In this document: one piece after another, positions 1 through 64,000 of the stretch
How the letters are laid out: each line of letters starts with the position of its first letter
Numbering within the stretch: position 1 is the stretch's first letter
Source: Chloroflexota bacterium
GTDB taxonomy: Bacteria; Chloroflexota; Anaerolineae; Anaerolineales; UBA11579
Length of the DNA: 64,000 nt
Reading direction: 5' to 3'
Assembly (NCBI GenBank): GCA_016191875.1
Contig: JACPVG010000012.1
Span: 1-64,000, forward strand
The notes under the pieces: generated by a model
Told to the model about the DNA's origin: nothing
Seen by the model: only the letters and a program-made list of their open reading frames with translations
Database searches by the model: none
Translations under genes and position numbers: made by a program

Positions 1-324
1 CGATGTGGGCTCTTCGCATGCGTATACTGCGGCAAGGTCTTTTGCGCCATTTGGTAGGCTATTCGGGCCACTCGGACGTAACGACTTTCGCGTTTCATAA
101 CCTATGATTTACCATATCTCTTCATCTTTGCAACAGAGCAACAGGTAATTGGTAACTGGCGATTGGGGCAACTCTTTACCGTTTGTGCCTGATTTCCACA
201 CTCGGCCGTTTTCGGGCCGACCTCTGAGGCGAAGTCTGCGAGTAGCGGTCCGGATGTGGCAAACCAGGGAGAACCTTGCACACGGCGTCAGTTACCAGTT
301 ACCAATACGCCGTTTGTTTTCGCC

Positions 325-1959
325 TCACGGCTCTGGCTCGTGCAACTCCCCCAGCACGCCCAGTTCGGCGAGAGCGTCCAGCACCTGCTGGCGCGCGCCG
401 GGCCTGACGGCGATGCTGGTGGGGCCGAGCGGCGCGCCCAGGAAACGGGCGGCGCGACTGGCGCGCACCTGCGCCAGGATCTCCGGGTGCGCCACGCGCA
501 GCACGACGACGCTTTCGAGGTGCGCCTGCGCGCCGTGCTGTTCCCAGCGCGCCAGGGCCGGGGCCAGGTTGGGCGGCAGCGGGCCAGCCGAATGCTTCTT
601 CAACAGCGCCAGCAACTGAGCCGTGGCGACGCCCTGTTTGCGGGCGCGCTCCAGCCCGGCCGGGGTGATGCGATAGCGGTAAACGGCTTTCTGCATTCCT
701 TCCCAGTCGCAAAAGCGGGCGATGAGGTAGCGCGCGGCGCGCGGCGCAAGGCGCGGCACGCGGATGTGCAGGCGCGAATCGACCAGCGCTTTATCTTTTT
801 CTTCGGGCAGGCCGGGCAGGGCCTTGCCCGCCAGCAAGGCCGCAGCCAGCGGCGAATAGCGGAAGGCCAGCGGCGGCGAATCGGCGGCCGGGGCGGCCAG
901 ATCCAGGACGCCCAGCCAGTGCAGCGGGCCGGTGAGCATAAAGTTCAGCAATGCGCCTTCGACGGCATCCCAGTGCGCCTCGCCACGCAGGTACTCGCCG
1001 GTGCGGGTATCCTGGATGTACCAGGCATCGTACTCGCCGCCGGAACGCTGGAAATCAGGCTGGGTGGATTTGATTTCCGCGATGAAGGCGGGAATCGACC
1101 ACCAGGCGTCCAGGCCGGGCGGCGGCAGGAGCGCCAGCACCGCGCGGCGGGCCTTGAGCGGGTCGTTGCGCCAACGGCCGTGGGCGCGCAGGTGCGGGAC
1201 AAGGCGCAGGTCGTTCATGTCCGGACTATCCAGCCAGGCGCGCGCCAGGGCGGCCAGGGACCTGCCGCGCGGCGTCTCCAGAAAACTTTTCACGGTCTCG
1301 GCCTGGGGTTCGCCGTGTTCGTCGAGCAAGCCGGCGGCGTGGAGCAGGGCGGCCAGCCAGGGCAGGTGGATGCCCCAGCCTTCGGCTTCGGGCGGCAGGG
1401 GCAGGCCGGCGCGGCGGGCGGCCAGGAAGGTGGTGGCGTGGTCGAGGATGGAGTCGTCCGCCGGGCGGCGGCGTTTGCGTTCGGCGGGGGCAGCCGGGCG
1501 GCCGAGCGGCAGGACGGGGGTTCGGGCGGCCTTCGGCAGGCGCTGGGCGAGGTCGTCGGGCAGGTAGGCGAACTCCTGCGGGCCGTCGGGCGCATCAAAA
1601 AACGCCCGGGCGAGCCAGGCGCGATACCAAAGCGTTTCGGCCGGGTTGGCGGGGGCGCGGTCGGGGCGTTCGCGGTCGCGCCGCCCCGGTCCCAGCGGGC
1701 GCGGCTCGCCCCATTGGCGGGCGAACTCCGGCCAGGGCAGGCGGCCGCCGGCGGCCTGCAGGGCCAGCAGGGCCTGGCGGGCGTCTTCCGGCAGGCGGGC
1801 GAAGGCTTCGGCGGCGCGGCCGGGTTTCAGCAGGCCGCGCGCCAGTGTCTTGCGGCCGGTGCGCACCTCCGGCAGGTCGAGGTCCAGTTCCCAGCCTTCC
1901 GCCACGATGCGCAGGTGGCCGAGGTCATGTTCCTGGAGCGATTGGAGGAGGGAGGGCAT
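325..1959 (-). CDS. hypothetical protein, possibly helicase-associated (XPB/Ssl2 N-terminal-like) domain
   Basis: 544-aa ORF with coherent helical, Leu-rich protein sequence (MPSLLQSLQEHDLGHLRIVAEGWELDLDLPE...); the overlapping plus-strand ORF is low-complexity antisense. Confidence 0.6.
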   Translation of the reverse strand: MPSLLQSLQEHDLGHLRIVAEGWELDLDLPEVRTGRKTLARGLLKPGRAAEAFARLPEDARQALLALQAAGGRLPWPEFARQWGEPRPLGPGRRDRERPDRAPANPAETLWYRAWLARAFFDAPDGPQEFAYLPDDLAQRLPKAARTPVLPLGRPAAPAERKRRRPADDSILDHATTFLAARRAGLPLPPEAEGWGIHLPWLAALLHAAGLLDEHGEPQAETVKSFLETPRGRSLAALARAWLDSPDMNDLRLVPHLRAHGRWRNDPLKARRAVLALLPPPGLDAWWSIPAFIAEIKSTQPDFQRSGGEYDAWYIQDTRTGEYLRGEAHWDAVEGALLNFMLTGPLHWLGVLDLAAPAADSPPLAFRYSPLAAALLAGKALPGLPEEKDKALVDSRLHIRVPRLAPRAARYLIARFCDWEGMQKAVYRYRITPAGLERARKQGVATAQLLALLKKHSAGPLPPNLAPALARWEQHGAQAHLESVVVLRVAHPEILAQVRASRAARFLGAPLGPTSIAVRPGARQQVLDALAELGVLGELHEPEP

Positions 1960-2046
1960 GGGATGCCGGGAATCAGGCGCTCAGGTAATTGGGCAATTCG
2001 CAATTGGCAACTCAATCTCTCCGGTCGCCGAACCCCTGAGCCCTCA

Positions 2047-2976
2047 TTACTGGCCTTTCGGCACCATCACTTCCAGCGCGGCGGGCAGCAGTTGGATGGT
2101 AACGTGGCGCACGCCGCTGTTGAACCCGGCGAACACTTCGCCGTCCGTGTGGATGACCAGGTCCTGTTGGGTCTTGATCTCCAGTTTCTTGAAGGTATAA
2201 AACTTCACCTGCTTGAAGCGGTCCTGGGTGCCTTGCATGAAGAACGGCAGCATGGCGAGCATCATCCCACGCGAGACGCGCTGCACAGTGGAGAGGTTGA
2301 GGATGCCATCATCCAGCCGCGCTTCCGGGCCGGTGACGAATCCGCCGCCCTCGCGCGGGCCGTTGTTGACAGCGATCATCATCAGCCGGTCGGCCCAGGT
2401 CTGGTCGTCGGCGGTGATCTCGCTGTCCAGCGTGATATAGGACATGAAGATGGTCTGGAGGACGGCGGCGAGGTACATGATGAAGCCGCGCAGCAGGGGC
2501 ATCTTGTGCGAGTGAATCGTGACTGCGCCGCCGAAGCCCATGTTGAGCGTGTTGTCCCAGTATTCGGTGCGGCCGTGGTTATCTTTGATGGTGGCGAGGT
2601 CGATACGCCTGGGGGCGCCGGTGAACACGGCTTCGAGGGCCTCGGCCGGGTCGGCGGGGACGCCGATGTTGTGTGAGAAGTCGTTGCCGGAGCCGAACGG
2701 CACCACGCCCAGCACCGGGCGTTTGGCGGTCTGCGCCTGCATCAGGCCGTTGATGACCTCATGCACGGTGCCGTCGCCGCCCAAAGCGACGACGATGTCG
2801 AAGCCCTCTTCAGCGGCTTTGCGGGCCAGTTCCACCGCGTGGGTGGGGTAAACCGTGCCGGCCCAATCCACCTCGCCGTGCATTTCGGCCACGTGCTTGA
2901 GGTTGGCGGCGTAACGCCAGGCGTTGCCCATATCGGCATTGGGGTTGATGATAAGTTTGACGCGCGGTTTGTTCAT
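2047..2976 (-). CDS. diacylglycerol kinase / YegS-like lipid kinase family protein
   Basis: MNKPRVKLIINPNADMGNAW...VALGGDGTVHEVINGLM...PFGSGNDFSHNIGVP: catalytic GGDGT and GSGNDF motifs. Start trimmed from the 708-aa ORF to ATG 2976, preceded by GGAGGCC. Confidence 0.88.
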   Translation of the reverse strand: MNKPRVKLIINPNADMGNAWRYAANLKHVAEMHGEVDWAGTVYPTHAVELARKAAEEGFDIVVALGGDGTVHEVINGLMQAQTAKRPVLGVVPFGSGNDFSHNIGVPADPAEALEAVFTGAPRRIDLATIKDNHGRTEYWDNTLNMGFGGAVTIHSHKMPLLRGFIMYLAAVLQTIFMSYITLDSEITADDQTWADRLMMIAVNNGPREGGGFVTGPEARLDDGILNLSTVQRVSRGMMLAMLPFFMQGTQDRFKQVKFYTFKKLEIKTQQDLVIHTDGEVFAGFNSGVRHVTIQLLPAALEVMVPKGQ

Positions 2977-3045
2977 CTCTTGGCCTCCTCGGGGCACGAT
3001 GGGGGCAATTATAGTCGAGGGCAGGGTGGATGCGACTGATGAACT

Positions 3046-4107
3046 ATGGAGCGCAGATATAATCGGCGCGTGCGATTGCGAGGGTTGTTTCTCTTGTTGG
3101 CAATTCTCTCGGCAGCCCTGGCGTGCGACCTGCCGGTCGCCGCGCCGACGCCCGTTCTGCCCACGCCGCAGATTCTTCAGGCTACGGCCACGCCGGGCGC
3201 GACGCAGAGCGTCACTCCTACACCCGACGCCCGCTACGCCGACCTGACGATTGCGGCCCTGGCGGCGCGCGGGTATGGCGGCGGGGCCATCGCCGACCTG
3301 GGGGTGATGGAACAGACCGGTTCGTTCACCCGCCACTTCATTTCGTATCCCAGTGATGGGCTGAACATCGCCGGTTTTGCCAACATGCCCAACCGGGCCG
3401 GGCCGCTGCCGGTGGTCATCCTGCTGCATGGCTATATCGAGCCGGAGGAGTACGAGACGGTGGCCTACACTCGCATCTACGCCGACTGGCTGGCCGGGGC
3501 GGGGTTCATCGTGCTGCATCCCAACCTGCGGAATTACCCGCCCTCGGACAACGGGCCGAACCTGTTCCGGGTGGGGTTCGCGGTGGATGTGCTCAATCTC
3601 ATCGAAATCGTGCGTGAGACCGCCGGCCTGCCCGGCTTGCTGGCGGCGGCCGACCCGGAGCGCATCGGCCTGTGGGGGCACAGCATGGGCGGCGGCATCA
3701 TCCTGCGGGTGCTGGCGGTGGGCGCGCCGGTGGACGCAGCGGTGGTGTATGGGGCGATGTCGGGCGACGAGCAGCGCAACTTCGACCACATCTTCACCAA
3801 CCTGTCCGAGCAGCAGCGCGGGCTGGAGGAGCGGGCGGCCTTCGTCGACGCGCCATTGGGCGAGATCTCGCCCATCTACTTCTATGAGCGCATCACTGTG
3901 CCGGTGAGCATCCACCACGGCGACGCCGACCCGGTGGTGCCGGTGCAATGGTCGCAGGAGTTGTGCGCGCGGCTGGCGGAACTGGGCAAGACGGTCGAGT
4001 GCTACTTCTATGAGGGTGAGGGGCACAACCTCTTCGGCTGGGATGAGTACCTGCTGATGCAGCGGACAATTGAGTTTTTCGGGCGGTATCTGGTGGGGGA
4101 GCCGTGA
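3046..4107 (+). CDS. alpha/beta hydrolase (dienelactone hydrolase / S9-like), lipoprotein
   Basis: Signal peptide with Cys (LAILSAALAC), PVVILLHGYIEPEEYE, nucleophile elbow GHSMGGG, C-terminal GEGHNLFG. Confidence 0.85.
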   Translation: MERRYNRRVRLRGLFLLLAILSAALACDLPVAAPTPVLPTPQILQATATPGATQSVTPTPDARYADLTIAALAARGYGGGAIADLGVMEQTGSFTRHFISYPSDGLNIAGFANMPNRAGPLPVVILLHGYIEPEEYETVAYTRIYADWLAGAGFIVLHPNLRNYPPSDNGPNLFRVGFAVDVLNLIEIVRETAGLPGLLAAADPERIGLWGHSMGGGIILRVLAVGAPVDAAVVYGAMSGDEQRNFDHIFTNLSEQQRGLEERAAFVDAPLGEISPIYFYERITVPVSIHHGDADPVVPVQWSQELCARLAELGKTVECYFYEGEGHNLFGWDEYLLMQRTIEFFGRYLVGEP

Positions 4108-4146
4108 TTGCAAATCGGTGAGGTCGAGGAGGACTGCTCGATCTGG

Positions 4147-4192
4147 GTAGGGGCGACGGGAGTTGCTTCGCAACTCATTGCGTCGCCCCTAC
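4147..4192. repeat. hairpin element GTAGGGGCGAC...GTCGCCCCTAC with inner AGTTGC-TTC-GCAACT stem
   Basis: Perfect 11-bp outer inverted repeat and 6-bp inner inverted repeat, in the intergenic space between convergent genes. Confidence 0.8.
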
Positions 4193-4226
4193 ATATGAGT
4201 GTGAGGCGATTCGGTGAATTTGGCGA

Positions 4227-4784
4227 CTAGCCGAGAAACAAAACCTCCCCCTCCACTCGCCCGCTGTCAATCCGCAGCAACCCCACGCTGGGGCGTAGGC
4301 CGGGTTCCAGCGGGTTGGGCACGGTGGCCGAACCGGGGTTGAACACCAGCGTATCCCCGTGTATCACATTGTACGGCGCGTGGTTGTGGCCGAAGACCAC
4401 CACGTCCACGCCGGAGGGGAAGGCCGAAAGCGCCCGCTCGGCGAAGCGGCGGTAGGGTTGCGGGCCGCGCGCCAGGTAGGCGAGTTTGTCCTTCATGTAG
4501 TCGGGCCAGGAGAGATGGCCGTGCGTCAGGCCAATGGCCACGGCTTCATAGACCAGCGTGCGGTGCAGGGGCAGGGCCGGGCGGGCGAACCAGTCGCGGT
4601 TGCCGCGCACGGCGGTCACCGGCGCGACCTGCGCCAGTTGGTCGAGGATGCGCGGTGTGCAGATGTCGCCGGCGTGCAGGATTTCGGTTACGCCGGCATC
4701 GCGGAAGGTGTCCAGCGTGGCGGGGTGCAGGGCGCGCGCCCGGTCGGGGATGTGCGTGTCGGCGATGATTCCAAGCGTGAGCAT
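4227..4784 (-). CDS. YfcE-family metallophosphoesterase
   Basis: MLTLGIIADTHIPD...LHAGDICTP...VRGNRDWF...VFGHNHAP...NPGSATVPN. Confidence 0.88.
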   Translation of the reverse strand: MLTLGIIADTHIPDRARALHPATLDTFRDAGVTEILHAGDICTPRILDQLAQVAPVTAVRGNRDWFARPALPLHRTLVYEAVAIGLTHGHLSWPDYMKDKLAYLARGPQPYRRFAERALSAFPSGVDVVVFGHNHAPYNVIHGDTLVFNPGSATVPNPLEPGLRPSVGLLRIDSGRVEGEVLFLG

Positions 4785-4907
4785 GGGCAGGATGGTAACA
4801 TGCGCGTGGGAGTAATTGGTAACTGGTCAATGATAATTGTTCGAGTGATTCGCCACAGGCTGGAGGCCAATTACCAGTTACATTTCACGCATCACGCAAC
4901 GCGGTTC

Positions 4908-6167
4908 TCAGTCGGCCGGGGCGGGGGCAGGCGCGGGTTCGGGCGATTCGGCCGCCTGCTGCAAGCGCAGCTTGAAATGCACCAGCAGGATGGAAAAGGA
5001 CGCCGCCAGGGTGGTGATGATGAAAGGCAGGCGCGGCGAGTAGGTCTCCCATAGGCGCGCGCCGATGTAGGGCGCCGGCAGGCTGACCAGCCCGAGGCTG
5101 GTGCCGAACAGGCCGAAGGCCACCCCGCGCCGTTCGGGCGGCACGGCTTTCGAGAAGAGCGCGTCGAAGGCCGGGTCGGCGATGCCGAAGCCGACGCCGA
5201 GCACGACCCACGAGAGCGCGAAGGCCAGGAAGCCGCGCGACCCCAGGAACAAGCCCAGGCCGGCCGCCTGCAGGGCAAAGCCGAGCATGATGGTGCGCCG
5301 CTCGCCGATGCGGTCGGAGAGGCCGCCGGCGGGGGTCATGACTGCCATGCGCGCCAGGTGCAGGATGCTGCCGAGCAGGCCGACCTGGGTGAGGGTGAGG
5401 CCAGCGATCTCGTTGAAGTACAGCGACTGGAACTCAAACGACATGCGGAAGGCGACATCGCGCACCCCGTCGGTGAGGATAAGCCAGGTAAAGACGCCGC
5501 CGCCCACCAGCAAGGCCAGCAGGCTGGCGAGGCTGGCGCGCAGCGAGGCCAGCGTTGGGCGCGACTCGGAGTGGCCGGCGGGTCTGGCGCGGAAGCGCGG
5601 CGCAAGCGCCATCCAGATGCGCAGGGCGGCGGCCGAGCCGTACATAAGAGCGGCGATCCAGATAAGGATCTTGAACCCGTAGGCGTCCGCCACCCAGCCG
5701 CCCAGCGGCGGGCCGATGACGCCCACCACGGCAAACAACGTGTGCATCAGGCCGAACACCCGGCCGCGCACAGCCTCAGCCGACTGGTCGGCGATGAACG
5801 CGCCGAACGATGGGCCGACCAACGCGCCGGAGACGAATTCGAGCATGAGCGCCAGCATCGCCATTTGCCACGAAGTGGCGAAAAGCAGCACGCCATAGCC
5901 AAGAGTGGCCACTGCCGCGCCGATGGCAATCGCCTTCAGGCGGCCAATCGTGTCTGAGAGCCAGCCGCCGAGAATTTGCAGAGCGAGCGGGATGAGCGCG
6001 GCCAAAGTGAAGGTCAGGCCGACCTGCTCGACGGTGGCGCCCAAGTCGCGGGCGAGGTAGACCGCCATCAGCGGCAGAAGCATGTGCCCGGCGGTGTTGG
6101 CGAGGATCATCGTGCCAAGGAACCAGCGCAGCACGGGCGTGAGGAAGTGGAGGGGATTTTTGGGCAT
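4908..6167 (-). CDS. MFS transporter
   Basis: 419 aa, 12-TM-like; GGWLSDTIGRLKAIAIG and GGLSDRIGERRTIMLG loop motifs. Confidence 0.85.
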   Translation of the reverse strand: MPKNPLHFLTPVLRWFLGTMILANTAGHMLLPLMAVYLARDLGATVEQVGLTFTLAALIPLALQILGGWLSDTIGRLKAIAIGAAVATLGYGVLLFATSWQMAMLALMLEFVSGALVGPSFGAFIADQSAEAVRGRVFGLMHTLFAVVGVIGPPLGGWVADAYGFKILIWIAALMYGSAAALRIWMALAPRFRARPAGHSESRPTLASLRASLASLLALLVGGGVFTWLILTDGVRDVAFRMSFEFQSLYFNEIAGLTLTQVGLLGSILHLARMAVMTPAGGLSDRIGERRTIMLGFALQAAGLGLFLGSRGFLAFALSWVVLGVGFGIADPAFDALFSKAVPPERRGVAFGLFGTSLGLVSLPAPYIGARLWETYSPRLPFIITTLAASFSILLVHFKLRLQQAAESPEPAPAPAPAD

Positions 6168-6203
6168 GGTGGAGTTTCGATGGCCTTGAGAGAGATTCTC
6201 TAT

Positions 6204-6279
6204 GCGATATTCGTTATTCGATATCCGTTATTCGAAGTGCAACTCTCGCTTCAACTGAGTCTCGAATATCGAATATCCG
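6204..6279. repeat. heptamer microrepeat array, inverted (ATATTCG TTATTCG ATATCCG TTATTCG ... CGAATAT CGAATAT CCG)
   Basis: Direct reading; period 7, two arms in inverted orientation. Confidence 0.75.
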
Positions 6280-6291
6280 CTCACGGGTCTT

Positions 6292-7647
6292 CTACTGCAA
6301 CGCCCACAGGGCCGAGTGGGCTTTTGGGAACAGGATGCGCGCCAGCACGCCTTTATCGGGCGCGTCGCGGTCCACCCAGCAGTCCGGGAAGGCGGCTTCC
6401 AGTTCGTCCAGGCTGCGGTAGCCGAACAGCATCTGGAGGAAGGTGCGGTCCGGGAAGGCGACGTGGCCGCGGTACTCGGTGGCGGGCTGCCAGGCTTCCA
6501 CGCCGGCGAGCATGCCCTGCTCAAAGAGCAGACGCACGCCGCTGCGATAGAAGTTGAGCATCAGGTCGCCGGTGTAGCCGGGCAGGTAGGAGGCGGCCAG
6601 GCGCGCTTCGAGGGCCGGGGCGATGCGGCGCAGGAAGGCGGGCAGGTCCGGCACGCGCAGGTACCAGGCATACGGCTCGGCGACCTCCTGCATGCGGTGG
6701 GGAATCACCTGGTAGAGCGGGTGCTGGCTGCCGAGCACGAAGTAGATCTGCTCAAAAGCCTTGTCAGAGTTCTGCTCCTTGAGGCGCTGTTCGCCAATGG
6801 ATTGGAAGCCGCGCAACGCGCTGTTGGCGACCGCCTGCCAGTTATGGCCGGGGGCGGCCTCGAACCACCAGATGGGCAGCGCGCCGCCCCACATCATGTC
6901 CGGGCCGAAAGCAAACCCGACCGGCTCGCCGGCGGGCGTTTCGAAGATATCCACCCGGAAGGAGGCCTGCGGCGAACGGCCGCCGAGTTCCAGCCGCCAG
7001 AGGGCTTCGTCGCGCGGGCAGGCCAGCAGGGAGCGGGACGCGCCGCGCGCGTACAGGCCTATAAGGAAGGGAATATCGGCTTGTGTTGCTTTGCGCAGGC
7101 GGTAAGGCTCTTCTTCGCCTTCCTTGAGTGCGGGGATGAGCGGCGCATAACAGCGCCGCCCGCCGGACAGTTCAACGGCCATTTCATAGCCGAACTGGCG
7201 GTAGTACCACGGGATGCCGGTGATGGCCTGCACGAGGTGGCCGCGCTCGGCGCTCCAGCGGTGGACGACCTCGAACTGCCTGCGCACCAGGCCGCGCCGC
7301 CGGTACTCCGGGTGGGTGGCCACCAGTTCCGGCCGCCCGACGCCGAACGGCACGCCGGCGTAGGTCCACGTCTGCGGGATGAGGTTCATGGATGAAACGA
7401 TCATCTTGCGGGCGGTGTCTTCCACGATGAGGAAGTCGCCGGGCGCCAGGGTGGGGTGCGGCCGGGTGAGCGAGTCGTGCGTCCAGTGATAGAGGAAAGG
7501 CTCCGGGTGGTCCCAGCCCTCGTCGGAGTGCACGCGGCTGTTGAAGTCACCCAGGCGCTCGGCGTCGGCGGGCGTGGCGTGGCGCAGAATCAGGCCGTCG
7601 CCAAGGTCTTCGATGAAGGTCTGTTGTCGCCTGGTTTTTGTGGTCAT
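6292..7647 (-). CDS. GNAT-family N-acetyltransferase, Eis-like large architecture
   Basis: 451 aa; VGRPELVATHPEYRRRGLVRRQFEVVHRWSAERGH acetyl-CoA-binding motif, GIPWYYRQFGYE, long C-terminal extension. Confidence 0.75.
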   Translation of the reverse strand: MTTKTRRQQTFIEDLGDGLILRHATPADAERLGDFNSRVHSDEGWDHPEPFLYHWTHDSLTRPHPTLAPGDFLIVEDTARKMIVSSMNLIPQTWTYAGVPFGVGRPELVATHPEYRRRGLVRRQFEVVHRWSAERGHLVQAITGIPWYYRQFGYEMAVELSGGRRCYAPLIPALKEGEEEPYRLRKATQADIPFLIGLYARGASRSLLACPRDEALWRLELGGRSPQASFRVDIFETPAGEPVGFAFGPDMMWGGALPIWWFEAAPGHNWQAVANSALRGFQSIGEQRLKEQNSDKAFEQIYFVLGSQHPLYQVIPHRMQEVAEPYAWYLRVPDLPAFLRRIAPALEARLAASYLPGYTGDLMLNFYRSGVRLLFEQGMLAGVEAWQPATEYRGHVAFPDRTFLQMLFGYRSLDELEAAFPDCWVDRDAPDKGVLARILFPKAHSALWALQ

Positions 7648-7683
7648 GGCAATCGTCCGAACCTGTCGATGATTGGTGTGGGT

Positions 7684-8154
7684 TCACCCGCCCTGCACCT
7701 CGGCGGCGATCTCCTGCTGTTTGGGTTTGCCCGAGGCGGCCCACTCGGCCAGCAGGGTCTGGGCGGGCGGCTCTGCGCGCCGGGGGCGCAAAGCCAGCGC
7801 GATGGCCTGGCGTATCTCCGGGCGCGGGTCGAGCGCCAGTTCGTCCAGGGCGCGGCGGGCGAGCGCCTCTCCGGTCAGGGCGCGGCCGCACAGGGCCGCG
7901 GCGGCGATGGCGCGGAAGGCGGCCTGCGAGTCGCGGCCCATGCCCACCAGCAGGCTGGTGGGCACGCCGGGCTGATCCAGGGCGGCGCCCAGCAGCGCAA
8001 GCGCCCGTTGGACGAAGGCGGCTTCCATATCCGGGTTGCCAGCCACTTCCGGCCATTCCAGCAGACCAGCCAGCGCCACCCCGATGCCTTCCGGCTGGCC
8101 GAGGCGGGCGGCGGCTTTCACGTCCGCCAGCAGTTCGCGCAGCATTTCGTTCAT
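7684..8154 (-). CDS. hypothetical helical (HEAT-like) protein
   Basis: 156-aa ORF in the minus-strand gene run between GNAT and MFS genes; regular helical repeats (ALRPRRAEPPAQTLLAEWAASGK). Confidence 0.55.
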   Translation of the reverse strand: MNEMLRELLADVKAAARLGQPEGIGVALAGLLEWPEVAGNPDMEAAFVQRALALLGAALDQPGVPTSLLVGMGRDSQAAFRAIAAAALCGRALTGEALARRALDELALDPRPEIRQAIALALRPRRAEPPAQTLLAEWAASGKPKQQEIAAEVQGG

Positions 8155-8158
8155 GCGC

Positions 8159-9454
8159 TCACTGCCCCACGGCCGCTTCTGCCTGGAGCGCCGCCTGAGC
8201 CTCCGGGCGCGGTTCGCGCCGGTGGAACCAGATCCAGGTCAGGCTGATGGCGACGACATACAGCAGCGAGGTGGCGACAAACAGCGGGCCGAAACCGGCG
8301 CGCGCCTGCACCAGACCGGAGATATACGGGCCGACCGCCCAGCCGAACTGCCAGGTGAGCATCTGCAGGCTGGCGACCGTGCCCTGGGCCTTCTGCGGCA
8401 CCTGGTCCATCACGAAGGCGTCCCACAACGGCGCGCCGATGTTGATCAGGGCGCCGCGCAGCCACAGGGCCAGCGCCGCCACCGGCAGGCTGGGCGCCAG
8501 GCCGAGCACGACCATGAACAGCATCGAAGAACCCTGGCTGGCGACCACGGCCCGGACGCGCGATTTCAGGGCGCGTTCCAGGCGCGGGCCGACCAGCGCG
8601 CCGAGGGCGATGACCAGCGACAGGAAGCCAAAAATGAAGCCCAGGCCGGGATCGGAGACCGCGAAGCGGTCGACCAGATACAGGTTGAAGTAAGGGATGA
8701 GCAGGGCGGCGCCGAAACCCATAACCATGTTTGGCACAACGAGTTTCCAAACCTCTTTATTTTGCAAAATATCTTGCAGTTTGTGGCTGTCCACCACGTG
8801 GTGCTCGGCTTTCTCATCGTTGGCCTTTGGCATGCGGATGCCCAGCAGCGGGATGAGCGAGAGGAATGCCAGCCCGGTGCTGAGCAGCACGATGGCGCGG
8901 TAGGAGGCGCCGCTGCCGGCCGCCAGCCTGAAAGCGGTTTCCAGCCCTTCCGGCAGCAGCCCGGCGAAGTAATTGCCGAACATGCTGGCGAAGGTCATCG
9001 AAGCCATGTTGAGGCTGAAGACCAGGCTGCGGTTCTTCGGCTCGGTGAGGCTCGCCAGCAGCGGCGAGACGCTGACCACAAAGAGCGCATCCCCCGCGCC
9101 ACCGACGAAGGCGCCAAAGAGAATCAGGTTCGCGTTGTCGGCCAGCCCGACCAGGCCGAAGCCGAGGATCAGCACGGTGACGCCGATGAGCAACGCGCGG
9201 CGGCGGCCAATGCGGTCGGACACCCAGCCCATGGGCAGGCAGAAGAGCAGCATCCCGAGGGCGGGCGCGCCCTGCACCAGGCCAAGGAATTTGCGGTCGA
9301 AGCCCAGGCCGAGGATGTAGAAGTTGAAGAACAGCGCCCAGCCGCTCCAGAACAGGCCGAACATGCCGTTGGAGATCAGGAACAGGCGCGCCGAGGGGTT
9401 GATGTTCCGCCAGACGGCGAGCGGATGTTTGAGGAGTCTCTTGATTGTAGTCAT
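8159..9454 (-). CDS. MFS transporter
   Basis: 431 aa; LFCLPMGWVSDRIGRRRALLIG motif, multiple TM segments. Confidence 0.85.
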   Translation of the reverse strand: MTTIKRLLKHPLAVWRNINPSARLFLISNGMFGLFWSGWALFFNFYILGLGFDRKFLGLVQGAPALGMLLFCLPMGWVSDRIGRRRALLIGVTVLILGFGLVGLADNANLILFGAFVGGAGDALFVVSVSPLLASLTEPKNRSLVFSLNMASMTFASMFGNYFAGLLPEGLETAFRLAAGSGASYRAIVLLSTGLAFLSLIPLLGIRMPKANDEKAEHHVVDSHKLQDILQNKEVWKLVVPNMVMGFGAALLIPYFNLYLVDRFAVSDPGLGFIFGFLSLVIALGALVGPRLERALKSRVRAVVASQGSSMLFMVVLGLAPSLPVAALALWLRGALINIGAPLWDAFVMDQVPQKAQGTVASLQMLTWQFGWAVGPYISGLVQARAGFGPLFVATSLLYVVAISLTWIWFHRREPRPEAQAALQAEAAVGQ

Positions 9455-9465
9455 GATGTTGTCCC

Positions 9466-9576
9466 AAGTATCGTAAACCGTAATTCGTACGTGGTAACTG
9501 GTAAGTGGTTATTTGGGGCGGGCATCGAAGGAGGGCCGCTTTGCTGAATTACCAATTGCCCATTTCCAGTTACATG
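9466..9576. repeat. heptamer microrepeat array, inverted arms
   Basis: CGTAAAC/CGTAATT/CGTACGT/GGTAACT/GGTAAGT/GGTTATT ... GAATTAC/CAATTGC/CCATTTC/CAGTTAC. Confidence 0.75.
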
Positions 9577-10190
9577 TTTTTCTCTTCCAGCAGGGCGCGC
9601 AGGTCGGCGAGGGCCTGGGCGGAGTCCTGGAAGCGGATAGCGTGCAGGCCCAGGGCGCGGGCGGCGGCGACGTGGGGTTCGTAGTCGTCCACGAAGACGG
9701 CCTCCTCCGCCAGACAGCCGGCTTTTTCCAGCGCCATCTCGAAGATGGCCGGGTCGGGCTTCATCAGGCCGACCTCGGCGGAGATGACCAGGTGGTGGAA
9801 GGCATGGTCGATGCCCCAGCCCTGCATCTCGCGGCGCAACGTGGGCAGATGGTTGCTCACCAGCACCAGCCGGTAGCCGCCTTTGAGGCGGCGCAATTCA
9901 GCCACCAGGGCGTAATCCACCACGTCGCCGGCGTAGAACTCGGCCAGCATCGCCGGGATGTCTTCGACCGGCAGGCCCAGGCTGGCGGCCAGCCCGGCGT
10001 GGTAGTCCGCCTCGCTCACCTCGCCCAGTTGCAGGGCGTTGCGGCCGTCCGTCAGCCCGAAGACCAGGTCGTTGAGTTCCTGGCGCGTGCGCCCCAGCCG
10101 GGCGGCCAGAGCGTCACGCGGCGCCGGGTCTGCGGTGCGGACGAGCACGCCGCCGAGGTCCCAGAGGAGGGCATGGATGGGCATAGGCAT
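9570..10190 (-). CDS. HAD-family hydrolase
   Basis: HALLWDLGGVLVRT ... LVLVSNHLP ... VGLMKPDPAIF ... VFVDDYEPHVAAARALGL. Confidence 0.85.
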   Translation of the reverse strand: MPMPIHALLWDLGGVLVRTADPAPRDALAARLGRTRQELNDLVFGLTDGRNALQLGEVSEADYHAGLAASLGLPVEDIPAMLAEFYAGDVVDYALVAELRRLKGGYRLVLVSNHLPTLRREMQGWGIDHAFHHLVISAEVGLMKPDPAIFEMALEKAGCLAEEAVFVDDYEPHVAAARALGLHAIRFQDSAQALADLRALLEEKNM

Positions 10191-11231
10191 TCACTCCAGC
10201 GCGGTGGTCGAGATCTCTTCGCCGGCGCGCAGCACTTTCTCGTAGCGGTCGATGCGGCGGTGGACGTGCATGCCGGCCTTTTCGTACAGGCGCACGGCAC
10301 CGGTCAGGCTGCCGGCATCCACGTGCAGGGTGGCGGCTTTGAGGCCGCGGGCATCGAAGGCGCGGAACGAGTGCAGCAGCAGGGCGCGGCCGAGGCCGCG
10401 TTTGCGCCACGGGCGGCGCACGCCCAGCGTGGCGACGTAGCCCGCCGTACGGTCCTCATCGTCCCACTTGCGGCACAGGCTCATCCCGGCGATCTGGTCG
10501 CCATCCCTGGCCAGGAACCACAGGGCGGGGTCGAAGGCCTCATCGCCGAGGGCGAAGTGCTGGAAGCGTGGGAAACCGCTCTCGAACGGCTCATGGATGT
10601 AGCCGTAGTGGTCCTGGAAGGCGTCCACGATGGCGCGGTAGACGGCTTCGGCTTCGCCCGGATGATTGTAGGTCTCAATGCGGATGCCCTGCGGCCACTC
10701 GGGGGCATCGACCTCGCCGTCGAAATCACGGCGCATCTTGAAGGCATGGCGGAAAAGCGTGAAACCGTGGCCGGCCAGCAGGTCGGCGGCGGGCTGCCAG
10801 CCGCCATAGGCGAAGGCGCGGATGGCGAAGCGCAGATGCTCCGGGGCGGCGGCCAGATGCTGGGCGGCGCGCCCGTCGGCCCAGGCCAGCAGGGCGCCGC
10901 CCAGCCCCCGGTTCATGTGGTCCGGGTCGACGCGGCCGAAGACCATTGGATAGACCTGCGGCTTGACCAGGGCGAACATGTCCTGGTAGGCGGCCAGCTC
11001 GCCGCCCGGAGCGAAGATCGCCAGCGAGTCGGCGGCCAGGTCCAGGCCGGGGGCCTGGAGCTCCTTGCGCAGTTCGGTCTCGTTGTAGTCTTCCACGCTG
11101 ATCATCACCTGGCTGGTACGGTTGAGCAGGCGCGTGATGGCGGGCACATCCTCCAGCGTGGCCGGGCGGGCGGTGTAGCCGGGCGGCAGATTCAGTTGGG
11201 TGTTTGTTTCGGTCAACATAGCATTCTCCAA
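10191..11231 (-). CDS. GNAT-family N-acetyltransferase (two GNAT modules)
   Basis: ATLGVRRPWRKRGLGRALLLHSFRAF motif and VDAGSLTGAVRLYEKAGM; N-terminal module RPATLEDVPAITRLLN. Confidence 0.85.
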   Translation of the reverse strand: MENAMLTETNTQLNLPPGYTARPATLEDVPAITRLLNRTSQVMISVEDYNETELRKELQAPGLDLAADSLAIFAPGGELAAYQDMFALVKPQVYPMVFGRVDPDHMNRGLGGALLAWADGRAAQHLAAAPEHLRFAIRAFAYGGWQPAADLLAGHGFTLFRHAFKMRRDFDGEVDAPEWPQGIRIETYNHPGEAEAVYRAIVDAFQDHYGYIHEPFESGFPRFQHFALGDEAFDPALWFLARDGDQIAGMSLCRKWDDEDRTAGYVATLGVRRPWRKRGLGRALLLHSFRAFDARGLKAATLHVDAGSLTGAVRLYEKAGMHVHRRIDRYEKVLRAGEEISTTALE

Positions 11232-11233
11232 AA

Positions 11234-11305
11234 AGGAATTGGTAACTGGTAATTTGTAATCAGGGGTACTGACAAATTGCCAGTTACCCGTTTCTAATTA
11301 CCGAT
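11234..11305. repeat. heptamer microrepeat array (AATTGGT AACTGGT AATTTGT AATCAGG ... AAATTGC CAGTTAC CCGTTTC TAATTAC)
   Basis: Direct reading, period 7. Confidence 0.7.
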
Positions 11306-12319
11306 GATGGCCTTCCGATACGTCACACCTTTGCGTTCCACGACGTAGCCCACGCTCTCATAGAGTTGCAGGGCGCCGTTGGGGTTCTGGGCGTCGACGC
11401 CCAGGGCGGTCTCGGTCATGCCCATTTCCCTGAACATCTTCATGCTCTCGGTGAGCAGGTAACGGGCGAGGCCCTGCTTGCGCCACGGGCGGCGGGTGCT
11501 GATGCCTTCGGTATAGCCACGCTGGCGGCTGTACTCTTCGTTCTCTTCCTTGTTCACGAAGTTCTGCACCTGGCCAGCGATCTGGTCGCCCGCCCAACCC
11601 ACTTTCCAGAGCGGGTATTCGTCCTTCACGTTCTTGAGCCAGCCCTGGTACTGGTCTTCGGTGGGCGGCACATAACCCCAGTGGTCGCGGAAGGCATCCT
11701 GGCTGGCATCCCAACAGGCGCGCAGCAGGTCGGCGGTGATGGGCCGGACGTCGATGCCGGGCGGGCAGGGCACATCCAGAATCGGTTGGCTGAGGTCGCG
11801 GCGCATGCCGAAGCCATAGCGCACCGGCTGGAAGCCGCGCGCCTGCCAGATGCCGGTGAGCCAGGTCTCGTGGTCATCGGCAAAGACTTCCAACTGGGCG
11901 TCTTTTCCGGCGGCGTGTTGGGCGGCGATCTGGCGCAAACGGGCTTCGAACCAATCGGCCATGGCGTGGGCCAGGGCGTCGTGGCGGGCGGCGGGTTTGG
12001 TGAACAGCAGGTAGACGTAGCGGCGCAGACCGCTTTCTTCCTGCATCCACCATGCCCGGCCATACGCTTCCACCTGGCCATCCAGCTCAACGAAAAGCAT
12101 GTCCTGGTGAGGGTCGCAGTTCAGCAAGTGCTGGTAGTTGGTGGTGATGACTTCCAACGTGTCGGAGCGTTCGCTGCCGTCGGCGCGCTTCATGCCGTTG
12201 ATGACCGCCAGGATGTTGGCGTAGTCGCTTTCGCCGGCAAAAGTGCGGAAGGTGAGGCCCGGCAGGATCGCGGTATCCGGCAGCGGAAGGGTCTGAGTGA
12301 TTTCAATGGCGTGTGACAT
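11294..12319 (-). CDS. GNAT-family N-acetyltransferase (two GNAT modules)
   Basis: GISTRRPWRKQGLARYLLTESMKMF and VDAQNPNGALQLYESVGY; paralogous to the 10191-11231 gene. Confidence 0.85.
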   Translation of the reverse strand: MSHAIEITQTLPLPDTAILPGLTFRTFAGESDYANILAVINGMKRADGSERSDTLEVITTNYQHLLNCDPHQDMLFVELDGQVEAYGRAWWMQEESGLRRYVYLLFTKPAARHDALAHAMADWFEARLRQIAAQHAAGKDAQLEVFADDHETWLTGIWQARGFQPVRYGFGMRRDLSQPILDVPCPPGIDVRPITADLLRACWDASQDAFRDHWGYVPPTEDQYQGWLKNVKDEYPLWKVGWAGDQIAGQVQNFVNKEENEEYSRQRGYTEGISTRRPWRKQGLARYLLTESMKMFREMGMTETALGVDAQNPNGALQLYESVGYVVERKGVTYRKAIIGN

Positions 12320-12377
12320 TTCTGTTTCTCTTTTCCTTGTGTGTCAGGGCGGGGAAGGGGATGACCCTTCCCACGCC

Positions 12378-12578
12378 CTAGTGGTCCTGCAATTCCGGCG
12401 TCTCGAACTCGTCCGCTGGCGCCTGGCTATCGGCCGGGTCGCCGGCCGCCTGGTTCAGTTGCCGCATCACGGCGGCGAACTCGGCCCGGGCGGCTTTCAT
12501 GGCGTTGGCGTGCGCCTGGCGAGCCAGGGCAATGGCGTCCGGCAACACGGGGTTGCGTCTGTCCTGTAAAGCGCTCAT
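12378..12578 (-). CDS. small hypothetical protein (66 aa)
   Basis: MSALQDRRNPVLPDAIALARQAHANAMKAARAEF...; AGAGG upstream of ATG; first sizeable ORF downstream of the attenuator-like leader. Confidence 0.5.
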   Translation of the reverse strand: MSALQDRRNPVLPDAIALARQAHANAMKAARAEFAAVMRQLNQAAGDPADSQAPADEFETPELQDH

Positions 12579-12639
12579 GGCTGCCTCTTCTTCTCAATGC
12601 GGTTCAACAGGGCGGGAGGCAACCGGGTTTCTTTTCTGG

Positions 12640-12708
12640 TTACTCCCGCCGGCGGACGCGGTCGCGTCCCAATCCAACAGCGGTCTCGATTTTCTCGTGC
12701 TCTTCCAT
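12640..12708 (-). CDS. possible 22-aa small ORF (MEEHEKIETAVGLGRDRVRRRE)
   Basis: ATG 12708 preceded by GGAG (TGAGGAGCACGAGATG); lies between terminator and the 66-aa ORF. Coding status unproven. Confidence 0.35.
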   Translation of the reverse strand: MEEHEKIETAVGLGRDRVRRRE

Positions 12709-12759
12709 CTCGTGCTCCTCAGTGATCGGTGATTGCATCTTCTGCCTGCCCGGCAAACA

Positions 12760-12804
12760 AAAACGGCCGCCGGGCGCCCCTTGCGGGGGTTCCGTGGCCG
12801 TTTT
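12760..12804 (-). terminator. intrinsic terminator of attenuator (3:4 helix)
   Basis: RNA AAAACGGCC-ACGGAACCCCCGCAAGGGGCGCCCGGC-GGCCGUUUU UGUUU: 9-bp outer stem with inner CCCC-GCAA-GGGG and U-tract. Confidence 0.8.
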
Positions 12805-12867
12805 GAGGGCTAACCTTCTACGCCCTTAAACAATTCGGCCACGGACTTGTGCCTGCGTCCATGGCCG
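12792..12867 (-). promoter_or_regulatory. attenuator segments 1, 2, 3 (protector 1:2 and antiterminator 2:3)
   Basis: Seg1 CGGCCAUGGAC (12867-12857), seg2 GUCCGUGGCCG (12846-12836), seg3 CGGCCACGG (12800-12792). 1:2 is 11 bp with one G-U; 2:3 is 9 bp perfect; 2:3 and 3:4 are mutually exclusive. Confidence 0.75.
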
Positions 12868-12896
12868 GGGTGGGTTCTATCGAACGTTTGTTCCGG

Positions 12897-12989
12897 TCAG
12901 CAGACGCACTGCGACAAGGCGAATCCATCGCCCGCGCCCTTCGAGGCGGTGCGGGTGACTGCAATGAGGTTGGGGGTGTACTTCACCAT
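12897..12989 (-). CDS. putative leader peptide (30 aa: MVKYTPNLIAVTRTASKGAGDGFALSQCVC)
   Basis: ATG 12989 with AAAGGAG SD at 13007-13001; TGA at 12899-12897; located between promoter and attenuator stems. Confidence 0.5.
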   Translation of the reverse strand: MVKYTPNLIAVTRTASKGAGDGFALSQCVC

Positions 12990-13027
12990 TTGCCGTGCGT
13001 CTCCTTTCCTGGATTTACAACTCGCCT

Positions 13028-13057
13028 ATCCTACCACCGGAATTCAGCGGGTGTCAA
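13028..13057 (-). promoter_or_regulatory. sigma70-type promoter TTGACA-N18-TAGGAT
   Basis: Minus strand: TTGACA (13057-13052), 18-nt spacer, TAGGAT (13033-13028), about 40 nt upstream of leader ATG. Confidence 0.65.
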
Positions 13058-13253
13058 GGGATTTGCGGCGCGCGAAACCTGCAACAGGTACAGGCTGCCC
13101 TCTCTGGCCGGGTCAGATGTCACTTTGTTTCCGGCCTGCATACACGACAATAAAGACAGGCACTGTCATGCATCGCGGACAGGGTCAACTGTACCGGTCA
13201 ACTGCATCCGACGGGTAGCCTGCCGGACCAACACAATTGAAAAGGAGACAAAG

Positions 13254-13749
13254 ATGACCCCTCCGATGGATGAGAACACCATTGCGTTATTTAAGGCTAT
13301 CGAGACTAAAGAGCCAAAGAGGGTGCTGGAAGCGCTAAAGAGTGGCGCGGATGCCAATGCCCGCGATGGCTGGGGAACCGCTGCCTTGAAATACGCGATG
13401 GCGTTTGGTGATGTGGAAACTGCAAAAACATTAATTGCACATGGGGCGAAGGTTAAAGATCAGGACATCTTACCGGAGCTGGCTGCCTACGGACGCGGCG
13501 GCGCTGAGATGGCAAGACTTCTGTTGAAGGCAGGTGCCAATGTGGATGAACGAACCGGGAGCGGGTATACGCCCCTGCTCATTGCGGCTGGCAGGGGCGT
13601 ATACGGATATCGTCAAAGTCCTGCTGGAGGCCGGTGCGGATGTGCATGCGGTGGGCGACAGCAAGCGGAAAGCGAAAGGCTTGGCCTATGAGCGTGGCTA
13701 TACGGAAACTGCTCACCTAATTGAGACTTATGAGAAAGGACAACCCTAA
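13254..13749 (+). pseudogene. ankyrin-repeat protein, frameshifted at the GGGG run 13594-13597
   Basis: MTPPMDENTIALFKAIETKEPKRVLEALKSGADANARDGWG...NVDERTGSGYTPLLIAAGR in frame of 13254, continuing as AYTDIVKVLLEAGADVHAV...ETYEKGQP in the frame of 13534. Start has AAAGGAG. Confidence 0.75.
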
Positions 13750-13783
13750 CCTGTGGTGGATAACACCACGTAGAAAGGAAGGA

Positions 13784-14197
13784 ATGGTGGACCCCCACCA
13801 GGCAGAGAAACTCTGGCAAGAGGCCTATGACCTTTTTTGCGGCGACAAGAGAAAAGGTCATGTCAAAGCGATTGAAATCGCTTCACTCCTCATCAAGGAT
13901 GGGCCAATTGACGCTGTCACCAAATCTAGATTGCAGTGCTTTATCGCGGATAACTACTCTCAGAAACTTGGGCAGCATGACAAAGCCATTGAGTACTACG
14001 AAGAGGCACTTAGAACCGATCCTGGGAATTCTTTGGCTGGTTCAAACCTGGGGTGTGTCTACCTGATGGAAAAGAAGGACTACGAATCTGCGGCAAGAAT
14101 CCTTCAGCAAACACTGAATCGTGGCATCGAGAGTGTATTTGTTCGGGAATCAACGCGGGATTGGTTAGCTGAAGCAAAACAAAAGATTGGACGTTAA
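13784..14197 (+). CDS. tetratricopeptide (TPR)-like repeat protein
   Basis: QHDKAIEYYEEALRTDPGNSLAGSNLGCVYLMEKKDYESAARILQQTL; ATG 13784 preceded by AAGGAAGG. Confidence 0.7.
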   Translation: MVDPHQAEKLWQEAYDLFCGDKRKGHVKAIEIASLLIKDGPIDAVTKSRLQCFIADNYSQKLGQHDKAIEYYEEALRTDPGNSLAGSNLGCVYLMEKKDYESAARILQQTLNRGIESVFVRESTRDWLAEAKQKIGR

Positions 14198-14351
14198 CAG
14201 TCGAGAACCGTTTATCATCTGGCTGGATAAATCGCTGCTGTTCTCTTTCTTCAGAGAAGCGGCAAGGGAGGCTCTTGAGAGAATTGGGAAGTAGAAGGTG
14301 CTCCTGTTTTGTGTTGTGAGACATCTGGAGACTGGTTCCGAAAATCAAGTC

Positions 14352-14462
14352 GCGTAACAGCGCATGCACCCGACAGGGGCAAGGCTGCTCCAAAGTTTGA
14401 AGCCTTTGAATAATTTTGTGGTCTTGCGTTCTCGCCCCTGCTGGTAACGCAAGCCGTCGGGC
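14352..14462 (+). repeat. attC/VCR-like imperfect palindromic element A
   Basis: GCGTAACAGCGCATGCACCCGACAGGGGC...CGCCCCTGCTGGTAACGCAAGCCGTCGGGC; shares arm sequences with elements at 15396 and 59860. Confidence 0.55.
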
Positions 14463-14541
14463 ACACATAAAGTTTTTGTCCAGAAAAGCTATTTGTTCAA
14501 AAAAGAACTCACTCACAAATTTCCATAATTTGGAGATAGCA

Positions 14542-15366
14542 ATGCCTAATAACGAAGCTCCCGATATTCGCCAACTCCAGAAATCTGGTAATGTTCGCGC
14601 ATTGCTTGGCCTATTGAATCATTCTCGCACAGAGGTCAAAATAGGCGCTGCTGAGGCTCTATCTAGTATGGACTTAAAACCTGGTGACAGGAAAAAAACC
14701 CATAAGCAAATAACCAAAACCCTGAAACGGGTCAAATCCCAAGAAGCCTTTACTTCCATTGTGCCAATCTCAATCGGAGTATATCGGCATTCTCTTATCT
14801 CCTTAGAAAGTTTGAGTTCAACAGAAACCCTGATACGCGTTTACACTGTTTGGTTCGATGTATATCTGGAACTACTTAAGCAACACAAGCGGATTTTTGG
14901 AGATCGATTCAGGTTAGCTGTTGATTCCGACCGTATCCGGCATACTCAAATTGAGCAGATTGCTCAAAGAGTTCTAACTTTGGCAGCACGTTCAACCGAC
15001 ACGTTCAAGGATGGGAAATTTCAACTTCGATTCATCATAGAAACTGTGGGGTACCTTGACCAGTTGGTTAGCCTGGAAGGACATAAATACCTGACGATGG
15101 AAGGATATGAAGGAGATCACGACTGGACACTTTCCAGATCAGTCTACAAAAAATTATGTGAACGAATGGAAGAATACTGCGGTCAGAAATTTGGATGGAA
15201 TAGGCTTCGCGAAAATATTATGGCTTTAATTATGAAAGGTGAGATCGATTTATCAAACACTCCTTTCCTTGACACAAAACATTTATCCCTAATTGAAAAA
15301 CGTACTGACCTTGCATCGATGTTACCTTATGTTGCTGCCATGAAAGAACTAGATCGTGGTTATTAA
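14542..15366 (+). CDS. hypothetical protein with N-terminal HEAT-like segment (AT-rich orphan)
   Basis: 274 aa from ATG 14542 (GGAGATAGCAATG); GNVRALLGLLNHSRTEVKIGAAEALSSM resembles a HEAT repeat; local AT-rich composition. Confidence 0.65.
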   Translation: MPNNEAPDIRQLQKSGNVRALLGLLNHSRTEVKIGAAEALSSMDLKPGDRKKTHKQITKTLKRVKSQEAFTSIVPISIGVYRHSLISLESLSSTETLIRVYTVWFDVYLELLKQHKRIFGDRFRLAVDSDRIRHTQIEQIAQRVLTLAARSTDTFKDGKFQLRFIIETVGYLDQLVSLEGHKYLTMEGYEGDHDWTLSRSVYKKLCERMEEYCGQKFGWNRLRENIMALIMKGEIDLSNTPFLDTKHLSLIEKRTDLASMLPYVAAMKELDRGY

Positions 15367-15395
15367 TCAGCCTTGAGCTAAGCAGTAGAAAGTGC

Positions 15396-15436
15396 TCCCA
15401 ACACGGCGTGCACCCGACGAGTGGGAAGCCGCGCCG
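15396..15436 (+). repeat. attC/VCR-like element B (left half only)
   Basis: TCCCAACACGGCGTGCACCCGACGAGTGGGAAGCCGCGCC versus element C GCCCAACAAGGCGTGCAGTGGACAGCAGGAAGCCGCCGC. Confidence 0.5.
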
Positions 15437-15481
15437 AACGAGTAACCTGCCAAACCTGCTCGATTGGAAAGGAGTTCAGTG

Positions 15482-15934
15482 ATGAAGACCAGGCACATAT
15501 TCAAGAAACTCGTCGGCTTTACGGTGATGATGGCGTTGTTGGGGTGTGGCGCCTCTTCCGGTCTGCTCGGGCCGACCCCCACGCCGGAACCCACCGCCAC
15601 GCCTGCGCCGCTGGCGAAGTCGGGCCATTGGAAAGGCGACCCCAATGTGTCCTTTGATGTAAGCGCGGATGGGGAAGTGAACAATTTCCGCATCGTTATC
15701 GCTGGAGACTGCATTCTGGAGATACTTCGACCGGTTGCCATCAATGCTGACGGCTCGATGAGCATTGGCGAAGTGGATTCTGACGGCCAGCCGGTGAATG
15801 ACGGCATCGTGGGCACGTTTGGCACGGCAACCACCATCCAGGGAACCATTGCCAATCCTTTTATCTGCGGGTCCTATAAGTACGGGATGTCGGCGGACAT
15901 GGCGGAGTGGAGTGCGGTGTGGGTGGGGCCGTAA
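15482..15934 (+). CDS. lipoprotein, tandem paralog 1
   Basis: MKTRHIFKKLVGFTVMMALLGCGASS lipobox; GHWKGDPNVSFDVSADGEVNNF; SD GGAAAGGAG. Confidence 0.75.
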   Translation: MKTRHIFKKLVGFTVMMALLGCGASSGLLGPTPTPEPTATPAPLAKSGHWKGDPNVSFDVSADGEVNNFRIVIAGDCILEILRPVAINADGSMSIGEVDSDGQPVNDGIVGTFGTATTIQGTIANPFICGSYKYGMSADMAEWSAVWVGP

Positions 15935-15988
15935 TCGGCGCCCGAAATCCACTACAGGATGAATCGCCCCCTGGAAAGGAGCGAAGCA

Positions 15989-16456
15989 ATGAACGTGTAC
16001 AAGACCTATAGCAAAGTCATAGGTTTAGCGCTGGTCATGGGGCTGCTACTGGGTTGCGGGGCGGCCAGCAGCATCCTTGTCCCCACCGCCACGCCGGAAC
16101 CCACCGCCACGCCTGCGCCGCTGGCGAAGCCGGGCCACTGGGAGGGCGACCCCGAAGTGTCTTTTGATGTGAGCGCAGAGGGGACCGTCAGCAACTTCAC
16201 CATGCTGGTAGCGGGTGATTGCCGGGTGAAAATCAATACTACGATAAGAATTGGTGGCGGGGATGTCCTTGTCATTGGCAACATTGGCCTCGATGGCAAG
16301 CCGTTTGACAATGGCATCGTCGGCAGATTTGACTCCAGCACCCACATTCAGGGGACTATCGCATCTCCGTATGTGTGCGGCAGCGTTGGGGTAATTTCCA
16401 CCTATTACTTACCGGAGGCCCTGACGGGTTGGAGTGCCGAATGGGTGGGGCCGTGA
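15989..16456 (+). CDS. lipoprotein, tandem paralog 2
   Basis: MNVYKTYSKVIGLALVMGLLLGCGAASS lipobox; GHWEGDPEVSFDVSAEGTVSNF; SD GGAAAGGAG. Confidence 0.75.
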   Translation: MNVYKTYSKVIGLALVMGLLLGCGAASSILVPTATPEPTATPAPLAKPGHWEGDPEVSFDVSAEGTVSNFTMLVAGDCRVKINTTIRIGGGDVLVIGNIGLDGKPFDNGIVGRFDSSTHIQGTIASPYVCGSVGVISTYYLPEALTGWSAEWVGP

Positions 16457-16512
16457 CTTCAGCCCGGTATCCACGGAGCAGGGGGCGATCTCCCCTCGAA
16501 AGGAGCAGTGCC

Positions 16513-17022
16513 ATGATTCCAGCCCTACGATTGAAGAAAGTTGCCGCGCTTCTGGCAATCGCCGCGCTGACGCTGAGTTGCAATGTCTTATCGCAAGCGC
16601 CGACGGCCACCCCGGCGCCCACCCCCACCCGAACGACCATCCCGACGGCGACGCTGACCCCAACCCCTGAGGCCAGCCCGACCCCGCCGGGCTACCCGAA
16701 TGCCGGTCATTGGGAAGGCGAAGGGGTGTCGTTTGATGTCACCCAGGATGGGCGCGTGACCAACTTCTCGATTGAGTTGAGCGACTGCATCGTGAAACTG
16801 GGGTCGATAGCCGTAATCTCGGAAGATTATGAATTCAGGTTCGGCACAATGACCAGCAGCGGGCCGGTGTACGATGGCATCCTGGGAACTTTCACATCCT
16901 CCACAACCATGACCGGTACAAATGCCAATCCATTCACCTGCTCTTCAGTGCCGGGATTTTCGACCACTATCACCTGGTATGGCGGCACACCGCCCTGGTG
17001 GGCCAAGTGGGTAGGGCCATAA
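16513..17022 (+). CDS. lipoprotein, tandem paralog 3
   Basis: MIPALRLKKVAALLAIAALTLSCNVLS; GHWEGEGVSFDVTQDGRVTNFSIELSDC...TGTNANPFTCSS. Confidence 0.75.
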   Translation: MIPALRLKKVAALLAIAALTLSCNVLSQAPTATPAPTPTRTTIPTATLTPTPEASPTPPGYPNAGHWEGEGVSFDVTQDGRVTNFSIELSDCIVKLGSIAVISEDYEFRFGTMTSSGPVYDGILGTFTSSTTMTGTNANPFTCSSVPGFSTTITWYGGTPPWWAKWVGP

Positions 17023-17068
17023 TAGCCTGAGGCAGGTATGGGGCCGCCCCGGCAGGTACAATTGGCGT

Positions 17069-17629
17069 ATGCCCAACCGCATCCTCGCCAGCCGGGCCTA
17101 TGAGAGCGGCTGCGCTTTCCATCTGGTGCAGGGCGACCTGCTGGCCGAAGAGGTGGACGCCATCGTCAACCCGGCCAACGAATGGCTGGCGCACGGCGGC
17201 GGCGTGGCCGGACTGATTGTGCGCGTCGGCGGGCGCGCCATCCAGGACCAGAGCGACGCCTGGGTGCGGGCGCACGGCCCGGTGAGCCATGACCGACCGG
17301 CCTGGACGAGCGCCGGCGCGCTGCCGTGCCGCTACGTGATCCACGCCGTCGGGCCGGTGTGGGGCAGCGGCGACGAAGACGCCAAACTGGCCGCAGCGGT
17401 GACCGCCAGCCTGCGCGTGGCCGAGGAACTGGGCCTGGCCTCGATTTCCCTGCCCGCCATCAGCACCGGCATCTTCGGGTTCCCGAAGGAACGCGCTGCG
17501 CCGGTCATCCTTCTGGCGATAGACGGCCATCTGAAACAAAGCCGGGGCAGCCTGGGCGCGGTGCGGCTGTGTCTGTACGATGACGAGATGGCGGCCACTT
17601 TCCTGAAGGCGTGGGGTGAAAAACCGTAA
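17069..17629 (+). CDS. macro-domain protein (ADP-ribose / O-acetyl-ADP-ribose binding)
   Basis: GDLLAEEVDAIVNPANEWLAHGGGVAGLI...ISLPAISTGIFGFPKERAA. Confidence 0.9.
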   Translation: MPNRILASRAYESGCAFHLVQGDLLAEEVDAIVNPANEWLAHGGGVAGLIVRVGGRAIQDQSDAWVRAHGPVSHDRPAWTSAGALPCRYVIHAVGPVWGSGDEDAKLAAAVTASLRVAEELGLASISLPAISTGIFGFPKERAAPVILLAIDGHLKQSRGSLGAVRLCLYDDEMAATFLKAWGEKP

Positions 17630-17722
17630 TTGGTGATCAGTAACTGGCAATTGACTGATCACGGGCCTGATTACCCAATTACGGATCACTAATTACCGCT
17701 TACTGATTACCGGTTACCATTG
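17626..17722. repeat. heptamer microrepeat array filling the intergenic region
   Basis: TAATTGG TGATCAG TAACTGG CAATTGA ... CTGATTA CCCAATTA CGGATCA CTAATTA CCGCTTA CTGATTA CCGGTTA CCATTGG. Confidence 0.8.
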
Positions 17723-17728
17723 GCCTCC

Positions 17729-18511
17729 ATGATCACCTCTCCCTCCAACCCGCGCATCAAACAGGTCCGCGCCCTCAACGCCCGCGCCAGAGAACGCCGC
17801 GAGGCCGGGCTGTTCGTCATCGAAGGGGTACGCCTGTGCGAAGAGGCGCTGGCCGCAAAACAGCGGCCGGAGATCGTCCTGCACACCGAAGAGTTGGACG
17901 GGCGCGGACGGGCACTGCTGGCGGCGTTCACCAGAGCCGGCGCGCCGCTCGAAGCCGTCTCGCCGGACGTGATGAAAGCCGCCAGCGACACGCAGACGCC
18001 GCAGGGCGTGCTGGCGGTGCTGCCCCTGAGCCCACGGCCGCGCCCGGCGCAACTGGATTTCGTTCTCGTGGCCGACCAGGTGCGCGACCCCGGCAATCTG
18101 GGCACGCTCCTGCGCAGCGCGGCGGCGGCCGGCGTCCAGGCGGTCTGGATGCACCCCGGCACCGCCGACGCCTACGCGCCCAAGGTGTTGCGGGCCGGGA
18201 TGGGGGCGCACTTTCGTCTCTCGCTTGAAACGCTGGGTTATGAGGATATCCGCAGCGCCGCCAAGCGGCACGGCCTGCGCCTACTCCTGGCCGCGGCCGG
18301 GCAGGGCGAACCCTGCGACCGGGCCGACCTGGGCGCGCCACTGGCGCTGGTAGTGGGCTCGGAGGCCGAGGGCAGCGGCGCGGGGCTGACGGCTGCGACC
18401 GACGGGTTCGTGCACATCCCGATGCCGGGCGGTTTCGAGTCGCTCAACGCCGCCGTGGCCGGTTCGATTCTGATGTTCGAGGCCGTGCGGCAGAGACGGG
18501 AAAAGCCGTGA
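17729..18511 (+). CDS. TrmH/SpoU-family RNA methyltransferase
   Basis: MITSPSNPRIKQVRALNARARERREAGLFVIEGVRL...DQVRDPGNLGTLLRSAAAAG...LVVGSEAEGSG...HIPMPGGFESLNAAVAGSILMFE. Confidence 0.9.
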   Translation: MITSPSNPRIKQVRALNARARERREAGLFVIEGVRLCEEALAAKQRPEIVLHTEELDGRGRALLAAFTRAGAPLEAVSPDVMKAASDTQTPQGVLAVLPLSPRPRPAQLDFVLVADQVRDPGNLGTLLRSAAAAGVQAVWMHPGTADAYAPKVLRAGMGAHFRLSLETLGYEDIRSAAKRHGLRLLLAAAGQGEPCDRADLGAPLALVVGSEAEGSGAGLTAATDGFVHIPMPGGFESLNAAVAGSILMFEAVRQRREKP

Positions 18512-18613
18512 ACAGAAATTTGTGATTCGAGTTCCGCGAGCCAGCCATCCGCGCCATACTCGAATGACTGCTCACGGAGTTCTGCCTACGAATTACCGAT
18601 TACCATTCACCTA

Positions 18614-19843
18614 ATGAAGATACGCTCAATCACCTATTTCCTCAATCCTCGTTGGCCGCTGGTTGACGAGCGGCTGGCCGCGGCGGGCGTGTTCATCGCC
18701 ACGGCGCGCCCGGCCGTGCAGGCCGCCGGCTACGAGGTCCAGACCGCCCGGCTGGCCACCGTGCCGTTCCCGGAGTTGCTGGAGCGCTGGAGCACGGAGG
18801 AGGCTGTGCGGCTGGCCGTCGCGCTGGAAGCCGCGGCCGCGGCGCAGGGCTACAACTACCCGGCGCTCGGCCCAGCGCGCCTCGGCCAGCCGGAGGCATA
18901 CGCCGCCATCCCCGAAATCCTCAAGGCCACGTCCAGCACATTTTTGTGCGCCGAGATGAGCACGCGTGAGGCGGGCGTTTCGCTGCCTGGCGTGCGCGCC
19001 TGCGCCGGAATCATTCACGCGCTGGCGTCGCAGGACCCCAACGGTTTCGGCAACATGTACTTCACCGCCCTGGCCAACGTACCGCCCGGCTCGCCGTTCT
19101 TCCCGGCCGCCTACCATGCGGGCGACGCGCCGGCCTTCGCCTTCGCCACTGAGGCCGCCGACCTGGCCGTGGCGGCTTTCGAAGCGGCGGGTTCGCTGGA
19201 TGTGGCCATTGGGAATCTGGTGGCGGCGCTGGAACAGCACGGCGCGGCGCTGGCGAAGGTGGGGGAGGAGCTGGCAGCGCAGACCGGGGCGCGTTTCGGC
19301 GGCATCGACTTCTCGCTGGCCGGTTTCCCGACCGGGGCCCAATCGCTCGGCACGGCCTTCGAGCGCCTGGGCGTCCCGGCCGTCGGGCGGCACGGGTCGC
19401 TGGCGGCCGCGGCGCTGATCGCCGACGCCATTGACCGAGCGCAGTTCCCGCGCGCGGGCTTCAGCGGCCTGATGCTGCCTGTGCTGGAGGACTACACCCT
19501 GGCGAAGCGCGCCGCTGAGGGTCCCCTGACCATCAAGGATGTGCTGATGTTCTCGGCGGTGTGCGGGACGGGGCTGGACACACTGCCGCTGCCGGGCGAT
19601 ACGACCCCCGAACAACTGGCGGCGCTGCTGCTCGACCTGGCGGCGCTGGCCCAGCGGCTGGATAAGCCCCTGACGGCGCGGCTCATGCCCATCCCGGGCA
19701 AGCGAGCCGGCGAGCCGACCACATTCGAGTTCGATTTCTTCGCCAACAGCCGGGTGATGGCGCTGGACGCCGCGCCCCTGGCCGGACCCCTGATGGGGGA
19801 TGAGTCGTTTGTGTTGAGGCCGCGCCCGCGTCAGGGCGAGTAG
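18614..19843 (+). CDS. DUF711 (UPF0210) family protein
   Basis: MKIRSITYFLNPRWPLVDERL...PGVRACAGIIHALASQDPNGFGNMYFTALANVPPGSPFFPAAYH...LPLPGDTTPEQLAALLLDLAALAQRL. Confidence 0.8.
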   Translation: MKIRSITYFLNPRWPLVDERLAAAGVFIATARPAVQAAGYEVQTARLATVPFPELLERWSTEEAVRLAVALEAAAAAQGYNYPALGPARLGQPEAYAAIPEILKATSSTFLCAEMSTREAGVSLPGVRACAGIIHALASQDPNGFGNMYFTALANVPPGSPFFPAAYHAGDAPAFAFATEAADLAVAAFEAAGSLDVAIGNLVAALEQHGAALAKVGEELAAQTGARFGGIDFSLAGFPTGAQSLGTAFERLGVPAVGRHGSLAAAALIADAIDRAQFPRAGFSGLMLPVLEDYTLAKRAAEGPLTIKDVLMFSAVCGTGLDTLPLPGDTTPEQLAALLLDLAALAQRLDKPLTARLMPIPGKRAGEPTTFEFDFFANSRVMALDAAPLAGPLMGDESFVLRPRPRQGE

Positions 19844-20766
19844 ATGAGCGTGCGGCCGGCGTTCTCGGCCGCGCCAGCCCGGTCGGAGCCGCCCAGCACG
19901 TAGAGCAACCCGTCCAGGCCGACGGCCGGGACGCCGTGCAGGGCCACCGGCAGGGGGTCAGTGAGCGTCCAACTATCCGAGTCCGGGTCGTAGACCTCGA
20001 CCGAATCCAACGTCGCACCGCTCCCGAGCACCTCTCCGCCCAAGGCGTAGAGGCGGCCATCCAGCACGGCCGTGGCATGGCCGGCGCGCGCCACGTTGAG
20101 CGGCGCGGCGTAAGTCCAGGTGTCTGTTTCAGGGTCGTACACCTCCACCGAGGTCAGTTCGTTTCGCCCGCTCCAGCGCCCGCCGATAGCGTAGATGCGC
20201 CCATCCAGGGCCACGGCGGTGGTGTGTTCTCGGGCCTCGTGCAGGGAAGCCCGCGCCGTCCACGTTCCGCTGGCCGGGTCGAAGCGCAACAGCGCCTGCG
20301 TGCCGCCCACGCCGCCGACGATGTAAATGTAATCTCCCAGGCTCACCGCCGCGCCGGCCGCCCGGTTCTCGGGCATGTCCGGCAGGCGCTCCCAGCGGTC
20401 TTCCGCCGGGTCGTAGACCCACGCGTCCGGCGCGGCGCCCCACAGGCTGCTGAACCCGCCAAAGACGTACAGCGCCCCGTCGTGGGCGGCGGCCATCAGG
20501 TGGTGGCGGCCGCCGGGCATGTCGCCCAGGCGTTCCCAGCGGTCTTCGCCGGGCAGATAGACCTCCAGGGTATCGTCGCCGCCCAGGCCGCCCGGCACGT
20601 AGATGCGCCCGTCCAGGGCGGCGGCGGGCATTTCACTGCGCGGGCCGGGCATGTCGGCCGCCTGCGTCCAGTCGCCTTCAGGAATTTCCAGCGCGGAGGG
20701 CACGATCTCCGGCGCGCAGGCTGCCAGCAGCAGCGCGGCCAGGGCGATGATTCGGGCGGGTCTCAT
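19831..20766 (-). CDS. kelch-repeat lipoprotein
   Basis: MRPARIIALAALLLAACAPE lipobox; repeated GG..../W kelch signatures (DGRIYAIGGRWSGRNELTSVEVYDPETDTWTYAAPL). Confidence 0.85.
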   Translation of the reverse strand: MRPARIIALAALLLAACAPEIVPSALEIPEGDWTQAADMPGPRSEMPAAALDGRIYVPGGLGGDDTLEVYLPGEDRWERLGDMPGGRHHLMAAAHDGALYVFGGFSSLWGAAPDAWVYDPAEDRWERLPDMPENRAAGAAVSLGDYIYIVGGVGGTQALLRFDPASGTWTARASLHEAREHTTAVALDGRIYAIGGRWSGRNELTSVEVYDPETDTWTYAAPLNVARAGHATAVLDGRLYALGGEVLGSGATLDSVEVYDPDSDSWTLTDPLPVALHGVPAVGLDGLLYVLGGSDRAGAAENAGRTLIYSP

Positions 20767-20767
20767 C

Positions 20768-21760
20768 TCAGTCCTCCTGCGCCAGCGTGAAGGCATCCAC
20801 GACCTCGCCGTTTACGTTGACGAACTCGATGTCCATGCCTTCCGGCGAGGCGCTGATGAACAGCGCGCCGTGGGCGGCGCGGTAGCGCGCCAGGCTCTCC
20901 GGAAGCGGGACGATGAAATAGTAGCGGCTGCCTCCGCCCAGGCCGTTGGTGACGTGCGTCAGGCCGGCGATCTCCAGCCGTTCGTAGAGGTGGTCGTGCC
21001 CGGCCAGGAGCAGGTCGGCGCCCCACCCGGCATAGGGCCATTGCAGGGGCGGGTTATCCCCGTGCCGCCCGGAGGAGAAGGGCGGGTGGTGCAGCACCAC
21101 CACCTGCCAGGGCGCGGTGGAGGCGGCCAGCCCGGCCTTCAGCCATTCGGCCTGGCGCGAGGAACGGCCGATGCCGTCCGGCTCGCGGCTGTCGCTGTCG
21201 AGCATGAAGAAGTGCACGGGCCCCCAGACGAAATCGTAGTAGCGTTCGTGGCCGGGCAGGTTGAAGTAGTCCAGGTAGGGCTGCGCGCCGGGCGTGTCCC
21301 AGTCGTGGTTGCCGAGCGTTGGGAAGAAGCGGTTGACCTCGCTGCCCTCGCCGTATTCCCCGGCATAGCCGCCAATGTAGTCGCTGTAGAACTGGCCGAT
21401 GTTCGGGTCGATGGTCTCGGCCGCGCCATTCGGGTAATTGTTGTCGCCGGTGGTGACGATGAACTCCGGCTGCCAGGCAAGGACGAGGGCGGCCACCGCA
21501 GCGGCGTTGGCGTCGCCTGTGCCATAGTCGCCGATGATGGCGAAACGCGCCTGCGGGTTGGTGGGGGTGGGCTCGGTCGGGGTGGTTTCGGTCGGGGTCG
21601 GGGGCGGCGCAGTGGCGGTTGGCAGCGCGCGGGCGGTTGGGCTGGCGGTCGGCAGGCTGACGGCCGTCTGAGTGGACGGAGGCGTTGGCGTCGTCTGCCC
21701 AGCGCAGGCGGCCAGGAAGGCCAGCAGACCGGCCAGCATGACGTGCAGGATTCTCGGCAT
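20768..21760 (-). CDS. metallophosphoesterase (purple acid phosphatase-like), lipoprotein
   Basis: FAIIGDYGTGDANAAAVAALV...VTTGDNNY...TLGNHDWDTPG...VVVLHHPPFSSGRHG...LLAGHDHLYER. Confidence 0.88.
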   Translation of the reverse strand: MPRILHVMLAGLLAFLAACAGQTTPTPPSTQTAVSLPTASPTARALPTATAPPPTPTETTPTEPTPTNPQARFAIIGDYGTGDANAAAVAALVLAWQPEFIVTTGDNNYPNGAAETIDPNIGQFYSDYIGGYAGEYGEGSEVNRFFPTLGNHDWDTPGAQPYLDYFNLPGHERYYDFVWGPVHFFMLDSDSREPDGIGRSSRQAEWLKAGLAASTAPWQVVVLHHPPFSSGRHGDNPPLQWPYAGWGADLLLAGHDHLYERLEIAGLTHVTNGLGGGSRYYFIVPLPESLARYRAAHGALFISASPEGMDIEFVNVNGEVVDAFTLAQED

Positions 21761-21958
21761 GGCCTCATTATAGCGGCGTCTCCTGGGCGCCTGCAACGAC
21801 CGGCTTTATCTGCGCGCATCCGCGTTCAGCTGCGGTCCTTCCTGCTTTTTCCCCCTTCAATCAGGACAATTGTCATCCGATTTCGGGTCAACCTGACCCT
21901 GCCCGAACTTCCCCTTCGCGCCTATCCTGAGGATGACCGCAAGAAGGAGACGCCGACG

Positions 21959-22210
21959 ATGAGCGAACATAGCCACGCCCTAGCCAGCCCGGAAGAACGC
22001 CTGACCGCCCTGCTCGACAACATCAGTTCCTATATCGAGCAGTACCACGGCGGCTGGGTGCGCTTCGACTCGCTGGAAGGCGGGGTGCTGAAGGTGAAAT
22101 TGGGCGGGGCCTGCCAGGGCTGCGCCCTGACCCAGACCACCCTGCAGGGTTGGATCGCCGGCACAGTGCGGCAGTTCTTCCCCGAGATCACGGAGGTGCG
22201 GGCCGTATAG
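21959..22210 (+). CDS. NifU C-terminal-like Fe-S scaffold domain protein
   Basis: YIEQYHGGWVRFDSLEGGVLKVKLGGACQGCALTQTTLQGWIAGTVRQFFPEITEVRAV; CxxC motif; SD AAGGAG. Confidence 0.82.
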   Translation: MSEHSHALASPEERLTALLDNISSYIEQYHGGWVRFDSLEGGVLKVKLGGACQGCALTQTTLQGWIAGTVRQFFPEITEVRAV

Positions 22211-22247
22211 CCGCCGCGCCTCTCTGACCATCCTCCTCCTCACTCGT

Positions 22248-22272
22248 GCGCCCCGCTCTCGCAGCGGGGCGC
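22248..22272. repeat. perfect 10-bp hairpin GCGCCCCGCT-CTCGC-AGCGGGGCGC
   Basis: Downstream of the NifU-like gene; no U-tract, so terminator role is uncertain. Confidence 0.6.
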
Positions 22273-22302
22273 AACGTTTGCGAGTGATACAATTCGCGGG
22301 TT

Positions 22303-23199
22303 ATGCCTGAACCCCTGCGCTTCGTCCGTCCCTTCCGCGTGCGCCAGTACGAATGCGACATGTACGGCCACGTGAACAACGCCAATTATCTGCGCTATAT
22401 GCAGGAAGCGGCCATCGAGGCCTCCGCCGCGGCGGGTTACGATATGGCTCGCTACAACGAACTGGGCACGCTGTGGCTGCCACACCGCACCGAGATCGAA
22501 TATCTCCAGCCGCTGGTTTACGGCGACGCTTTTGAAATCCACACCTGGGTGGAGGACTTCCGCCGGGTGCGCTCGCGGCGCGCCTACGAGTTTCGCCGCA
22601 ACGGCGAGACGGCGGCGCGCGCCAGTACAGACTGGGTGTACCTGGGCGCCGAAGGGCGACGCCCCGTAAGCATCCCGACGGAGATGATGGCGGCCTTCTT
22701 CCCCGCTGGCGCGCCGGCAGAGGCCGCCCGGCGCGAGCCGTTCCCGGCCGCGCCGCCGCCCCCGCCGGTGGTGGTGCGGCGGGCGCACACGGTGGCATGG
22801 CGGGACGTGGACCCGGCCGGGCACGTGAACAACGCCAACTACCTCTCGCTGGTGGAGGACACAGCCATGGATGTGGGCCGGGCGTTCGGCTGGTCGCTGG
22901 CGCGGATGCTGGAGCGGGGCCTGGCCTGGGTGATCCGCCAGGCGCGCATCGAGTACCGGCAACAGGCGCGTTACGCGGACGCGCTGGAAACCAGCACCTA
23001 TCTGGGCGGGATACGCCGCTCGTCGGCGCAGCGCTGGTACTTCGTGCGGCTTGCGGAGACCGGCGACCTGGCGGCGCAACTGCTGGTGCAGTACGTGCTG
23101 ATCGACCTGAAGACCAATCGCCCGGCGGCCATCCCGGACGACCTGCGCCGCGACTTTGCGCCCAACGTGGCCGTCCGGCCGGCCGGGGAAGGCGCGTGA
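22303..23199 (+). CDS. double hot-dog acyl-CoA/ACP thioesterase family protein
   Basis: Two halves each with RQYECDMYGHVNNANYLRYMQEA / VAWRDVDPAGHVNNANYLSLVEDTAMD. Confidence 0.82.
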   Translation: MPEPLRFVRPFRVRQYECDMYGHVNNANYLRYMQEAAIEASAAAGYDMARYNELGTLWLPHRTEIEYLQPLVYGDAFEIHTWVEDFRRVRSRRAYEFRRNGETAARASTDWVYLGAEGRRPVSIPTEMMAAFFPAGAPAEAARREPFPAAPPPPPVVVRRAHTVAWRDVDPAGHVNNANYLSLVEDTAMDVGRAFGWSLARMLERGLAWVIRQARIEYRQQARYADALETSTYLGGIRRSSAQRWYFVRLAETGDLAAQLLVQYVLIDLKTNRPAAIPDDLRRDFAPNVAVRPAGEGA

Positions 23200-23771
23200 G
23201 CGCGCCTCTGCTCGGCGAGCGCTTCGAGGAGGCGCTGGCGTACGCCCACCGGCTGCACCGCCGCCAGAAACGCAAGGCCAGCGGCGTGCCGTACATCAGC
23301 CATCTGCTGGCGGTGACGGCCCTGGTGCTGGAAGACGGCGGCGGCGAGGACGAAGCCATCGCGGCGCTGCTGCACGACGCCGTGGAAGACCAGGGCGGCC
23401 GGGCGACGCTGGCGCAGATCCGCACGCGGTTTGGCGAACGCGTGGCGGAAATCGTCCAGATGTGCAGCGACGCGGATGCCATGCCCAAGCCGCCCTGGCG
23501 CGGGCGCAAGGAGGCACACCTGGCGCGCCTGCGCTCGGCGGATGCCGCGACCCGGCGGGTGCTGGCGGCCGACAAACTGCACAACGCCCGCACGATACTG
23601 GCCGACCTGCGGGCGCAGGGGCCGGGGGTGTGGGAGCGGTTCACCGGCGGCCGGGAGGGCACGCTGTGGTATTACCGGGCGGTTCATACCGCGCTGGCGG
23701 AGCAGGGCGGGGGCCGGATGGTGGACGACCTGGCGCGGGTGCTGGAGGACATCGAAGACCTTGCCGGGTGA
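23196..23771 (+). CDS. HD-domain phosphohydrolase (RelA/SpoT hydrolase-like)
   Basis: GTG start overlapping upstream stop; EEALAYAHRLHRRQKRKASGVPYISHLLAV...AIAALLHDAVEDQGG; LAADKLHNARTIL. Confidence 0.8.
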   Translation: MSAPLLGERFEEALAYAHRLHRRQKRKASGVPYISHLLAVTALVLEDGGGEDEAIAALLHDAVEDQGGRATLAQIRTRFGERVAEIVQMCSDADAMPKPPWRGRKEAHLARLRSADAATRRVLAADKLHNARTILADLRAQGPGVWERFTGGREGTLWYYRAVHTALAEQGGGRMVDDLARVLEDIEDLAG

Positions 23772-23972
23772 ATAGCAAGATATTTTGCTAATTTTCTGTG
23801 ATTTCATAATATTTTGAATATTGGCGCTGTAGAGCACATCGATGCCTATCAACCTGCCAACCATTGTCTTTCCTCGGTCATTATTCCCGCGTAAGAATTG
23901 CAGAAGGATTCGAGACTATCCTTAAAGACAGTCCTCGTTTTTGGCCTTCCTTGTTATACTTCTCCTTCCACT

Positions 23973-24995
<1,023 letters not shown>

Positions 24996-25054
24996 GGGGG
25001 CCGCCGAATGCTCTTCACCACGGAGACACAGAGAAAGGCAGAAAGCCTACCGTA

Positions 25055-25178
25055 GATGAACACGGATGCACGCGGATGAATGCGCGATACGCACTACCTA
25101 ATGCCTGTTGCAGGATGCGTATTGCGTGAAATCCTAAACGGCGTCACTAATCTGTGCCCATCCGTGTTCATCTGTGGT
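25055..25178. repeat. decamer microrepeat array with inverted arms
   Basis: GATGAACACG GATGCACGCG GATGAATGCG ... AATCTGTGCC CATCCGTGTT CATCTGTGGT. Confidence 0.75.
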
Positions 25179-25206
25179 TGAGTCTTTTGTGCAACAAAGA
25201 TCGCTA

Positions 25207-25953
25207 ATGACTGAGAACCACCGCATCCCCGACGGCATCAAGGCCGTCATCTTCGACCTGGACGGCACGCTGCGCCAGAGCCGGCCCGACGGCCACGAAC
25301 TGTTCTGGGACTACGCCGCCAAACTCGGCGCGCCCGACGGTCCCGACCGTCGCCGCAAGGCCCTGCAATGGTCGCATGAGTACTGGGCCGATTCCGAAGA
25401 CCTGCTCATTGACCTGAAGACCTACGGCATGGAGAATGGCGAATTCTGGCTAAACTACGCCAAACGCCACCTTCTGGCGCTGGGCGCACGGCGCGCCCAG
25501 GCCCTGGATTGGGCCGCGCAAATGCACCAGTTCATGTCCGAGAACTACGACCCGGAAGATATCATCCCTGACGATGTCATCCCCACCCTGGCGGCGCTGC
25601 GCCAGCGCGGCTACACCGTCGGCCTGGTCACCAACCGCAGCCGGCCGGTGCCGGAGTATCTGGAAGAAAAGGGCCTGCTGCCGCATCTGGATTTTCAGTT
25701 CGCCGCCGGTGAGATCGGCATGTGGAAGCCCAAACCGGAGATCTTCTACTACGCCCTCGGCCTGGCGAATGCCCGCCCGCACGAGGCGCTGTACGTGGGC
25801 GACAACTACTTCGCCGATGTGGTCGGGGCGCGGGGGGCCAATATCCTGCCGGTGCTCATCGACCCGCAGGGCCTGTGGGAAGGTGTGGCCGACTGCGCCA
25901 CCATCCGCGCCATCGGCGAACTGGCCGCGTTCCTGCCGGAGCGCGAGCAGTAG
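25207..25953 (+). CDS. HAD-family hydrolase
   Basis: IKAVIFDLDGTLRQSRPDG...VGLVTNRSRPVPEYL...MWKPKPEIFYYAL...YVGDNYFADVVGARG. Confidence 0.88.
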   Translation: MTENHRIPDGIKAVIFDLDGTLRQSRPDGHELFWDYAAKLGAPDGPDRRRKALQWSHEYWADSEDLLIDLKTYGMENGEFWLNYAKRHLLALGARRAQALDWAAQMHQFMSENYDPEDIIPDDVIPTLAALRQRGYTVGLVTNRSRPVPEYLEEKGLLPHLDFQFAAGEIGMWKPKPEIFYYALGLANARPHEALYVGDNYFADVVGARGANILPVLIDPQGLWEGVADCATIRAIGELAAFLPEREQ

Positions 25954-25955
25954 CA

Positions 25956-25994
25956 CAGAAATCCGAATTCTCCGAGAAATCGGATTTCTGTTTT
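25956..25994 (+). terminator. intrinsic terminator
   Basis: CAGAAATCCGA...TCGGATTTCTG (11-bp perfect) followed by TTTT, immediately after the HAD stop. Confidence 0.7.
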
Positions 25995-26048
25995 CCCCTC
26001 GACTATACTTGTGCCTGTCATCCCGCTAATTCAGCAGGAGGTCCCGTC

Positions 26049-26909
26049 ATGCTCGCGATCCTTTCCCGCATCCGCGCCCCGCTGGGGGCGCTGCTGGTCA
26101 TTTTCGCGCTGGCCGGCCTGGCCGCCACCGGGGCCGGGGCGGCCGGGCTGGCGCGCCTGAACCGCGCTCTGGCAGAACAGACTGAACCGGTCATCGCCCG
26201 CCTGCAGGGGCTGGTGGGCGATGCCGCCGACGCCCTGGACGCCTACCAGACCGCCCTCGGCAAGACCATCGTCACGCTCGATTCGCTCCAGGCCGCCAGC
26301 GCCTCCTCGGCCGAAACGCTCGTCATCGCCGATGACGTGCTGGCTTCGGTGAACGGCCTGCTGGAGGACGACCTGCCGGCGGTGCTGGCCGACACCGACA
26401 CCGCCCTGGACAGCGCCGGGCGCTCGGCGGGCGTCATCGACTTCGTGCTCAAGGGCCTCAACACCATCGCGCGTCTGACTGGCGTGACCTACGAACCCAC
26501 CCTGCCGCTGGGCGAGGCGCTGGATAACGTCCAGGCCAGCCTGAAGCCCATGCAGCAGTCGCTCGCCGGAGTGGCCGCCGACCTTGAAGCCGCGCGTGAG
26601 GGGCTGGCTCCCATCCGCGGCGACCTGCAGGACATCAGCGCCGGGCTGGCCGACATGAGCGCCGCGCTGGTGGAGGGCCAGGCCGCCCTGGAGGGTTACG
26701 ATGACCTGCTGGGCGAGGCCCAGACCACCCTGGCCGCCGCCGCCGAGCAGGCCCCGCGCCTGCGCGCCCGCGCCGTGCGGGTGGCCGCCTTTGCGTTGGG
26801 TTGGCTGGCCGTCACCCAGGCGGCGGTCCTCTATCAGGGCGTCCAGATGCTGACCTACGACCCGGCCAGAGTGCTGGCCCGCCTGGCCGCGCTGGAGGCG
26901 CGGGTATGA
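26049..26909 (+). CDS. membrane-anchored coiled-coil hypothetical protein
   Basis: MLAILSRIRAPLGALLVIFALAGLAATG...; long heptad-like region; C-terminal hydrophobic segment. Confidence 0.6.
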   Translation: MLAILSRIRAPLGALLVIFALAGLAATGAGAAGLARLNRALAEQTEPVIARLQGLVGDAADALDAYQTALGKTIVTLDSLQAASASSAETLVIADDVLASVNGLLEDDLPAVLADTDTALDSAGRSAGVIDFVLKGLNTIARLTGVTYEPTLPLGEALDNVQASLKPMQQSLAGVAADLEAAREGLAPIRGDLQDISAGLADMSAALVEGQAALEGYDDLLGEAQTTLAAAAEQAPRLRARAVRVAAFALGWLAVTQAAVLYQGVQMLTYDPARVLARLAALEARV

Positions 26910-26919
26910 TAGGCGCTTC

Positions 26920-27624
26920 ATGAGCCATCTCACCGGGGCCGAACGCGCCCGCTACGTGCAAAAAATGTTCGGGCGCATCGCCCGCCGCTACGACCTGCTC
27001 AACCGGCTGATGACCGTGGGTCAGGATGTGCGCTGGCGCAAGGAAGCCATCGCCCGGCTGGAACTGCCCGCCCGCGCCGCCGTGGCCGACCTGGGGGCTG
27101 GCACCGGCGACATCGCCTTCGAGATCGCCCGGCGCTACCCGGACGCCTTCGTGGTTTCTTCGGATTTCACGCCGGAGATGGTGTGGGTCGGCAAGGCGCG
27201 GCGATGGGGCGACAGTGTGCACTGGCTGATCGCCGACGCCCAGAACCTGCCCTTCAAGCCAGGCGTCTTCGACGGAGTCATCAGCGGCTTCCTCATGCGC
27301 AACGTGCCGGACGTGGATCGGGCGCTGACCGAACAACGCCGCGCCCTCAAACCGGGCGGCCGGGTGGCCAGCCTGGATACCACCCCGCCGCGCCAGAACT
27401 GGTACCGTCCCCTGCTGGAGTTCCACCTGCACCGCGTCATCCCGCTGCTGGGGCGGCTGGTGGCCGGCGACGCCGAAGCCTACACCTACCTGCCCAGTTC
27501 CACCGAGAAGTTCCTCACCGCCGAGCGCCTGGCGGAACAGTTCAGTCAGGCGGGCTTCGAGGCGGTCGGGTTCGTCCGCCGCATGTTCGGCACGGTGGGG
27601 ATTCACTGGGGCCGCAAACCATGA
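26920..27624 (+). CDS. UbiE/MenG-type menaquinone/ubiquinone methyltransferase
   Basis: KMFGRIARRYDLLNRLMTVGQDVRWR...VADLGAGTGDIAFEI...GFLMRNVPDVDRAL. Confidence 0.87.
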   Translation: MSHLTGAERARYVQKMFGRIARRYDLLNRLMTVGQDVRWRKEAIARLELPARAAVADLGAGTGDIAFEIARRYPDAFVVSSDFTPEMVWVGKARRWGDSVHWLIADAQNLPFKPGVFDGVISGFLMRNVPDVDRALTEQRRALKPGGRVASLDTTPPRQNWYRPLLEFHLHRVIPLLGRLVAGDAEAYTYLPSSTEKFLTAERLAEQFSQAGFEAVGFVRRMFGTVGIHWGRKP

Positions 27625-27732
27625 CCGCCCGCGCGGCAAAGACTCGCTTCTACGGCTATCAGGATTGTCAGCCCGGCCGCGGTGTACCTGGGCGCGCTTG
27701 TGTGGTACAAGAGGGTTCACGAGGGTAAACCA

Positions 27733-29283
27733 ATGACCGCAAAACGCACGCTTTTCCTGACGACCATCCTGCTGGCATTCGCTTTGGGCGGCTGCGCCCC
27801 GGCCGCGCCGGCCCCTGAACCCACCCGCATTCCCCACGCCGGCCTGGCCGAAGCCCGCAGCCGCGCCAAACGCCTGCCGCTGGCCCCCCTGCCGGAGGCG
27901 GCCGCGCTCAAGCCTGCGCCGGTCACCTTCTTCTTCCCGCGCTTCTCCTCCTACGAAGAACCGGCGCTCAAGTTCGCGAAACCTGAGGAAACCCGCCAGG
28001 ACGGCGGGCGGGTAACCTTGAGCGGCCAGCCCTATGCCCTGGAGACCGAGCACTTCCGCGTGCATTTCACCTTTTCCGGCAGAGATGCCGTGCCGGACGC
28101 CGACGAGAACGGCAACGACATCCCGGATTTTGTCGAGCAGGTTGGTAGCACGCTGGAATTCGTGTGGGACGTGGAAATCAACATCTTTGGCTGGCCCGCG
28201 CCGCCCCCGGATGGCGGGCGCGGCGGCGATAACCGCCTGGACGTGTATCTCTCCGATATCATCAACCGCTACGGCGCGCTGGGCTACGTTACCAACGAGG
28301 GCCACGACGCCCTGGTGGGCGACAACCCGGCCACCGAGGCCGTCGAACAGCGCGCCATGTCGGCTTTCCTGGTGCTGGACAACGATTACCAGGACGACCT
28401 CCTGCGGCCGGAAGACCGGGCGCGCTGGCTGGAACTGCTGCGCTCCACCGCCTCGCATGAATTCCTGCACGTTATCCAGTTCGGCATCGACGGGGGCGAG
28501 AACGACAACTGGTTCTTTGAATCCGTCGCCACCTGGATGGAAGACGAGGTCTACAACGATATCAATGACCTGGTGCGCTACGTGGGCGCGGCCTTCAAGG
28601 CACCGGATTCCTGCCAGCTGGCGCGCGGCGGCGTGACGAAGGAAGAAGACCGCCTGAACTGGTATGCCCGCTGGCTGTTCTTCCGCTTCATATCGGAACG
28701 CCACGGCCATGCCACCGTGCGCGATATCTGGCTGACGGCCGGGCACGACCAGACCAACGGCTACAAGGCTTTTGCCGGCCCGCTGGCAACCGCCGAGACT
28801 GAGATTCTGCAGGTGTTCCGTGAGTATTCGCTGGCCCTGCTGCTGCGCGATTTTGAGGAGGGCGAGGATTACCCCACCGTACGCCTGGAAGGCGAAGCGG
28901 CGGCGGATGCGACCTTCAGGCCGGTGGACGGCGTCTTTCAGATGGGCGCCGACTACATCGAGATCCTGGCGGATGGGCGTATCACGGTCGAACTGAAGGG
29001 CGCGGCCCTCGACTCGGCCCTGCTGGAAGGCCTGCTGGTGGGCGTCACCCGCTCCCAGGTGCAGGTGTTCGAGATGCCGGACGGGCGGGGGTCCCTGGAC
29101 GCCTCCACGTATGAACACGTCTATCTGGTGGTGATGAACCTGGGCCAGGCCCAGCATCAGCGCGATTGCAAAGAGGCCGGTTATACAGCATCGGTCGCGG
29201 GCGGCGGCCAGGCCCAGGAACCCATCGACCTGCGCGCCCGCGCTTTCTTTGAACCTCCGGTGGTGGAGGGGTTGAAGAAATAG
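27733..29283 (+). CDS. secreted lipoprotein, gluzincin-like metallopeptidase (MXAN_6640-like)
   Basis: LALGGCAPAAP lipobox; ETEHFRVHFTFSGRDAVPDADENGNDIPDFVEQVG; STASHEFLHVIQFGIDGGENDNWFFESVATWMEDEVY (HExxH). Confidence 0.75.
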   Translation: MTAKRTLFLTTILLAFALGGCAPAAPAPEPTRIPHAGLAEARSRAKRLPLAPLPEAAALKPAPVTFFFPRFSSYEEPALKFAKPEETRQDGGRVTLSGQPYALETEHFRVHFTFSGRDAVPDADENGNDIPDFVEQVGSTLEFVWDVEINIFGWPAPPPDGGRGGDNRLDVYLSDIINRYGALGYVTNEGHDALVGDNPATEAVEQRAMSAFLVLDNDYQDDLLRPEDRARWLELLRSTASHEFLHVIQFGIDGGENDNWFFESVATWMEDEVYNDINDLVRYVGAAFKAPDSCQLARGGVTKEEDRLNWYARWLFFRFISERHGHATVRDIWLTAGHDQTNGYKAFAGPLATAETEILQVFREYSLALLLRDFEEGEDYPTVRLEGEAAADATFRPVDGVFQMGADYIEILADGRITVELKGAALDSALLEGLLVGVTRSQVQVFEMPDGRGSLDASTYEHVYLVVMNLGQAQHQRDCKEAGYTASVAGGGQAQEPIDLRARAFFEPPVVEGLKK

Positions 29284-29344
29284 CCCGTTCGCCTGCGTTG
29301 GACGTCCCAACTTTGGGGGTAAGATCCCCGGCAATAGCGTCGAT

Positions 29345-30868
29345 ATGACCGCTTATAAAGCCTTTTCGCGCCTGGCATTGCCGCTGGTCCTGGCCGCCCT
29401 GGCATGCAATTTTCCGCTCACGCCTTTGCCGCGGCCCGGCCATTCCGGGCTGATCGAAGCCCGGCTGGCGATCAAACCTCGCCCGCATCTGCCGCTGGCC
29501 GAGCGACCGGGGCTGAAACCCATCGGCCCGGCGCTGGAAGACCTGCCGCGCCTCTCCCCCCTGGCTGAACTTGACCTTGAATTTGGCCCGCCCGGCCCCA
29601 GCCCGCGCGACGAAGACCGCCCGGCGCTCAGCGGCCGCCCGCAGTCGCTGGATAGCGAACACTTCCGCATTCATTACACCACCAGCGGCGCGGATGCCGT
29701 ATCCGGCAAGGATGGCGACCAGAACGGGCACCCGGACTACGTCGAACACGTGGCGCGCGCCCTGGAATACGTGTGGCAGGCCGAGATCGAGATCTTCGGC
29801 TGGCCGGCCCCGCCGCCGGACGGCACGCTGGGCGGGGACGAGCGGGTGGATGTCTACCTCGTCAACATCCTCACGGATGAAGAGATCGCTGGCTACGCCG
29901 ATGGTGGCTACCGCGACACCTTTGTCGGCGACAACCCCAACACCCCGGTCGTTGAGAGCCGCTCACACCACGCGTTCATGGCGCTCGACAATGATTACCG
30001 CGAGATCGGCGGCAGCCCGGCCTACGCCCTGGACTTCATGCGTTCCACCGCCGCCCATGAGTTCATGCATGTCATCCAATACGGCATCGACGGCGGCGAA
30101 CCCGCCGATTGGCTGTGGGAGGCCACCGCCACCTGGATCCAGGACGAGGTCTACAATGACGTCAACGACGCCAACGAAGTCCTGACGGCGCCCTTCAAGG
30201 CCCCGGACTCGTGCCAGCTGGAGTACGGCGGTGAGGCCCGCGTGGAAGACCTGGATAACTGGTATGGCGAGTGGCTGTTCCTGCGCTACATCTCCGAGCA
30301 TTACGGCCACGCCACGGTGCGCGCCATCTGGGAAGCGGCCGCCAGCCTGGACGGCTACGCCGCCATCCAGCATGCCCTGGGTCTGGCTGGCACGACGCTG
30401 GAAGAACTGTTCAGCGAGTACACGCTGGCTGTGTTGACCCGCGACTTCGAAGAAGGCGAAGACTACCCGGTGGTGCGGTTGGAAGGTAAAGCCAGCCTGG
30501 ATGCGGTCTTCAACCCGCTGGATGGCGTGGGGCAGATGGGCGCCGATTACATCGAGCTGCCTGTTGAAGGGACGCTGACCATAACGCTCCTGGGCGGTCT
30601 GCCGGGGCAGGTGGTTGGCATCCGCGGCGACGAAGTGCATGTCTTTCAGCTCGAGGCCGGGCGCGTGGCTGTGGAGGGTTCGGCTTTCGAGAAACTCTAC
30701 CTCATCGTGCTTAACCCCCAGACGGCCGGGCGCGAACGCGAGTGCGCCTTCAGCGGCTATTCTGTGGAAGTGCAGCGCGGCGGCCAGCCCAGCACAGCCG
30801 ATAGCGTGCGCGGGCGGGGACACTTCCGGCCGCCGCGCGTCGAGGGCTTGCTCGACCCGGACGGCTGA
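29345..30868 (+). CDS. secreted lipoprotein, gluzincin-like metallopeptidase, tandem paralog
   Basis: LAALACNFPL lipobox; DSEHFRIHYTTSGADAVSGKDGDQNGHPDYVEHVA; STAAHEFMHVIQYGIDGGEPADWLWEATATWIQDEVYND. Confidence 0.75.
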   Translation: MTAYKAFSRLALPLVLAALACNFPLTPLPRPGHSGLIEARLAIKPRPHLPLAERPGLKPIGPALEDLPRLSPLAELDLEFGPPGPSPRDEDRPALSGRPQSLDSEHFRIHYTTSGADAVSGKDGDQNGHPDYVEHVARALEYVWQAEIEIFGWPAPPPDGTLGGDERVDVYLVNILTDEEIAGYADGGYRDTFVGDNPNTPVVESRSHHAFMALDNDYREIGGSPAYALDFMRSTAAHEFMHVIQYGIDGGEPADWLWEATATWIQDEVYNDVNDANEVLTAPFKAPDSCQLEYGGEARVEDLDNWYGEWLFLRYISEHYGHATVRAIWEAAASLDGYAAIQHALGLAGTTLEELFSEYTLAVLTRDFEEGEDYPVVRLEGKASLDAVFNPLDGVGQMGADYIELPVEGTLTITLLGGLPGQVVGIRGDEVHVFQLEAGRVAVEGSAFEKLYLIVLNPQTAGRERECAFSGYSVEVQRGGQPSTADSVRGRGHFRPPRVEGLLDPDG

Positions 30869-31036
30869 ACTGACCTGGATGGCGCCTGGCGCATAACCGC
30901 TGCTTTCCTCCTACCTTCTGATGATATTTTCCGCCGCGGGGGAAGACTCCTCCGTAAAGGCGATATAATCCTTCCCTGGCCGCGCGGCCGAACCCGCCCG
31001 GTGCAGAATCAATGTTGAATTCAGGAGATTGACCCT

Positions 31037-31786
31037 ATGACCAAAACAAAAACCGGCCTGGCGCTGCTGGTCAGCCTCTCGCTGGCGCTGGCCGCCTGCG
31101 GCGGCGGCGGACCCACTCTATCCGAACTGGAAGCCGTGCAGACCATCGCGGCCGCCACGGCGGTGATGGGCATTACCCAGACAGCGGCGGCCATGCCGCC
31201 CAGCCCCACGCCGGAGCCGCCCAGCGCCACGCCCACCGAAGAGCCGCCCAGCCCGACGCCCGAGCCGCCCACCAGCACGCCGGATGGCGCCGCGGCCAGC
31301 CTGTTCAGCCCCACGCCCGGCCTGCCGCCTGTGCTTGGCGCGCCGCCCACCAGCACCCCCGGCGGCCAGCCCGCCGGCTCCTGCACCTATGCGGCCGCCT
31401 TCGAGGGCGTGGAGACCGTGCCGGACGGCACGCAATACCCGTTCGGCAAGGCGTTCACCAAGACCTGGCGCATCAAGAACACCGGCACGTGCACCTGGGA
31501 TGGCACGTTGAACCTGGTCTGGGTGTATTCGCTGACGGACGGCAAGGAGAGTTCCGAATTGATGGGCGCCGAGGGCGTGATCGCCATCGTGACCACCAAC
31601 GTGCCGCCCAACGGTTACCTGGATATCAACGTGGATTTCGTCACCCCCAGCAAGGTCGGCAAATACCGGGTGGAATTCAAGTTGCGCAGTTCCAACGCCA
31701 TATTCGGCGTGAACGGCAACGGTACGCTGTGGGTCGAGATCGTCGCCTATGACTCGGGCGGCCCTGTGGCAACCCCCACGCCATGA
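31037..31786 (+). CDS. lipoprotein with NBR1/FW Ig-like domain
   Basis: LALAACGGGG lipobox, P/T-rich linker, then DGTQYPFGKAFTKTWRIKNTGTCTWDGTLNLVWV...VPPNGYLDINVDFVTPSKVGKYRVEFKLRS. Confidence 0.78.
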   Translation: MTKTKTGLALLVSLSLALAACGGGGPTLSELEAVQTIAAATAVMGITQTAAAMPPSPTPEPPSATPTEEPPSPTPEPPTSTPDGAAASLFSPTPGLPPVLGAPPTSTPGGQPAGSCTYAAAFEGVETVPDGTQYPFGKAFTKTWRIKNTGTCTWDGTLNLVWVYSLTDGKESSELMGAEGVIAIVTTNVPPNGYLDINVDFVTPSKVGKYRVEFKLRSSNAIFGVNGNGTLWVEIVAYDSGGPVATPTP

Positions 31787-31790
31787 CCTC

Positions 31791-31823
31791 AACGCCCCGC
31801 CCAACCGGCGGGGCGTTCGTTTT
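31791..31823 (+). terminator. intrinsic terminator
   Basis: AACGCCCCGCC-CAACC-GGCGGGGCGTT-CGTTTT, 11-bp perfect stem. Confidence 0.85.
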
Positions 31824-31898
31824 GCCGCCCCGAACCTTAAATCTTCCCTGCCTTCCGGCGCAGGAACGCGGCATGGTATAGAATAGCCGCATGGCAGG

Positions 31899-32016
31899 TT
31901 ATCCACTGGTTGTCCAGGCTTCATCCACCGCTTTTTGCCAGTTATCCACACGTTGTCCCTGTGCGCGCCGGGTTTCCTCCACACGTTTCTCCACGCCATG
32001 ACCGACGTTATCCACA
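31899..32016 (+). promoter_or_regulatory. cluster of DnaA-box-like TTATCCAC(A/T) sites
   Basis: TTATCCACT 31899, TTATCCACA 31942, TTATCCACA 32008, all same strand, plus related CTCCACACG/TCTCCACG words between. Confidence 0.45.
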
Positions 32017-33014
32017 CCCTCATCACAATCCCGCTGCCGGAAGAGGACCTGGCCCGCATCCAGGCCGTCTCGCCGCGTCTGCTGGTCACCCATCACCCCA
32101 CCCGGCCGGGTGAGGCCGTCCCGGGGCCGATCTGGGCGCCCACCGAAGTGTTGTTCACCAATCGCGCCTTTCCGGAAGCGAGCGAATGCCCCAACCTGCG
32201 CTGGGTGCAGTACTACCTGGCCGGGGTGGATGGGCTGATGGACCAGCCCGCCCTGCAGAGCGAGGATGTGCGCGTCACCACGATGAGCGGAGCGAACGCT
32301 TCACAGACGGCCGAACATGCCCTGGCGCTGTTGCTGGCCCTCGGCCACAACCTGCCCGGATTCCTCGCCATGCAGGGCCGGGCCGAGTGGCTGCCCAGCC
32401 GCGGCGACCACCACCCGGTGGAACTGCGCGGCAGCACGGTCGGCATTGTGGGCTATGGCAGCATCGGCCGCCAGCTGGCGCGCCTGCTGACCCAAGTGGG
32501 CGCGGTGGTGCTCGCCAGCAAGCGCGACCTGATGCATCTGGAGGATAGCGGCTACCAGCCGGAAGGCCAGGGCGACCCGCAAGGCGAGTACTTCACCCGC
32601 CTCTACCCGCCCCAGGCCCTGCGCTCGATGTTCAAAGTGTGCGATTTCGTGGTCGTGACCGCGCCGCTCACCCCGGAGACGCGCGGCCTGGTGGGGCGGA
32701 AGGAACTGGCGGCCCTCAAGCCTGGGGCTTTCCTGGTGGATGTTTCGCGGGGCGGCGTGGTGGATAGCGACGCCCTGCTGGCCGCCCTGCAGGGCGACCA
32801 ACTGGCGGGCGCGGCGCTGGACGTGTTCCCCGAGGAACCTCTGCCGGCCGACAGCCCGTTCTGGAGCCTGCCCAACGTGCTGCTCACCCCGCACGTGGCG
32901 GGCGTGAGCGATCACTACGCCCGGCGGGCGGTGGACCTGTTCATCGCCAACCTTCACCATTACCTGGAGGACCGGCCGCTGTTCAACCTGGTTGACCCGG
33001 CCCGGGGCTATTAG
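31998..33014 (+). CDS. D-2-hydroxyacid dehydrogenase
   Basis: VGIVGYGSIGRQLARLL...DVSRGGVVDSDALLAAL...AALDVFPEEPLPADSPFWSLPNVLLTPHVAG. Confidence 0.9.
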   Translation: MTDVIHTLITIPLPEEDLARIQAVSPRLLVTHHPTRPGEAVPGPIWAPTEVLFTNRAFPEASECPNLRWVQYYLAGVDGLMDQPALQSEDVRVTTMSGANASQTAEHALALLLALGHNLPGFLAMQGRAEWLPSRGDHHPVELRGSTVGIVGYGSIGRQLARLLTQVGAVVLASKRDLMHLEDSGYQPEGQGDPQGEYFTRLYPPQALRSMFKVCDFVVVTAPLTPETRGLVGRKELAALKPGAFLVDVSRGGVVDSDALLAALQGDQLAGAALDVFPEEPLPADSPFWSLPNVLLTPHVAGVSDHYARRAVDLFIANLHHYLEDRPLFNLVDPARGY

Positions 33015-33015
33015 G

Positions 33016-33151
33016 TAGTTGGCCGTACGGGTTTTGAATTCCGTCGGAGAGGAACAGCGGCCGACTATTAAAGCAGCCCATAGGCAGCTTACGAGGAGAG
33101 TCACGCTGGAAGGTCGGAGTCCTATGCAAGAAGACTTTCAGTGGGCTACTT
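33016..33151 (+). repeat. two-hairpin repeat element, copy 1
   Basis: TAGTTGGCCG...CGGCCGACTA plus AGCCCATAGGC...GTGGGCTACTT; matches reverse complement of copy 2. Confidence 0.8.
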
Positions 33152-33173
33152 AGCGCACAAGTTCAGAATCCGT

Positions 33174-33929
33174 ATGCCACCCATCCAGGCAGCGCTCTTC
33201 GATCTCGGCAATACGCTCATCACCTTCGACGGCAACTGGCCGGACGTGTTCGCCCGCGCCGACCAGGCCCTGCTGGCGGAATTGCGGGCGGCCGGCGTGG
33301 GTATACAGCCGGAGCGCTTTCTGGCGGAGTTCCGCGCCCGGTTGAACGATTACTATGCCCAGCGCGAGTCGGAGTTCATCGAACACACCACCGGCTACGT
33401 CCTGCAGGCCCTGCTGGCCGAGTGGGGCAGCCCACCGCTGCCCGAAGATGCGCTGCGGCGCGCCCTGGGCGAGATGTACGCCGTGAGCCAGGCGCATTGG
33501 AAGACGGAGGATGACGCCGTGCCCACGCTGGAAACGCTGCTCGACCAGGGTTACCGGCTGGCGCTGGTCTCCAACGCCGGCGACGACGCGGATGTGCAAC
33601 GCCTAGTGGATAACGCCCGCCTGCGCCCGTATTTCGAGGTCATCCTCTCTTCAGCGGCTTACGGCATCCGCAAACCCAACCCGCGCATCTTCCGGCATGT
33701 CCTGGAGGTGATGCATGTCCCGGCCAGCCGGGCGGTGATGGTGGGGGATACGTTGGGCGCAGATATCCTGGGGGCGCGCAACGCCGGGTTGCGCAGCGTG
33801 TGGGTCACCCGCCGGGCGGACACGCCCGCCAACCGCGACCACGCCGGAACGATTCAGCCGGATGCGGAGATTGCCGCGCTGGCGGAATTGCCGGGCGTGC
33901 TGGCCGCGTGGCAGGCGAAAAGCAACTGA
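33174..33929 (+). CDS. HAD-family hydrolase
   Basis: QAALFDLGNTLITFDGNW...LALVSNAGDDADV...YGIRKPNPRIFRHVL...MVGDTLGADILGARNAGL. Start set after repeat copy 1. Confidence 0.88.
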   Translation: MPPIQAALFDLGNTLITFDGNWPDVFARADQALLAELRAAGVGIQPERFLAEFRARLNDYYAQRESEFIEHTTGYVLQALLAEWGSPPLPEDALRRALGEMYAVSQAHWKTEDDAVPTLETLLDQGYRLALVSNAGDDADVQRLVDNARLRPYFEVILSSAAYGIRKPNPRIFRHVLEVMHVPASRAVMVGDTLGADILGARNAGLRSVWVTRRADTPANRDHAGTIQPDAEIAALAELPGVLAAWQAKSN

Positions 33930-33976
33930 CGTTCAGCAGCTCAATCATGCCTTTGCAGGTTTGCATTGTGGAGGTT

Positions 33977-33998
33977 GGGGCGCAGCATGCTGCGCCCC
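33977..33998. repeat. 22-bp perfect palindrome GGGGCGCAGCATGCTGCGCCCC
   Basis: Direct reading; between convergent HAD and GGDEF genes. Confidence 0.85.
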
Positions 33999-34087
33999 TG
34001 GTTGCTTATCACCGGCGGGTCGTGGGGGTGGGTCAGGTCGCCTGCCTGGGCCAGCATGAACGCCGCCAGGGGGCCGCGCGCCGGGTA

Positions 34088-35707
34088 CTAACCGCTTCCG
34101 GCCGCATCCGCCAGAACCACCCGGTTGCGGCCGCCTGCTTTGGCGGCGTAAAGCGCCCGGTCGGCGGCCGCCAGCGCCTCCGGGAAGGTGCCGCCGTGCT
34201 GGGGGTAGGCGCTCACCCCGGCCGAGAAGGTCATCCTCAGCGAAAACTCCGCGTAGGGAATCTCCAGCGCCGCCCAGGTGGTACGCCATTCGTCGGCGCG
34301 CTGCAGGGCGGCTTCCGGCGGCATGCCCGGCAGCACCACCAGCACCTCTTCTCCGCCGTAACGGCAGATGACATCCCGCTCGCGCGAAAAGCGCATCAGC
34401 ACGCGCGCCAGGTGTTCGAGGACCTCGTCCCCGGCGGCGTGGCCGTATTCGTCGTTCAGGAGTTTGAAGTGGTCGAGGTCCACCATCACTAGGCTCACCG
34501 GCTGGCCCTGGGCTTTGGCCTGCTCGAACAGACGCGGCTGGGTTTCATCCAGATGCCGGCGGTTGTACAGGCCGGTGAGGGGGTCGCGCACGGCCTGCTC
34601 GCGCAGCCGGGATTGCAGGGCTTCAATCTCTTGGAACTGAAACTTGAGGCGCTGGTTGGCGGCCAGCAGGGCGTTCTCGCGCTGCTGGGCCTGGGTGATG
34701 TCGCGCCCCACCACCAACCAGCCCAGCCGCCGCCCGCCCGGGTCTTCCAGCGGGTCGAGCCGCAGTTCCAGGTAGCGCTCCGGGGGGCCGGGCAGATGGA
34801 CGACTTCCTGGAGGGTTTCCTGGCCGACGAAGCGCGCCAGCACATCCGGAAAGGCGGCGAAAGCCTCGCTCACCGGCCGGCCGAGAATCTGTTCCTTTTC
34901 CAGTCTGGCGATCAGCAGCCCGGCCGGGTTGATGTCCACCACCCGATTTTGCAGGTCCAACACCATCACGCCGTCCTGAATGCTTTCCACCACATGTTCG
35001 CGCGCCACCGGTACCAGGTCCAGCAGGCGGTGGAACATCAGGGTGTACATGAAGACCACCCCGGTGACGCTGAAGGCCAGCGGAGTGAGGTCCAGTTCCG
35101 GCCAGGGGTTGAACCCGAACTGGGTGACGATGCTGGCCGCCCATGGGAACAGGGAGGCCGCCAGAATCAGGCCATACTGGCCGCGGAACGGGGCGCTGGC
35201 GCTGGCGGCGGCGCGCGCCAGCAGGATGACCGCGATGAGCAGCAGGGAATAGGAAAAGGTCACATTGAGCCAGAACCAGGGGCCGCGCGTCCACGCCAGC
35301 AGCACCACCCGGCCCAGGTCCAGCTGCTGGAACGAAGCATGGAACCAGCGGTGCCAGGGGTTGGTCCATACCAGAATGAACGTCAGGGCTGGCTCAATGG
35401 ACAGCAGCAGCAGGCGGCGGCGGGTGAGCCATTCACCCTGGCCCGTGAAGTGCAGGGCGAAGGCCAGGAAGCCCAGCGGGATGACCACTACGCCAGCGTA
35501 GGTGGCGTTGAGCCAGAAGACCTGGGCGTTCAGGCTGGTGCTGGCCCAGTGCAGGGCGTAGGTCCCGGCCCAGACGCCGGAAGCGACCTCCAGCGCCAAC
35601 AGCGGCCAGGACGCCGGAGCGGTGCGCCGGCGCCAGACGACCCAGGTGGCTAGAAACGAAGCCAGCGCCGCCAGTCCCAGCCAGATGGAGTATGGATGAA
35701 CTTGCAT
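34088..35707 (-). CDS. membrane diguanylate cyclase (7TM N-terminus, PAS, GGDEF)
   Basis: N-terminal multi-TM, PAS-like GVMVLDLQNRVVDINPAG, GGDEF domain RYGGEEVLVVLPG with upstream RERD (RxxD) I-site. Confidence 0.85.
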   Translation of the reverse strand: MQVHPYSIWLGLAALASFLATWVVWRRRTAPASWPLLALEVASGVWAGTYALHWASTSLNAQVFWLNATYAGVVVIPLGFLAFALHFTGQGEWLTRRRLLLLSIEPALTFILVWTNPWHRWFHASFQQLDLGRVVLLAWTRGPWFWLNVTFSYSLLLIAVILLARAAASASAPFRGQYGLILAASLFPWAASIVTQFGFNPWPELDLTPLAFSVTGVVFMYTLMFHRLLDLVPVAREHVVESIQDGVMVLDLQNRVVDINPAGLLIARLEKEQILGRPVSEAFAAFPDVLARFVGQETLQEVVHLPGPPERYLELRLDPLEDPGGRRLGWLVVGRDITQAQQRENALLAANQRLKFQFQEIEALQSRLREQAVRDPLTGLYNRRHLDETQPRLFEQAKAQGQPVSLVMVDLDHFKLLNDEYGHAAGDEVLEHLARVLMRFSRERDVICRYGGEEVLVVLPGMPPEAALQRADEWRTTWAALEIPYAEFSLRMTFSAGVSAYPQHGGTFPEALAAADRALYAAKAGGRNRVVLADAAGSG

Positions 35708-35791
35708 CTTTGCCGTGCGCAACCCCCCGGAAGCAATAGGTTTTGGAAACGCGGGGTGTTTCGATTATACGCGGAAAACGCGGGGGCGTGA

Positions 35792-36541
35792 TTAGCCCTC
35801 TCGTCCCACTTCCACCCGGTTGCGGCCGCCGCCCTTGGCGGCGTACAGGGCGTTATCGGCGTGGTGCAGAAAGTGCTCAAGGTCGCCTGCCACGGCGCGC
35901 GTCACGAACACGCCGATGCTTACCGTCACCTGCACCAGGCCGTGGCGGGTGGGGATGCGCAGCGCCGACAGGTCGTTGCGCATCCGTTCGGCAAAGGCTC
36001 TGGCCTCAGTTTCGTCCGTCCCCGGCAGGAGGAAAAGGAACTCGTCGCCGCCGAAGCGCCCCAGCAGGACGGGCGGCTGGGCGAACTGCCGCAGATGCAC
36101 GGCGATGGCCTTGAGGGCCTCGTCGCCGGCCAGGTGGCCGAAGCGGTCATTGACCTGCTTGAAGTGGTCCACGTCGAGCATCAGGCAACCGACCGGCATG
36201 CCGCTCTGCCCGGCGGCAGCCAGCACCTTCAGAGCCATATCGGTGAACTGGCGGCGGTTGTAGGTCTGGGTCAGGTCATCGTAGGAGGCCAGTTCGGCCA
36301 GTTCGCGTTCGGCCCGGTCGAGGCGTTCAATGAGCCGGAACTGGAGGTAGGCCAGCGGCGGGGCGATGAGCAGCGGCGAGAACACGCTTAACCCCCAGCC
36401 GAGCGGGCCGGGCGTTGAATCCATGACGAGTGAGACGGCGACGGTGATCAGGAGCGACAGCAGCACCGCCGCGGCCGTGCCGATGGCGGTGGCGCGGGCT
36501 ACCCCCCAGCGGCGGACGAAGCGGCGCATCCGATCGGTCAT
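35792..36541 (-). CDS. diguanylate cyclase (GGDEF)
   Basis: Two N-terminal TM segments; ELASYDDLTQTYNRRQFTDMA...GRFGGDEFLFLLPG. Confidence 0.88.
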   Translation of the reverse strand: MTDRMRRFVRRWGVARATAIGTAAAVLLSLLITVAVSLVMDSTPGPLGWGLSVFSPLLIAPPLAYLQFRLIERLDRAERELAELASYDDLTQTYNRRQFTDMALKVLAAAGQSGMPVGCLMLDVDHFKQVNDRFGHLAGDEALKAIAVHLRQFAQPPVLLGRFGGDEFLFLLPGTDETEARAFAERMRNDLSALRIPTRHGLVQVTVSIGVFVTRAVAGDLEHFLHHADNALYAAKGGGRNRVEVGREG

Positions 36542-36559
36542 CGTCGGCGTCTCCTGGCC

Positions 36560-37141
36560 TCAGGGGCGGTTGAAGTAGCCCAGCGCCAGGCGCAGGCGTT
36601 CTTCCACGTCGTCGGGGGCGTCTTTGGGGATGATCTGCAGGGCGGCCTGAGCCTCGACCACGCTGAAACCCATGCCGGTCAGGGCTTCCAGCACCTGGGT
36701 GTCGGCGTCATCCAGGGCGGCGATCGGTTCCAGGCCATCCACTGCGGCGATTTTGTCCTGCAGGTGCAGGGCGATCTTCTGGGCGGTCTTCTTGCCCACG
36801 CCCGGCACGCGGCCGAACACCTCGGTCTGTTCGTTGACGACCGCCCGGCGGATGGCGGCCGGGTTGAGGGTGGAGAGCACGGAAAGCGCCAGGCGCGGGC
36901 CGACGCCGTTGACGCCCAGCAGCAGGTCGTAGAACTCGCGCTCTTCGCGGGTCGGGAAGCCGTAGAGGGCAAGTTCGTTCTCGCGCACGATCAGGCGCGT
37001 GTGCAGGAAGAGACTCTGGCCGCGCTGGGCCTCTGCGCGCACGCTTTTGGGGACGTGCACCAACAGGCCCACGCCGCCCACCTCCACCACCAGGCCGTTG
37101 GGTTCGATATCCAGGATTCGGCCGCTCAGACTGGCGATCAT
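36560..37141 (-). CDS. ruvA: Holliday junction branch migration protein RuvA
   Basis: MIASLSGRILDIEPNGLVVEVGGVGLLVHVP...LYGFPTREEREFYDLLLGVNGVGPRLALSVLS...VPGVGKKTAQKIALHLQDK. Confidence 0.93.
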   Translation of the reverse strand: MIASLSGRILDIEPNGLVVEVGGVGLLVHVPKSVRAEAQRGQSLFLHTRLIVRENELALYGFPTREEREFYDLLLGVNGVGPRLALSVLSTLNPAAIRRAVVNEQTEVFGRVPGVGKKTAQKIALHLQDKIAAVDGLEPIAALDDADTQVLEALTGMGFSVVEAQAALQIIPKDAPDDVEERLRLALGYFNRP

Positions 37142-37213
37142 TGGCTGGACTCCGGGTGTTGGGCGCGCCTGCGACCGCTGTGCATTCTATTTGTGTCCAT
37201 TTGCGCTCACCTT

Positions 37214-37350
37214 AAGTAGCCCACTGAAAGTCTTTTTGCAAGGACTCTGACCTTCCAGCGCGACTCTCTTCGTAAGATGCCTGTAGGCTACTCTAATAGT
37301 TGGCCGCTGTTTCTCTCCGACGGAATTCCAAACTCTTACGGCCAACTATT
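37214..37350 (-). repeat. two-hairpin repeat element, copy 2 (inverted relative to copy 1)
   Basis: AATAGTTGGCCG...CGGCCAACTATT perfect 12-bp IR and AGTAGCC...GGCTACT 7-bp IR. Confidence 0.85.
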
Positions 37351-38622
37351 TTACAACAGGGCCGCGCCCGCCAGCCCTACCACCAATGTAAGGAGCATGC
37401 CGGGCAGGATCATGCGCCGCAGGGCGGGGCTGCCGAGGGCGGAGACCATCAGGCCCTTGACCAGAGTGTTGCTCAGGGTCGCCAGCACGATGGCCCGCGC
37501 CGCCACCGGCAGGGCCAGGCCGCCGGTGCGGCTGAGTTCGGCCATCGAAAGGGTGATGGCGTTCACGTCCACCAGCCCGGAAAGCACGCTGGAGAGGTAA
37601 ATCCCGGATGCCCCAAAGTAGGTCTGGGCGGCGCGGGTGACCAGCAGGATAAGGGCGTAGAGCAGCCCGAAGCGAAAGGCGGTCATCAGGTCGAAGGGGT
37701 TGGAGAAGTCCACGTCGCTGCGGGTCTGGGTCTGGCGCTGGCGGTAATACAGGAACAGGCTGTAGCCGGCGGCCGCCAGGCCGGCCAGTACCACCGGCAG
37801 CCAGACGGTGCGCAGCAGGGCGGCGTTGAGCACGGCCACCTGGGCCAGCACGCGCAGGAACATGACCGACCAGGCCAGGTGGATGGCGAAGGCCAGCGAG
37901 CGCATCAATGGGGCGCTCTCCGCGCCGCGGCTGCGCTGAGAGAGCGAGAGCGTGACCGCTGTGCTGGAGATCAGGCCGCCCAGGAAGCCGGTCAGGCCGA
38001 TGCCCTGCGAGGCGTCCATGACCTTGATGAGCACGTAGCCGAGAAATGAGATGGCCGAGATGAACACCACCATCAGCCAGATCTTGAAGGGGTTGAGCAC
38101 ATCCAGCGGCGTATCCCAGAACGACTGGTTGGGCAGGATGGGCAGGACGATCAGGCTGATGACCGCCATCTGCAAGGCGGCGGTGATGTCCTCGGGCGTG
38201 AGGGCTTGGACGAAGCGGTCGGTGGTGAGTTTGAGGTTGAGCACCACCGTGGAGGCGATGCCCAGAGCGGCCGCCAGGGTGATGTAGTCGTAATAACACA
38301 GCGCGCCGATGAGCATGGCCACCAGGATGGCGACTTCGGTGGTGGTGCCAACCCGGTTGCGCATGAAGGCGTTGGCGGCGTGGCCGATGCCGGTGAAGAC
38401 CGTCACGGTCAGGATGGCCATCACCAGGATGAGCGGCGAACCGAGCAGGTCGCTGAGCATGGCGGCCAGCGCCCCGGCCAGGCTGATGAGCGCGAACGTG
38501 CGCTCGCCGGCGGTGAGGCGGCGGCCGTGTTCGCCGGAGGCGTATTCGCGCTGCAGGCCGATGAGGAAGCCGATCATCAGCGCGGCGGCGAAGCGCAGGA
38601 AGAGGTCGCTCTGAATGTTCAT
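37351..38622 (-). CDS. MgtC/SapB-like + DUF4010 membrane protein
   Basis: FAAALMIGFLIGLQREYASGEHGRRLTAGERTFALISLAGALAAML; many TM segments; SSTAVTLSLSQRSRG. Confidence 0.82.
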   Translation of the reverse strand: MNIQSDLFLRFAAALMIGFLIGLQREYASGEHGRRLTAGERTFALISLAGALAAMLSDLLGSPLILVMAILTVTVFTGIGHAANAFMRNRVGTTTEVAILVAMLIGALCYYDYITLAAALGIASTVVLNLKLTTDRFVQALTPEDITAALQMAVISLIVLPILPNQSFWDTPLDVLNPFKIWLMVVFISAISFLGYVLIKVMDASQGIGLTGFLGGLISSTAVTLSLSQRSRGAESAPLMRSLAFAIHLAWSVMFLRVLAQVAVLNAALLRTVWLPVVLAGLAAAGYSLFLYYRQRQTQTRSDVDFSNPFDLMTAFRFGLLYALILLVTRAAQTYFGASGIYLSSVLSGLVDVNAITLSMAELSRTGGLALPVAARAIVLATLSNTLVKGLMVSALGSPALRRMILPGMLLTLVVGLAGAALL

Positions 38623-38624
38623 GC

Positions 38625-39125
38625 TTACGCGCCGGAGGCGTACAACTGGCGGGTGCGGTCGGTGTGCAGGTGGCAGATGGCGACCGCCAGGGCATCGGCG
38701 GCGTCATCCGGCTGGGGGCGTTCGGCCAGGCCGAGCAGCACGCGCACCATCTCCTGCATCTGTTTTTTCTGGGCGCCGCCGTAACCGGCCACGGCCTGTT
38801 TAACCTCGTTGGGAGTGTACTCGGCGGCAGGGATGCCGGCTCGGGCAAGCGCCAGCAGGACCACGCCGCGCGCCTGGCCCACGCTCATGGCGGTCGAAAC
38901 GTTCTTCTGGAAGAACAACTTCTCCACCGCGCCGGTCTCCGGCCGGTGGAGGGCGATAAGGGCGTTCAATTCGTCGAACAGCCGCGCCAGGCGCTGGGGC
39001 ATTTCCAGCCCGGCGGGGGTGAGAATCACGCCGTGGGCCACAGCCTCCAGGCCCCCATCCGGCGCTGCCCGCACCAACCCGTAGCCGGTCGTGGCCGTGC
39101 CGGGGTCGATGCCCAGCGCCAGCAT
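38625..39125 (-). CDS. ruvC: crossover junction endodeoxyribonuclease RuvC
   Basis: MLALGIDPGTATTGYGLV...GAVEKLFFQKNVSTAMSVGQARGVVLLA...YTPNEVKQAVAGYGGAQKKQMQEMV...DAADALAVAICH. Confidence 0.93.
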   Translation of the reverse strand: MLALGIDPGTATTGYGLVRAAPDGGLEAVAHGVILTPAGLEMPQRLARLFDELNALIALHRPETGAVEKLFFQKNVSTAMSVGQARGVVLLALARAGIPAAEYTPNEVKQAVAGYGGAQKKQMQEMVRVLLGLAERPQPDDAADALAVAICHLHTDRTRQLYASGA

Positions 39126-39128
39126 AGG

Positions 39129-39884
39129 CTAGGCGGCTTCCATTTCCGCCAGGGCGGCGTCGGTAATGCTCAGATTGGATTCGACCTTGTTGACGTCATC
39201 CAGTTCTTCGAGGGTCTCGATGACGCGCATGACCTGCACCGTCTCGGCCGTGCCGAGTTCGATCTCGTTGGTGGGGAAGTGGCGCAGTTCGGCTTCTTCA
39301 GCCTGGATGGCGGCGGCGCGCAGCCGGTCGCTGATGCGCTTGAAGGCATCCGGAGGGCCGGTGAGTTCCGCCCAGCCGTCGTCGAAGGTCACGTCGTCTG
39401 CCCCGGCGTCGACGGCCAACTCGAAGACCTGGTCTTCGGAGCGGCCGCCCAGTTCGAACGAGAAATAGGCTTTCTGCTCGAACTGCCAGGCTACCGAGCC
39501 GCCCTCGCCGAGGTTTCCGCCGGCCTTGCTGAGAGTATGGCGCAGTTCGGCGACGGTGCGGTTGCGGTTATCGGTGACGCACTCGATGATGAGCGCCACG
39601 GCGTGCGGGCCATAGCCTTCGTAGACCAGGCGCTCGAAGGCGGCGGCGTCCTTGTCTTCGCCGGTGCCGCGCCGGATGGCGCGTTCGATGTTGTCCTTGG
39701 GCATGTTGGAGGCGCGGGCCTTATCTATCGCCAGCCGCAGCGAGAAGTTCGAATCTGGGTCGCCGCCGCCTTCGCGGGCGGCGATGGCGATGACCCGGGC
39801 GAGGGCGGTGAACATGGCGCCGCGTTTGGCGTCGTTGGCGCCTTTCTTGCGTTTGATGGTCGACCACTTGCTGTGTCCAGACAT
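39129..39884 (-). CDS. YebC/PmpR-family transcriptional/translation regulator
   Basis: MSGHSKWSTIKRKKGANDAKRGAMFTALARVI...NMPKDNIERAIRRGTG...YEGYGPHAVALIIECVTDNRNRT. Confidence 0.93.
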   Translation of the reverse strand: MSGHSKWSTIKRKKGANDAKRGAMFTALARVIAIAAREGGGDPDSNFSLRLAIDKARASNMPKDNIERAIRRGTGEDKDAAAFERLVYEGYGPHAVALIIECVTDNRNRTVAELRHTLSKAGGNLGEGGSVAWQFEQKAYFSFELGGRSEDQVFELAVDAGADDVTFDDGWAELTGPPDAFKRISDRLRAAAIQAEEAELRHFPTNEIELGTAETVQVMRVIETLEELDDVNKVESNLSITDAALAEMEAA

Positions 39885-40052
39885 AGCCTGCTCCTGAAAC
39901 GGGCGCGGGCGCGCCCCATGACTTGGCGGCACAATTATACCAGCGCCGCCTCTGCGAACGACTCCGGTTCGCTCTTCGCCACAGAGGCGCAGTGACATAT
40001 AGAAAGGAAAAAGCGCCGTACGCAAAGAACGCAAAGAAAGACTACTCTGTGG

Positions 40053-41060
40053 CTAGGTTTTGCCACCCATCACCAACACGGCCTCGCCGATGACGCGGCT
40101 GTATTTCAGGTCCTGCAGAGCGCGGTTGGCTTCTTCCAGCGGGTAGAGGGTCACGCGGGGTTGGAGCGGAATCTCGGCGGCCAGCGCCAGGAACTCGCGC
40201 CCGTCCCGGCGGGTGAGGTTCGTCACGCTGCGCAGGGTGCGCTCACCATAGAGCAGGCGGTAGGGCATGGCCGGGATATCGCTCATGTGGATGGCATTGA
40301 CCGCCAGCGTGCCGCCGGGCCGCAGCCGGGCCAGCGCCTGGGGCACCAGCCCGCCGGCCGGGGCGAAGATGACGGAGCGGTCGAGCGGCCAGGGCGGGGC
40401 GTCTTCGGCCGCGCCGACCCAAACCGCGCCGAGTTCCTCGGCGTGGCGGCGGTGCGCGGCGGCGCGCGTGAACACAGCCGCCTCACAGCCCCAATGGTGC
40501 GCCACCTGCAGGGCCAGGTGGGCGCTGGCCCCGAACCCATACAGCCCGACCCGCTCGCCGGGCTGCACTTCGGCCAGGCGCAGCGCCCGGTAGCCGATGA
40601 CCCCGGCGCACAGCAGCGGCGCGGCCTGTTCGTCGCTGAATGAATCCGGCAGGGGCAGGACGAAATCGGCCTCGGCCAGCAGGATTTCGGCAAACCCGCC
40701 GTCAGCGTCCAGACCGGTGAAGCGCGCCTGTTCGCACAGGTTCTCGCGCCCGGCGCGGCAATGCTCGCATTGGCCGCAGGCGGCGTACAGCCAGGGCACG
40801 CCCACCCGCTGGCCGGGTTGCAACCCGGCCGCGCCGGCGCCCAGCGCTTTGACCACGCCCACCACCTGGTGGCCGGGCGTGAGCGGCAGGCGCGGCGCGG
40901 AAACGTCGCCTTCCACGATGTGCAGGTCGGTGCGGCACACGCCACAGGCGCGCACCTCCAGCAGCGCCTGGCCGGGGCCGGGCGCGGGGGCGGGCAGGCG
41001 GGTCTCCTTCAGCGGGTTCTCTTCGATGGGGGCGGGGCGGGCGAACTGCATGGCGCGCAT
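40053..41060 (-). CDS. zinc-dependent alcohol dehydrogenase family protein
   Basis: VRACGVCRTDLHIVEGD, GHQVVGVVKALG, CGQCEHCRAGRENLCEQARFTG zinc ligands. Confidence 0.9.
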   Translation of the reverse strand: MRAMQFARPAPIEENPLKETRLPAPAPGPGQALLEVRACGVCRTDLHIVEGDVSAPRLPLTPGHQVVGVVKALGAGAAGLQPGQRVGVPWLYAACGQCEHCRAGRENLCEQARFTGLDADGGFAEILLAEADFVLPLPDSFSDEQAAPLLCAGVIGYRALRLAEVQPGERVGLYGFGASAHLALQVAHHWGCEAAVFTRAAAHRRHAEELGAVWVGAAEDAPPWPLDRSVIFAPAGGLVPQALARLRPGGTLAVNAIHMSDIPAMPYRLLYGERTLRSVTNLTRRDGREFLALAAEIPLQPRVTLYPLEEANRALQDLKYSRVIGEAVLVMGGKT

Positions 41061-41149
41061 GGCAGGTCCTGGGGGGCGGCCGGGTACGCTAATTGTAACT
41101 GGCGCGCAGGCCGCATGCTATAATCCGGGCACGCGCTGGGTCAGCCAAT

Positions 41150-42463
41150 ATGTCAGACAATCAGAACCGCCCGAATCGTGAGGAGCAACTCGAACGGCTC
41201 ATCGAAGTGAGCCGCGACCTCAGCGGCATGCTCGACCTGGAGCCGCTGCTTCAGACCATCGTGGCCGAGGCCGCCGACCTGACCAACAGCCAGGAGGCTT
41301 CGATCCTGCTCGCCAACCCGGAGCGCAATGCCCTCGAGTTTGTGGCCGCGCCCTGGCACAAGCGCGACCGCCTGAGCCAGATCCCGGTTCCGTTGGATGG
41401 CAGCATCGCCGGCCAGGTGTTGCAGCTGGGCGAGCCGGTGCTGGTGCCGGATGTGCAGAACGACCCGCGCCATTTTGCCGACGTGGATCTCTACACCGAC
41501 TTCAAGACGACTTCGATCCTGGCGGTGCCGATGACCTTTCAGGCCAAGACCATCGGCGTGCTCACGGCCGTCAACAAGCTTGGCGACGGCCGCTTCACCC
41601 AGGAAGACACCTACATTCTCGAGACGCTTGCCTCGCAGGCGGCGGTGGCCATCAACAACGCCAACCTGCTGAAGCAGTCCCAGGAAGCCTACGATGACCT
41701 GAGCGAACTCGACCGGATGAAGAGCGATTTCATCGCCATCACCAGCCACGAACTGCGCACCCCGCTGGGGCTGATCCTCGGCCACGCCACCTTCCTGAAC
41801 GAGATGGTGCCGGAGGACCTCAAAAGCCAGATGGACGTCATCGTGCGCTCCAGCCTGCGCCTCAAGGAGATCGTCGAAGACCTGAGCAAGGTAAACAATT
41901 TCCTCTCGGGGCAGGCGCGCGTGCGCTGGCGCGAGATCAACCTCAACCAACTGCTGGCGGAACTGGTGCGCTCCTTCAAAGACGAAGCCGCCCGCAAGCA
42001 TCTGACCCTCGACCTGAGGCTGCCGCCCGAAGACCTGCTGGTGGAAGGCGACAGCGAGAAGATCGGCATCGCCATCATCCACATCCTGCGCAACGCCGTG
42101 ATCTTCACCGACGAAGGCGGGGTGACCGTTTCGGCGGCGCGCCTACCCGGCCACGTACAGGTGTCGGTGGCCGATACCGGCATCGGCATCCCGGAGAAGG
42201 ACCTGGCGCGGGTGTTCGAGCGCTTCTACCAGGTGGAAAGCCACATGACCCGCCGCCACGGCGGGATGGGCCTGGGCCTCTCAGTGGCCAAAATGATGGT
42301 GGAAATGCACAACGGGCGCATCTCGGTCAACAGCCAGGAAGGCAAAGGCAGCGTGTTCAATGTGCTCTTTCCGGTGACCGCCGCCCAGGCAAAGGAGCTG
42401 AAAGATGCCCTGCGCGAGACCACGGAACGCAAGCGGGCGCGCCGCGAACCGGGGCGCGCTTGA
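41150..42463 (+). CDS. GAF-domain sensor histidine kinase
   Basis: GAF N-terminus; MKSDFIAITSHELRTPLGLILGH H-box; VADTGIGIPEKDLARVFERFYQVESHMTRRHGGMGLGLSVAKMMVEMHNG. Confidence 0.92.
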   Translation: MSDNQNRPNREEQLERLIEVSRDLSGMLDLEPLLQTIVAEAADLTNSQEASILLANPERNALEFVAAPWHKRDRLSQIPVPLDGSIAGQVLQLGEPVLVPDVQNDPRHFADVDLYTDFKTTSILAVPMTFQAKTIGVLTAVNKLGDGRFTQEDTYILETLASQAAVAINNANLLKQSQEAYDDLSELDRMKSDFIAITSHELRTPLGLILGHATFLNEMVPEDLKSQMDVIVRSSLRLKEIVEDLSKVNNFLSGQARVRWREINLNQLLAELVRSFKDEAARKHLTLDLRLPPEDLLVEGDSEKIGIAIIHILRNAVIFTDEGGVTVSAARLPGHVQVSVADTGIGIPEKDLARVFERFYQVESHMTRRHGGMGLGLSVAKMMVEMHNGRISVNSQEGKGSVFNVLFPVTAAQAKELKDALRETTERKRARREPGRA

Positions 42464-42518
42464 CAGTTTGTGCCCTATTCGTTAGAATGACCCGCGCACT
42501 TCGTACTTTCCCAACCTT

Positions 42519-42591
42519 GCCGAGATAGCTCAGTTGGTAGAGCACGCGACTGAAAATCGCGGTGTCGACAGTTCGATCCTGTCTCTCGGCA
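42519..42591 (+). tRNA. tRNA-Phe (GAA)
   Basis: GCCGAGA...TCTCGGC acceptor, D-arm TAGCTCAGTTGGTAGAGCA, anticodon loop CTGAAAA, T-arm GTTCGATCC. Confidence 0.93.
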
Positions 42592-42622
42592 CTCTCGGCC
42601 GAGATTCGGAAAGGCCGCATGT

Positions 42623-42695
42623 GCGGGCGTAGTTCAGTTGGTAGAACACCTCCTTGCCAAGGAGAAGGTCACGAGTTCGAGTCTCGTCGCCCGCT
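42623..42695 (+). tRNA. tRNA-Gly (GCC)
   Basis: GCGGGCG...CGCCCGC acceptor, anticodon loop TTGCCAA, T-arm GAGTTCGAGTCTC. Confidence 0.93.
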
Positions 42696-42710
42696 CACTC
42701 GCTCCCAGAT

Positions 42711-42755
42711 GGCTGATTGTGAAGGTCTCTCCCGCATGGGCCTTTGCAATCAGCC
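42711..42755. repeat. inter-tRNA hairpin GGCTGATTG...CAATCAGCC
   Basis: 9-bp perfect inverted repeat between tRNA-Gly and tRNA-Cys. Confidence 0.6.
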
Positions 42756-42784
42756 GAATTGTTGAAATGCCCGGTTGACCCCAG

Positions 42785-42855
42785 GGCGACGTGGCCAAGT
42801 GGTAAGGCAAGGGTCTGCAAAACCCTGACCACGGGTTCGAATCCCGTCGTCGCCT
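42785..42855 (+). tRNA. tRNA-Cys (GCA), followed by encoded CCA 42856-42858
   Basis: GGCGACG...CGTCGCC acceptor, anticodon loop CTGCAAA, T-arm GGGTTCGAATCCC. Confidence 0.92.
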
Positions 42856-42866
42856 CCAGCGAATGC

Positions 42867-42899
42867 AAAAAGCCCCGCGCTTGTCCGCGCGGGGCTTTT
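42867..42899 (+). terminator. intrinsic terminator after tRNA cluster
   Basis: AAAAAGCCCCGCGC-TTGTCC-GCGCGGGGCTTTT. Confidence 0.9.
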
Positions 42900-43007
42900 G
42901 ATTGCCGCACCCAATGCCGCAATTCCACGGTTTCAGGCGTTTAGCGGATATAATGAAATCGGCAGCCTGTCAGTGGTACTATCTCGCACGCCCTGACAGG
43001 AGATGCC

Positions 43008-44882
43008 ATGCCTACTCACCGCAGAAAACTCCATATCTTCTCGATTGCGCTCGGTCTGACCCTGTTTGCCTGCGGCCTGTTCGCCCGCGTCCGCCCCGGC
43101 GCAGACCTGACCGGGGCGGACCTGAGCGGGCGCGACCTGCGCACCGACGACTTCGCCAACGTCAACCTGACCGACGCGGACCTCTCAGCCAGCCAGTTGG
43201 GCGCGGTGGACCTGCGGACGGCCAGCCTGGCCCGAGCGAACTTCCAGGACGCCGACCTTTCGTACGCCGACCTGCGACGCCAGGACCTGACCACCGCCGT
43301 CCTGCTGGGCGCGAATCTCAGCCTGACGAACCTGGCCGGGGCTGACCTGAGTGGCCAGGACCTGGCTGGGACGAACCTGGTCAACGCGAATCTCTCCGGG
43401 GCAAATCTGACGAACGCCGATCTTTCGGGGGCAGCTTTGTCCAATGCAAATCTCAGTGATGCGATTCTGGTCGGGGCAAACCTCTCCGGTCAGAATCTTT
43501 CAACGTTGAAACTGGACAACGCGGACCTGACGCGGGCCATCCTGAGTGGAGCCAACCTGTCCGGATTTGAATTCCAAATCCTGGCCGGCATCCAGGGCGC
43601 GAATCTTGAGAACGCGAACCTTTCCAATGCGGACCTGAGCGGTGTGAACCTTTCTCAAGCCGTTTTCAGTGGGGCGGATCTGTCGGCGGCGAACGGGGCG
43701 GGAGCGGGGTTCAGCGATGCCATCCTCGCCAACGCCAACCTGGCAGGCGCCGACTTCACGGACGCGGTATTCGCTGCCGCCGACCTGTCTGGCGCCAATC
43801 TTCAAGGGGCAACGTTCATCAGGGCGAATCTGAGCGACGCAACCCTGGATTTCACGCTATCCGGGAGGGCGCTTTTCCCCAGCGCGAATCTATCCGGCGC
43901 GTCATTCGTCGAAGCGACTCTGGATGCGGTGGATCTACGAGCGGCCAAACTGGTGGACACTGACTTCGAGGGTGCGTCGTTACGAGGCGCGAACCTGACC
44001 AGTCTGGGAATCACCGGCGCACGCTTTGTTGACGCCGACCTCAGCAATGCTATCCTCGTGCGGGCACGATGCACGGATTGCGATTTCAGCGGCGCAACCC
44101 TCAGCGGCGCGTGGCTGACCGAGGCAAACTTCACCGACGCCGACCTGGCGGGCGTGGACTTCAGCGGCTTGAAACTCGCCCAGGCCGTGTTCACCAGGGC
44201 GGACCTGGAAGACGCCAGTTTCTCAAACAGCGATCTGAACAGCGCGAAATTCACTGATGCCAGGCTGGTGGGCGCGAATTTTGATGGCGCTGACCTCACC
44301 GGCGCAGACCTGCAAGGCAGCAACCTTACCGACGCCACTTTCGCCAGCGCAACCCTCACGGATGCCAACCTCTCCGGCGCCACCGGCTATACGGACGCAA
44401 TGCTCGCTGCCGCCGCCGACCTTACCAACGTGCGCTACATCACCGCCGAACAACTGGTTTCGACATTTGCCAATGCCTGTTCGCCGGGAGGCGGCGTGCC
44501 AGAAGCCGGCTCCTACGGCAGCGGTGCCCTGCCACGCGGCTATGTGGTGCTGGGCAGCTTCAGCGATGACTGGATGCAACATGGCTCCATCCCACTTTCG
44601 ATTCAGGATGTCCAACTGGTTGTGGTGGCGAACCACTTGCCGTGGGAATTCCTCTTCACGTGTACCACCACCAGCGGGATCATGAAAGGAACGGTGGTGC
44701 CGATTCATGCCTACCCGGCGCAGGTGACGGTGTGCAACGCGCAGACCGGGGCGCGGCTGGCAGTAAAGAAACTGTACGCGTTCTATCCCACCAGTTGTGC
44801 GAAAACCAGCAACGACTTTGGCTTAGATTTTGTCGGGTGGGGATTGGTTTTCGACTTTATTGACGATTGGCTGAAGGAATAG
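43008..44882 (+). CDS. secreted pentapeptide-repeat protein with unique C-terminal domain
   Basis: Signal-peptide-like N-terminus, then long A(D/N)LXX repeats (TGADLSGRDLRTDDFANVNLTDADL...), then non-repeat tail with several Cys. Confidence 0.88.
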   Translation: MPTHRRKLHIFSIALGLTLFACGLFARVRPGADLTGADLSGRDLRTDDFANVNLTDADLSASQLGAVDLRTASLARANFQDADLSYADLRRQDLTTAVLLGANLSLTNLAGADLSGQDLAGTNLVNANLSGANLTNADLSGAALSNANLSDAILVGANLSGQNLSTLKLDNADLTRAILSGANLSGFEFQILAGIQGANLENANLSNADLSGVNLSQAVFSGADLSAANGAGAGFSDAILANANLAGADFTDAVFAAADLSGANLQGATFIRANLSDATLDFTLSGRALFPSANLSGASFVEATLDAVDLRAAKLVDTDFEGASLRGANLTSLGITGARFVDADLSNAILVRARCTDCDFSGATLSGAWLTEANFTDADLAGVDFSGLKLAQAVFTRADLEDASFSNSDLNSAKFTDARLVGANFDGADLTGADLQGSNLTDATFASATLTDANLSGATGYTDAMLAAAADLTNVRYITAEQLVSTFANACSPGGGVPEAGSYGSGALPRGYVVLGSFSDDWMQHGSIPLSIQDVQLVVVANHLPWEFLFTCTTTSGIMKGTVVPIHAYPAQVTVCNAQTGARLAVKKLYAFYPTSCAKTSNDFGLDFVGWGLVFDFIDDWLKE

Positions 44883-44990
44883 CCGGCTTGATTTCAAGGC
44901 CCCCAATCGGAGTCGGTGTCGTCCACCTTCGGGTTGGCCAGCAGGGCGATAATCTGCCCGGCGGGCCTACCGCCAATGCGCAACCCTGCG

Positions 44991-45428
44991 TCAGCGGCCG
45001 CGCATGGCCTGACGCGCCAGTACGTCCACCCGCTCGTTGTGTTTGTGCCCGGCGTGGCTCTTCACCCATTTCCATTCCACCCGATGCGTGGATAGCGCGG
45101 CGTCCAGCGCCTGCCACAGGTCTATATTCGCCAGCGCGCCGCCCTTGCGCTTCCAGCCGCGCGCCCGCCAGCCCGGCAGCCATTCGGTGATGCCGCGCCG
45201 CAGGTATTCGCTGTCCGTGTGCATTTGCACCTGGCAGGGCTGTTTCAGCGCCCGCAGGGCTTCCACGGCAGCGGTGAGTTCCATGCGGTTGTTGGTGGTG
45301 TCCGCGGCGCGGCCGGTGAGAACTTTCTCCGTATCATCGAAGCGCAGCAGGGCCGCCCAGCCGCCCGGGCCGGGGTTCGGCTCGCACGAGCCGTCGGTGT
45401 AGATGGATACCAAAGGCAGGCCGGGCAT
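44991..45428 (-). CDS. rnhA: ribonuclease HI
   Basis: [24 protein letters not shown]...[16 protein letters not shown]...[19 protein letters not shown]...[23 protein letters not shown]. Confidence 0.93.
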
Positions 45429-45435
45429 TACACGG

Positions 45436-45711
45436 TCAGGCCCTGCGGCCCGGCAGGCGGGATTTCAGGCCGGGGTCGCTGGCCAGCATCAGGTGGCCGG
45501 CTGGCAGGCCCTTGGATTCGCTCAGTTCCATGCCGTCCGGCGCGGGCAGGCCGGCAGCCCAGCCGGGTGCGCCCTCGGCGCGGTTGGGCACGCGGCCGTA
45601 TTTATCCGTATAGTATTGGATGGCGCGAATCAGGTTGACCAGCGGCGGGTCGCTGCGCTGGGCGTCGTCGATGCGCCAGAGCATCCATTCGAGGTCGGAT
45701 TTGCGAGCCAT
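45436..45711 (-). CDS. hypothetical protein (91 aa)
   Basis: [46 protein letters not shown]...; directly downstream-adjacent to rnhA on same strand. Confidence 0.6.
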
Positions 45712-45780
45712 GTTTCTATTATAGAGTCTTCCGGGCGGGGAGGGCGGAGATTCGGGGTGCGTGTTGCATGATGCGTGAGG

Positions 45781-45871
45781 CGATATTCGCAAGTCGCTAT
45801 TCGAGAACCGAACTTCGGGCGGGGGTGCCCGTCGCCCGGATGTTCCCCGAATGTCGAAAACGAATAGCGGG
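45781..45871. repeat. heptamer microrepeats (CGATATT CGCAAGT CGCTATT CGAGAAC CGAACTT ... CGAATGT CGAAAAC GAATAGC)
   Basis: Direct reading; same word family as 6204-6279. Confidence 0.65.
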
Positions 45872-45886
45872 TTTCCACTCCCGGCG

Positions 45887-47251
45887 TTACCTGCCGCCGG
45901 CGGCGTCGATTTCGTCGGCGGTGGCCTGTAACTGGGGCAGCACGCCGCGCAGGGCGGCCTGCGAAAGGGCCGGGTCGAACAGCGCCCGGGCGGCATCGGC
46001 CAGCGCGCCCAGCACGACGCCCCACGAAGGCCGGGCGGGTTCCGGCACGCCAACCTGCCAAGCAAGGTCGGCGGCTGCCAGCCATTGGGGAGCGGCGCCT
46101 GGAGACGGGTCTGCCGCCTGGCCGAGCGGGAGCGCGCCCGTGCGCCGTATCCATTCCGCCTGGACATCCGGCTGCAGGAAATAACGAATGAAGGCCCATG
46201 CCGCCGATTGCGCCTCAAGCGGCGCGTCGAGAATCGCCAACGCCGGGCCATGCACCGTCACCACCGGCGCGCAACCTTCTCCGGCGCACGGGTAGGGGAT
46301 AAGGGTCCAATCGTCGGCATTTCCAGCGACCTGCATGGCCTCGGCCAGGGCGGGGATGCCGGTTGTGCTCGCCGAGTAGAACAGGCCCTGGCGGGCGGCG
46401 AATTCAGCGTCCGGGTAGCGGCTGGCAGGCCGCCAGGCGCAGCTATCTTCCAGCAGGGTGCGCAGGAAGGCCGCCGCGGCCTGGGTCTCGAAGGTGTCGA
46501 AGGCGTAACCGCTATCGGTTTCGCCCGGCGCGCCAAAGGCGCGCAACCAGGCAAAGAGCGCCGAGCCATCCGGGGTGAGCAGCCAGCCGCCCGTGCCGTC
46601 GCCGTTGGCAGCGGCCGCGGCGCAGGCCTGCCGGCGGAAGTCTTCCAGGGTGGCGGGCGGGGCGGCGAAGCCCAGTTCGCGCGCCCAGGCGGCGTTGTAG
46701 AACAAGGCGTGTACGCCGCGCAGGGCGGGCACGCCCAGGTTATCGGCCGGGTTGTTCAGCGGGTCCCACAGCCGGTTGACCACCAGGGCACGCTCTTCTT
46801 CGGTCAGGCCGAATTGCGGATCCCAAACGAAATGCTGGATGGGGGCGACCAGCCCGGCGGCCTGCCATGCGGCCAACTGGTAGGGATAGGCCGCCACCAA
46901 CCCCGGCCAGTTTCCCTCGGTCAGGGCGGCGTTCATATCCTGGCCGAGCTGGAAGGTGTTGGCGCGACTTTCGGTGAGAATGATGATGCCGTACGTGTTC
47001 CCGGCGTTGAAGGCTGCGGCGATCTCCTCCAGGGCGGACTTGGCCTCGCCGCTAAAGACGTGCCACAGGCGCACTTCGCCGGCCGGCGGTTCCGGGATGG
47101 AGACAGTGGCGGCCGCCTCCTCGGCCGGGGGAGCGGTGGGGGAAACCGCCGCCGGCGCTGTGGAGGATGGCGTCGGGGGGGCGGCAGGCGGCGGGGCGCA
47201 GGCGGCCAGGGCAAGCGCCAACAGCAGAGAGAAACGCGACAACACGCGCAC
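45887..47251 (-). CDS. ABC transporter extracellular solute-binding protein (family 1-like), lipoprotein
   Basis: FSLLLALALAACAPPP lipobox; VRLWHVFSGEAKSALEEIAAAFN...VGVPALRGVHALFYNAAWAREL; GTG start inferred. Confidence 0.82.
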   Translation of the reverse strand: MRVLSRFSLLLALALAACAPPPAAPPTPSSTAPAAVSPTAPPAEEAAATVSIPEPPAGEVRLWHVFSGEAKSALEEIAAAFNAGNTYGIIILTESRANTFQLGQDMNAALTEGNWPGLVAAYPYQLAAWQAAGLVAPIQHFVWDPQFGLTEEERALVVNRLWDPLNNPADNLGVPALRGVHALFYNAAWARELGFAAPPATLEDFRRQACAAAAANGDGTGGWLLTPDGSALFAWLRAFGAPGETDSGYAFDTFETQAAAAFLRTLLEDSCAWRPASRYPDAEFAARQGLFYSASTTGIPALAEAMQVAGNADDWTLIPYPCAGEGCAPVVTVHGPALAILDAPLEAQSAAWAFIRYFLQPDVQAEWIRRTGALPLGQAADPSPGAAPQWLAAADLAWQVGVPEPARPSWGVVLGALADAARALFDPALSQAALRGVLPQLQATADEIDAAGGR

Positions 47252-47331
47252 GCCAGATATTATACAGGCGCGGCAACTTGCCTGGCGCAAAGGCCGTCTG
47301 GTTTAGCCGGGTGGGCCTTCCGAATCGTTCG

Positions 47332-47766
47332 TCAGTCGCCCTGGTTGCTGCGCATCACGGGCGTGAGACCGAACCAGAGCAGCTCGTGGGTGTGGTTGGC
47401 CTTGACCAGCACCGCCCGGCTGATGCCGGTGGTCAGGTCGTAGCCGGCGACGCCGCCGCACATCGGCTGGATATCCACAAATACGCAGTATTGGCCGGGT
47501 TGGAGGTCGGCGAATTGAAAACTGCCGTCTGCGCTGGTCATCACGGACTGAAGGATCTGGCCGCCGCAGGCATCGGCGTAGAGGTGGATGCGGATATCGG
47601 AAAAGCCCTGTTCGGCACAATCGCAATCGCCGTTGGCGTTCTGGTCGCAGTACACGCCGCCGATGATCTCGCCGGTCTCCGGCGGCTGTGAGGCGGGCTG
47701 GCAGGCTGCCATAGCGAGGACAAGGGGGATTGTCCAGATGAGCTGCATCGCGCTTCGAAAGGACAT
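47332..47766 (-). CDS. lipoprotein with SdrD B-like/Cna-B-like domain
   Basis: LVLAMAACQPAS lipobox; IIGGVYCDQNANGDCDCAEQGFSDIRIHLYADACGGQILQSVMTSADGSFQFADLQPGQYCVFVD. Confidence 0.7.
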   Translation of the reverse strand: MSFRSAMQLIWTIPLVLAMAACQPASQPPETGEIIGGVYCDQNANGDCDCAEQGFSDIRIHLYADACGGQILQSVMTSADGSFQFADLQPGQYCVFVDIQPMCGGVAGYDLTTGISRAVLVKANHTHELLWFGLTPVMRSNQGD

Positions 47767-47936
47767 GTTTGCTCCTTTTCACGTGCAGGACTCAGGCTGG
47801 CGAGGATGGCCATCTTCATTGTAGAACCGGGGCGCGGCCCCCCCAAGTGACACTTGTCCATGAAACGCTGCCGTTCCTTAGCGAGGGTCCACGCGCAGCC
47901 GGACGGTTGAACTGCCCCTGGCGTATAATCCTGCCC

Positions 47937-49556
47937 ATGCAGAAACTGGACGCGTTCCTCAAGCGGCGCGCCGGGGTCATACCGCTGGCCCTGGCGCTGT
48001 TGTTCTTCTTCGTCACCGTGCGCGGCATCGAGTGGGGCCTGCCGGATGGGTGGAACCCGGACGAACTCGTCCAGCAAGTGGTCAAGGCGCTGCACGGCGA
48101 ACTGGTCTTCGACGAAGAGAACTTCGATTATCCCTCGCTGCCCAAGTACGCCATGTACTGGGTCGGGCGGTTGGCGCTGGCGCTTGGCGGAGGCGACCGG
48201 GACGTGATGTGGGCGGCGCGGCTGGTTTCGGTGGCGCTGGGCGCGGGGCTGGTGGCCCTGACCTACGCGCTGGCGCGCCGCGCCGGCGCGGGCATTTATG
48301 CCGCCGGACTGGCGGCGCTTTTCGTGCTCACCAGCAGCGAACTGGCCCAACACGCCCGCTTCGCCCACAACGACATCTACCTGGCTTTCTTTGCAACGCT
48401 GGCGGCCTGGGCCGCCCTACGCTATGGGCAGAATGGGCAGCGCGGCTGGTTCTATGCCGCCTGCTTCGTGGTGGGGCTGGCGGCCAGCAGCAAATACAAC
48501 GGCGGCGCGCTGCTCATCGTGCCGCTGGCGTTCTTCGCCCTGCACACCGGGCGCGGCCTGTGGCGCGACGCCCTGCGCAGCGCCGAGACGCTGGCGCTGG
48601 GCGCGGCGGCCGCCTACGGCGGGTTCGCCCTCGGCACGCCGCGCGCCCTGTTCTGGATGGCCTTCTACTTCAAGCGGGTGACGGAAGCCCTGGGGCGGCA
48701 CGCCCTGTATGGCCGCACGCCGGACAGCGTGCCCGGCGCGTTCGGCCAGTGGCCGCGCCTGACGGATGCGTTCGGCCCGGTCTTCTTCTGGCTCGGGATG
48801 GCCGGGTTGGCGTATTTTCTCACCCGGGCTTTTCTGGAATTGCGCAGCCGCGATGTTCCGGCTGCGGCGCCCTGGCTGGCGCTCTCGCTGGCGGCGCTGG
48901 CGCTCGACCTGCCGATTCTGGTTTCTTACAACTACCCGGCGCGCTTCTTCCTGCCGCTGCTGCCCCTGCTGGCGGTGATGGCGGCGCGGGCGCTGGAGGA
49001 CCTGGCTGCTGGGCTGGCGCAGCGCGGGCTGGCCTGGGCGCGCTGGTCGCTGGCGGCGGGGCTGGCCGCCCTGCTGGGCTTCTCGTTCCTGCGGGTCGTG
49101 AGCGTTGCCACGCTGTTCGCGAATGATGCCCGCGGCCCGGCGGGCGAGTTTCTTGCCACCCTGCCGCCGGGCGGAATTATCGAATACACTTTCTACCCGC
49201 CGGTCATCGACCGGGCGCAGTTCGACGCCGCCCGCAACTACCCGCTGTTCTTCATTAAGGTGCCGGGCGACGAAGTGCCGCCGGGCAAGTTCTTCCCCTA
49301 CAACACCGGCGCCGAGGGCGTGGCCGACCGCCAGCCGACTTACCTGGTCATCGACAGTTTCACCGCCGGGCGCTTCAACGACGACTATGTGTGTAGCCTG
49401 CATCCCGCCGATTGCGAGTTCTTCCGCGCCCTGGCGGCGGGCGAGACGGAGTATCAGCGCATCGGCCACTTCGAGTATTCCCTGCCCGCCTGGCTGCCGC
49501 GCGTGCCGCTCAGTTTCCTTAATCCGGAGATCAGCATCTACCAGCGGAGTCCATGA
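47937..49556 (+). CDS. GT39-like membrane glycosyltransferase
   Basis: Multi-TM; WNPDELVQQVVKALHGELVFDEENFDYPSLPKYAMYWVGRL; SELAQHARFAHNDIYLAFFATLAAWAALRY. Confidence 0.78.
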   Translation: MQKLDAFLKRRAGVIPLALALLFFFVTVRGIEWGLPDGWNPDELVQQVVKALHGELVFDEENFDYPSLPKYAMYWVGRLALALGGGDRDVMWAARLVSVALGAGLVALTYALARRAGAGIYAAGLAALFVLTSSELAQHARFAHNDIYLAFFATLAAWAALRYGQNGQRGWFYAACFVVGLAASSKYNGGALLIVPLAFFALHTGRGLWRDALRSAETLALGAAAAYGGFALGTPRALFWMAFYFKRVTEALGRHALYGRTPDSVPGAFGQWPRLTDAFGPVFFWLGMAGLAYFLTRAFLELRSRDVPAAAPWLALSLAALALDLPILVSYNYPARFFLPLLPLLAVMAARALEDLAAGLAQRGLAWARWSLAAGLAALLGFSFLRVVSVATLFANDARGPAGEFLATLPPGGIIEYTFYPPVIDRAQFDAARNYPLFFIKVPGDEVPPGKFFPYNTGAEGVADRQPTYLVIDSFTAGRFNDDYVCSLHPADCEFFRALAAGETEYQRIGHFEYSLPAWLPRVPLSFLNPEISIYQRSP

Positions 49557-50647
49557 GCGTCCACGGCTTTTCCCCTTTGCGGCGGCTGCGCGCCGCCGGG
49601 CGCGACTCGGTCATCCTGCTGCGCGAGTTCTTCGGACCGCTGGCGCTGTTCGGGCTGCTGTTCCTGGGCGGCGGACTCCTGTATTACCGCCTGGCGCTGG
49701 GCACGCCCGGCCAGCTGGATAGCCCGGCTGAGGCCATCTACATTGCCCTCACGCTGACCTTCCTGCAGGCGTCGATTCCCTTTCCGCACGAACCCTACCT
49801 GCAGGCGTTCTTTTTTCTGATGCCGCTCATCGGCTTCGTCCTGCTGGCGCAGGGAATCACGGAGTTCGGCACGCTGTTCTTCAACCGCCGCACGCGCGGC
49901 AAGGAGTGGGCTATGGCGATCGCCAGCATGCTCAACCGGCATATCATTCTGGTGGGGCTGGGGCATCTGGGTTTCCAGGTGGTGGAGAACCTGCATTCCA
50001 TCGGCCTGGATGTGGCCGTCATCGAGCAGAACCCCAACGCCGACCTGCTGACCCAGGCGCAGGCGATGGACGTGCCGGTCATCGTGGATGACGCCCAGCG
50101 GGATGTCAGCCTGCACGCCGCCGGAGTGGAGCGGGCGCGGGCCATCCTGCTGTGCACCCAGAACGATTCGCTCAACCTGCAGATCGCCGTCAAGGCGCGC
50201 GTCATCAACCCGGACATCAACGTGGTCATCCGTATCTTCGACCACGATTTCGCCGCCGCCATCCAGAAGCAGTTCGGCTTCACGGCGCTGAGCGCCTCCA
50301 GCATCTCTGCGCCTTCCTTTGCCTCGGCGGCCGCGGGCGTGGAGATGACCCGCCCGATCACCATCCACGGCCAGGCGATGAACCTGGCGCGGCTGGAAGT
50401 GGCCCCCGGCTCGCGCCTGACCGGGATGTCCTTCGGGCAGGTCGAAACGACTTTCAATGTGAGCGTGGTGCTCTGGCAGCACGGCGAAGAGATCGACTTC
50501 CACCCACCGGGCGAAGCGCTGGTGGGCGAGGCCGGCACCATCGCCGTGCTGGGAGAGATGCGCAGCATCGCCCGGGTGCTGGACCACAACCAGGGCCGCC
50601 GCAAGCGCGCCCGCCCGGCGGGCCGAAAAAAACGACCGGCTGTATAA
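49553..50647 (+). CDS. potassium channel-like protein with RCK/TrkA-N and TrkA-C domains
   Basis: N-terminal TM segments; RHIILVGLGHLGFQVVENLHSIGLDVAVIEQNPNADLLTQAQAMDVPVIVDDAQRDVSLHAAGVERARAILLCT. Confidence 0.83.
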   Translation: MSVHGFSPLRRLRAAGRDSVILLREFFGPLALFGLLFLGGGLLYYRLALGTPGQLDSPAEAIYIALTLTFLQASIPFPHEPYLQAFFFLMPLIGFVLLAQGITEFGTLFFNRRTRGKEWAMAIASMLNRHIILVGLGHLGFQVVENLHSIGLDVAVIEQNPNADLLTQAQAMDVPVIVDDAQRDVSLHAAGVERARAILLCTQNDSLNLQIAVKARVINPDINVVIRIFDHDFAAAIQKQFGFTALSASSISAPSFASAAAGVEMTRPITIHGQAMNLARLEVAPGSRLTGMSFGQVETTFNVSVVLWQHGEEIDFHPPGEALVGEAGTIAVLGEMRSIARVLDHNQGRRKRARPAGRKKRPAV

Positions 50648-50708
50648 TGAAGGGGACATCCGCAGCGGGCGGGAGGGTCCGCCCGATTGGCCTATTGGAG
50701 CGAGGACG

Positions 50709-51587
50709 ATGGCGAAAACCGGCGCAGTGAGCAAGGTTGAAGCCCAGGCACAGGCCTGGGTGCGGTTGCTGTTCGACGTTTCCAGGGCGTTTTCCTCTTC
50801 GCTGGAACTGGACGATGTGCTCGGCCAGGTGCTGAAGATGACGGTGAAGATCGCCAACGCCAGCGAGGGCAGCATCTTCCTGTTCAACGACGAGGGCCAC
50901 ATCCTGCGCAGCATCATCGCCCGCCAGGAACTGCCGCCGGAAGTGAAGACGCCGGTGGTGGAGACGGTGATGCGCGAAGGCGTGGCAGGCTGGGTGTTCG
51001 CCAACAAGAAGCCCGCCATTGTCAGGGACACCAAGGACGACGAACGCTGGAAGGAATTTCCCGACGACCGGCTGCTGACGCGTTCGGCCATCAGCGTGCC
51101 GATCCTGGAGGGCCAACAGGTGCGCGGCATCTTCACGCTCACCCACGGGGAACCCAACGCCTTCAGCGAAGATTACATCAACGTGCTGGGGCCAATTGCC
51201 GAGCAAGCCTCCATTGCCATCCGCAACGCGGTGGTGTACACCAAGACGCGCAGCGAGTGGGTGGCCCTGCAGGCCATCCTGCAGGCGGTGCGCGAGCCGG
51301 TGCTGGTGATCGACAACCAGGACCAGCTGACGCTGTTCAACAAGGCCGCCGCGGATGAACTGGACCTGAAGAAGTCCGATGAGAACAAGCCGCTGGACAA
51401 GGCCATCCGCGACCTGCGCCTGCGCGAGGCGCTGGCCAGCCGCGAGAACCAGCAGGTGACGCTGGGGGATGGGCGCATCTTCGATTGCTCAGTGAACGAG
51501 GTGCTGGGGATGGGCCGGGTGGCGACCCTGCACGATGTGACGGTGCTGAACAAACTGCTGGAACTGGTGAACAAGTGGCTGGGGTGA
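50709..51587 (+). CDS. GAF/PAS-domain sensory protein
   Basis: GAF: ASEGSIFLFNDEGHILRSIIARQ...VPILEGQQVRGIFTLTH; PAS-like: REPVLVIDNQDQLTLFNKAAADELDL. Confidence 0.8.
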   Translation: MAKTGAVSKVEAQAQAWVRLLFDVSRAFSSSLELDDVLGQVLKMTVKIANASEGSIFLFNDEGHILRSIIARQELPPEVKTPVVETVMREGVAGWVFANKKPAIVRDTKDDERWKEFPDDRLLTRSAISVPILEGQQVRGIFTLTHGEPNAFSEDYINVLGPIAEQASIAIRNAVVYTKTRSEWVALQAILQAVREPVLVIDNQDQLTLFNKAAADELDLKKSDENKPLDKAIRDLRLREALASRENQQVTLGDGRIFDCSVNEVLGMGRVATLHDVTVLNKLLELVNKWLG

Positions 51588-51658
51588 CAGCGCAATCCCG
51601 CGTGCTTGCCGCCCCTACGGATTCATTGATTGTCCGAATGATTTCGCGATGGTCGCCC

Positions 51659-52792
51659 CTATAACCCGCGGCGGTAGAGGCGGTGGCGCTTGTACCATTT
51701 GACCCCCAACGAGACGTTGTCCGAGAAACTGCGGAAGTTGTCTTCGCCCACCTGGACGGTATCGGCGTGCTGGAAGCGCGCCTGCATGAGCGTCACCCCC
51801 AGTTCGGCGTAGAGCACGGCGTTGGCGCCGCGGCCCTGGCGCTGGGGAAGGATGCCCACGCCGTTCACGTTCACCCAATCGGTTTTCTTTTTGTCGCGCA
51901 GGATGTGCCACCAGCCGAAGGGGAACAGGCGGCCGCGGGCTTTCTGCAGCCCGGCGGAGACGTCCGGGTAGGCCAGGATGAAGCCGATGGGCTCCTCGCC
52001 CTTCATCACCACCTTGACCAGGCGCGGCTCGGCGATGGCTTTGAGGCCCTCGGCGAACGCAAGGGCCTCCTCGTCGCTCATCGGGTAGGAGTCTTCGCCG
52101 CCCTGGAAGGAGACGCGCTGGAGTTCGCTGATGCGCGGAATCCAGGACCACAGTTCGTTGATGCTGGCGAAGGTCTTGATCCAGAAGCCGGAGCGCTCTT
52201 TGACGCGGGCGGCGATCTCCAGGATGCGGGGCGGGATGGCGCTGGCCGGCCCGCGGCCGATGTAGCCGGAGAGGCTGTCGTGCCACTTCTCGAAGCCGGA
52301 GTCCTCGATGAACGCGCCGTAGTAGGGCGGGTTGTAGGGAATCATCAGGGCCGGGCGGTGCTCGAAACCTTCCACCAGCGCGCCGCCGGCCCCGGCCACC
52401 ACCAGCCCCTTGGGGCCGACGATGGTATCCAGCCCGCGGGCGCGGGCCCACTCGAAGGCGGCGGCGAACAGGCCGCGGGCGACCTGGATATCCTCGACGA
52501 CCTCGAACAGCCCGAACAGGGCGGGCTTCTCGCCGGGGCGCGAAACGTAGCGGGTGTTGTGCATTATGGCGATGCGGCCGAGGAAGCGGCCGTCCGCTTC
52601 GGCCACGAAGAACCCGGCCGTGGAATGGGAGTAGAAGGGATTACGCGCCTGGTCCAGGTTGGCGCGCTCTTCGGTGCGCAGGGGCGGCACCCATTGGGGG
52701 ATGTCGCGGTAGAGTCCGTAGGGGAAGTCCACCCAGCGGCGGACGTCGCGGCGGTTGGCGGTGTCGAGAGCCCGAATGCGCATTGTATCCAC
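51659..52792 (-). CDS. GNAT-like N-acetyltransferase (YghO-like)
   Basis: YRDIPQWVPPLRTEERANLDQARNPFYSHSTAGFFVAEADGRFLGRIA...GVGILPQRQGRGANAVLYAEL. Confidence 0.75.
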   Translation of the reverse strand: MDTMRIRALDTANRRDVRRWVDFPYGLYRDIPQWVPPLRTEERANLDQARNPFYSHSTAGFFVAEADGRFLGRIAIMHNTRYVSRPGEKPALFGLFEVVEDIQVARGLFAAAFEWARARGLDTIVGPKGLVVAGAGGALVEGFEHRPALMIPYNPPYYGAFIEDSGFEKWHDSLSGYIGRGPASAIPPRILEIAARVKERSGFWIKTFASINELWSWIPRISELQRVSFQGGEDSYPMSDEEALAFAEGLKAIAEPRLVKVVMKGEEPIGFILAYPDVSAGLQKARGRLFPFGWWHILRDKKKTDWVNVNGVGILPQRQGRGANAVLYAELGVTLMQARFQHADTVQVGEDNFRSFSDNVSLGVKWYKRHRLYRRGL

Positions 52793-52878
52793 TCCTTGCC
52801 GGAGGGGATTCTATCACCGGCTCAACGCGGGGCGATGGGCGGGTGAGGGCAGAGGAGGTAGCTCTATGCCGCTAGCCG

Positions 52879-55161
52879 CTAGTTGCCTTGACCCCAGGGC
52901 GGAAACCATCTGATTTCAGAAATTTCCTTCAAGCCCGAGTCAAAACACGATCTTTGTCCATCCAAGAAGGATAGAACGCAGACAAACGAATCGCTCTCCG
53001 ACGACACGACATAGTAAAGCGTTTGATTGTGCTCGTCCACATCGAATGCGGTTACGACTCCCAAGTCGAATGGCAATTCTTCCCACATCTGAGAACCATC
53101 CGTCAGAATACGCACCAGTGCCACCTCGCCGCTCTCGCGCTCAACGAAGTAGTAGACATATCTTCCATCGCTACTAATGATGATCCGGGCCCAGTACGGT
53201 ACGGTTTCCGAATCCGCTTGTTTGATCAGAAGTGTCCGGGTTCCAGACAGGGGGTCATAGGAAAGGATCTGATTTCCAGAACTTACAAACAAGAGGCCGC
53301 TGCCATCAGGCAGCCAATCGATGAGACGGGCATCCTCGCAGTATCCGCTTGGAGAGAGCGGCGGACCGGAGGGCATCTCCGTAATGGGGGTCGCGGAATC
53401 CGAGTGGATATTGTGTAGCCAGATCCCCGCGCAATTCACGCCCGAGGTGAATGCGATGTAATCGCTGAGTTCCCAGGGATCAGGGCGTATGGCGCTCCCA
53501 AGATCGAATCCGGCAAAGGAGACAACATGACTGGCAAGCAGGCTGTATAGCGGATCGAATTCTTCAATCTTCCAGTCCCCCATCCCTTGGTTTGCGCTTG
53601 AAAGAACACCGATCACTCGCCCCCGATTGGCCACGGTGAAATCGGCTACGTAGCCGCTCGCAAAGAACTTGTACTCAAAGGTCCCGGTTAGTGCGGAAAT
53701 GACGTATCCCCCGGACTGGTCAGCAAAGAAGGCACGTGTGCCCTCTGGCCCGATCTCCAGCAGATGAACAAAGGTGTCGGACAGATAGACTCGAACTGGG
53801 CCTTCCGCCTGCGGACCGATTAGGAACAGCCCTTTATTCCCGCTCCAGTCCATGCCCGTTGCCAATAGCTGGAGACCTTGAAGATCAGGAGTCGCAGAGT
53901 CTGGTGAAGGCGAGGCGCTTGGAGGCGGAGTCGGCTGATTCCAGAAGTAGAGCACGTGGGCTGGGCTGTTGCCGACCAGGTAGTTCGCGAGAAAGTCAAC
54001 TTGGCTGGTTATAACGCCGGTGGCCTCAAAGACAGTGGTTATGTCCTTGACGGTCCAGGTGGCAGCCACATCTAGACCACAAATACCCGCCCGCTCCAGT
54101 AGCCTTTGCAACTGCACCTCATCAAGATACGCGCGCGTGGCTAACTCAGCGGCGGCAAGTCCATCCTGATCCACAAGCAGCGCTTCGGCCGCCTGAAAAA
54201 GAAGTGCTGCAATTTTCACGTCCTCCGAAATGCACTTGACCGTGTCAGGGAGGTTTAACTTATATGCGACGCCAGGCAATAGGATTAGTCCGTTGTGAAC
54301 TTGCGTGTACACCATGGTCTTCGTAGTCAGCCTTGCCTCAACGGTGAGAGGAGAGCCGGTATTCGTGTCTGCCCCGAATTCCAAGACCTCTCCAGGCGAA
54401 AGCACCTGTGGGAACCCGGCGACATCTCTCCCCAACACCGATACCTCATAATAAAAAGACTTGGGGTTCAGCACGTTGAGGGTGGGCTTTTTCCCATCAA
54501 CCACCACGCAACCTTGCACCAAGCTCTTCGCACTGTCTAGGTTTATCCTTACGAACGTTGTCTCCTGCACACACTCGGTCGTGAGAAGATCCAAGACCTG
54601 GGTGGAGTCCACCCATCCTCCGGTCAATATGCCGTTCAACACGGCAATCCAGGCATCCCAATTCCAGGTTGTCACCGACCAGCGCGAAGCATGATCAACC
54701 TCAATGGCGATGACCTCGCGTTCGAGATCAACGTTGCCGCCCGCAAAGACCCACTCTCCCAAGACTTCGTCGAAATAGGAAAGGAATATCTCGTTAGGGG
54801 CAGTATCGTCTGGCAAAAGGCCCATCTGAACAGGAATCTCTAAATAAATGTTTCCTTTCAGGCTGATCTCATCCAGTTTGATTTCGTAAATGGCACCGAC
54901 GTGCTGAAACCAGGGTTGTTGGCTGGCGACCGATGACGCGTCCAGCCTCTCTATTGAGATCCGGCCGCCGACAGCCAGACTGCCCGGAGAAACTCGTAGC
55001 AGCGCACCATCATCTAGAGAAACTGTTCCCCCCTCTACAGGACTGACCATGGCCGACGAGCGATTCGAGCCATTTCCCCGAGAAAACCATCCTGAGAAGG
55101 AGGAACAACCAAGCGAAGCCAACAGCACTACTGCGAAACCAATGATGGCTCTTCTGGACAT
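52879..55161 (-). CDS. large lipoprotein with C-terminal beta-propeller-like repeats
   Basis: MSRRAIIGFAVVLLASLGCSSFSG lipobox; C-terminal TolB-like blades (WLPDGSGLLFVSSGNQILSYDPLSGTRTLL; ISSDGRYVYYFV). Confidence 0.7.
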   Translation of the reverse strand: MSRRAIIGFAVVLLASLGCSSFSGWFSRGNGSNRSSAMVSPVEGGTVSLDDGALLRVSPGSLAVGGRISIERLDASSVASQQPWFQHVGAIYEIKLDEISLKGNIYLEIPVQMGLLPDDTAPNEIFLSYFDEVLGEWVFAGGNVDLEREVIAIEVDHASRWSVTTWNWDAWIAVLNGILTGGWVDSTQVLDLLTTECVQETTFVRINLDSAKSLVQGCVVVDGKKPTLNVLNPKSFYYEVSVLGRDVAGFPQVLSPGEVLEFGADTNTGSPLTVEARLTTKTMVYTQVHNGLILLPGVAYKLNLPDTVKCISEDVKIAALLFQAAEALLVDQDGLAAAELATRAYLDEVQLQRLLERAGICGLDVAATWTVKDITTVFEATGVITSQVDFLANYLVGNSPAHVLYFWNQPTPPPSASPSPDSATPDLQGLQLLATGMDWSGNKGLFLIGPQAEGPVRVYLSDTFVHLLEIGPEGTRAFFADQSGGYVISALTGTFEYKFFASGYVADFTVANRGRVIGVLSSANQGMGDWKIEEFDPLYSLLASHVVSFAGFDLGSAIRPDPWELSDYIAFTSGVNCAGIWLHNIHSDSATPITEMPSGPPLSPSGYCEDARLIDWLPDGSGLLFVSSGNQILSYDPLSGTRTLLIKQADSETVPYWARIIISSDGRYVYYFVERESGEVALVRILTDGSQMWEELPFDLGVVTAFDVDEHNQTLYYVVSSESDSFVCVLSFLDGQRSCFDSGLKEISEIRWFPPWGQGN

Positions 55162-55333
55162 CTCAATCTCTATTGCGGATAAGCGGCCGTGGGGCAAGAA
55201 GCACCTCTGCGTTTATTTAAACCCTCTCGGATGGGAATCGAGTGGGCAAGTGGACTTTGGACTGGCATGTCTCTGAAAGAGTGGTGTGGCTTCCGCTTTG
55301 CCGCGCAACCGTGACAATCTCAGCCGCCGACCG

Positions 55334-55630
55334 TTAGAACCGCCCTACCCAGAACCACCAGTTGAGAACGAGGAATACGAAGGCGCAAAACGCCAGTAGT
55401 CCGATAGCGATACCCAGATAGCCCAGAAGCAAGCCGATCTTGGCCAGGCCGTTCCCTTGAATCTGCCCCAGGCTCTCGCTGATCTCCCTTATTGCCATAT
55501 GCCCGCTGATCACCGCGACGATTGATCCCAGAATGGGTAACAGTGTTAGCCCTGCTAGACTTGAAAGCAGACTGATAATCGCCATAAGGCTGGTTTTGGC
55601 ACGTGGGGTTTGGTAACTCTGGTAGCGCAT
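55334..55630 (-). CDS. DUF4190-like membrane protein
   Basis: SLMAIISLLSSLAGLTLLPILGSIVAVISGHMAIREISES...GLAKIGLLLGYLGIAIGLL. Confidence 0.75.
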   Translation of the reverse strand: MRYQSYQTPRAKTSLMAIISLLSSLAGLTLLPILGSIVAVISGHMAIREISESLGQIQGNGLAKIGLLLGYLGIAIGLLAFCAFVFLVLNWWFWVGRF

Positions 55631-55801
55631 ACGATCCACCCGAGTGCGGGTGTTTATCAACCTCCTCCTATTATTTGGCGCTTACAAACTCCTAGAACAG
55701 AATTGCCCGGGCCATCAAAGCGCCATCGTGACCGTGGCGCAGGAACCGCCAGCCGCTATACAGGATATCGTCCCGGGCAGATCTCAACTGGTAACAGATG
55801 C

Positions 55802-56707
55802 TTATTCAAGCATAAGTTGTTTTCCGAAGTCGGTACCCAGAAGAGGGGCCAAGAAGGCGAGACGTTCTTCATAGATCTTTACATACTCCTCGCTTGACCT
55901 ATCTCCAAAGATGTCCAATACCTCCTGCCAGTCTCCCGACGACATAAGTTGCCTTGACCAGTCTGCGCGCTCGGTCTCGAGAATCGCTCGCTCGCGACTC
56001 GATCTTCCACTGAACGCAATCAGGGTTATTGAACTGATTGGAACAATCCCGCAAGCAGCGAGCATCATCAACCCATTAATTAGTCCACCAAAATCGCCCC
56101 GTGTCAGCAAACTCAGTCCCCGAAAGAGTAGAGACAGGCCCAGCCACGCGAACAGCAGCAAACCCAAACAACCGGAGCCAATGAATAGAACCTTCTTGGC
56201 GAAGTGATTGTTGGCGAGTTTCCGCCAGCGACCGTTGGTCGCCATTAGAGATTCGAGACTAGCTTTTGCGGAAATGGCGCGGCGCAGTAGCGGCATTTCG
56301 TTTCCATACTGAACCGCGACTACCGCCTCTTGAAGTTCCCCCTCTGTCAACTTCGCTTGCGCGCCCTGAACAACTTTCCCGATCTTCCTCCGCGTTTCGA
56401 GAAGGTAGTCTGCATCCGAGGTTGGAGCGCCCAGGGCCAGGAAAGTATCTTCTGAAATCCCGCTGCTGGTCAACTGGAAATCAAGGCACTGGGCTACTAT
56501 GTATGCTCTCTGTGGATATTCATCCAGCTGGTCGGACGCCAAATTGATTGCACTGGAGGTGTCCAGTACAAAACTTCGCAGTGCCGCAAGGAATGCCTCC
56601 CTGGTTGCTTCTGCCTCCTTGCTTGCCTTTGCACCGGCCTCGGTTTGCAAGATTTTTGAATACGTAGCGAGTTCTAGGCTAGCATGGAGCCAATCCCATC
56701 CGCTCAT
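55802..56707 (-). CDS. hypothetical membrane protein
   Basis: MSGWDWLHASLELATYSKILQTEAGAKASKEAEATREAFLAALRSF...; two central TM stretches. Confidence 0.6.
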   Translation of the reverse strand: MSGWDWLHASLELATYSKILQTEAGAKASKEAEATREAFLAALRSFVLDTSSAINLASDQLDEYPQRAYIVAQCLDFQLTSSGISEDTFLALGAPTSDADYLLETRRKIGKVVQGAQAKLTEGELQEAVVAVQYGNEMPLLRRAISAKASLESLMATNGRWRKLANNHFAKKVLFIGSGCLGLLLFAWLGLSLLFRGLSLLTRGDFGGLINGLMMLAACGIVPISSITLIAFSGRSSRERAILETERADWSRQLMSSGDWQEVLDIFGDRSSEEYVKIYEERLAFLAPLLGTDFGKQLMLE

Positions 56708-56976
56708 CGTGTCCTCCTGAAACGATTCTACAGACGCCAAGCCTAGGCGATTTTACCATAGTGCGGCGGGCGGCGAGGCCAGCGGGTAGCTACAGGCCAT
56801 CGAGACCACGGCCAGCGACAGCAGCGCGGCGACAAACGGGTAAACCCTAGCGTGAAGTTTCCTGTGCATTGGACGGTTCCCTGCTTCCATAATGCCGCAT
56901 TCCGGAGCGTTGCCGCCCTGGCTCGGCAATTAGACTTTGCGGGGGTTCACCCAAGCCGGGAAGGAGGGTCGTGGCC

Positions 56977-57579
56977 TCAACGCGCGATGACTGGCGGGTG
57001 GGCGTACTCGAACGCGCCGGGGTAGTCGTCGGCCTCGCGCTGGCGCTTGGCGCTCCAGTCCTGGATGGCAAGTTTGTAGACCGCGGTGCGCCTGAGTTCC
57101 TCGGGCTGGATGGGGCGGTAGTCGCGGCCGGGCCGCAGGTGGGGGGCGTACTTGTCCAGCAGGGCCTGGAGGGCGCGTTCGGCACCGGCGGCGTCTTCGA
57201 CCATCTCGAGTTCGCCGAACACGGTGACGCTGTTGTATTCGACGTTGAACTCCAGCGCCTCCCGGTGAGGCAGGATGCGGCCGAACTCACTGACGTTGAG
57301 GGCGGCCTTGGGGTGGAAGGCGGCGTTGGCGCGCGTCCGCCCGACCTGGGCGGTGTGGAAGTACACGGCGTGGTCGGCCGCGATGTAGACGTAGAGCAGG
57401 GGGGTGAGGAACGGCTGGTCGCCGTGCAGGGTGGCGAGGGTCGCGAAGGCGCCGCGCGCCAGAAGGGCGCGAATCTCGGCTTCGTCGGCGATGGCGTGCT
57501 TGGGGAGCCGCATCTCGTGGCGCGGTTTATTTGCATAATATTTTGCATTATCGTCAATTTCAGTACGATTTTCTGACAT
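56977..57579 (-). CDS. pyridoxamine 5'-phosphate oxidase-related FMN-binding protein
   Basis: LLARGAFATLATLHGDQPFLTPLLYVYIAADHAVYFHTAQVGRTRANAAFHPKAALNVSEFGRILP. Confidence 0.85.
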   Translation of the reverse strand: MSENRTEIDDNAKYYANKPRHEMRLPKHAIADEAEIRALLARGAFATLATLHGDQPFLTPLLYVYIAADHAVYFHTAQVGRTRANAAFHPKAALNVSEFGRILPHREALEFNVEYNSVTVFGELEMVEDAAGAERALQALLDKYAPHLRPGRDYRPIQPEELRRTAVYKLAIQDWSAKRQREADDYPGAFEYAHPPVIAR

Positions 57580-57609
57580 ATTTTCCTGCCGACCTGGATA
57601 GTCCCGCAA

Positions 57610-58464
57610 TCAGGATTGCGGGCGGGTGTACAGCCAGACCAGGGCCGCCCCTGCCAGCAGGCCGGGCAGCAGGAGCAGCCCCGCTTCCGGCCCGAAGGCG
57701 CCGCCGGTCCAGAGCGGCGGGCCCGTGACCTGAATCTCGATCAGGGTGGGCGTGTCCAGCCCGCTGACCGGGAACCCGAACACGACGCCCTCGAAGACGT
57801 TCCAGCCGATGTGCAGCCCAATGGCCAGCCACAGGCTGCGCGTCCGGAGATAGGCATAGGCGAACAGCAACCCGGCCCCCAGGATGCCTGCCACCGCGAC
57901 GAGGCTGGCGTTGGGGTTGCTGATGTGCAACAGCCCGAACACGGCGGAGGAGAGGAAGACCGCCCAGCCGGTGTTCAGCCCGTCCTCTAGGTTCTGGAGC
58001 AGGTAGCCGCGGCTGAGCAGTTCTTCGTAGAAGCCCACGAACAGGAAGACGACCAGCCAGCCGAGCAGGGCGGCCCAATCCGCGGGCGACGATGCGCCGG
58101 GGCCGACCAGCCGCGCCCAGCCCGGCGCAAGGTGCAGCGCGAAGACCAGCGCCATCATCGCCGCGGCGATGGCGATGCCGGCCAGCGTATCGCGCGCCGC
58201 CCGCCGGTCCAGCGCCAGGCCCAGGCTTATGACCGTCCGCCGGTCCAGCCAGCGGCGGGCGGCGAACACAGCCAGGACGATGGCGAGCGCGGAGAGCACC
58301 TGGCGGGCGAAGAACGTATCCGGCAGGAGGCCGATGACCGTGACGACGGCGTAGGGTATGCCGAGGGCGAAGCTGGCGGCGATGACCAGCAGGAAGAAGC
58401 CGAGCAGCCGCCAGAGCAGGCGCAGGCGGGGCGGGGTTTCGGGGGTGAGGAACACTGATTTCAT
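57610..58464 (-). CDS. CPBP-family intramembrane metalloprotease
   Basis: FVGFYEELLSRGYLLQNLEDGLNTGWAVFLSSAVFGLLHISNPNASLVAV...LWLAIGLHIGWNVFEG (EExxxR, FxxxH, HxxxN/D). Confidence 0.88.
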   Translation of the reverse strand: MKSVFLTPETPPRLRLLWRLLGFFLLVIAASFALGIPYAVVTVIGLLPDTFFARQVLSALAIVLAVFAARRWLDRRTVISLGLALDRRAARDTLAGIAIAAAMMALVFALHLAPGWARLVGPGASSPADWAALLGWLVVFLFVGFYEELLSRGYLLQNLEDGLNTGWAVFLSSAVFGLLHISNPNASLVAVAGILGAGLLFAYAYLRTRSLWLAIGLHIGWNVFEGVVFGFPVSGLDTPTLIEIQVTGPPLWTGGAFGPEAGLLLLPGLLAGAALVWLYTRPQS

Positions 58465-58470
58465 GTAGGC

Positions 58471-58563
58471 GTGAAGCACTGAAGGTCAGCAGCCCATCTG
58501 GCTACTTTTAATAGTTGGCTGGTGTTCATCTCCGACGGAATTCTAAAGTCTTTCGGCCAACTA
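58471..58563 (-). repeat. two-hairpin repeat element, copy 3 (decayed)
   Basis: TAATAGTTGGCTGGTGTTCATCTCCGACGGAATTCTAAAGTCTTTCGGCCAACTA aligns with copy 2; preceding half shortened (GTGAAGCACTGAAGGTCAGCAGCCCATCTGGCTACTT). Confidence 0.7.
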
Positions 58564-58608
58564 CACACCACCAATCGGTTTAGAACAACAAAATGACCAG
58601 GCTATTAT

Positions 58609-58663
58609 GCAGTATAGTATGCCAAAATCGTCATACCATACTGCAAATTAGCAGTATGGTATG
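58609..58663. repeat. three-arm inverted repeat GCAGTATAGTATG / CATACCATACTGC / GCAGTATGGTATG
   Basis: Arms at 58609-58621, 58632-58644, 58651-58663; arms 2 and 3 perfectly complementary (13 bp, 6-nt loop), arms 1 and 2 one mismatch. Confidence 0.85.
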
Positions 58664-58728
58664 AGTCTGTAATGACTAGTTGGGCTCCCAAAGATCAATG
58701 AGATATATATCCGACATCAAAGATACAT

Positions 58729-59847
58729 ATGAGTTCAAATCATTACTTCAGACATCGAATTTACTGTGATAGTTCTTTCAAAGAACTAGTAAATTGGCTG
58801 GGTGGTTTCCTAATTCACAACTCGTATGTTGTAGAAGATGATGGGGACTATGGTTACCGACAATTCACATACGCAGATATGCGTATTGATGAGTCGTCAG
58901 CATATGTTAATTCTGCTTTCGCGGGAGTCATCATTGAAGAATACAGGGGCATACTTTTCCGAGTCGAGAATGTACGCAGGCATGTCGCTCGTAGGCAAAT
59001 GCGCTACGAAGATTTTCCCATCGGAGTTCGCCAAAGATTTGCTACCTGTCCTAACTTCATCGAAATTGATACTAATATTCGGCTTTATGACCTTCAGAGA
59101 GAAATTGGCGATAACTTAAAAAACTGGATAGCAAGTAAGGGGCGCAAGGCGTATATTCGTGCATTCAAAGATGAATATTTAGATATTATAGAAACAGCCT
59201 ACAATGATCCTGCTGAAAAAGCTGATCAAATTCATAAATTGCTGCTTGAGTTCTCACCAGCAGATGGGCTCGAAGAACTCAATTTATCTCAGTTTCCGCA
59301 GGATTTCATGTGGTTGTTGCCACAAATGCACCCTGATACAATAAACGCCTTGAAGACCGCAGAAATGATAAATTCCGCCTTGCCTGATTTACCAGACTCG
59401 TCCGCAGTAGTCATTGAGTACTGCAAGGCGGTCGAAATTGAACTAAGCGAAAAATTATTGAAGCCAGCCAGGAGCCATTGGGCAATCGTATCTGCTGGAA
59501 TCTCACCAACGCACCCTAAAGAACTAGAAAAACTTAAAAAATTCCTTAGTGGGAATTCACCGAAGCCTCTAGAGCTTGGCACTATGGGAGTAATGCTTGA
59601 GGCTGCTTCCAAACATGTTAATAACCCAGTTTCGAATAGCCTCTTACTGGCCTTGAAAGACCTACCTTTATCTGATGAGTCGCCTCTCGTACTTGTAAGA
59701 GATATTTTCTATCTAACACAAAATTTTAGAAATCTTGCGGCGCACAAAAGTATTCTGTCCAAGCAGCAAGCGATGGAATGCCGTGATTTCGTCATTGGAA
59801 CTGCATCAAAACATGGCTTGCTCTTCAAAATATTGAAAGCTGTGTAG
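58729..59847 (+). CDS. orphan AT-rich protein with C-terminal candidate HEPN domain
   Basis: 372 aa; C-terminus DIFYLTQNFRNLAAHKSILSKQQAMECRDFVIGTASKHGLLFKIL contains RNLAAH = Rx4H with polar residue after R, typical of HEPN ribonucleases. Confidence 0.65.
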   Translation: MSSNHYFRHRIYCDSSFKELVNWLGGFLIHNSYVVEDDGDYGYRQFTYADMRIDESSAYVNSAFAGVIIEEYRGILFRVENVRRHVARRQMRYEDFPIGVRQRFATCPNFIEIDTNIRLYDLQREIGDNLKNWIASKGRKAYIRAFKDEYLDIIETAYNDPAEKADQIHKLLLEFSPADGLEELNLSQFPQDFMWLLPQMHPDTINALKTAEMINSALPDLPDSSAVVIEYCKAVEIELSEKLLKPARSHWAIVSAGISPTHPKELEKLKKFLSGNSPKPLELGTMGVMLEAASKHVNNPVSNSLLLALKDLPLSDESPLVLVRDIFYLTQNFRNLAAHKSILSKQQAMECRDFVIGTASKHGLLFKILKAV

Positions 59848-59859
59848 ATGTTGGTAGCA

Positions 59860-59987
59860 GCCCAACAAGGCGTGCAGTGGACAGCAGGAAGCCGCCGCGG
59901 TCTTCAAGTGTTTCTTGGCTTCGGCGGAATCCTTATCTCAAGAATTATCTCGTCCCGCCCACTTGCGGCTAACGCCAGCCGTTGATA
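59860..59987 (+). repeat. attC/VCR-like imperfect palindromic element C
   Basis: GCCCAACAAGGCGTGCAGTGGACAGCAGGAAGCCGCCGCGG...CTTCGGCGG...CCCGCCCACTTGCGGCTAACGCCAGCCGTTGAT; begins 12 nt after the preceding stop codon. Confidence 0.6.
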
Positions 59988-60074
59988 GATAACTTCCTCA
60001 AACCCCGGCCCTAACTCGCTGTGCACTTCCGGGGCGGCGGTGATTCTGCCGGTCAGTTCCTTTGCGTTTCAATG

Positions 60075-60368
60075 TCACTTCTTCCGCCCGAACAACCCGC
60101 GTTTCTGGGCCGGCGGCGCGCTGGGTGGCGCGGACGGCGGCGGGGCCGGCGGCTTGCCGCCGAACAGGCGGCGCATCAACCGGAAGCGCTGGCTGGGCGC
60201 AGGGGGCTGGCGGCCGCCGCGCCACAGGCCGATCGCCAGCCCGCCGAGCACGATGCCGGAGAGCAGCAGCCAGAAATTCGGGCGGCCGGCCACGTCGCTG
60301 CTGAAGAACAGCGCCAGCACGGCGACGGCCATTACGGTCATGAACAGGGCCACTCGTCGTCGCAGCAT
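60075..60368 (-). CDS. small membrane protein, hypothetical
   Basis: MLRRRVALFMTVMAVAVLALFFSSDVAGRPNFWLLLSGIVLGGLAIGLW, Pro-rich basic tail. Confidence 0.55.
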   Translation of the reverse strand: MLRRRVALFMTVMAVAVLALFFSSDVAGRPNFWLLLSGIVLGGLAIGLWRGGRQPPAPSQRFRLMRRLFGGKPPAPPPSAPPSAPPAQKRGLFGRKK

Positions 60369-60394
60369 AGGGTTTCCTTCCCGGCGGAACAAAA

Positions 60395-60440
60395 AGCGGC
60401 CGGCGGGAGTTGCTTCGCAACTTATCGCGCCGGCCGCCGC
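60395..60440. repeat. hairpin AGCGGCCGGCG-GGAGTTGCTTCGCAACTTATCG-CGCCGGCCGCCGCT
   Basis: GC-rich outer stem; inner GGGAGTTGCTTCGCAACT identical to the 4147-4192 hairpin core. Confidence 0.7.
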
Positions 60441-60449
60441 TTGTTGGCC

Positions 60450-62024
60450 TTACTCGATGGTGGTGTGAATCTGCTCGTGCATGTACAACTGAACGTAGTA
60501 CACCCCGCCGGCGTTCTTGCCGCTGGAGCCGGAGCCCTTCCAGCCGCCGAAGGGCTGGAAGCCCGGCCAGGCGCCGGTGGTGGCCCCCTGCGGGCGGTTG
60601 GCGTAGGTGACGCCGGCCTCGATGTTCTCAAAGAACCACTTGGCCTCGTCGGCGCTGCCGTAGAACCCGGCGGTGAGACCGTAGTCCACGTCGTTGGCGA
60701 TGCTCATGGCTTCGTCGAGGCTTTTGACCTTGCCGACCATGGTGATGGGCAGGAACATCTCATGCTTCCACAGGCGGTGGCTGAAGGGCACGCCCGCGGC
60801 GATGGTCGGCTGGCAGAAGTAGCCCTTGCCGTAGTCGCCTTCGGTCAGCACCTTGCCGCCGGTCAGGAACTCGCCGGCCTGGCTGAGTTCCTCGGTGAAG
60901 GTCTTGAAATCGTTGTAGCCGCCCTTGTTGGCCACCGGCCCCAGGAAGTTATCCTTCTCGGTCGGGTCGCCGATCCTGGCCTTGTTGGTCTGCTCGACGA
61001 GGCGGTTGACGAACTCGTCGTACACCGGCTCTTCCACCAGGATGCGCGAGGCGGCCGAACACTTTTGCCCTTGCAGGCCGAACGCCGAGCGGAAGATGCC
61101 GGCCACGGCGCGGTCCAGGTCGGCGTGGCGCGAGACGATGGCCGGGTTCTTGCCGCCCATCTCCAGGATGGTCGGGCGCGGGTATTTGTAGTTGGCGAAG
61201 TCGCGGTAGATCTTCATCCCGATGTCATACGAGCCGGTGAAGGTGATGCCGTCCACCTCCGGGCTTTCGATGAGCGCCTGGCCCAGCGTGCCGCCGGGGC
61301 CGGTGACGTAGTTCACCACGCCCTCCGGGAAGCCGGCGTCGCGGAAGCACTCGGCCAGCAGGCGCGAGGTCCAGGGGGTGTCGGTGGCGGGTTTCATCAC
61401 CACGGTGTTGCCGGCGGCCAGCGCCGCGCCCACCGGCCCGCCGGTGAGGGCGGCCGGGAAGTTGAAGGGGCTGATGACCAGCCACACGCCGTAGGGCTTG
61501 AGCACCGAGTAGTTGGCGGCCTTGTAGCCGGTGAGCGGGTCTTCGCCCATCCTGACCACAAAACCGTCGTTGGCCTCCACCTGGTCGGCGGCGTAGCGCA
61601 TCAGGTCGGCGGTTTCAGCGGCGTCGGCCAGGGCTTCCATGCGGTTCTTGCCGACTTCCAGGGCGATGACCGCGCCGAATTGGTAGATGCGCTCGTCAAT
61701 GAGCGCGGCGGCCTTGTGCACCAGCGCCACGCGTTCCTGCCACGGGGTGCGGTTCCAGGTCTTGGCCGCAACCCGGGCGGCGGCCAGCGCGGCGTTGGCG
61801 TGCTGGGCGTTGCCCTTCTGGAACGTGCCCAGCAGCCAGTCGGTGTTGATCGGGCTGCGGTCTTCGAACTTCTCGTCGGCGAACACGTCCTTGCCGTCGA
61901 TGAACATCGGGTAGTCCTGGCCGAGGTTAGCCCTCACTTTCTGCACTTCCTTCTCGAAGTTGGTGTGCAGTTCGTCGGGCGGGCTGTACATGGTGGCATA
62001 GGTCAAGCGGAATTTCTCTGCCAT
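60450..62024 (-). CDS. pruA: L-glutamate gamma-semialdehyde (1-pyrroline-5-carboxylate) dehydrogenase
   Basis: YKAANYSVLKPYGVWLVISPFNFPAALTGGPVGAALAAGNTVVMKPATDTP; ILEMGGKNPAIVS; FGLQGQKCSAASR. Confidence 0.92.
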   Translation of the reverse strand: MAEKFRLTYATMYSPPDELHTNFEKEVQKVRANLGQDYPMFIDGKDVFADEKFEDRSPINTDWLLGTFQKGNAQHANAALAAARVAAKTWNRTPWQERVALVHKAAALIDERIYQFGAVIALEVGKNRMEALADAAETADLMRYAADQVEANDGFVVRMGEDPLTGYKAANYSVLKPYGVWLVISPFNFPAALTGGPVGAALAAGNTVVMKPATDTPWTSRLLAECFRDAGFPEGVVNYVTGPGGTLGQALIESPEVDGITFTGSYDIGMKIYRDFANYKYPRPTILEMGGKNPAIVSRHADLDRAVAGIFRSAFGLQGQKCSAASRILVEEPVYDEFVNRLVEQTNKARIGDPTEKDNFLGPVANKGGYNDFKTFTEELSQAGEFLTGGKVLTEGDYGKGYFCQPTIAAGVPFSHRLWKHEMFLPITMVGKVKSLDEAMSIANDVDYGLTAGFYGSADEAKWFFENIEAGVTYANRPQGATTGAWPGFQPFGGWKGSGSSGKNAGGVYYVQLYMHEQIHTTIE

Positions 62025-62100
62025 CGGGAATCTCCTTATTGAACGCTAATTGTGAAAAGAATTGCAGGCATAGTATAGCCTACCGAAGTCGGGAGGTCTA

Positions 62101-62192
62101 GAAGTTTAGAAGTCTGGATGTCTCGAAGTCTGGAAGCCCCAGCTCAAGACATCCAGACCTCGAGACTTCAAGATATCATGACCTCAAGACTT
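62101..62192. repeat. octamer microrepeat array with inverted arms
   Basis: GAAGTTTA/GAAGTCTG/GATGTCTC/GAAGTCTG/GAAGCCCC ... CAAGACAT/CCAGACCT/CGAGACTT/CAAGATAT/CATGACCT/CAAGACTT. Confidence 0.85.
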
Positions 62193-62208
62193 CCTGTATA
62201 CTCAACGC

Positions 62209-63105
62209 ATGCCAAACATCGAGATCGTTGCGCCGACGCGGCGCGAAACCCGCCGGGTGGTAGGGCGGGAGTTCGTCCATCTTCCGCCGGTGGACCCGGC
62301 CTTCGCCGATGTGAAGGGCCTGCGCCGTCTGTTCATGCGCCATGTGATTCTGCCGACCAACTACATGCAGTTGCTGCAGGGCGCGCTGCTCAAAGTGGAT
62401 GGCGAGACCGCCGCCTACCTCTATGCCCGCTCGCGGCCGGCTGCTCTGCGCATCGACGCCCTGGCGACCGAGCCGGAGCACCGCCGCAAGGGCTACGCCG
62501 GGCGGCTGCTGGGCGAGGCGCGCAAATGGGCTGTTGAGCGCGACCTGGGCTGGTTGAGCGCCCACCTCACGCCGGAAAACGAACCCGGGCGGACCTTCTT
62601 TGAAAAGCACGGTTTTCGCGCCTACCGCCCGCACGGCTGGCGTACGGAAGACCCGGCCGGCCTGCCGTCCGCCGCGGCGGAGGGCCTGCGGCCGCTGGCG
62701 CCGGACGAGGTCAGGGCCGCCTATGCCCGCTGGATGGCGCGTGAACTTGAACAGGGCGACGCGCCGGCGAAACCACTGGTGGAGGCCGAGTACTTCGAGG
62801 CCGCCCTTTATCCGCGCGGCAGGCACTGGGCGCTGGTGCAGGGTGGGCAGGAAGTGGGCTACCTGCGGCTCTCCGGCCTGCGCCGGGGCGTGACCGCTTT
62901 CCTGGCCCTGGAGCAGGGGCTGTGGGCCAGCCCCCAACCGCTGGCCTGGCTGGCGGCCGCGCTGGCGGAGTGGCCGTTCGTCCCCGCCCGCCTGCTGGTT
63001 GACATGGCTTCCGGTGGGCATCATGCTGCGGCTGCCCCTATAATGGAGGCATCCGGCTTCGAGGTGAACCAGCGCCCGCGTTATCTGGTGTTCAAGCGAC
63101 TGTGA
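62209..63105 (+). CDS. GNAT-family N-acetyltransferase
   Basis: LRIDALATEPEHRRKGYAGRLLGEARKWAVERDLGWLSAHLTPENEPGRTFFEKHGFRAYRPHGW. Confidence 0.85.
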   Translation: MPNIEIVAPTRRETRRVVGREFVHLPPVDPAFADVKGLRRLFMRHVILPTNYMQLLQGALLKVDGETAAYLYARSRPAALRIDALATEPEHRRKGYAGRLLGEARKWAVERDLGWLSAHLTPENEPGRTFFEKHGFRAYRPHGWRTEDPAGLPSAAAEGLRPLAPDEVRAAYARWMARELEQGDAPAKPLVEAEYFEAALYPRGRHWALVQGGQEVGYLRLSGLRRGVTAFLALEQGLWASPQPLAWLAAALAEWPFVPARLLVDMASGGHHAAAAPIMEASGFEVNQRPRYLVFKRL

Positions 63106-63107
63106 AT

Positions 63108-63186
63108 ACAGGTAAACAAGTAAACAGGTAAACAGGTATCAAGGGCGTTGACTACCAGGCTCCACGACTTTAAGACCTCAGGACTT
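63108..63186. repeat. two octamer microrepeat tracts (ACAGGTAA)4 and (CACGACTT TAAGACCT CAGGACTT)
   Basis: 63108-63139: ACAGGTAA/ACAAGTAA/ACAGGTAA/ACAGGTAT; 63163-63186: CACGACTT/TAAGACCT/CAGGACTT. Confidence 0.85.
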
Positions 63187-63188
63187 CC

Positions 63189-63947
63189 ATGCTTTTCACC
63201 CGCTCCACCTTCATAGGCATTGACCCGGCCGCCGGGCGCGGCAGCGTGGCCTACGCGGCGCTTGACGGCGAACTCAAGCCGCTGGCGCTGGGGCGGGGCC
63301 GCCTAGCCGAGGCGCTGGCTTTCGCCGGCGGCCAGCAGGAAGCCTGGGCGGCGGTGCACGGCCCCAGCGGCTACAACCGCGGCCTGATGGCCGATAAGAA
63401 ACGCCGCGCCGCGCTCGACCCGGCCCCCAAACCCGGCCAGCTGCTCAACCTGCGCCTGGCGGAATATGAGATCCTGCGGCAGCGCCTCCCCATCTACAAG
63501 ACGCCGCGCACGGCGGATGGCCTGCGCGGCTGGCAGAAGACCGCCCTGCGCCTGCACGAACAGCTGGACAAACTGGGGTACAAGGCCAGCCCGCGCGGGG
63601 CGGCCAAGCGCCGCCGGCTGGAAAGCGCCCCGGACCTGTGCTACCGCCGCTGGCTGGGGCGCGCGCCGTTCTACCCGCACAGCATCGAGGGGCGCTTGCA
63701 GCGCCAGATCGTGCTCTACGACCTCGGCGTGCAGGTGGCTGACCCGATGAATTTCTTCGAGGAGGTCACCCGCCATCGCCTGCTGCAGGGGATATTGCCG
63801 GACGAGATGTTGTACCGTCCGGCAGAATTGAACGCCCTGGCCCTGGCGGCGCTGGCCTGGCTGGCGGCCAACCGGCCAGAGGAGGTCGAGGCGCTGGGAG
63901 ATAAGCAGGAGGGCCAGGTCACGCTGCCGCAGCGGCTGGACGGCTGA
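63189..63947 (+). CDS. DUF429-domain protein
   Basis: FIGIDPAAGRGSVAYAALDGELKPLALGRGRLAEAL...AVHGPSGYNRGLM...RLPIYKTPRTADGLRGWQKTALRLHEQL. Confidence 0.78.
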   Translation: MLFTRSTFIGIDPAAGRGSVAYAALDGELKPLALGRGRLAEALAFAGGQQEAWAAVHGPSGYNRGLMADKKRRAALDPAPKPGQLLNLRLAEYEILRQRLPIYKTPRTADGLRGWQKTALRLHEQLDKLGYKASPRGAAKRRRLESAPDLCYRRWLGRAPFYPHSIEGRLQRQIVLYDLGVQVADPMNFFEEVTRHRLLQGILPDEMLYRPAELNALALAALAWLAANRPEEVEALGDKQEGQVTLPQRLDG

Positions 63948-64000
63948 GCTGCGGCACCGCGGCTGGCACAAGGCTTGCATCTTCCGCAGTATCCGCGGCT

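Follow-up and report, generated by a model that had tools for sequence, protein, structure and literature searches.

In the vmlR leader of Bacillus subtilis, an antibiotic-stalled ribosome prevents an anti-antiterminator from forming, and the element combines a short upstream open reading frame (uORF), an anti-antiterminator that overlaps it, an antiterminator and an intrinsic terminator ahead of an ABC-F gene (PMC9226507). In bmrBCD of the same species, ABC exporter genes are placed under ribosome-mediated transcription attenuation by predicted terminator, antiterminator and anti-antiterminator structures (PMC4191407). Leaders of the ErmDL type carry Arg-X-Arg in a short leader ORF, and Arg/Lys-X-Arg/Lys is a published arrest motif for ketolides and, less strictly, for macrolides; alanine at either Arg is tolerated by erythromycin but not by telithromycin (PMC8298421). 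Finally, in the trp-type amino-acid attenuators, mutually exclusive helices are governed by ribosome position.

Here we describe a leader of the Anaerolineae, found in a 64,000-nucleotide stretch of Chloroflexota DNA (the window), whose logic is best read, by analogy, as that of vmlR and bmrBCD. The leader is probably a transcription attenuator that is governed by its uORF, responds to ribosome stalling and turns on a drug-resistance operon. No sequence relation to the vmlR leader was seen, and the two differ in several respects: as described, vmlR has a three-codon uORF (MIN) and a single target gene in Bacilli (PMC9226507), whereas the uORF of the Anaerolineae leader is mostly 20-35 codons long across the family and has an Arg-X-Arg site, many members have tandem terminators, and many types of target gene are found across the class. 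The bmrB structures are contained in the leader gene itself, whereas the Anaerolineae terminators follow the uORF and the Shine-Dalgarno (SD) region would itself be one arm of the anti-antiterminator. In the erm leaders, hairpins controlling the downstream erm gene respond to the stalled ribosome; in the Anaerolineae leader, intrinsic terminators would do so, and the genes are transporters, ABC-F proteins and acetyltransferases. Unlike the trp-type attenuators, the Anaerolineae leader has neither a run of a single amino acid nor biosynthetic genes behind it.

All elements of the leader lie on the minus strand of the window. A sigma-70 type promoter, TTGACA-N18-TAGGAT (13028-13057; TTGACA at 13057-13052, TAGGAT at 13033-13028), is also kept in two congener loci (L003 and L004), and is followed by the SD sequence AAAGGAG (13007-13001) and by a uORF of 30 codons plus stop with an ATG start (12897-12989), whose predicted peptide is MVKYTPNLIAVTRTASKGAGDGFALSQCVC. 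The SD region provides segment 1, AGGAGACGCAC (12995-13005), the putative anti-antiterminator arm, and its predicted partner is segment 2, the end of the uORF, TTGTCGCAGTGCGTCTGCTGA (12897-12917), with the core TGCGTCT at 12902-12908. Downstream stands the 11-bp hairpin T1, CGGCCAUGGAC/GUCCGUGGCCG (12836-12867), separated from the uORF stop codon by 29 nt. Its 5' arm and loop form segment 3, GGACGCAGGCACAAG (12846-12860), which would pair with segment 2 as an antiterminator, and its 3' arm, GUCCGUGGCCG (12836-12846), is segment 4. Segment 5, CGGCCACGG (12800-12792), is the 5' arm of the second hairpin, T2, and is complementary over 9 bp to the 3' arm of T1. T2 and its U-tract (12755-12803; hairpin 12803-12761, then UUGUUU) make up a predicted intrinsic terminator ahead of the first gene, although T2 was not flagged by a simple terminator scan of the window.

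Much of this was anticipated by a preliminary description of the window, which had proposed a complete transcription attenuator with four RNA segments. Its promoter, SD sequence, 30-codon ORF and both hairpins agree base for base with ours, as do its 9-bp pairing between the hairpins and its spacing of about 29 nt from stop codon to first hairpin. Its helices 1:2, 2:3 and 3:4 can be traced in the sequence, and correspond to 3:4 (T1), 4:5 and 5:6 (T2) of what is a six-segment relay; the attenuator reading thus stands and its completeness does not, because the downstream half alone had been described, and the helices joining the SD region to the uORF end (1:2) and the uORF end to the 5' arm of T1 (2:3) had been missed.

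In the window, these two additional duplexes were computed at -21.2 kcal/mol (1:2) and -20.5 kcal/mol (2:3). Folding of the single sequence was set aside as uninformative, since the window leader, over 318 nt, gave z=-1.76 relative to shuffled sequences. Taken alone, the window would not establish a switch; what goes beyond chance comes from comparison with other genomes. A GC-rich inverted repeat, GGCGGGAG ... CTCCCGCC (12606-12656, minus strand), was also observed between T2 and the first gene; it is partly visible in the two congeners (G001 and G002), neither of which preserves the short ORF frames surrounding it.

Conservation in relatives had been set beforehand as one test of the preliminary description, and it was borne out. 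A DNA search recovered the leader at 75-77% identity in both other genomes of the genus that were compared, where it is conserved together with the whole eight-gene operon (G001 and G002), and a shorter match was found within the family. A 26-nt pattern of the uORF end, with up to three mismatches allowed, occurred in 16 of 400 genomes of the order, as against none for the reversed control. An exact scan of GTDB species genomes found about 38 loci in the Anaerolineae or Chloroflexota, including one in the cultured Anaerolinea thermolimosa, where the leader precedes an ABC-F gene. Pattern matches in Pseudomonas, Streptomyces, Rhizobium and others were discarded, as they have neither SD sequence nor uORF and look like chance. 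A covariance model (R1) built from the uORF end to T1 matched 136 of 396 Anaerolineae genomes and 91 of 223 genera, with as many as four copies in a genome. Across 400 genomes sampled from the whole phylum, its sole match outside the Anaerolineae (G1005, 28.5 bits) was rejected on inspection as a plain terminator without the uORF end. In 132 of 144 loci passing the length and SD filters, the switch is spanned by an SD-preceded uORF, so that a predicted short ORF with its putative ribosome-binding site, as expected of a ribosome-mediated attenuator, is a regular part of the leader.

The alternative helices were examined with an exchange test, which asks whether each locus's own pair of segments fits better than segments taken from other loci. 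With relatedness not removed, own pairs were favored for both 1:2 (z=-6.6) and 2:3 (z=-8.6) in 70 non-redundant loci, relative to z=-0.8 for a mid-uORF control. For 4:5, the 50 loci with a second terminator gave z=-11.4, a value that is inflated because T2 resembles a copy of T1, which provides part of the complementarity automatically. For example, segments 1 and 2 pair as AGACGCAC with GTGCGTCT in the window, AGGCGCACT with AGTGCGCCT in L060, CGCACTTC with GAAGTGCG in L028 and CGCATTCC with GGAGTGCG in L030; in some loci (L046, L053), helix 1:2 is weak or missing. An example of 2:3 is ATTGCGCC with GGCGCAAT in L153. The helix between SD region and uORF end, which would be the counterpart of the vmlR anti-antiterminator overlapping its uORF, is accordingly present and co-varying. 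Within T1, compensatory changes were found at 10 of 10 consensus pairs, in line with the covariation expected for the first hairpin of the preliminary description. T1 carries a U-tail, and is thus a predicted terminator, in 130 loci (mean -21.5 kcal/mol). Its U-tract is missing solely in L002, L003 and L004, which belong to the window's genus; T1 would there act on T2 through 4:5 alone. A second terminator hairpin lies within 110 nt in 50 of 73 loci. Predicted folding intermediates contained 1:2 in 56 of 70 loci (43 with shuffled segments) and 2:3 in 65 of 70 (46 with shuffled segments), which is consistent with the mechanism proposed below but poorly discriminating in leaders this GC-rich. 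Taken as a whole, the co-varying, mutually exclusive arrangement of predicted terminator and antiterminator helices is that of a ribosome-mediated attenuator.

The preliminary description found no evident trigger. It was right that the leader has no run of one amino acid; the most likely trigger is Arg-X-Arg at a fixed distance from the switch, of which the window copy retains the second Arg. R-X-R occurs in the variable part of 25 of 109 uORF peptides, relative to 7.5 expected from residue shuffling (0 of 2000 shuffles), and in 16 of the non-redundant 70 (4.7 expected). No enrichment was seen for RR (6 observed, 7.9 expected), RxxR, RxxxR or RxxxxR in the same 109 uORFs. The motif is located 13-16 codons before the switch, and in the 70 loci 18.7% of the residues encoded 12-16 codons upstream of the core TGCG are Arg, as against 2.8% elsewhere, a 6.6-fold enrichment. 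The second Arg may be anywhere from codon 4 to codon 19 (sd 4.2), whereas its distance to the switch varies with an sd of 0.7 codon, which is what a stall site leaving segment 2 free would look like. All of the codons CGC, CGA, CGG and CGT are used, pointing to the amino acid itself. In the window, the enrichment places the predicted stall at codons 11-13 (V-T-R; 12951-12959); the congeners have R-L-R (G001) and R-T-R (G002) at that position. The basic arrest motif of the published leaders is enriched at the level of the family, whereas V-T-R in the window has only its second Arg.

The sensor is not uniform, since 27 of the 70 uORFs have no Arg near the position, and these may sense something else. 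A sub-group of Arg-less uORFs (L083, L084, L088, L090, L101, L103 and relatives) has in common, ahead of the switch, a motif with proline that resembles FxxPDAVGK and may be a different stall signal. The idea that the Arg codons are mere hairpin arms was rejected because their third base varies and, in the Arg frame, CGnnnnCG is concentrated at a single distance; the rejection is not complete, and in some uORFs the second Arg codon seems to lie within a small hairpin. In L131, L148, L157 and L167, a possible small hairpin lies just after the sensor codons and seems to co-vary (CTCCGC-loop-GCGGAG; CTTCGC/GCGAAG in L131).

This diversity leaves some room for a general translation-stress sensor, in which any slowing on the uORF, whether by many antibiotic classes, starvation or stress, would open segment 2 without a specific drug motif. 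Such a reading is possible, if less probable than not. It agrees with the varied uORF sequences and the 27 of 70 that have no Arg at the position, with downstream genes of broad multidrug types, and with the bmrBCD model, in which general slowing by ribosome-targeting drugs acts and translation rate sets read-through (PMC4191407). If any slowing sufficed, however, an R-X-R enrichment specific to one spacing would be unexpected. Of the two triggers that the preliminary description had offered, antibiotic-induced ribosome stalling is favored by the evidence over a ligand-binding RNA.

The conserved part of the uORF bears directly on the second of these triggers. The 20-nt uORF end is found in each of the three reading frames, in 114, 24 and 6 loci, respectively. 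In the most common frame, the uORF ends in RSAPVDR-stop or similar; of the 24 loci in the window's frame, 12 end in CVC- or CAC-stop (as in FALSQCVC) and 8 stop just before the core. Selection is thus on the RNA and not on the C-terminal peptide, and a conserved C-terminal arrest peptide (FALSQCVC or RSAPVDR) was ruled out. Conservation of an RNA across frames is also what a riboswitch would show, had the uORF end and T1 together bound a small molecule and the uORF been incidental. We regard this as improbable: what is conserved is not an aptamer-like fold but a single strand that takes part in two alternative helices, almost every locus with in-frame Arg-X-Arg retains an SD-preceded uORF that stays open through the switch, and a search of Rfam, one of the checks proposed at the outset, gave no match at or above gathering score for the window leader (down to E=1) or for 17 relatives.

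The genes behind the leader are largely of types associated with drug resistance. Among the first downstream ORFs of 93 loci, ABC_tran was found in 56, GNAT (Acetyltransf_1) in 25, an ABC exporter membrane domain in 24, ABC_tran_Xtn (ABC-F type) in 10, HAD in 4 and MFS in 1. Among the examples checked, the ORF behind L160 encodes an ABC-F protein that matches EttA and then structures of resistance ABC-F proteins, and that behind L044 an exporter resembling Sav1866 and MsbA. HAD-family hydrolases are the first gene behind the leader in L108, L112, L118, L147 and L176, and one also occurs inside the window's operon; such hydrolases may belong to the resistance response.

The "resistance-like" operon of the preliminary description holds up; its GNAT, HAD and MFS genes are all identified by Pfam. 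Its eight genes, all on the minus strand, comprise three GNATs, one HAD hydrolase, two MFS transporters and two proteins without a family. The first ORF encodes a small conserved protein of 66 aa (12378-12578), 53-66% identical in G001 and G002 and with no family match. It is followed by GNAT acetyltransferases 1 (11294-12319; PF00583; PDB 7q3a, E=1.7e-29) and 2 (10191-11231; PF00583), a HAD-family hydrolase (9570-10190; PF00702), MFS transporter 1 (8159-9454; PF07690), a 156-aa protein without an assigned function (7684-8154; 72-73% identical in G001 and G002, no Pfam or NCBIfam match), GNAT acetyltransferase 3 (6292-7647; Acetyltransf_9, with a weak resemblance to Eis) and MFS transporter 2, whose family match is to the multidrug-efflux type (4908-6167). 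The operon is syntenic in both congeners, with 67-86% identity for all but the 66-aa protein. Judging by family membership, these proteins would confer resistance. GNAT acetyltransferases 1 and 2 are about 30% identical, and the two MFS genes resemble each other (within 4908-12319), which suggests that the operon expanded by duplication. Elsewhere in the window, three consecutive lipoprotein-like ORFs (LxCGA...PTPTPEPTATPAP...; 15464-17022, plus strand) are apparently tandem paralogues, and three tRNA genes are clustered at 42519-42855.

Such gene content also weighs on amino-acid attenuation, in which the leader would sense charged Arg-tRNA by trp-operon logic. Arg codons do stand at a fixed place before a 1:2 / 2:3 / 3:4 switch, but adjacent Arg runs are not enriched, the window uORF has a single Arg, and the transporters, ABC-F proteins and acetyltransferases downstream are not genes of arginine metabolism, all of which makes this reading very unlikely; assignment to the trp-type class was rejected because there is no run of product-amino-acid codons and there are no matching biosynthetic genes. 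Least probable of all is a reading of T1 and T2 as plain constitutive terminators that end a short transcript, or as a repeat or mobile element. U-tailed, GC-rich hairpins in tandem are indeed frequent, and the weak match from the phylum sample (G1005) was such a terminator, but this reading would not account for a conserved uORF end, co-varying alternative pairings and consistently resistance-type downstream genes across many families.

An attenuator responding to ribosome stalling would be expected to work as follows. In the OFF state, segment 1 would pair with segment 2, or a freely moving ribosome finishing the uORF would cover segment 2; T1 (3:4) and then T2 (5:6) would form, and transcription would terminate at T1/T2 in vivo. 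In the ON state, a translation inhibitor would arrest the ribosome at Arg-X-Arg, 13-16 codons before the switch; the stalled ribosome would expose segment 2 and, through its own bulk or through queued or initiating ribosomes, keep segment 1 from reaching it. Segment 2 would then pair with segment 3 once the latter emerges from RNA polymerase, and T1 would fail. In leaders with two hairpins, the freed 3' arm of T1 (segment 4) would pair with the 5' arm of T2 (segment 5), so that T2 would fail as well and the downstream genes would be transcribed. We infer that the ribosome is stalled by a drug at the Arg-X-Arg position and that induction is mainly due to inhibitors of the macrolide or ketolide kind.

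On balance, we are inclined to see in these leaders a previously undescribed, class-wide regulon of the Anaerolineae, in which one RNA switch module, kept in three frames, stands at a fixed distance from an exchangeable drug-sensing codon motif (mainly Arg-X-Arg) and controls several unrelated resistance mechanisms (pumps, ABC-F ribosome protection and acetyltransferases), often through a two-terminator, six-segment relay. No earlier description of the family was found in open-licence papers; one may exist elsewhere. If this reading is true, a large and mostly uncultured class has its own inducible antibiotic-response system, present in about a third of the genomes sampled, and the genes behind the leader would be a computable guide to uncharacterised genes used against ribosome-targeting drugs. 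Since the codons that sense and the RNA that switches are distinct parts at fixed spacing, the natural variants would amount to a library with which to match nascent-peptide motifs to the drugs involved in stalling. The cultured host, Anaerolinea thermolimosa, makes direct testing possible.
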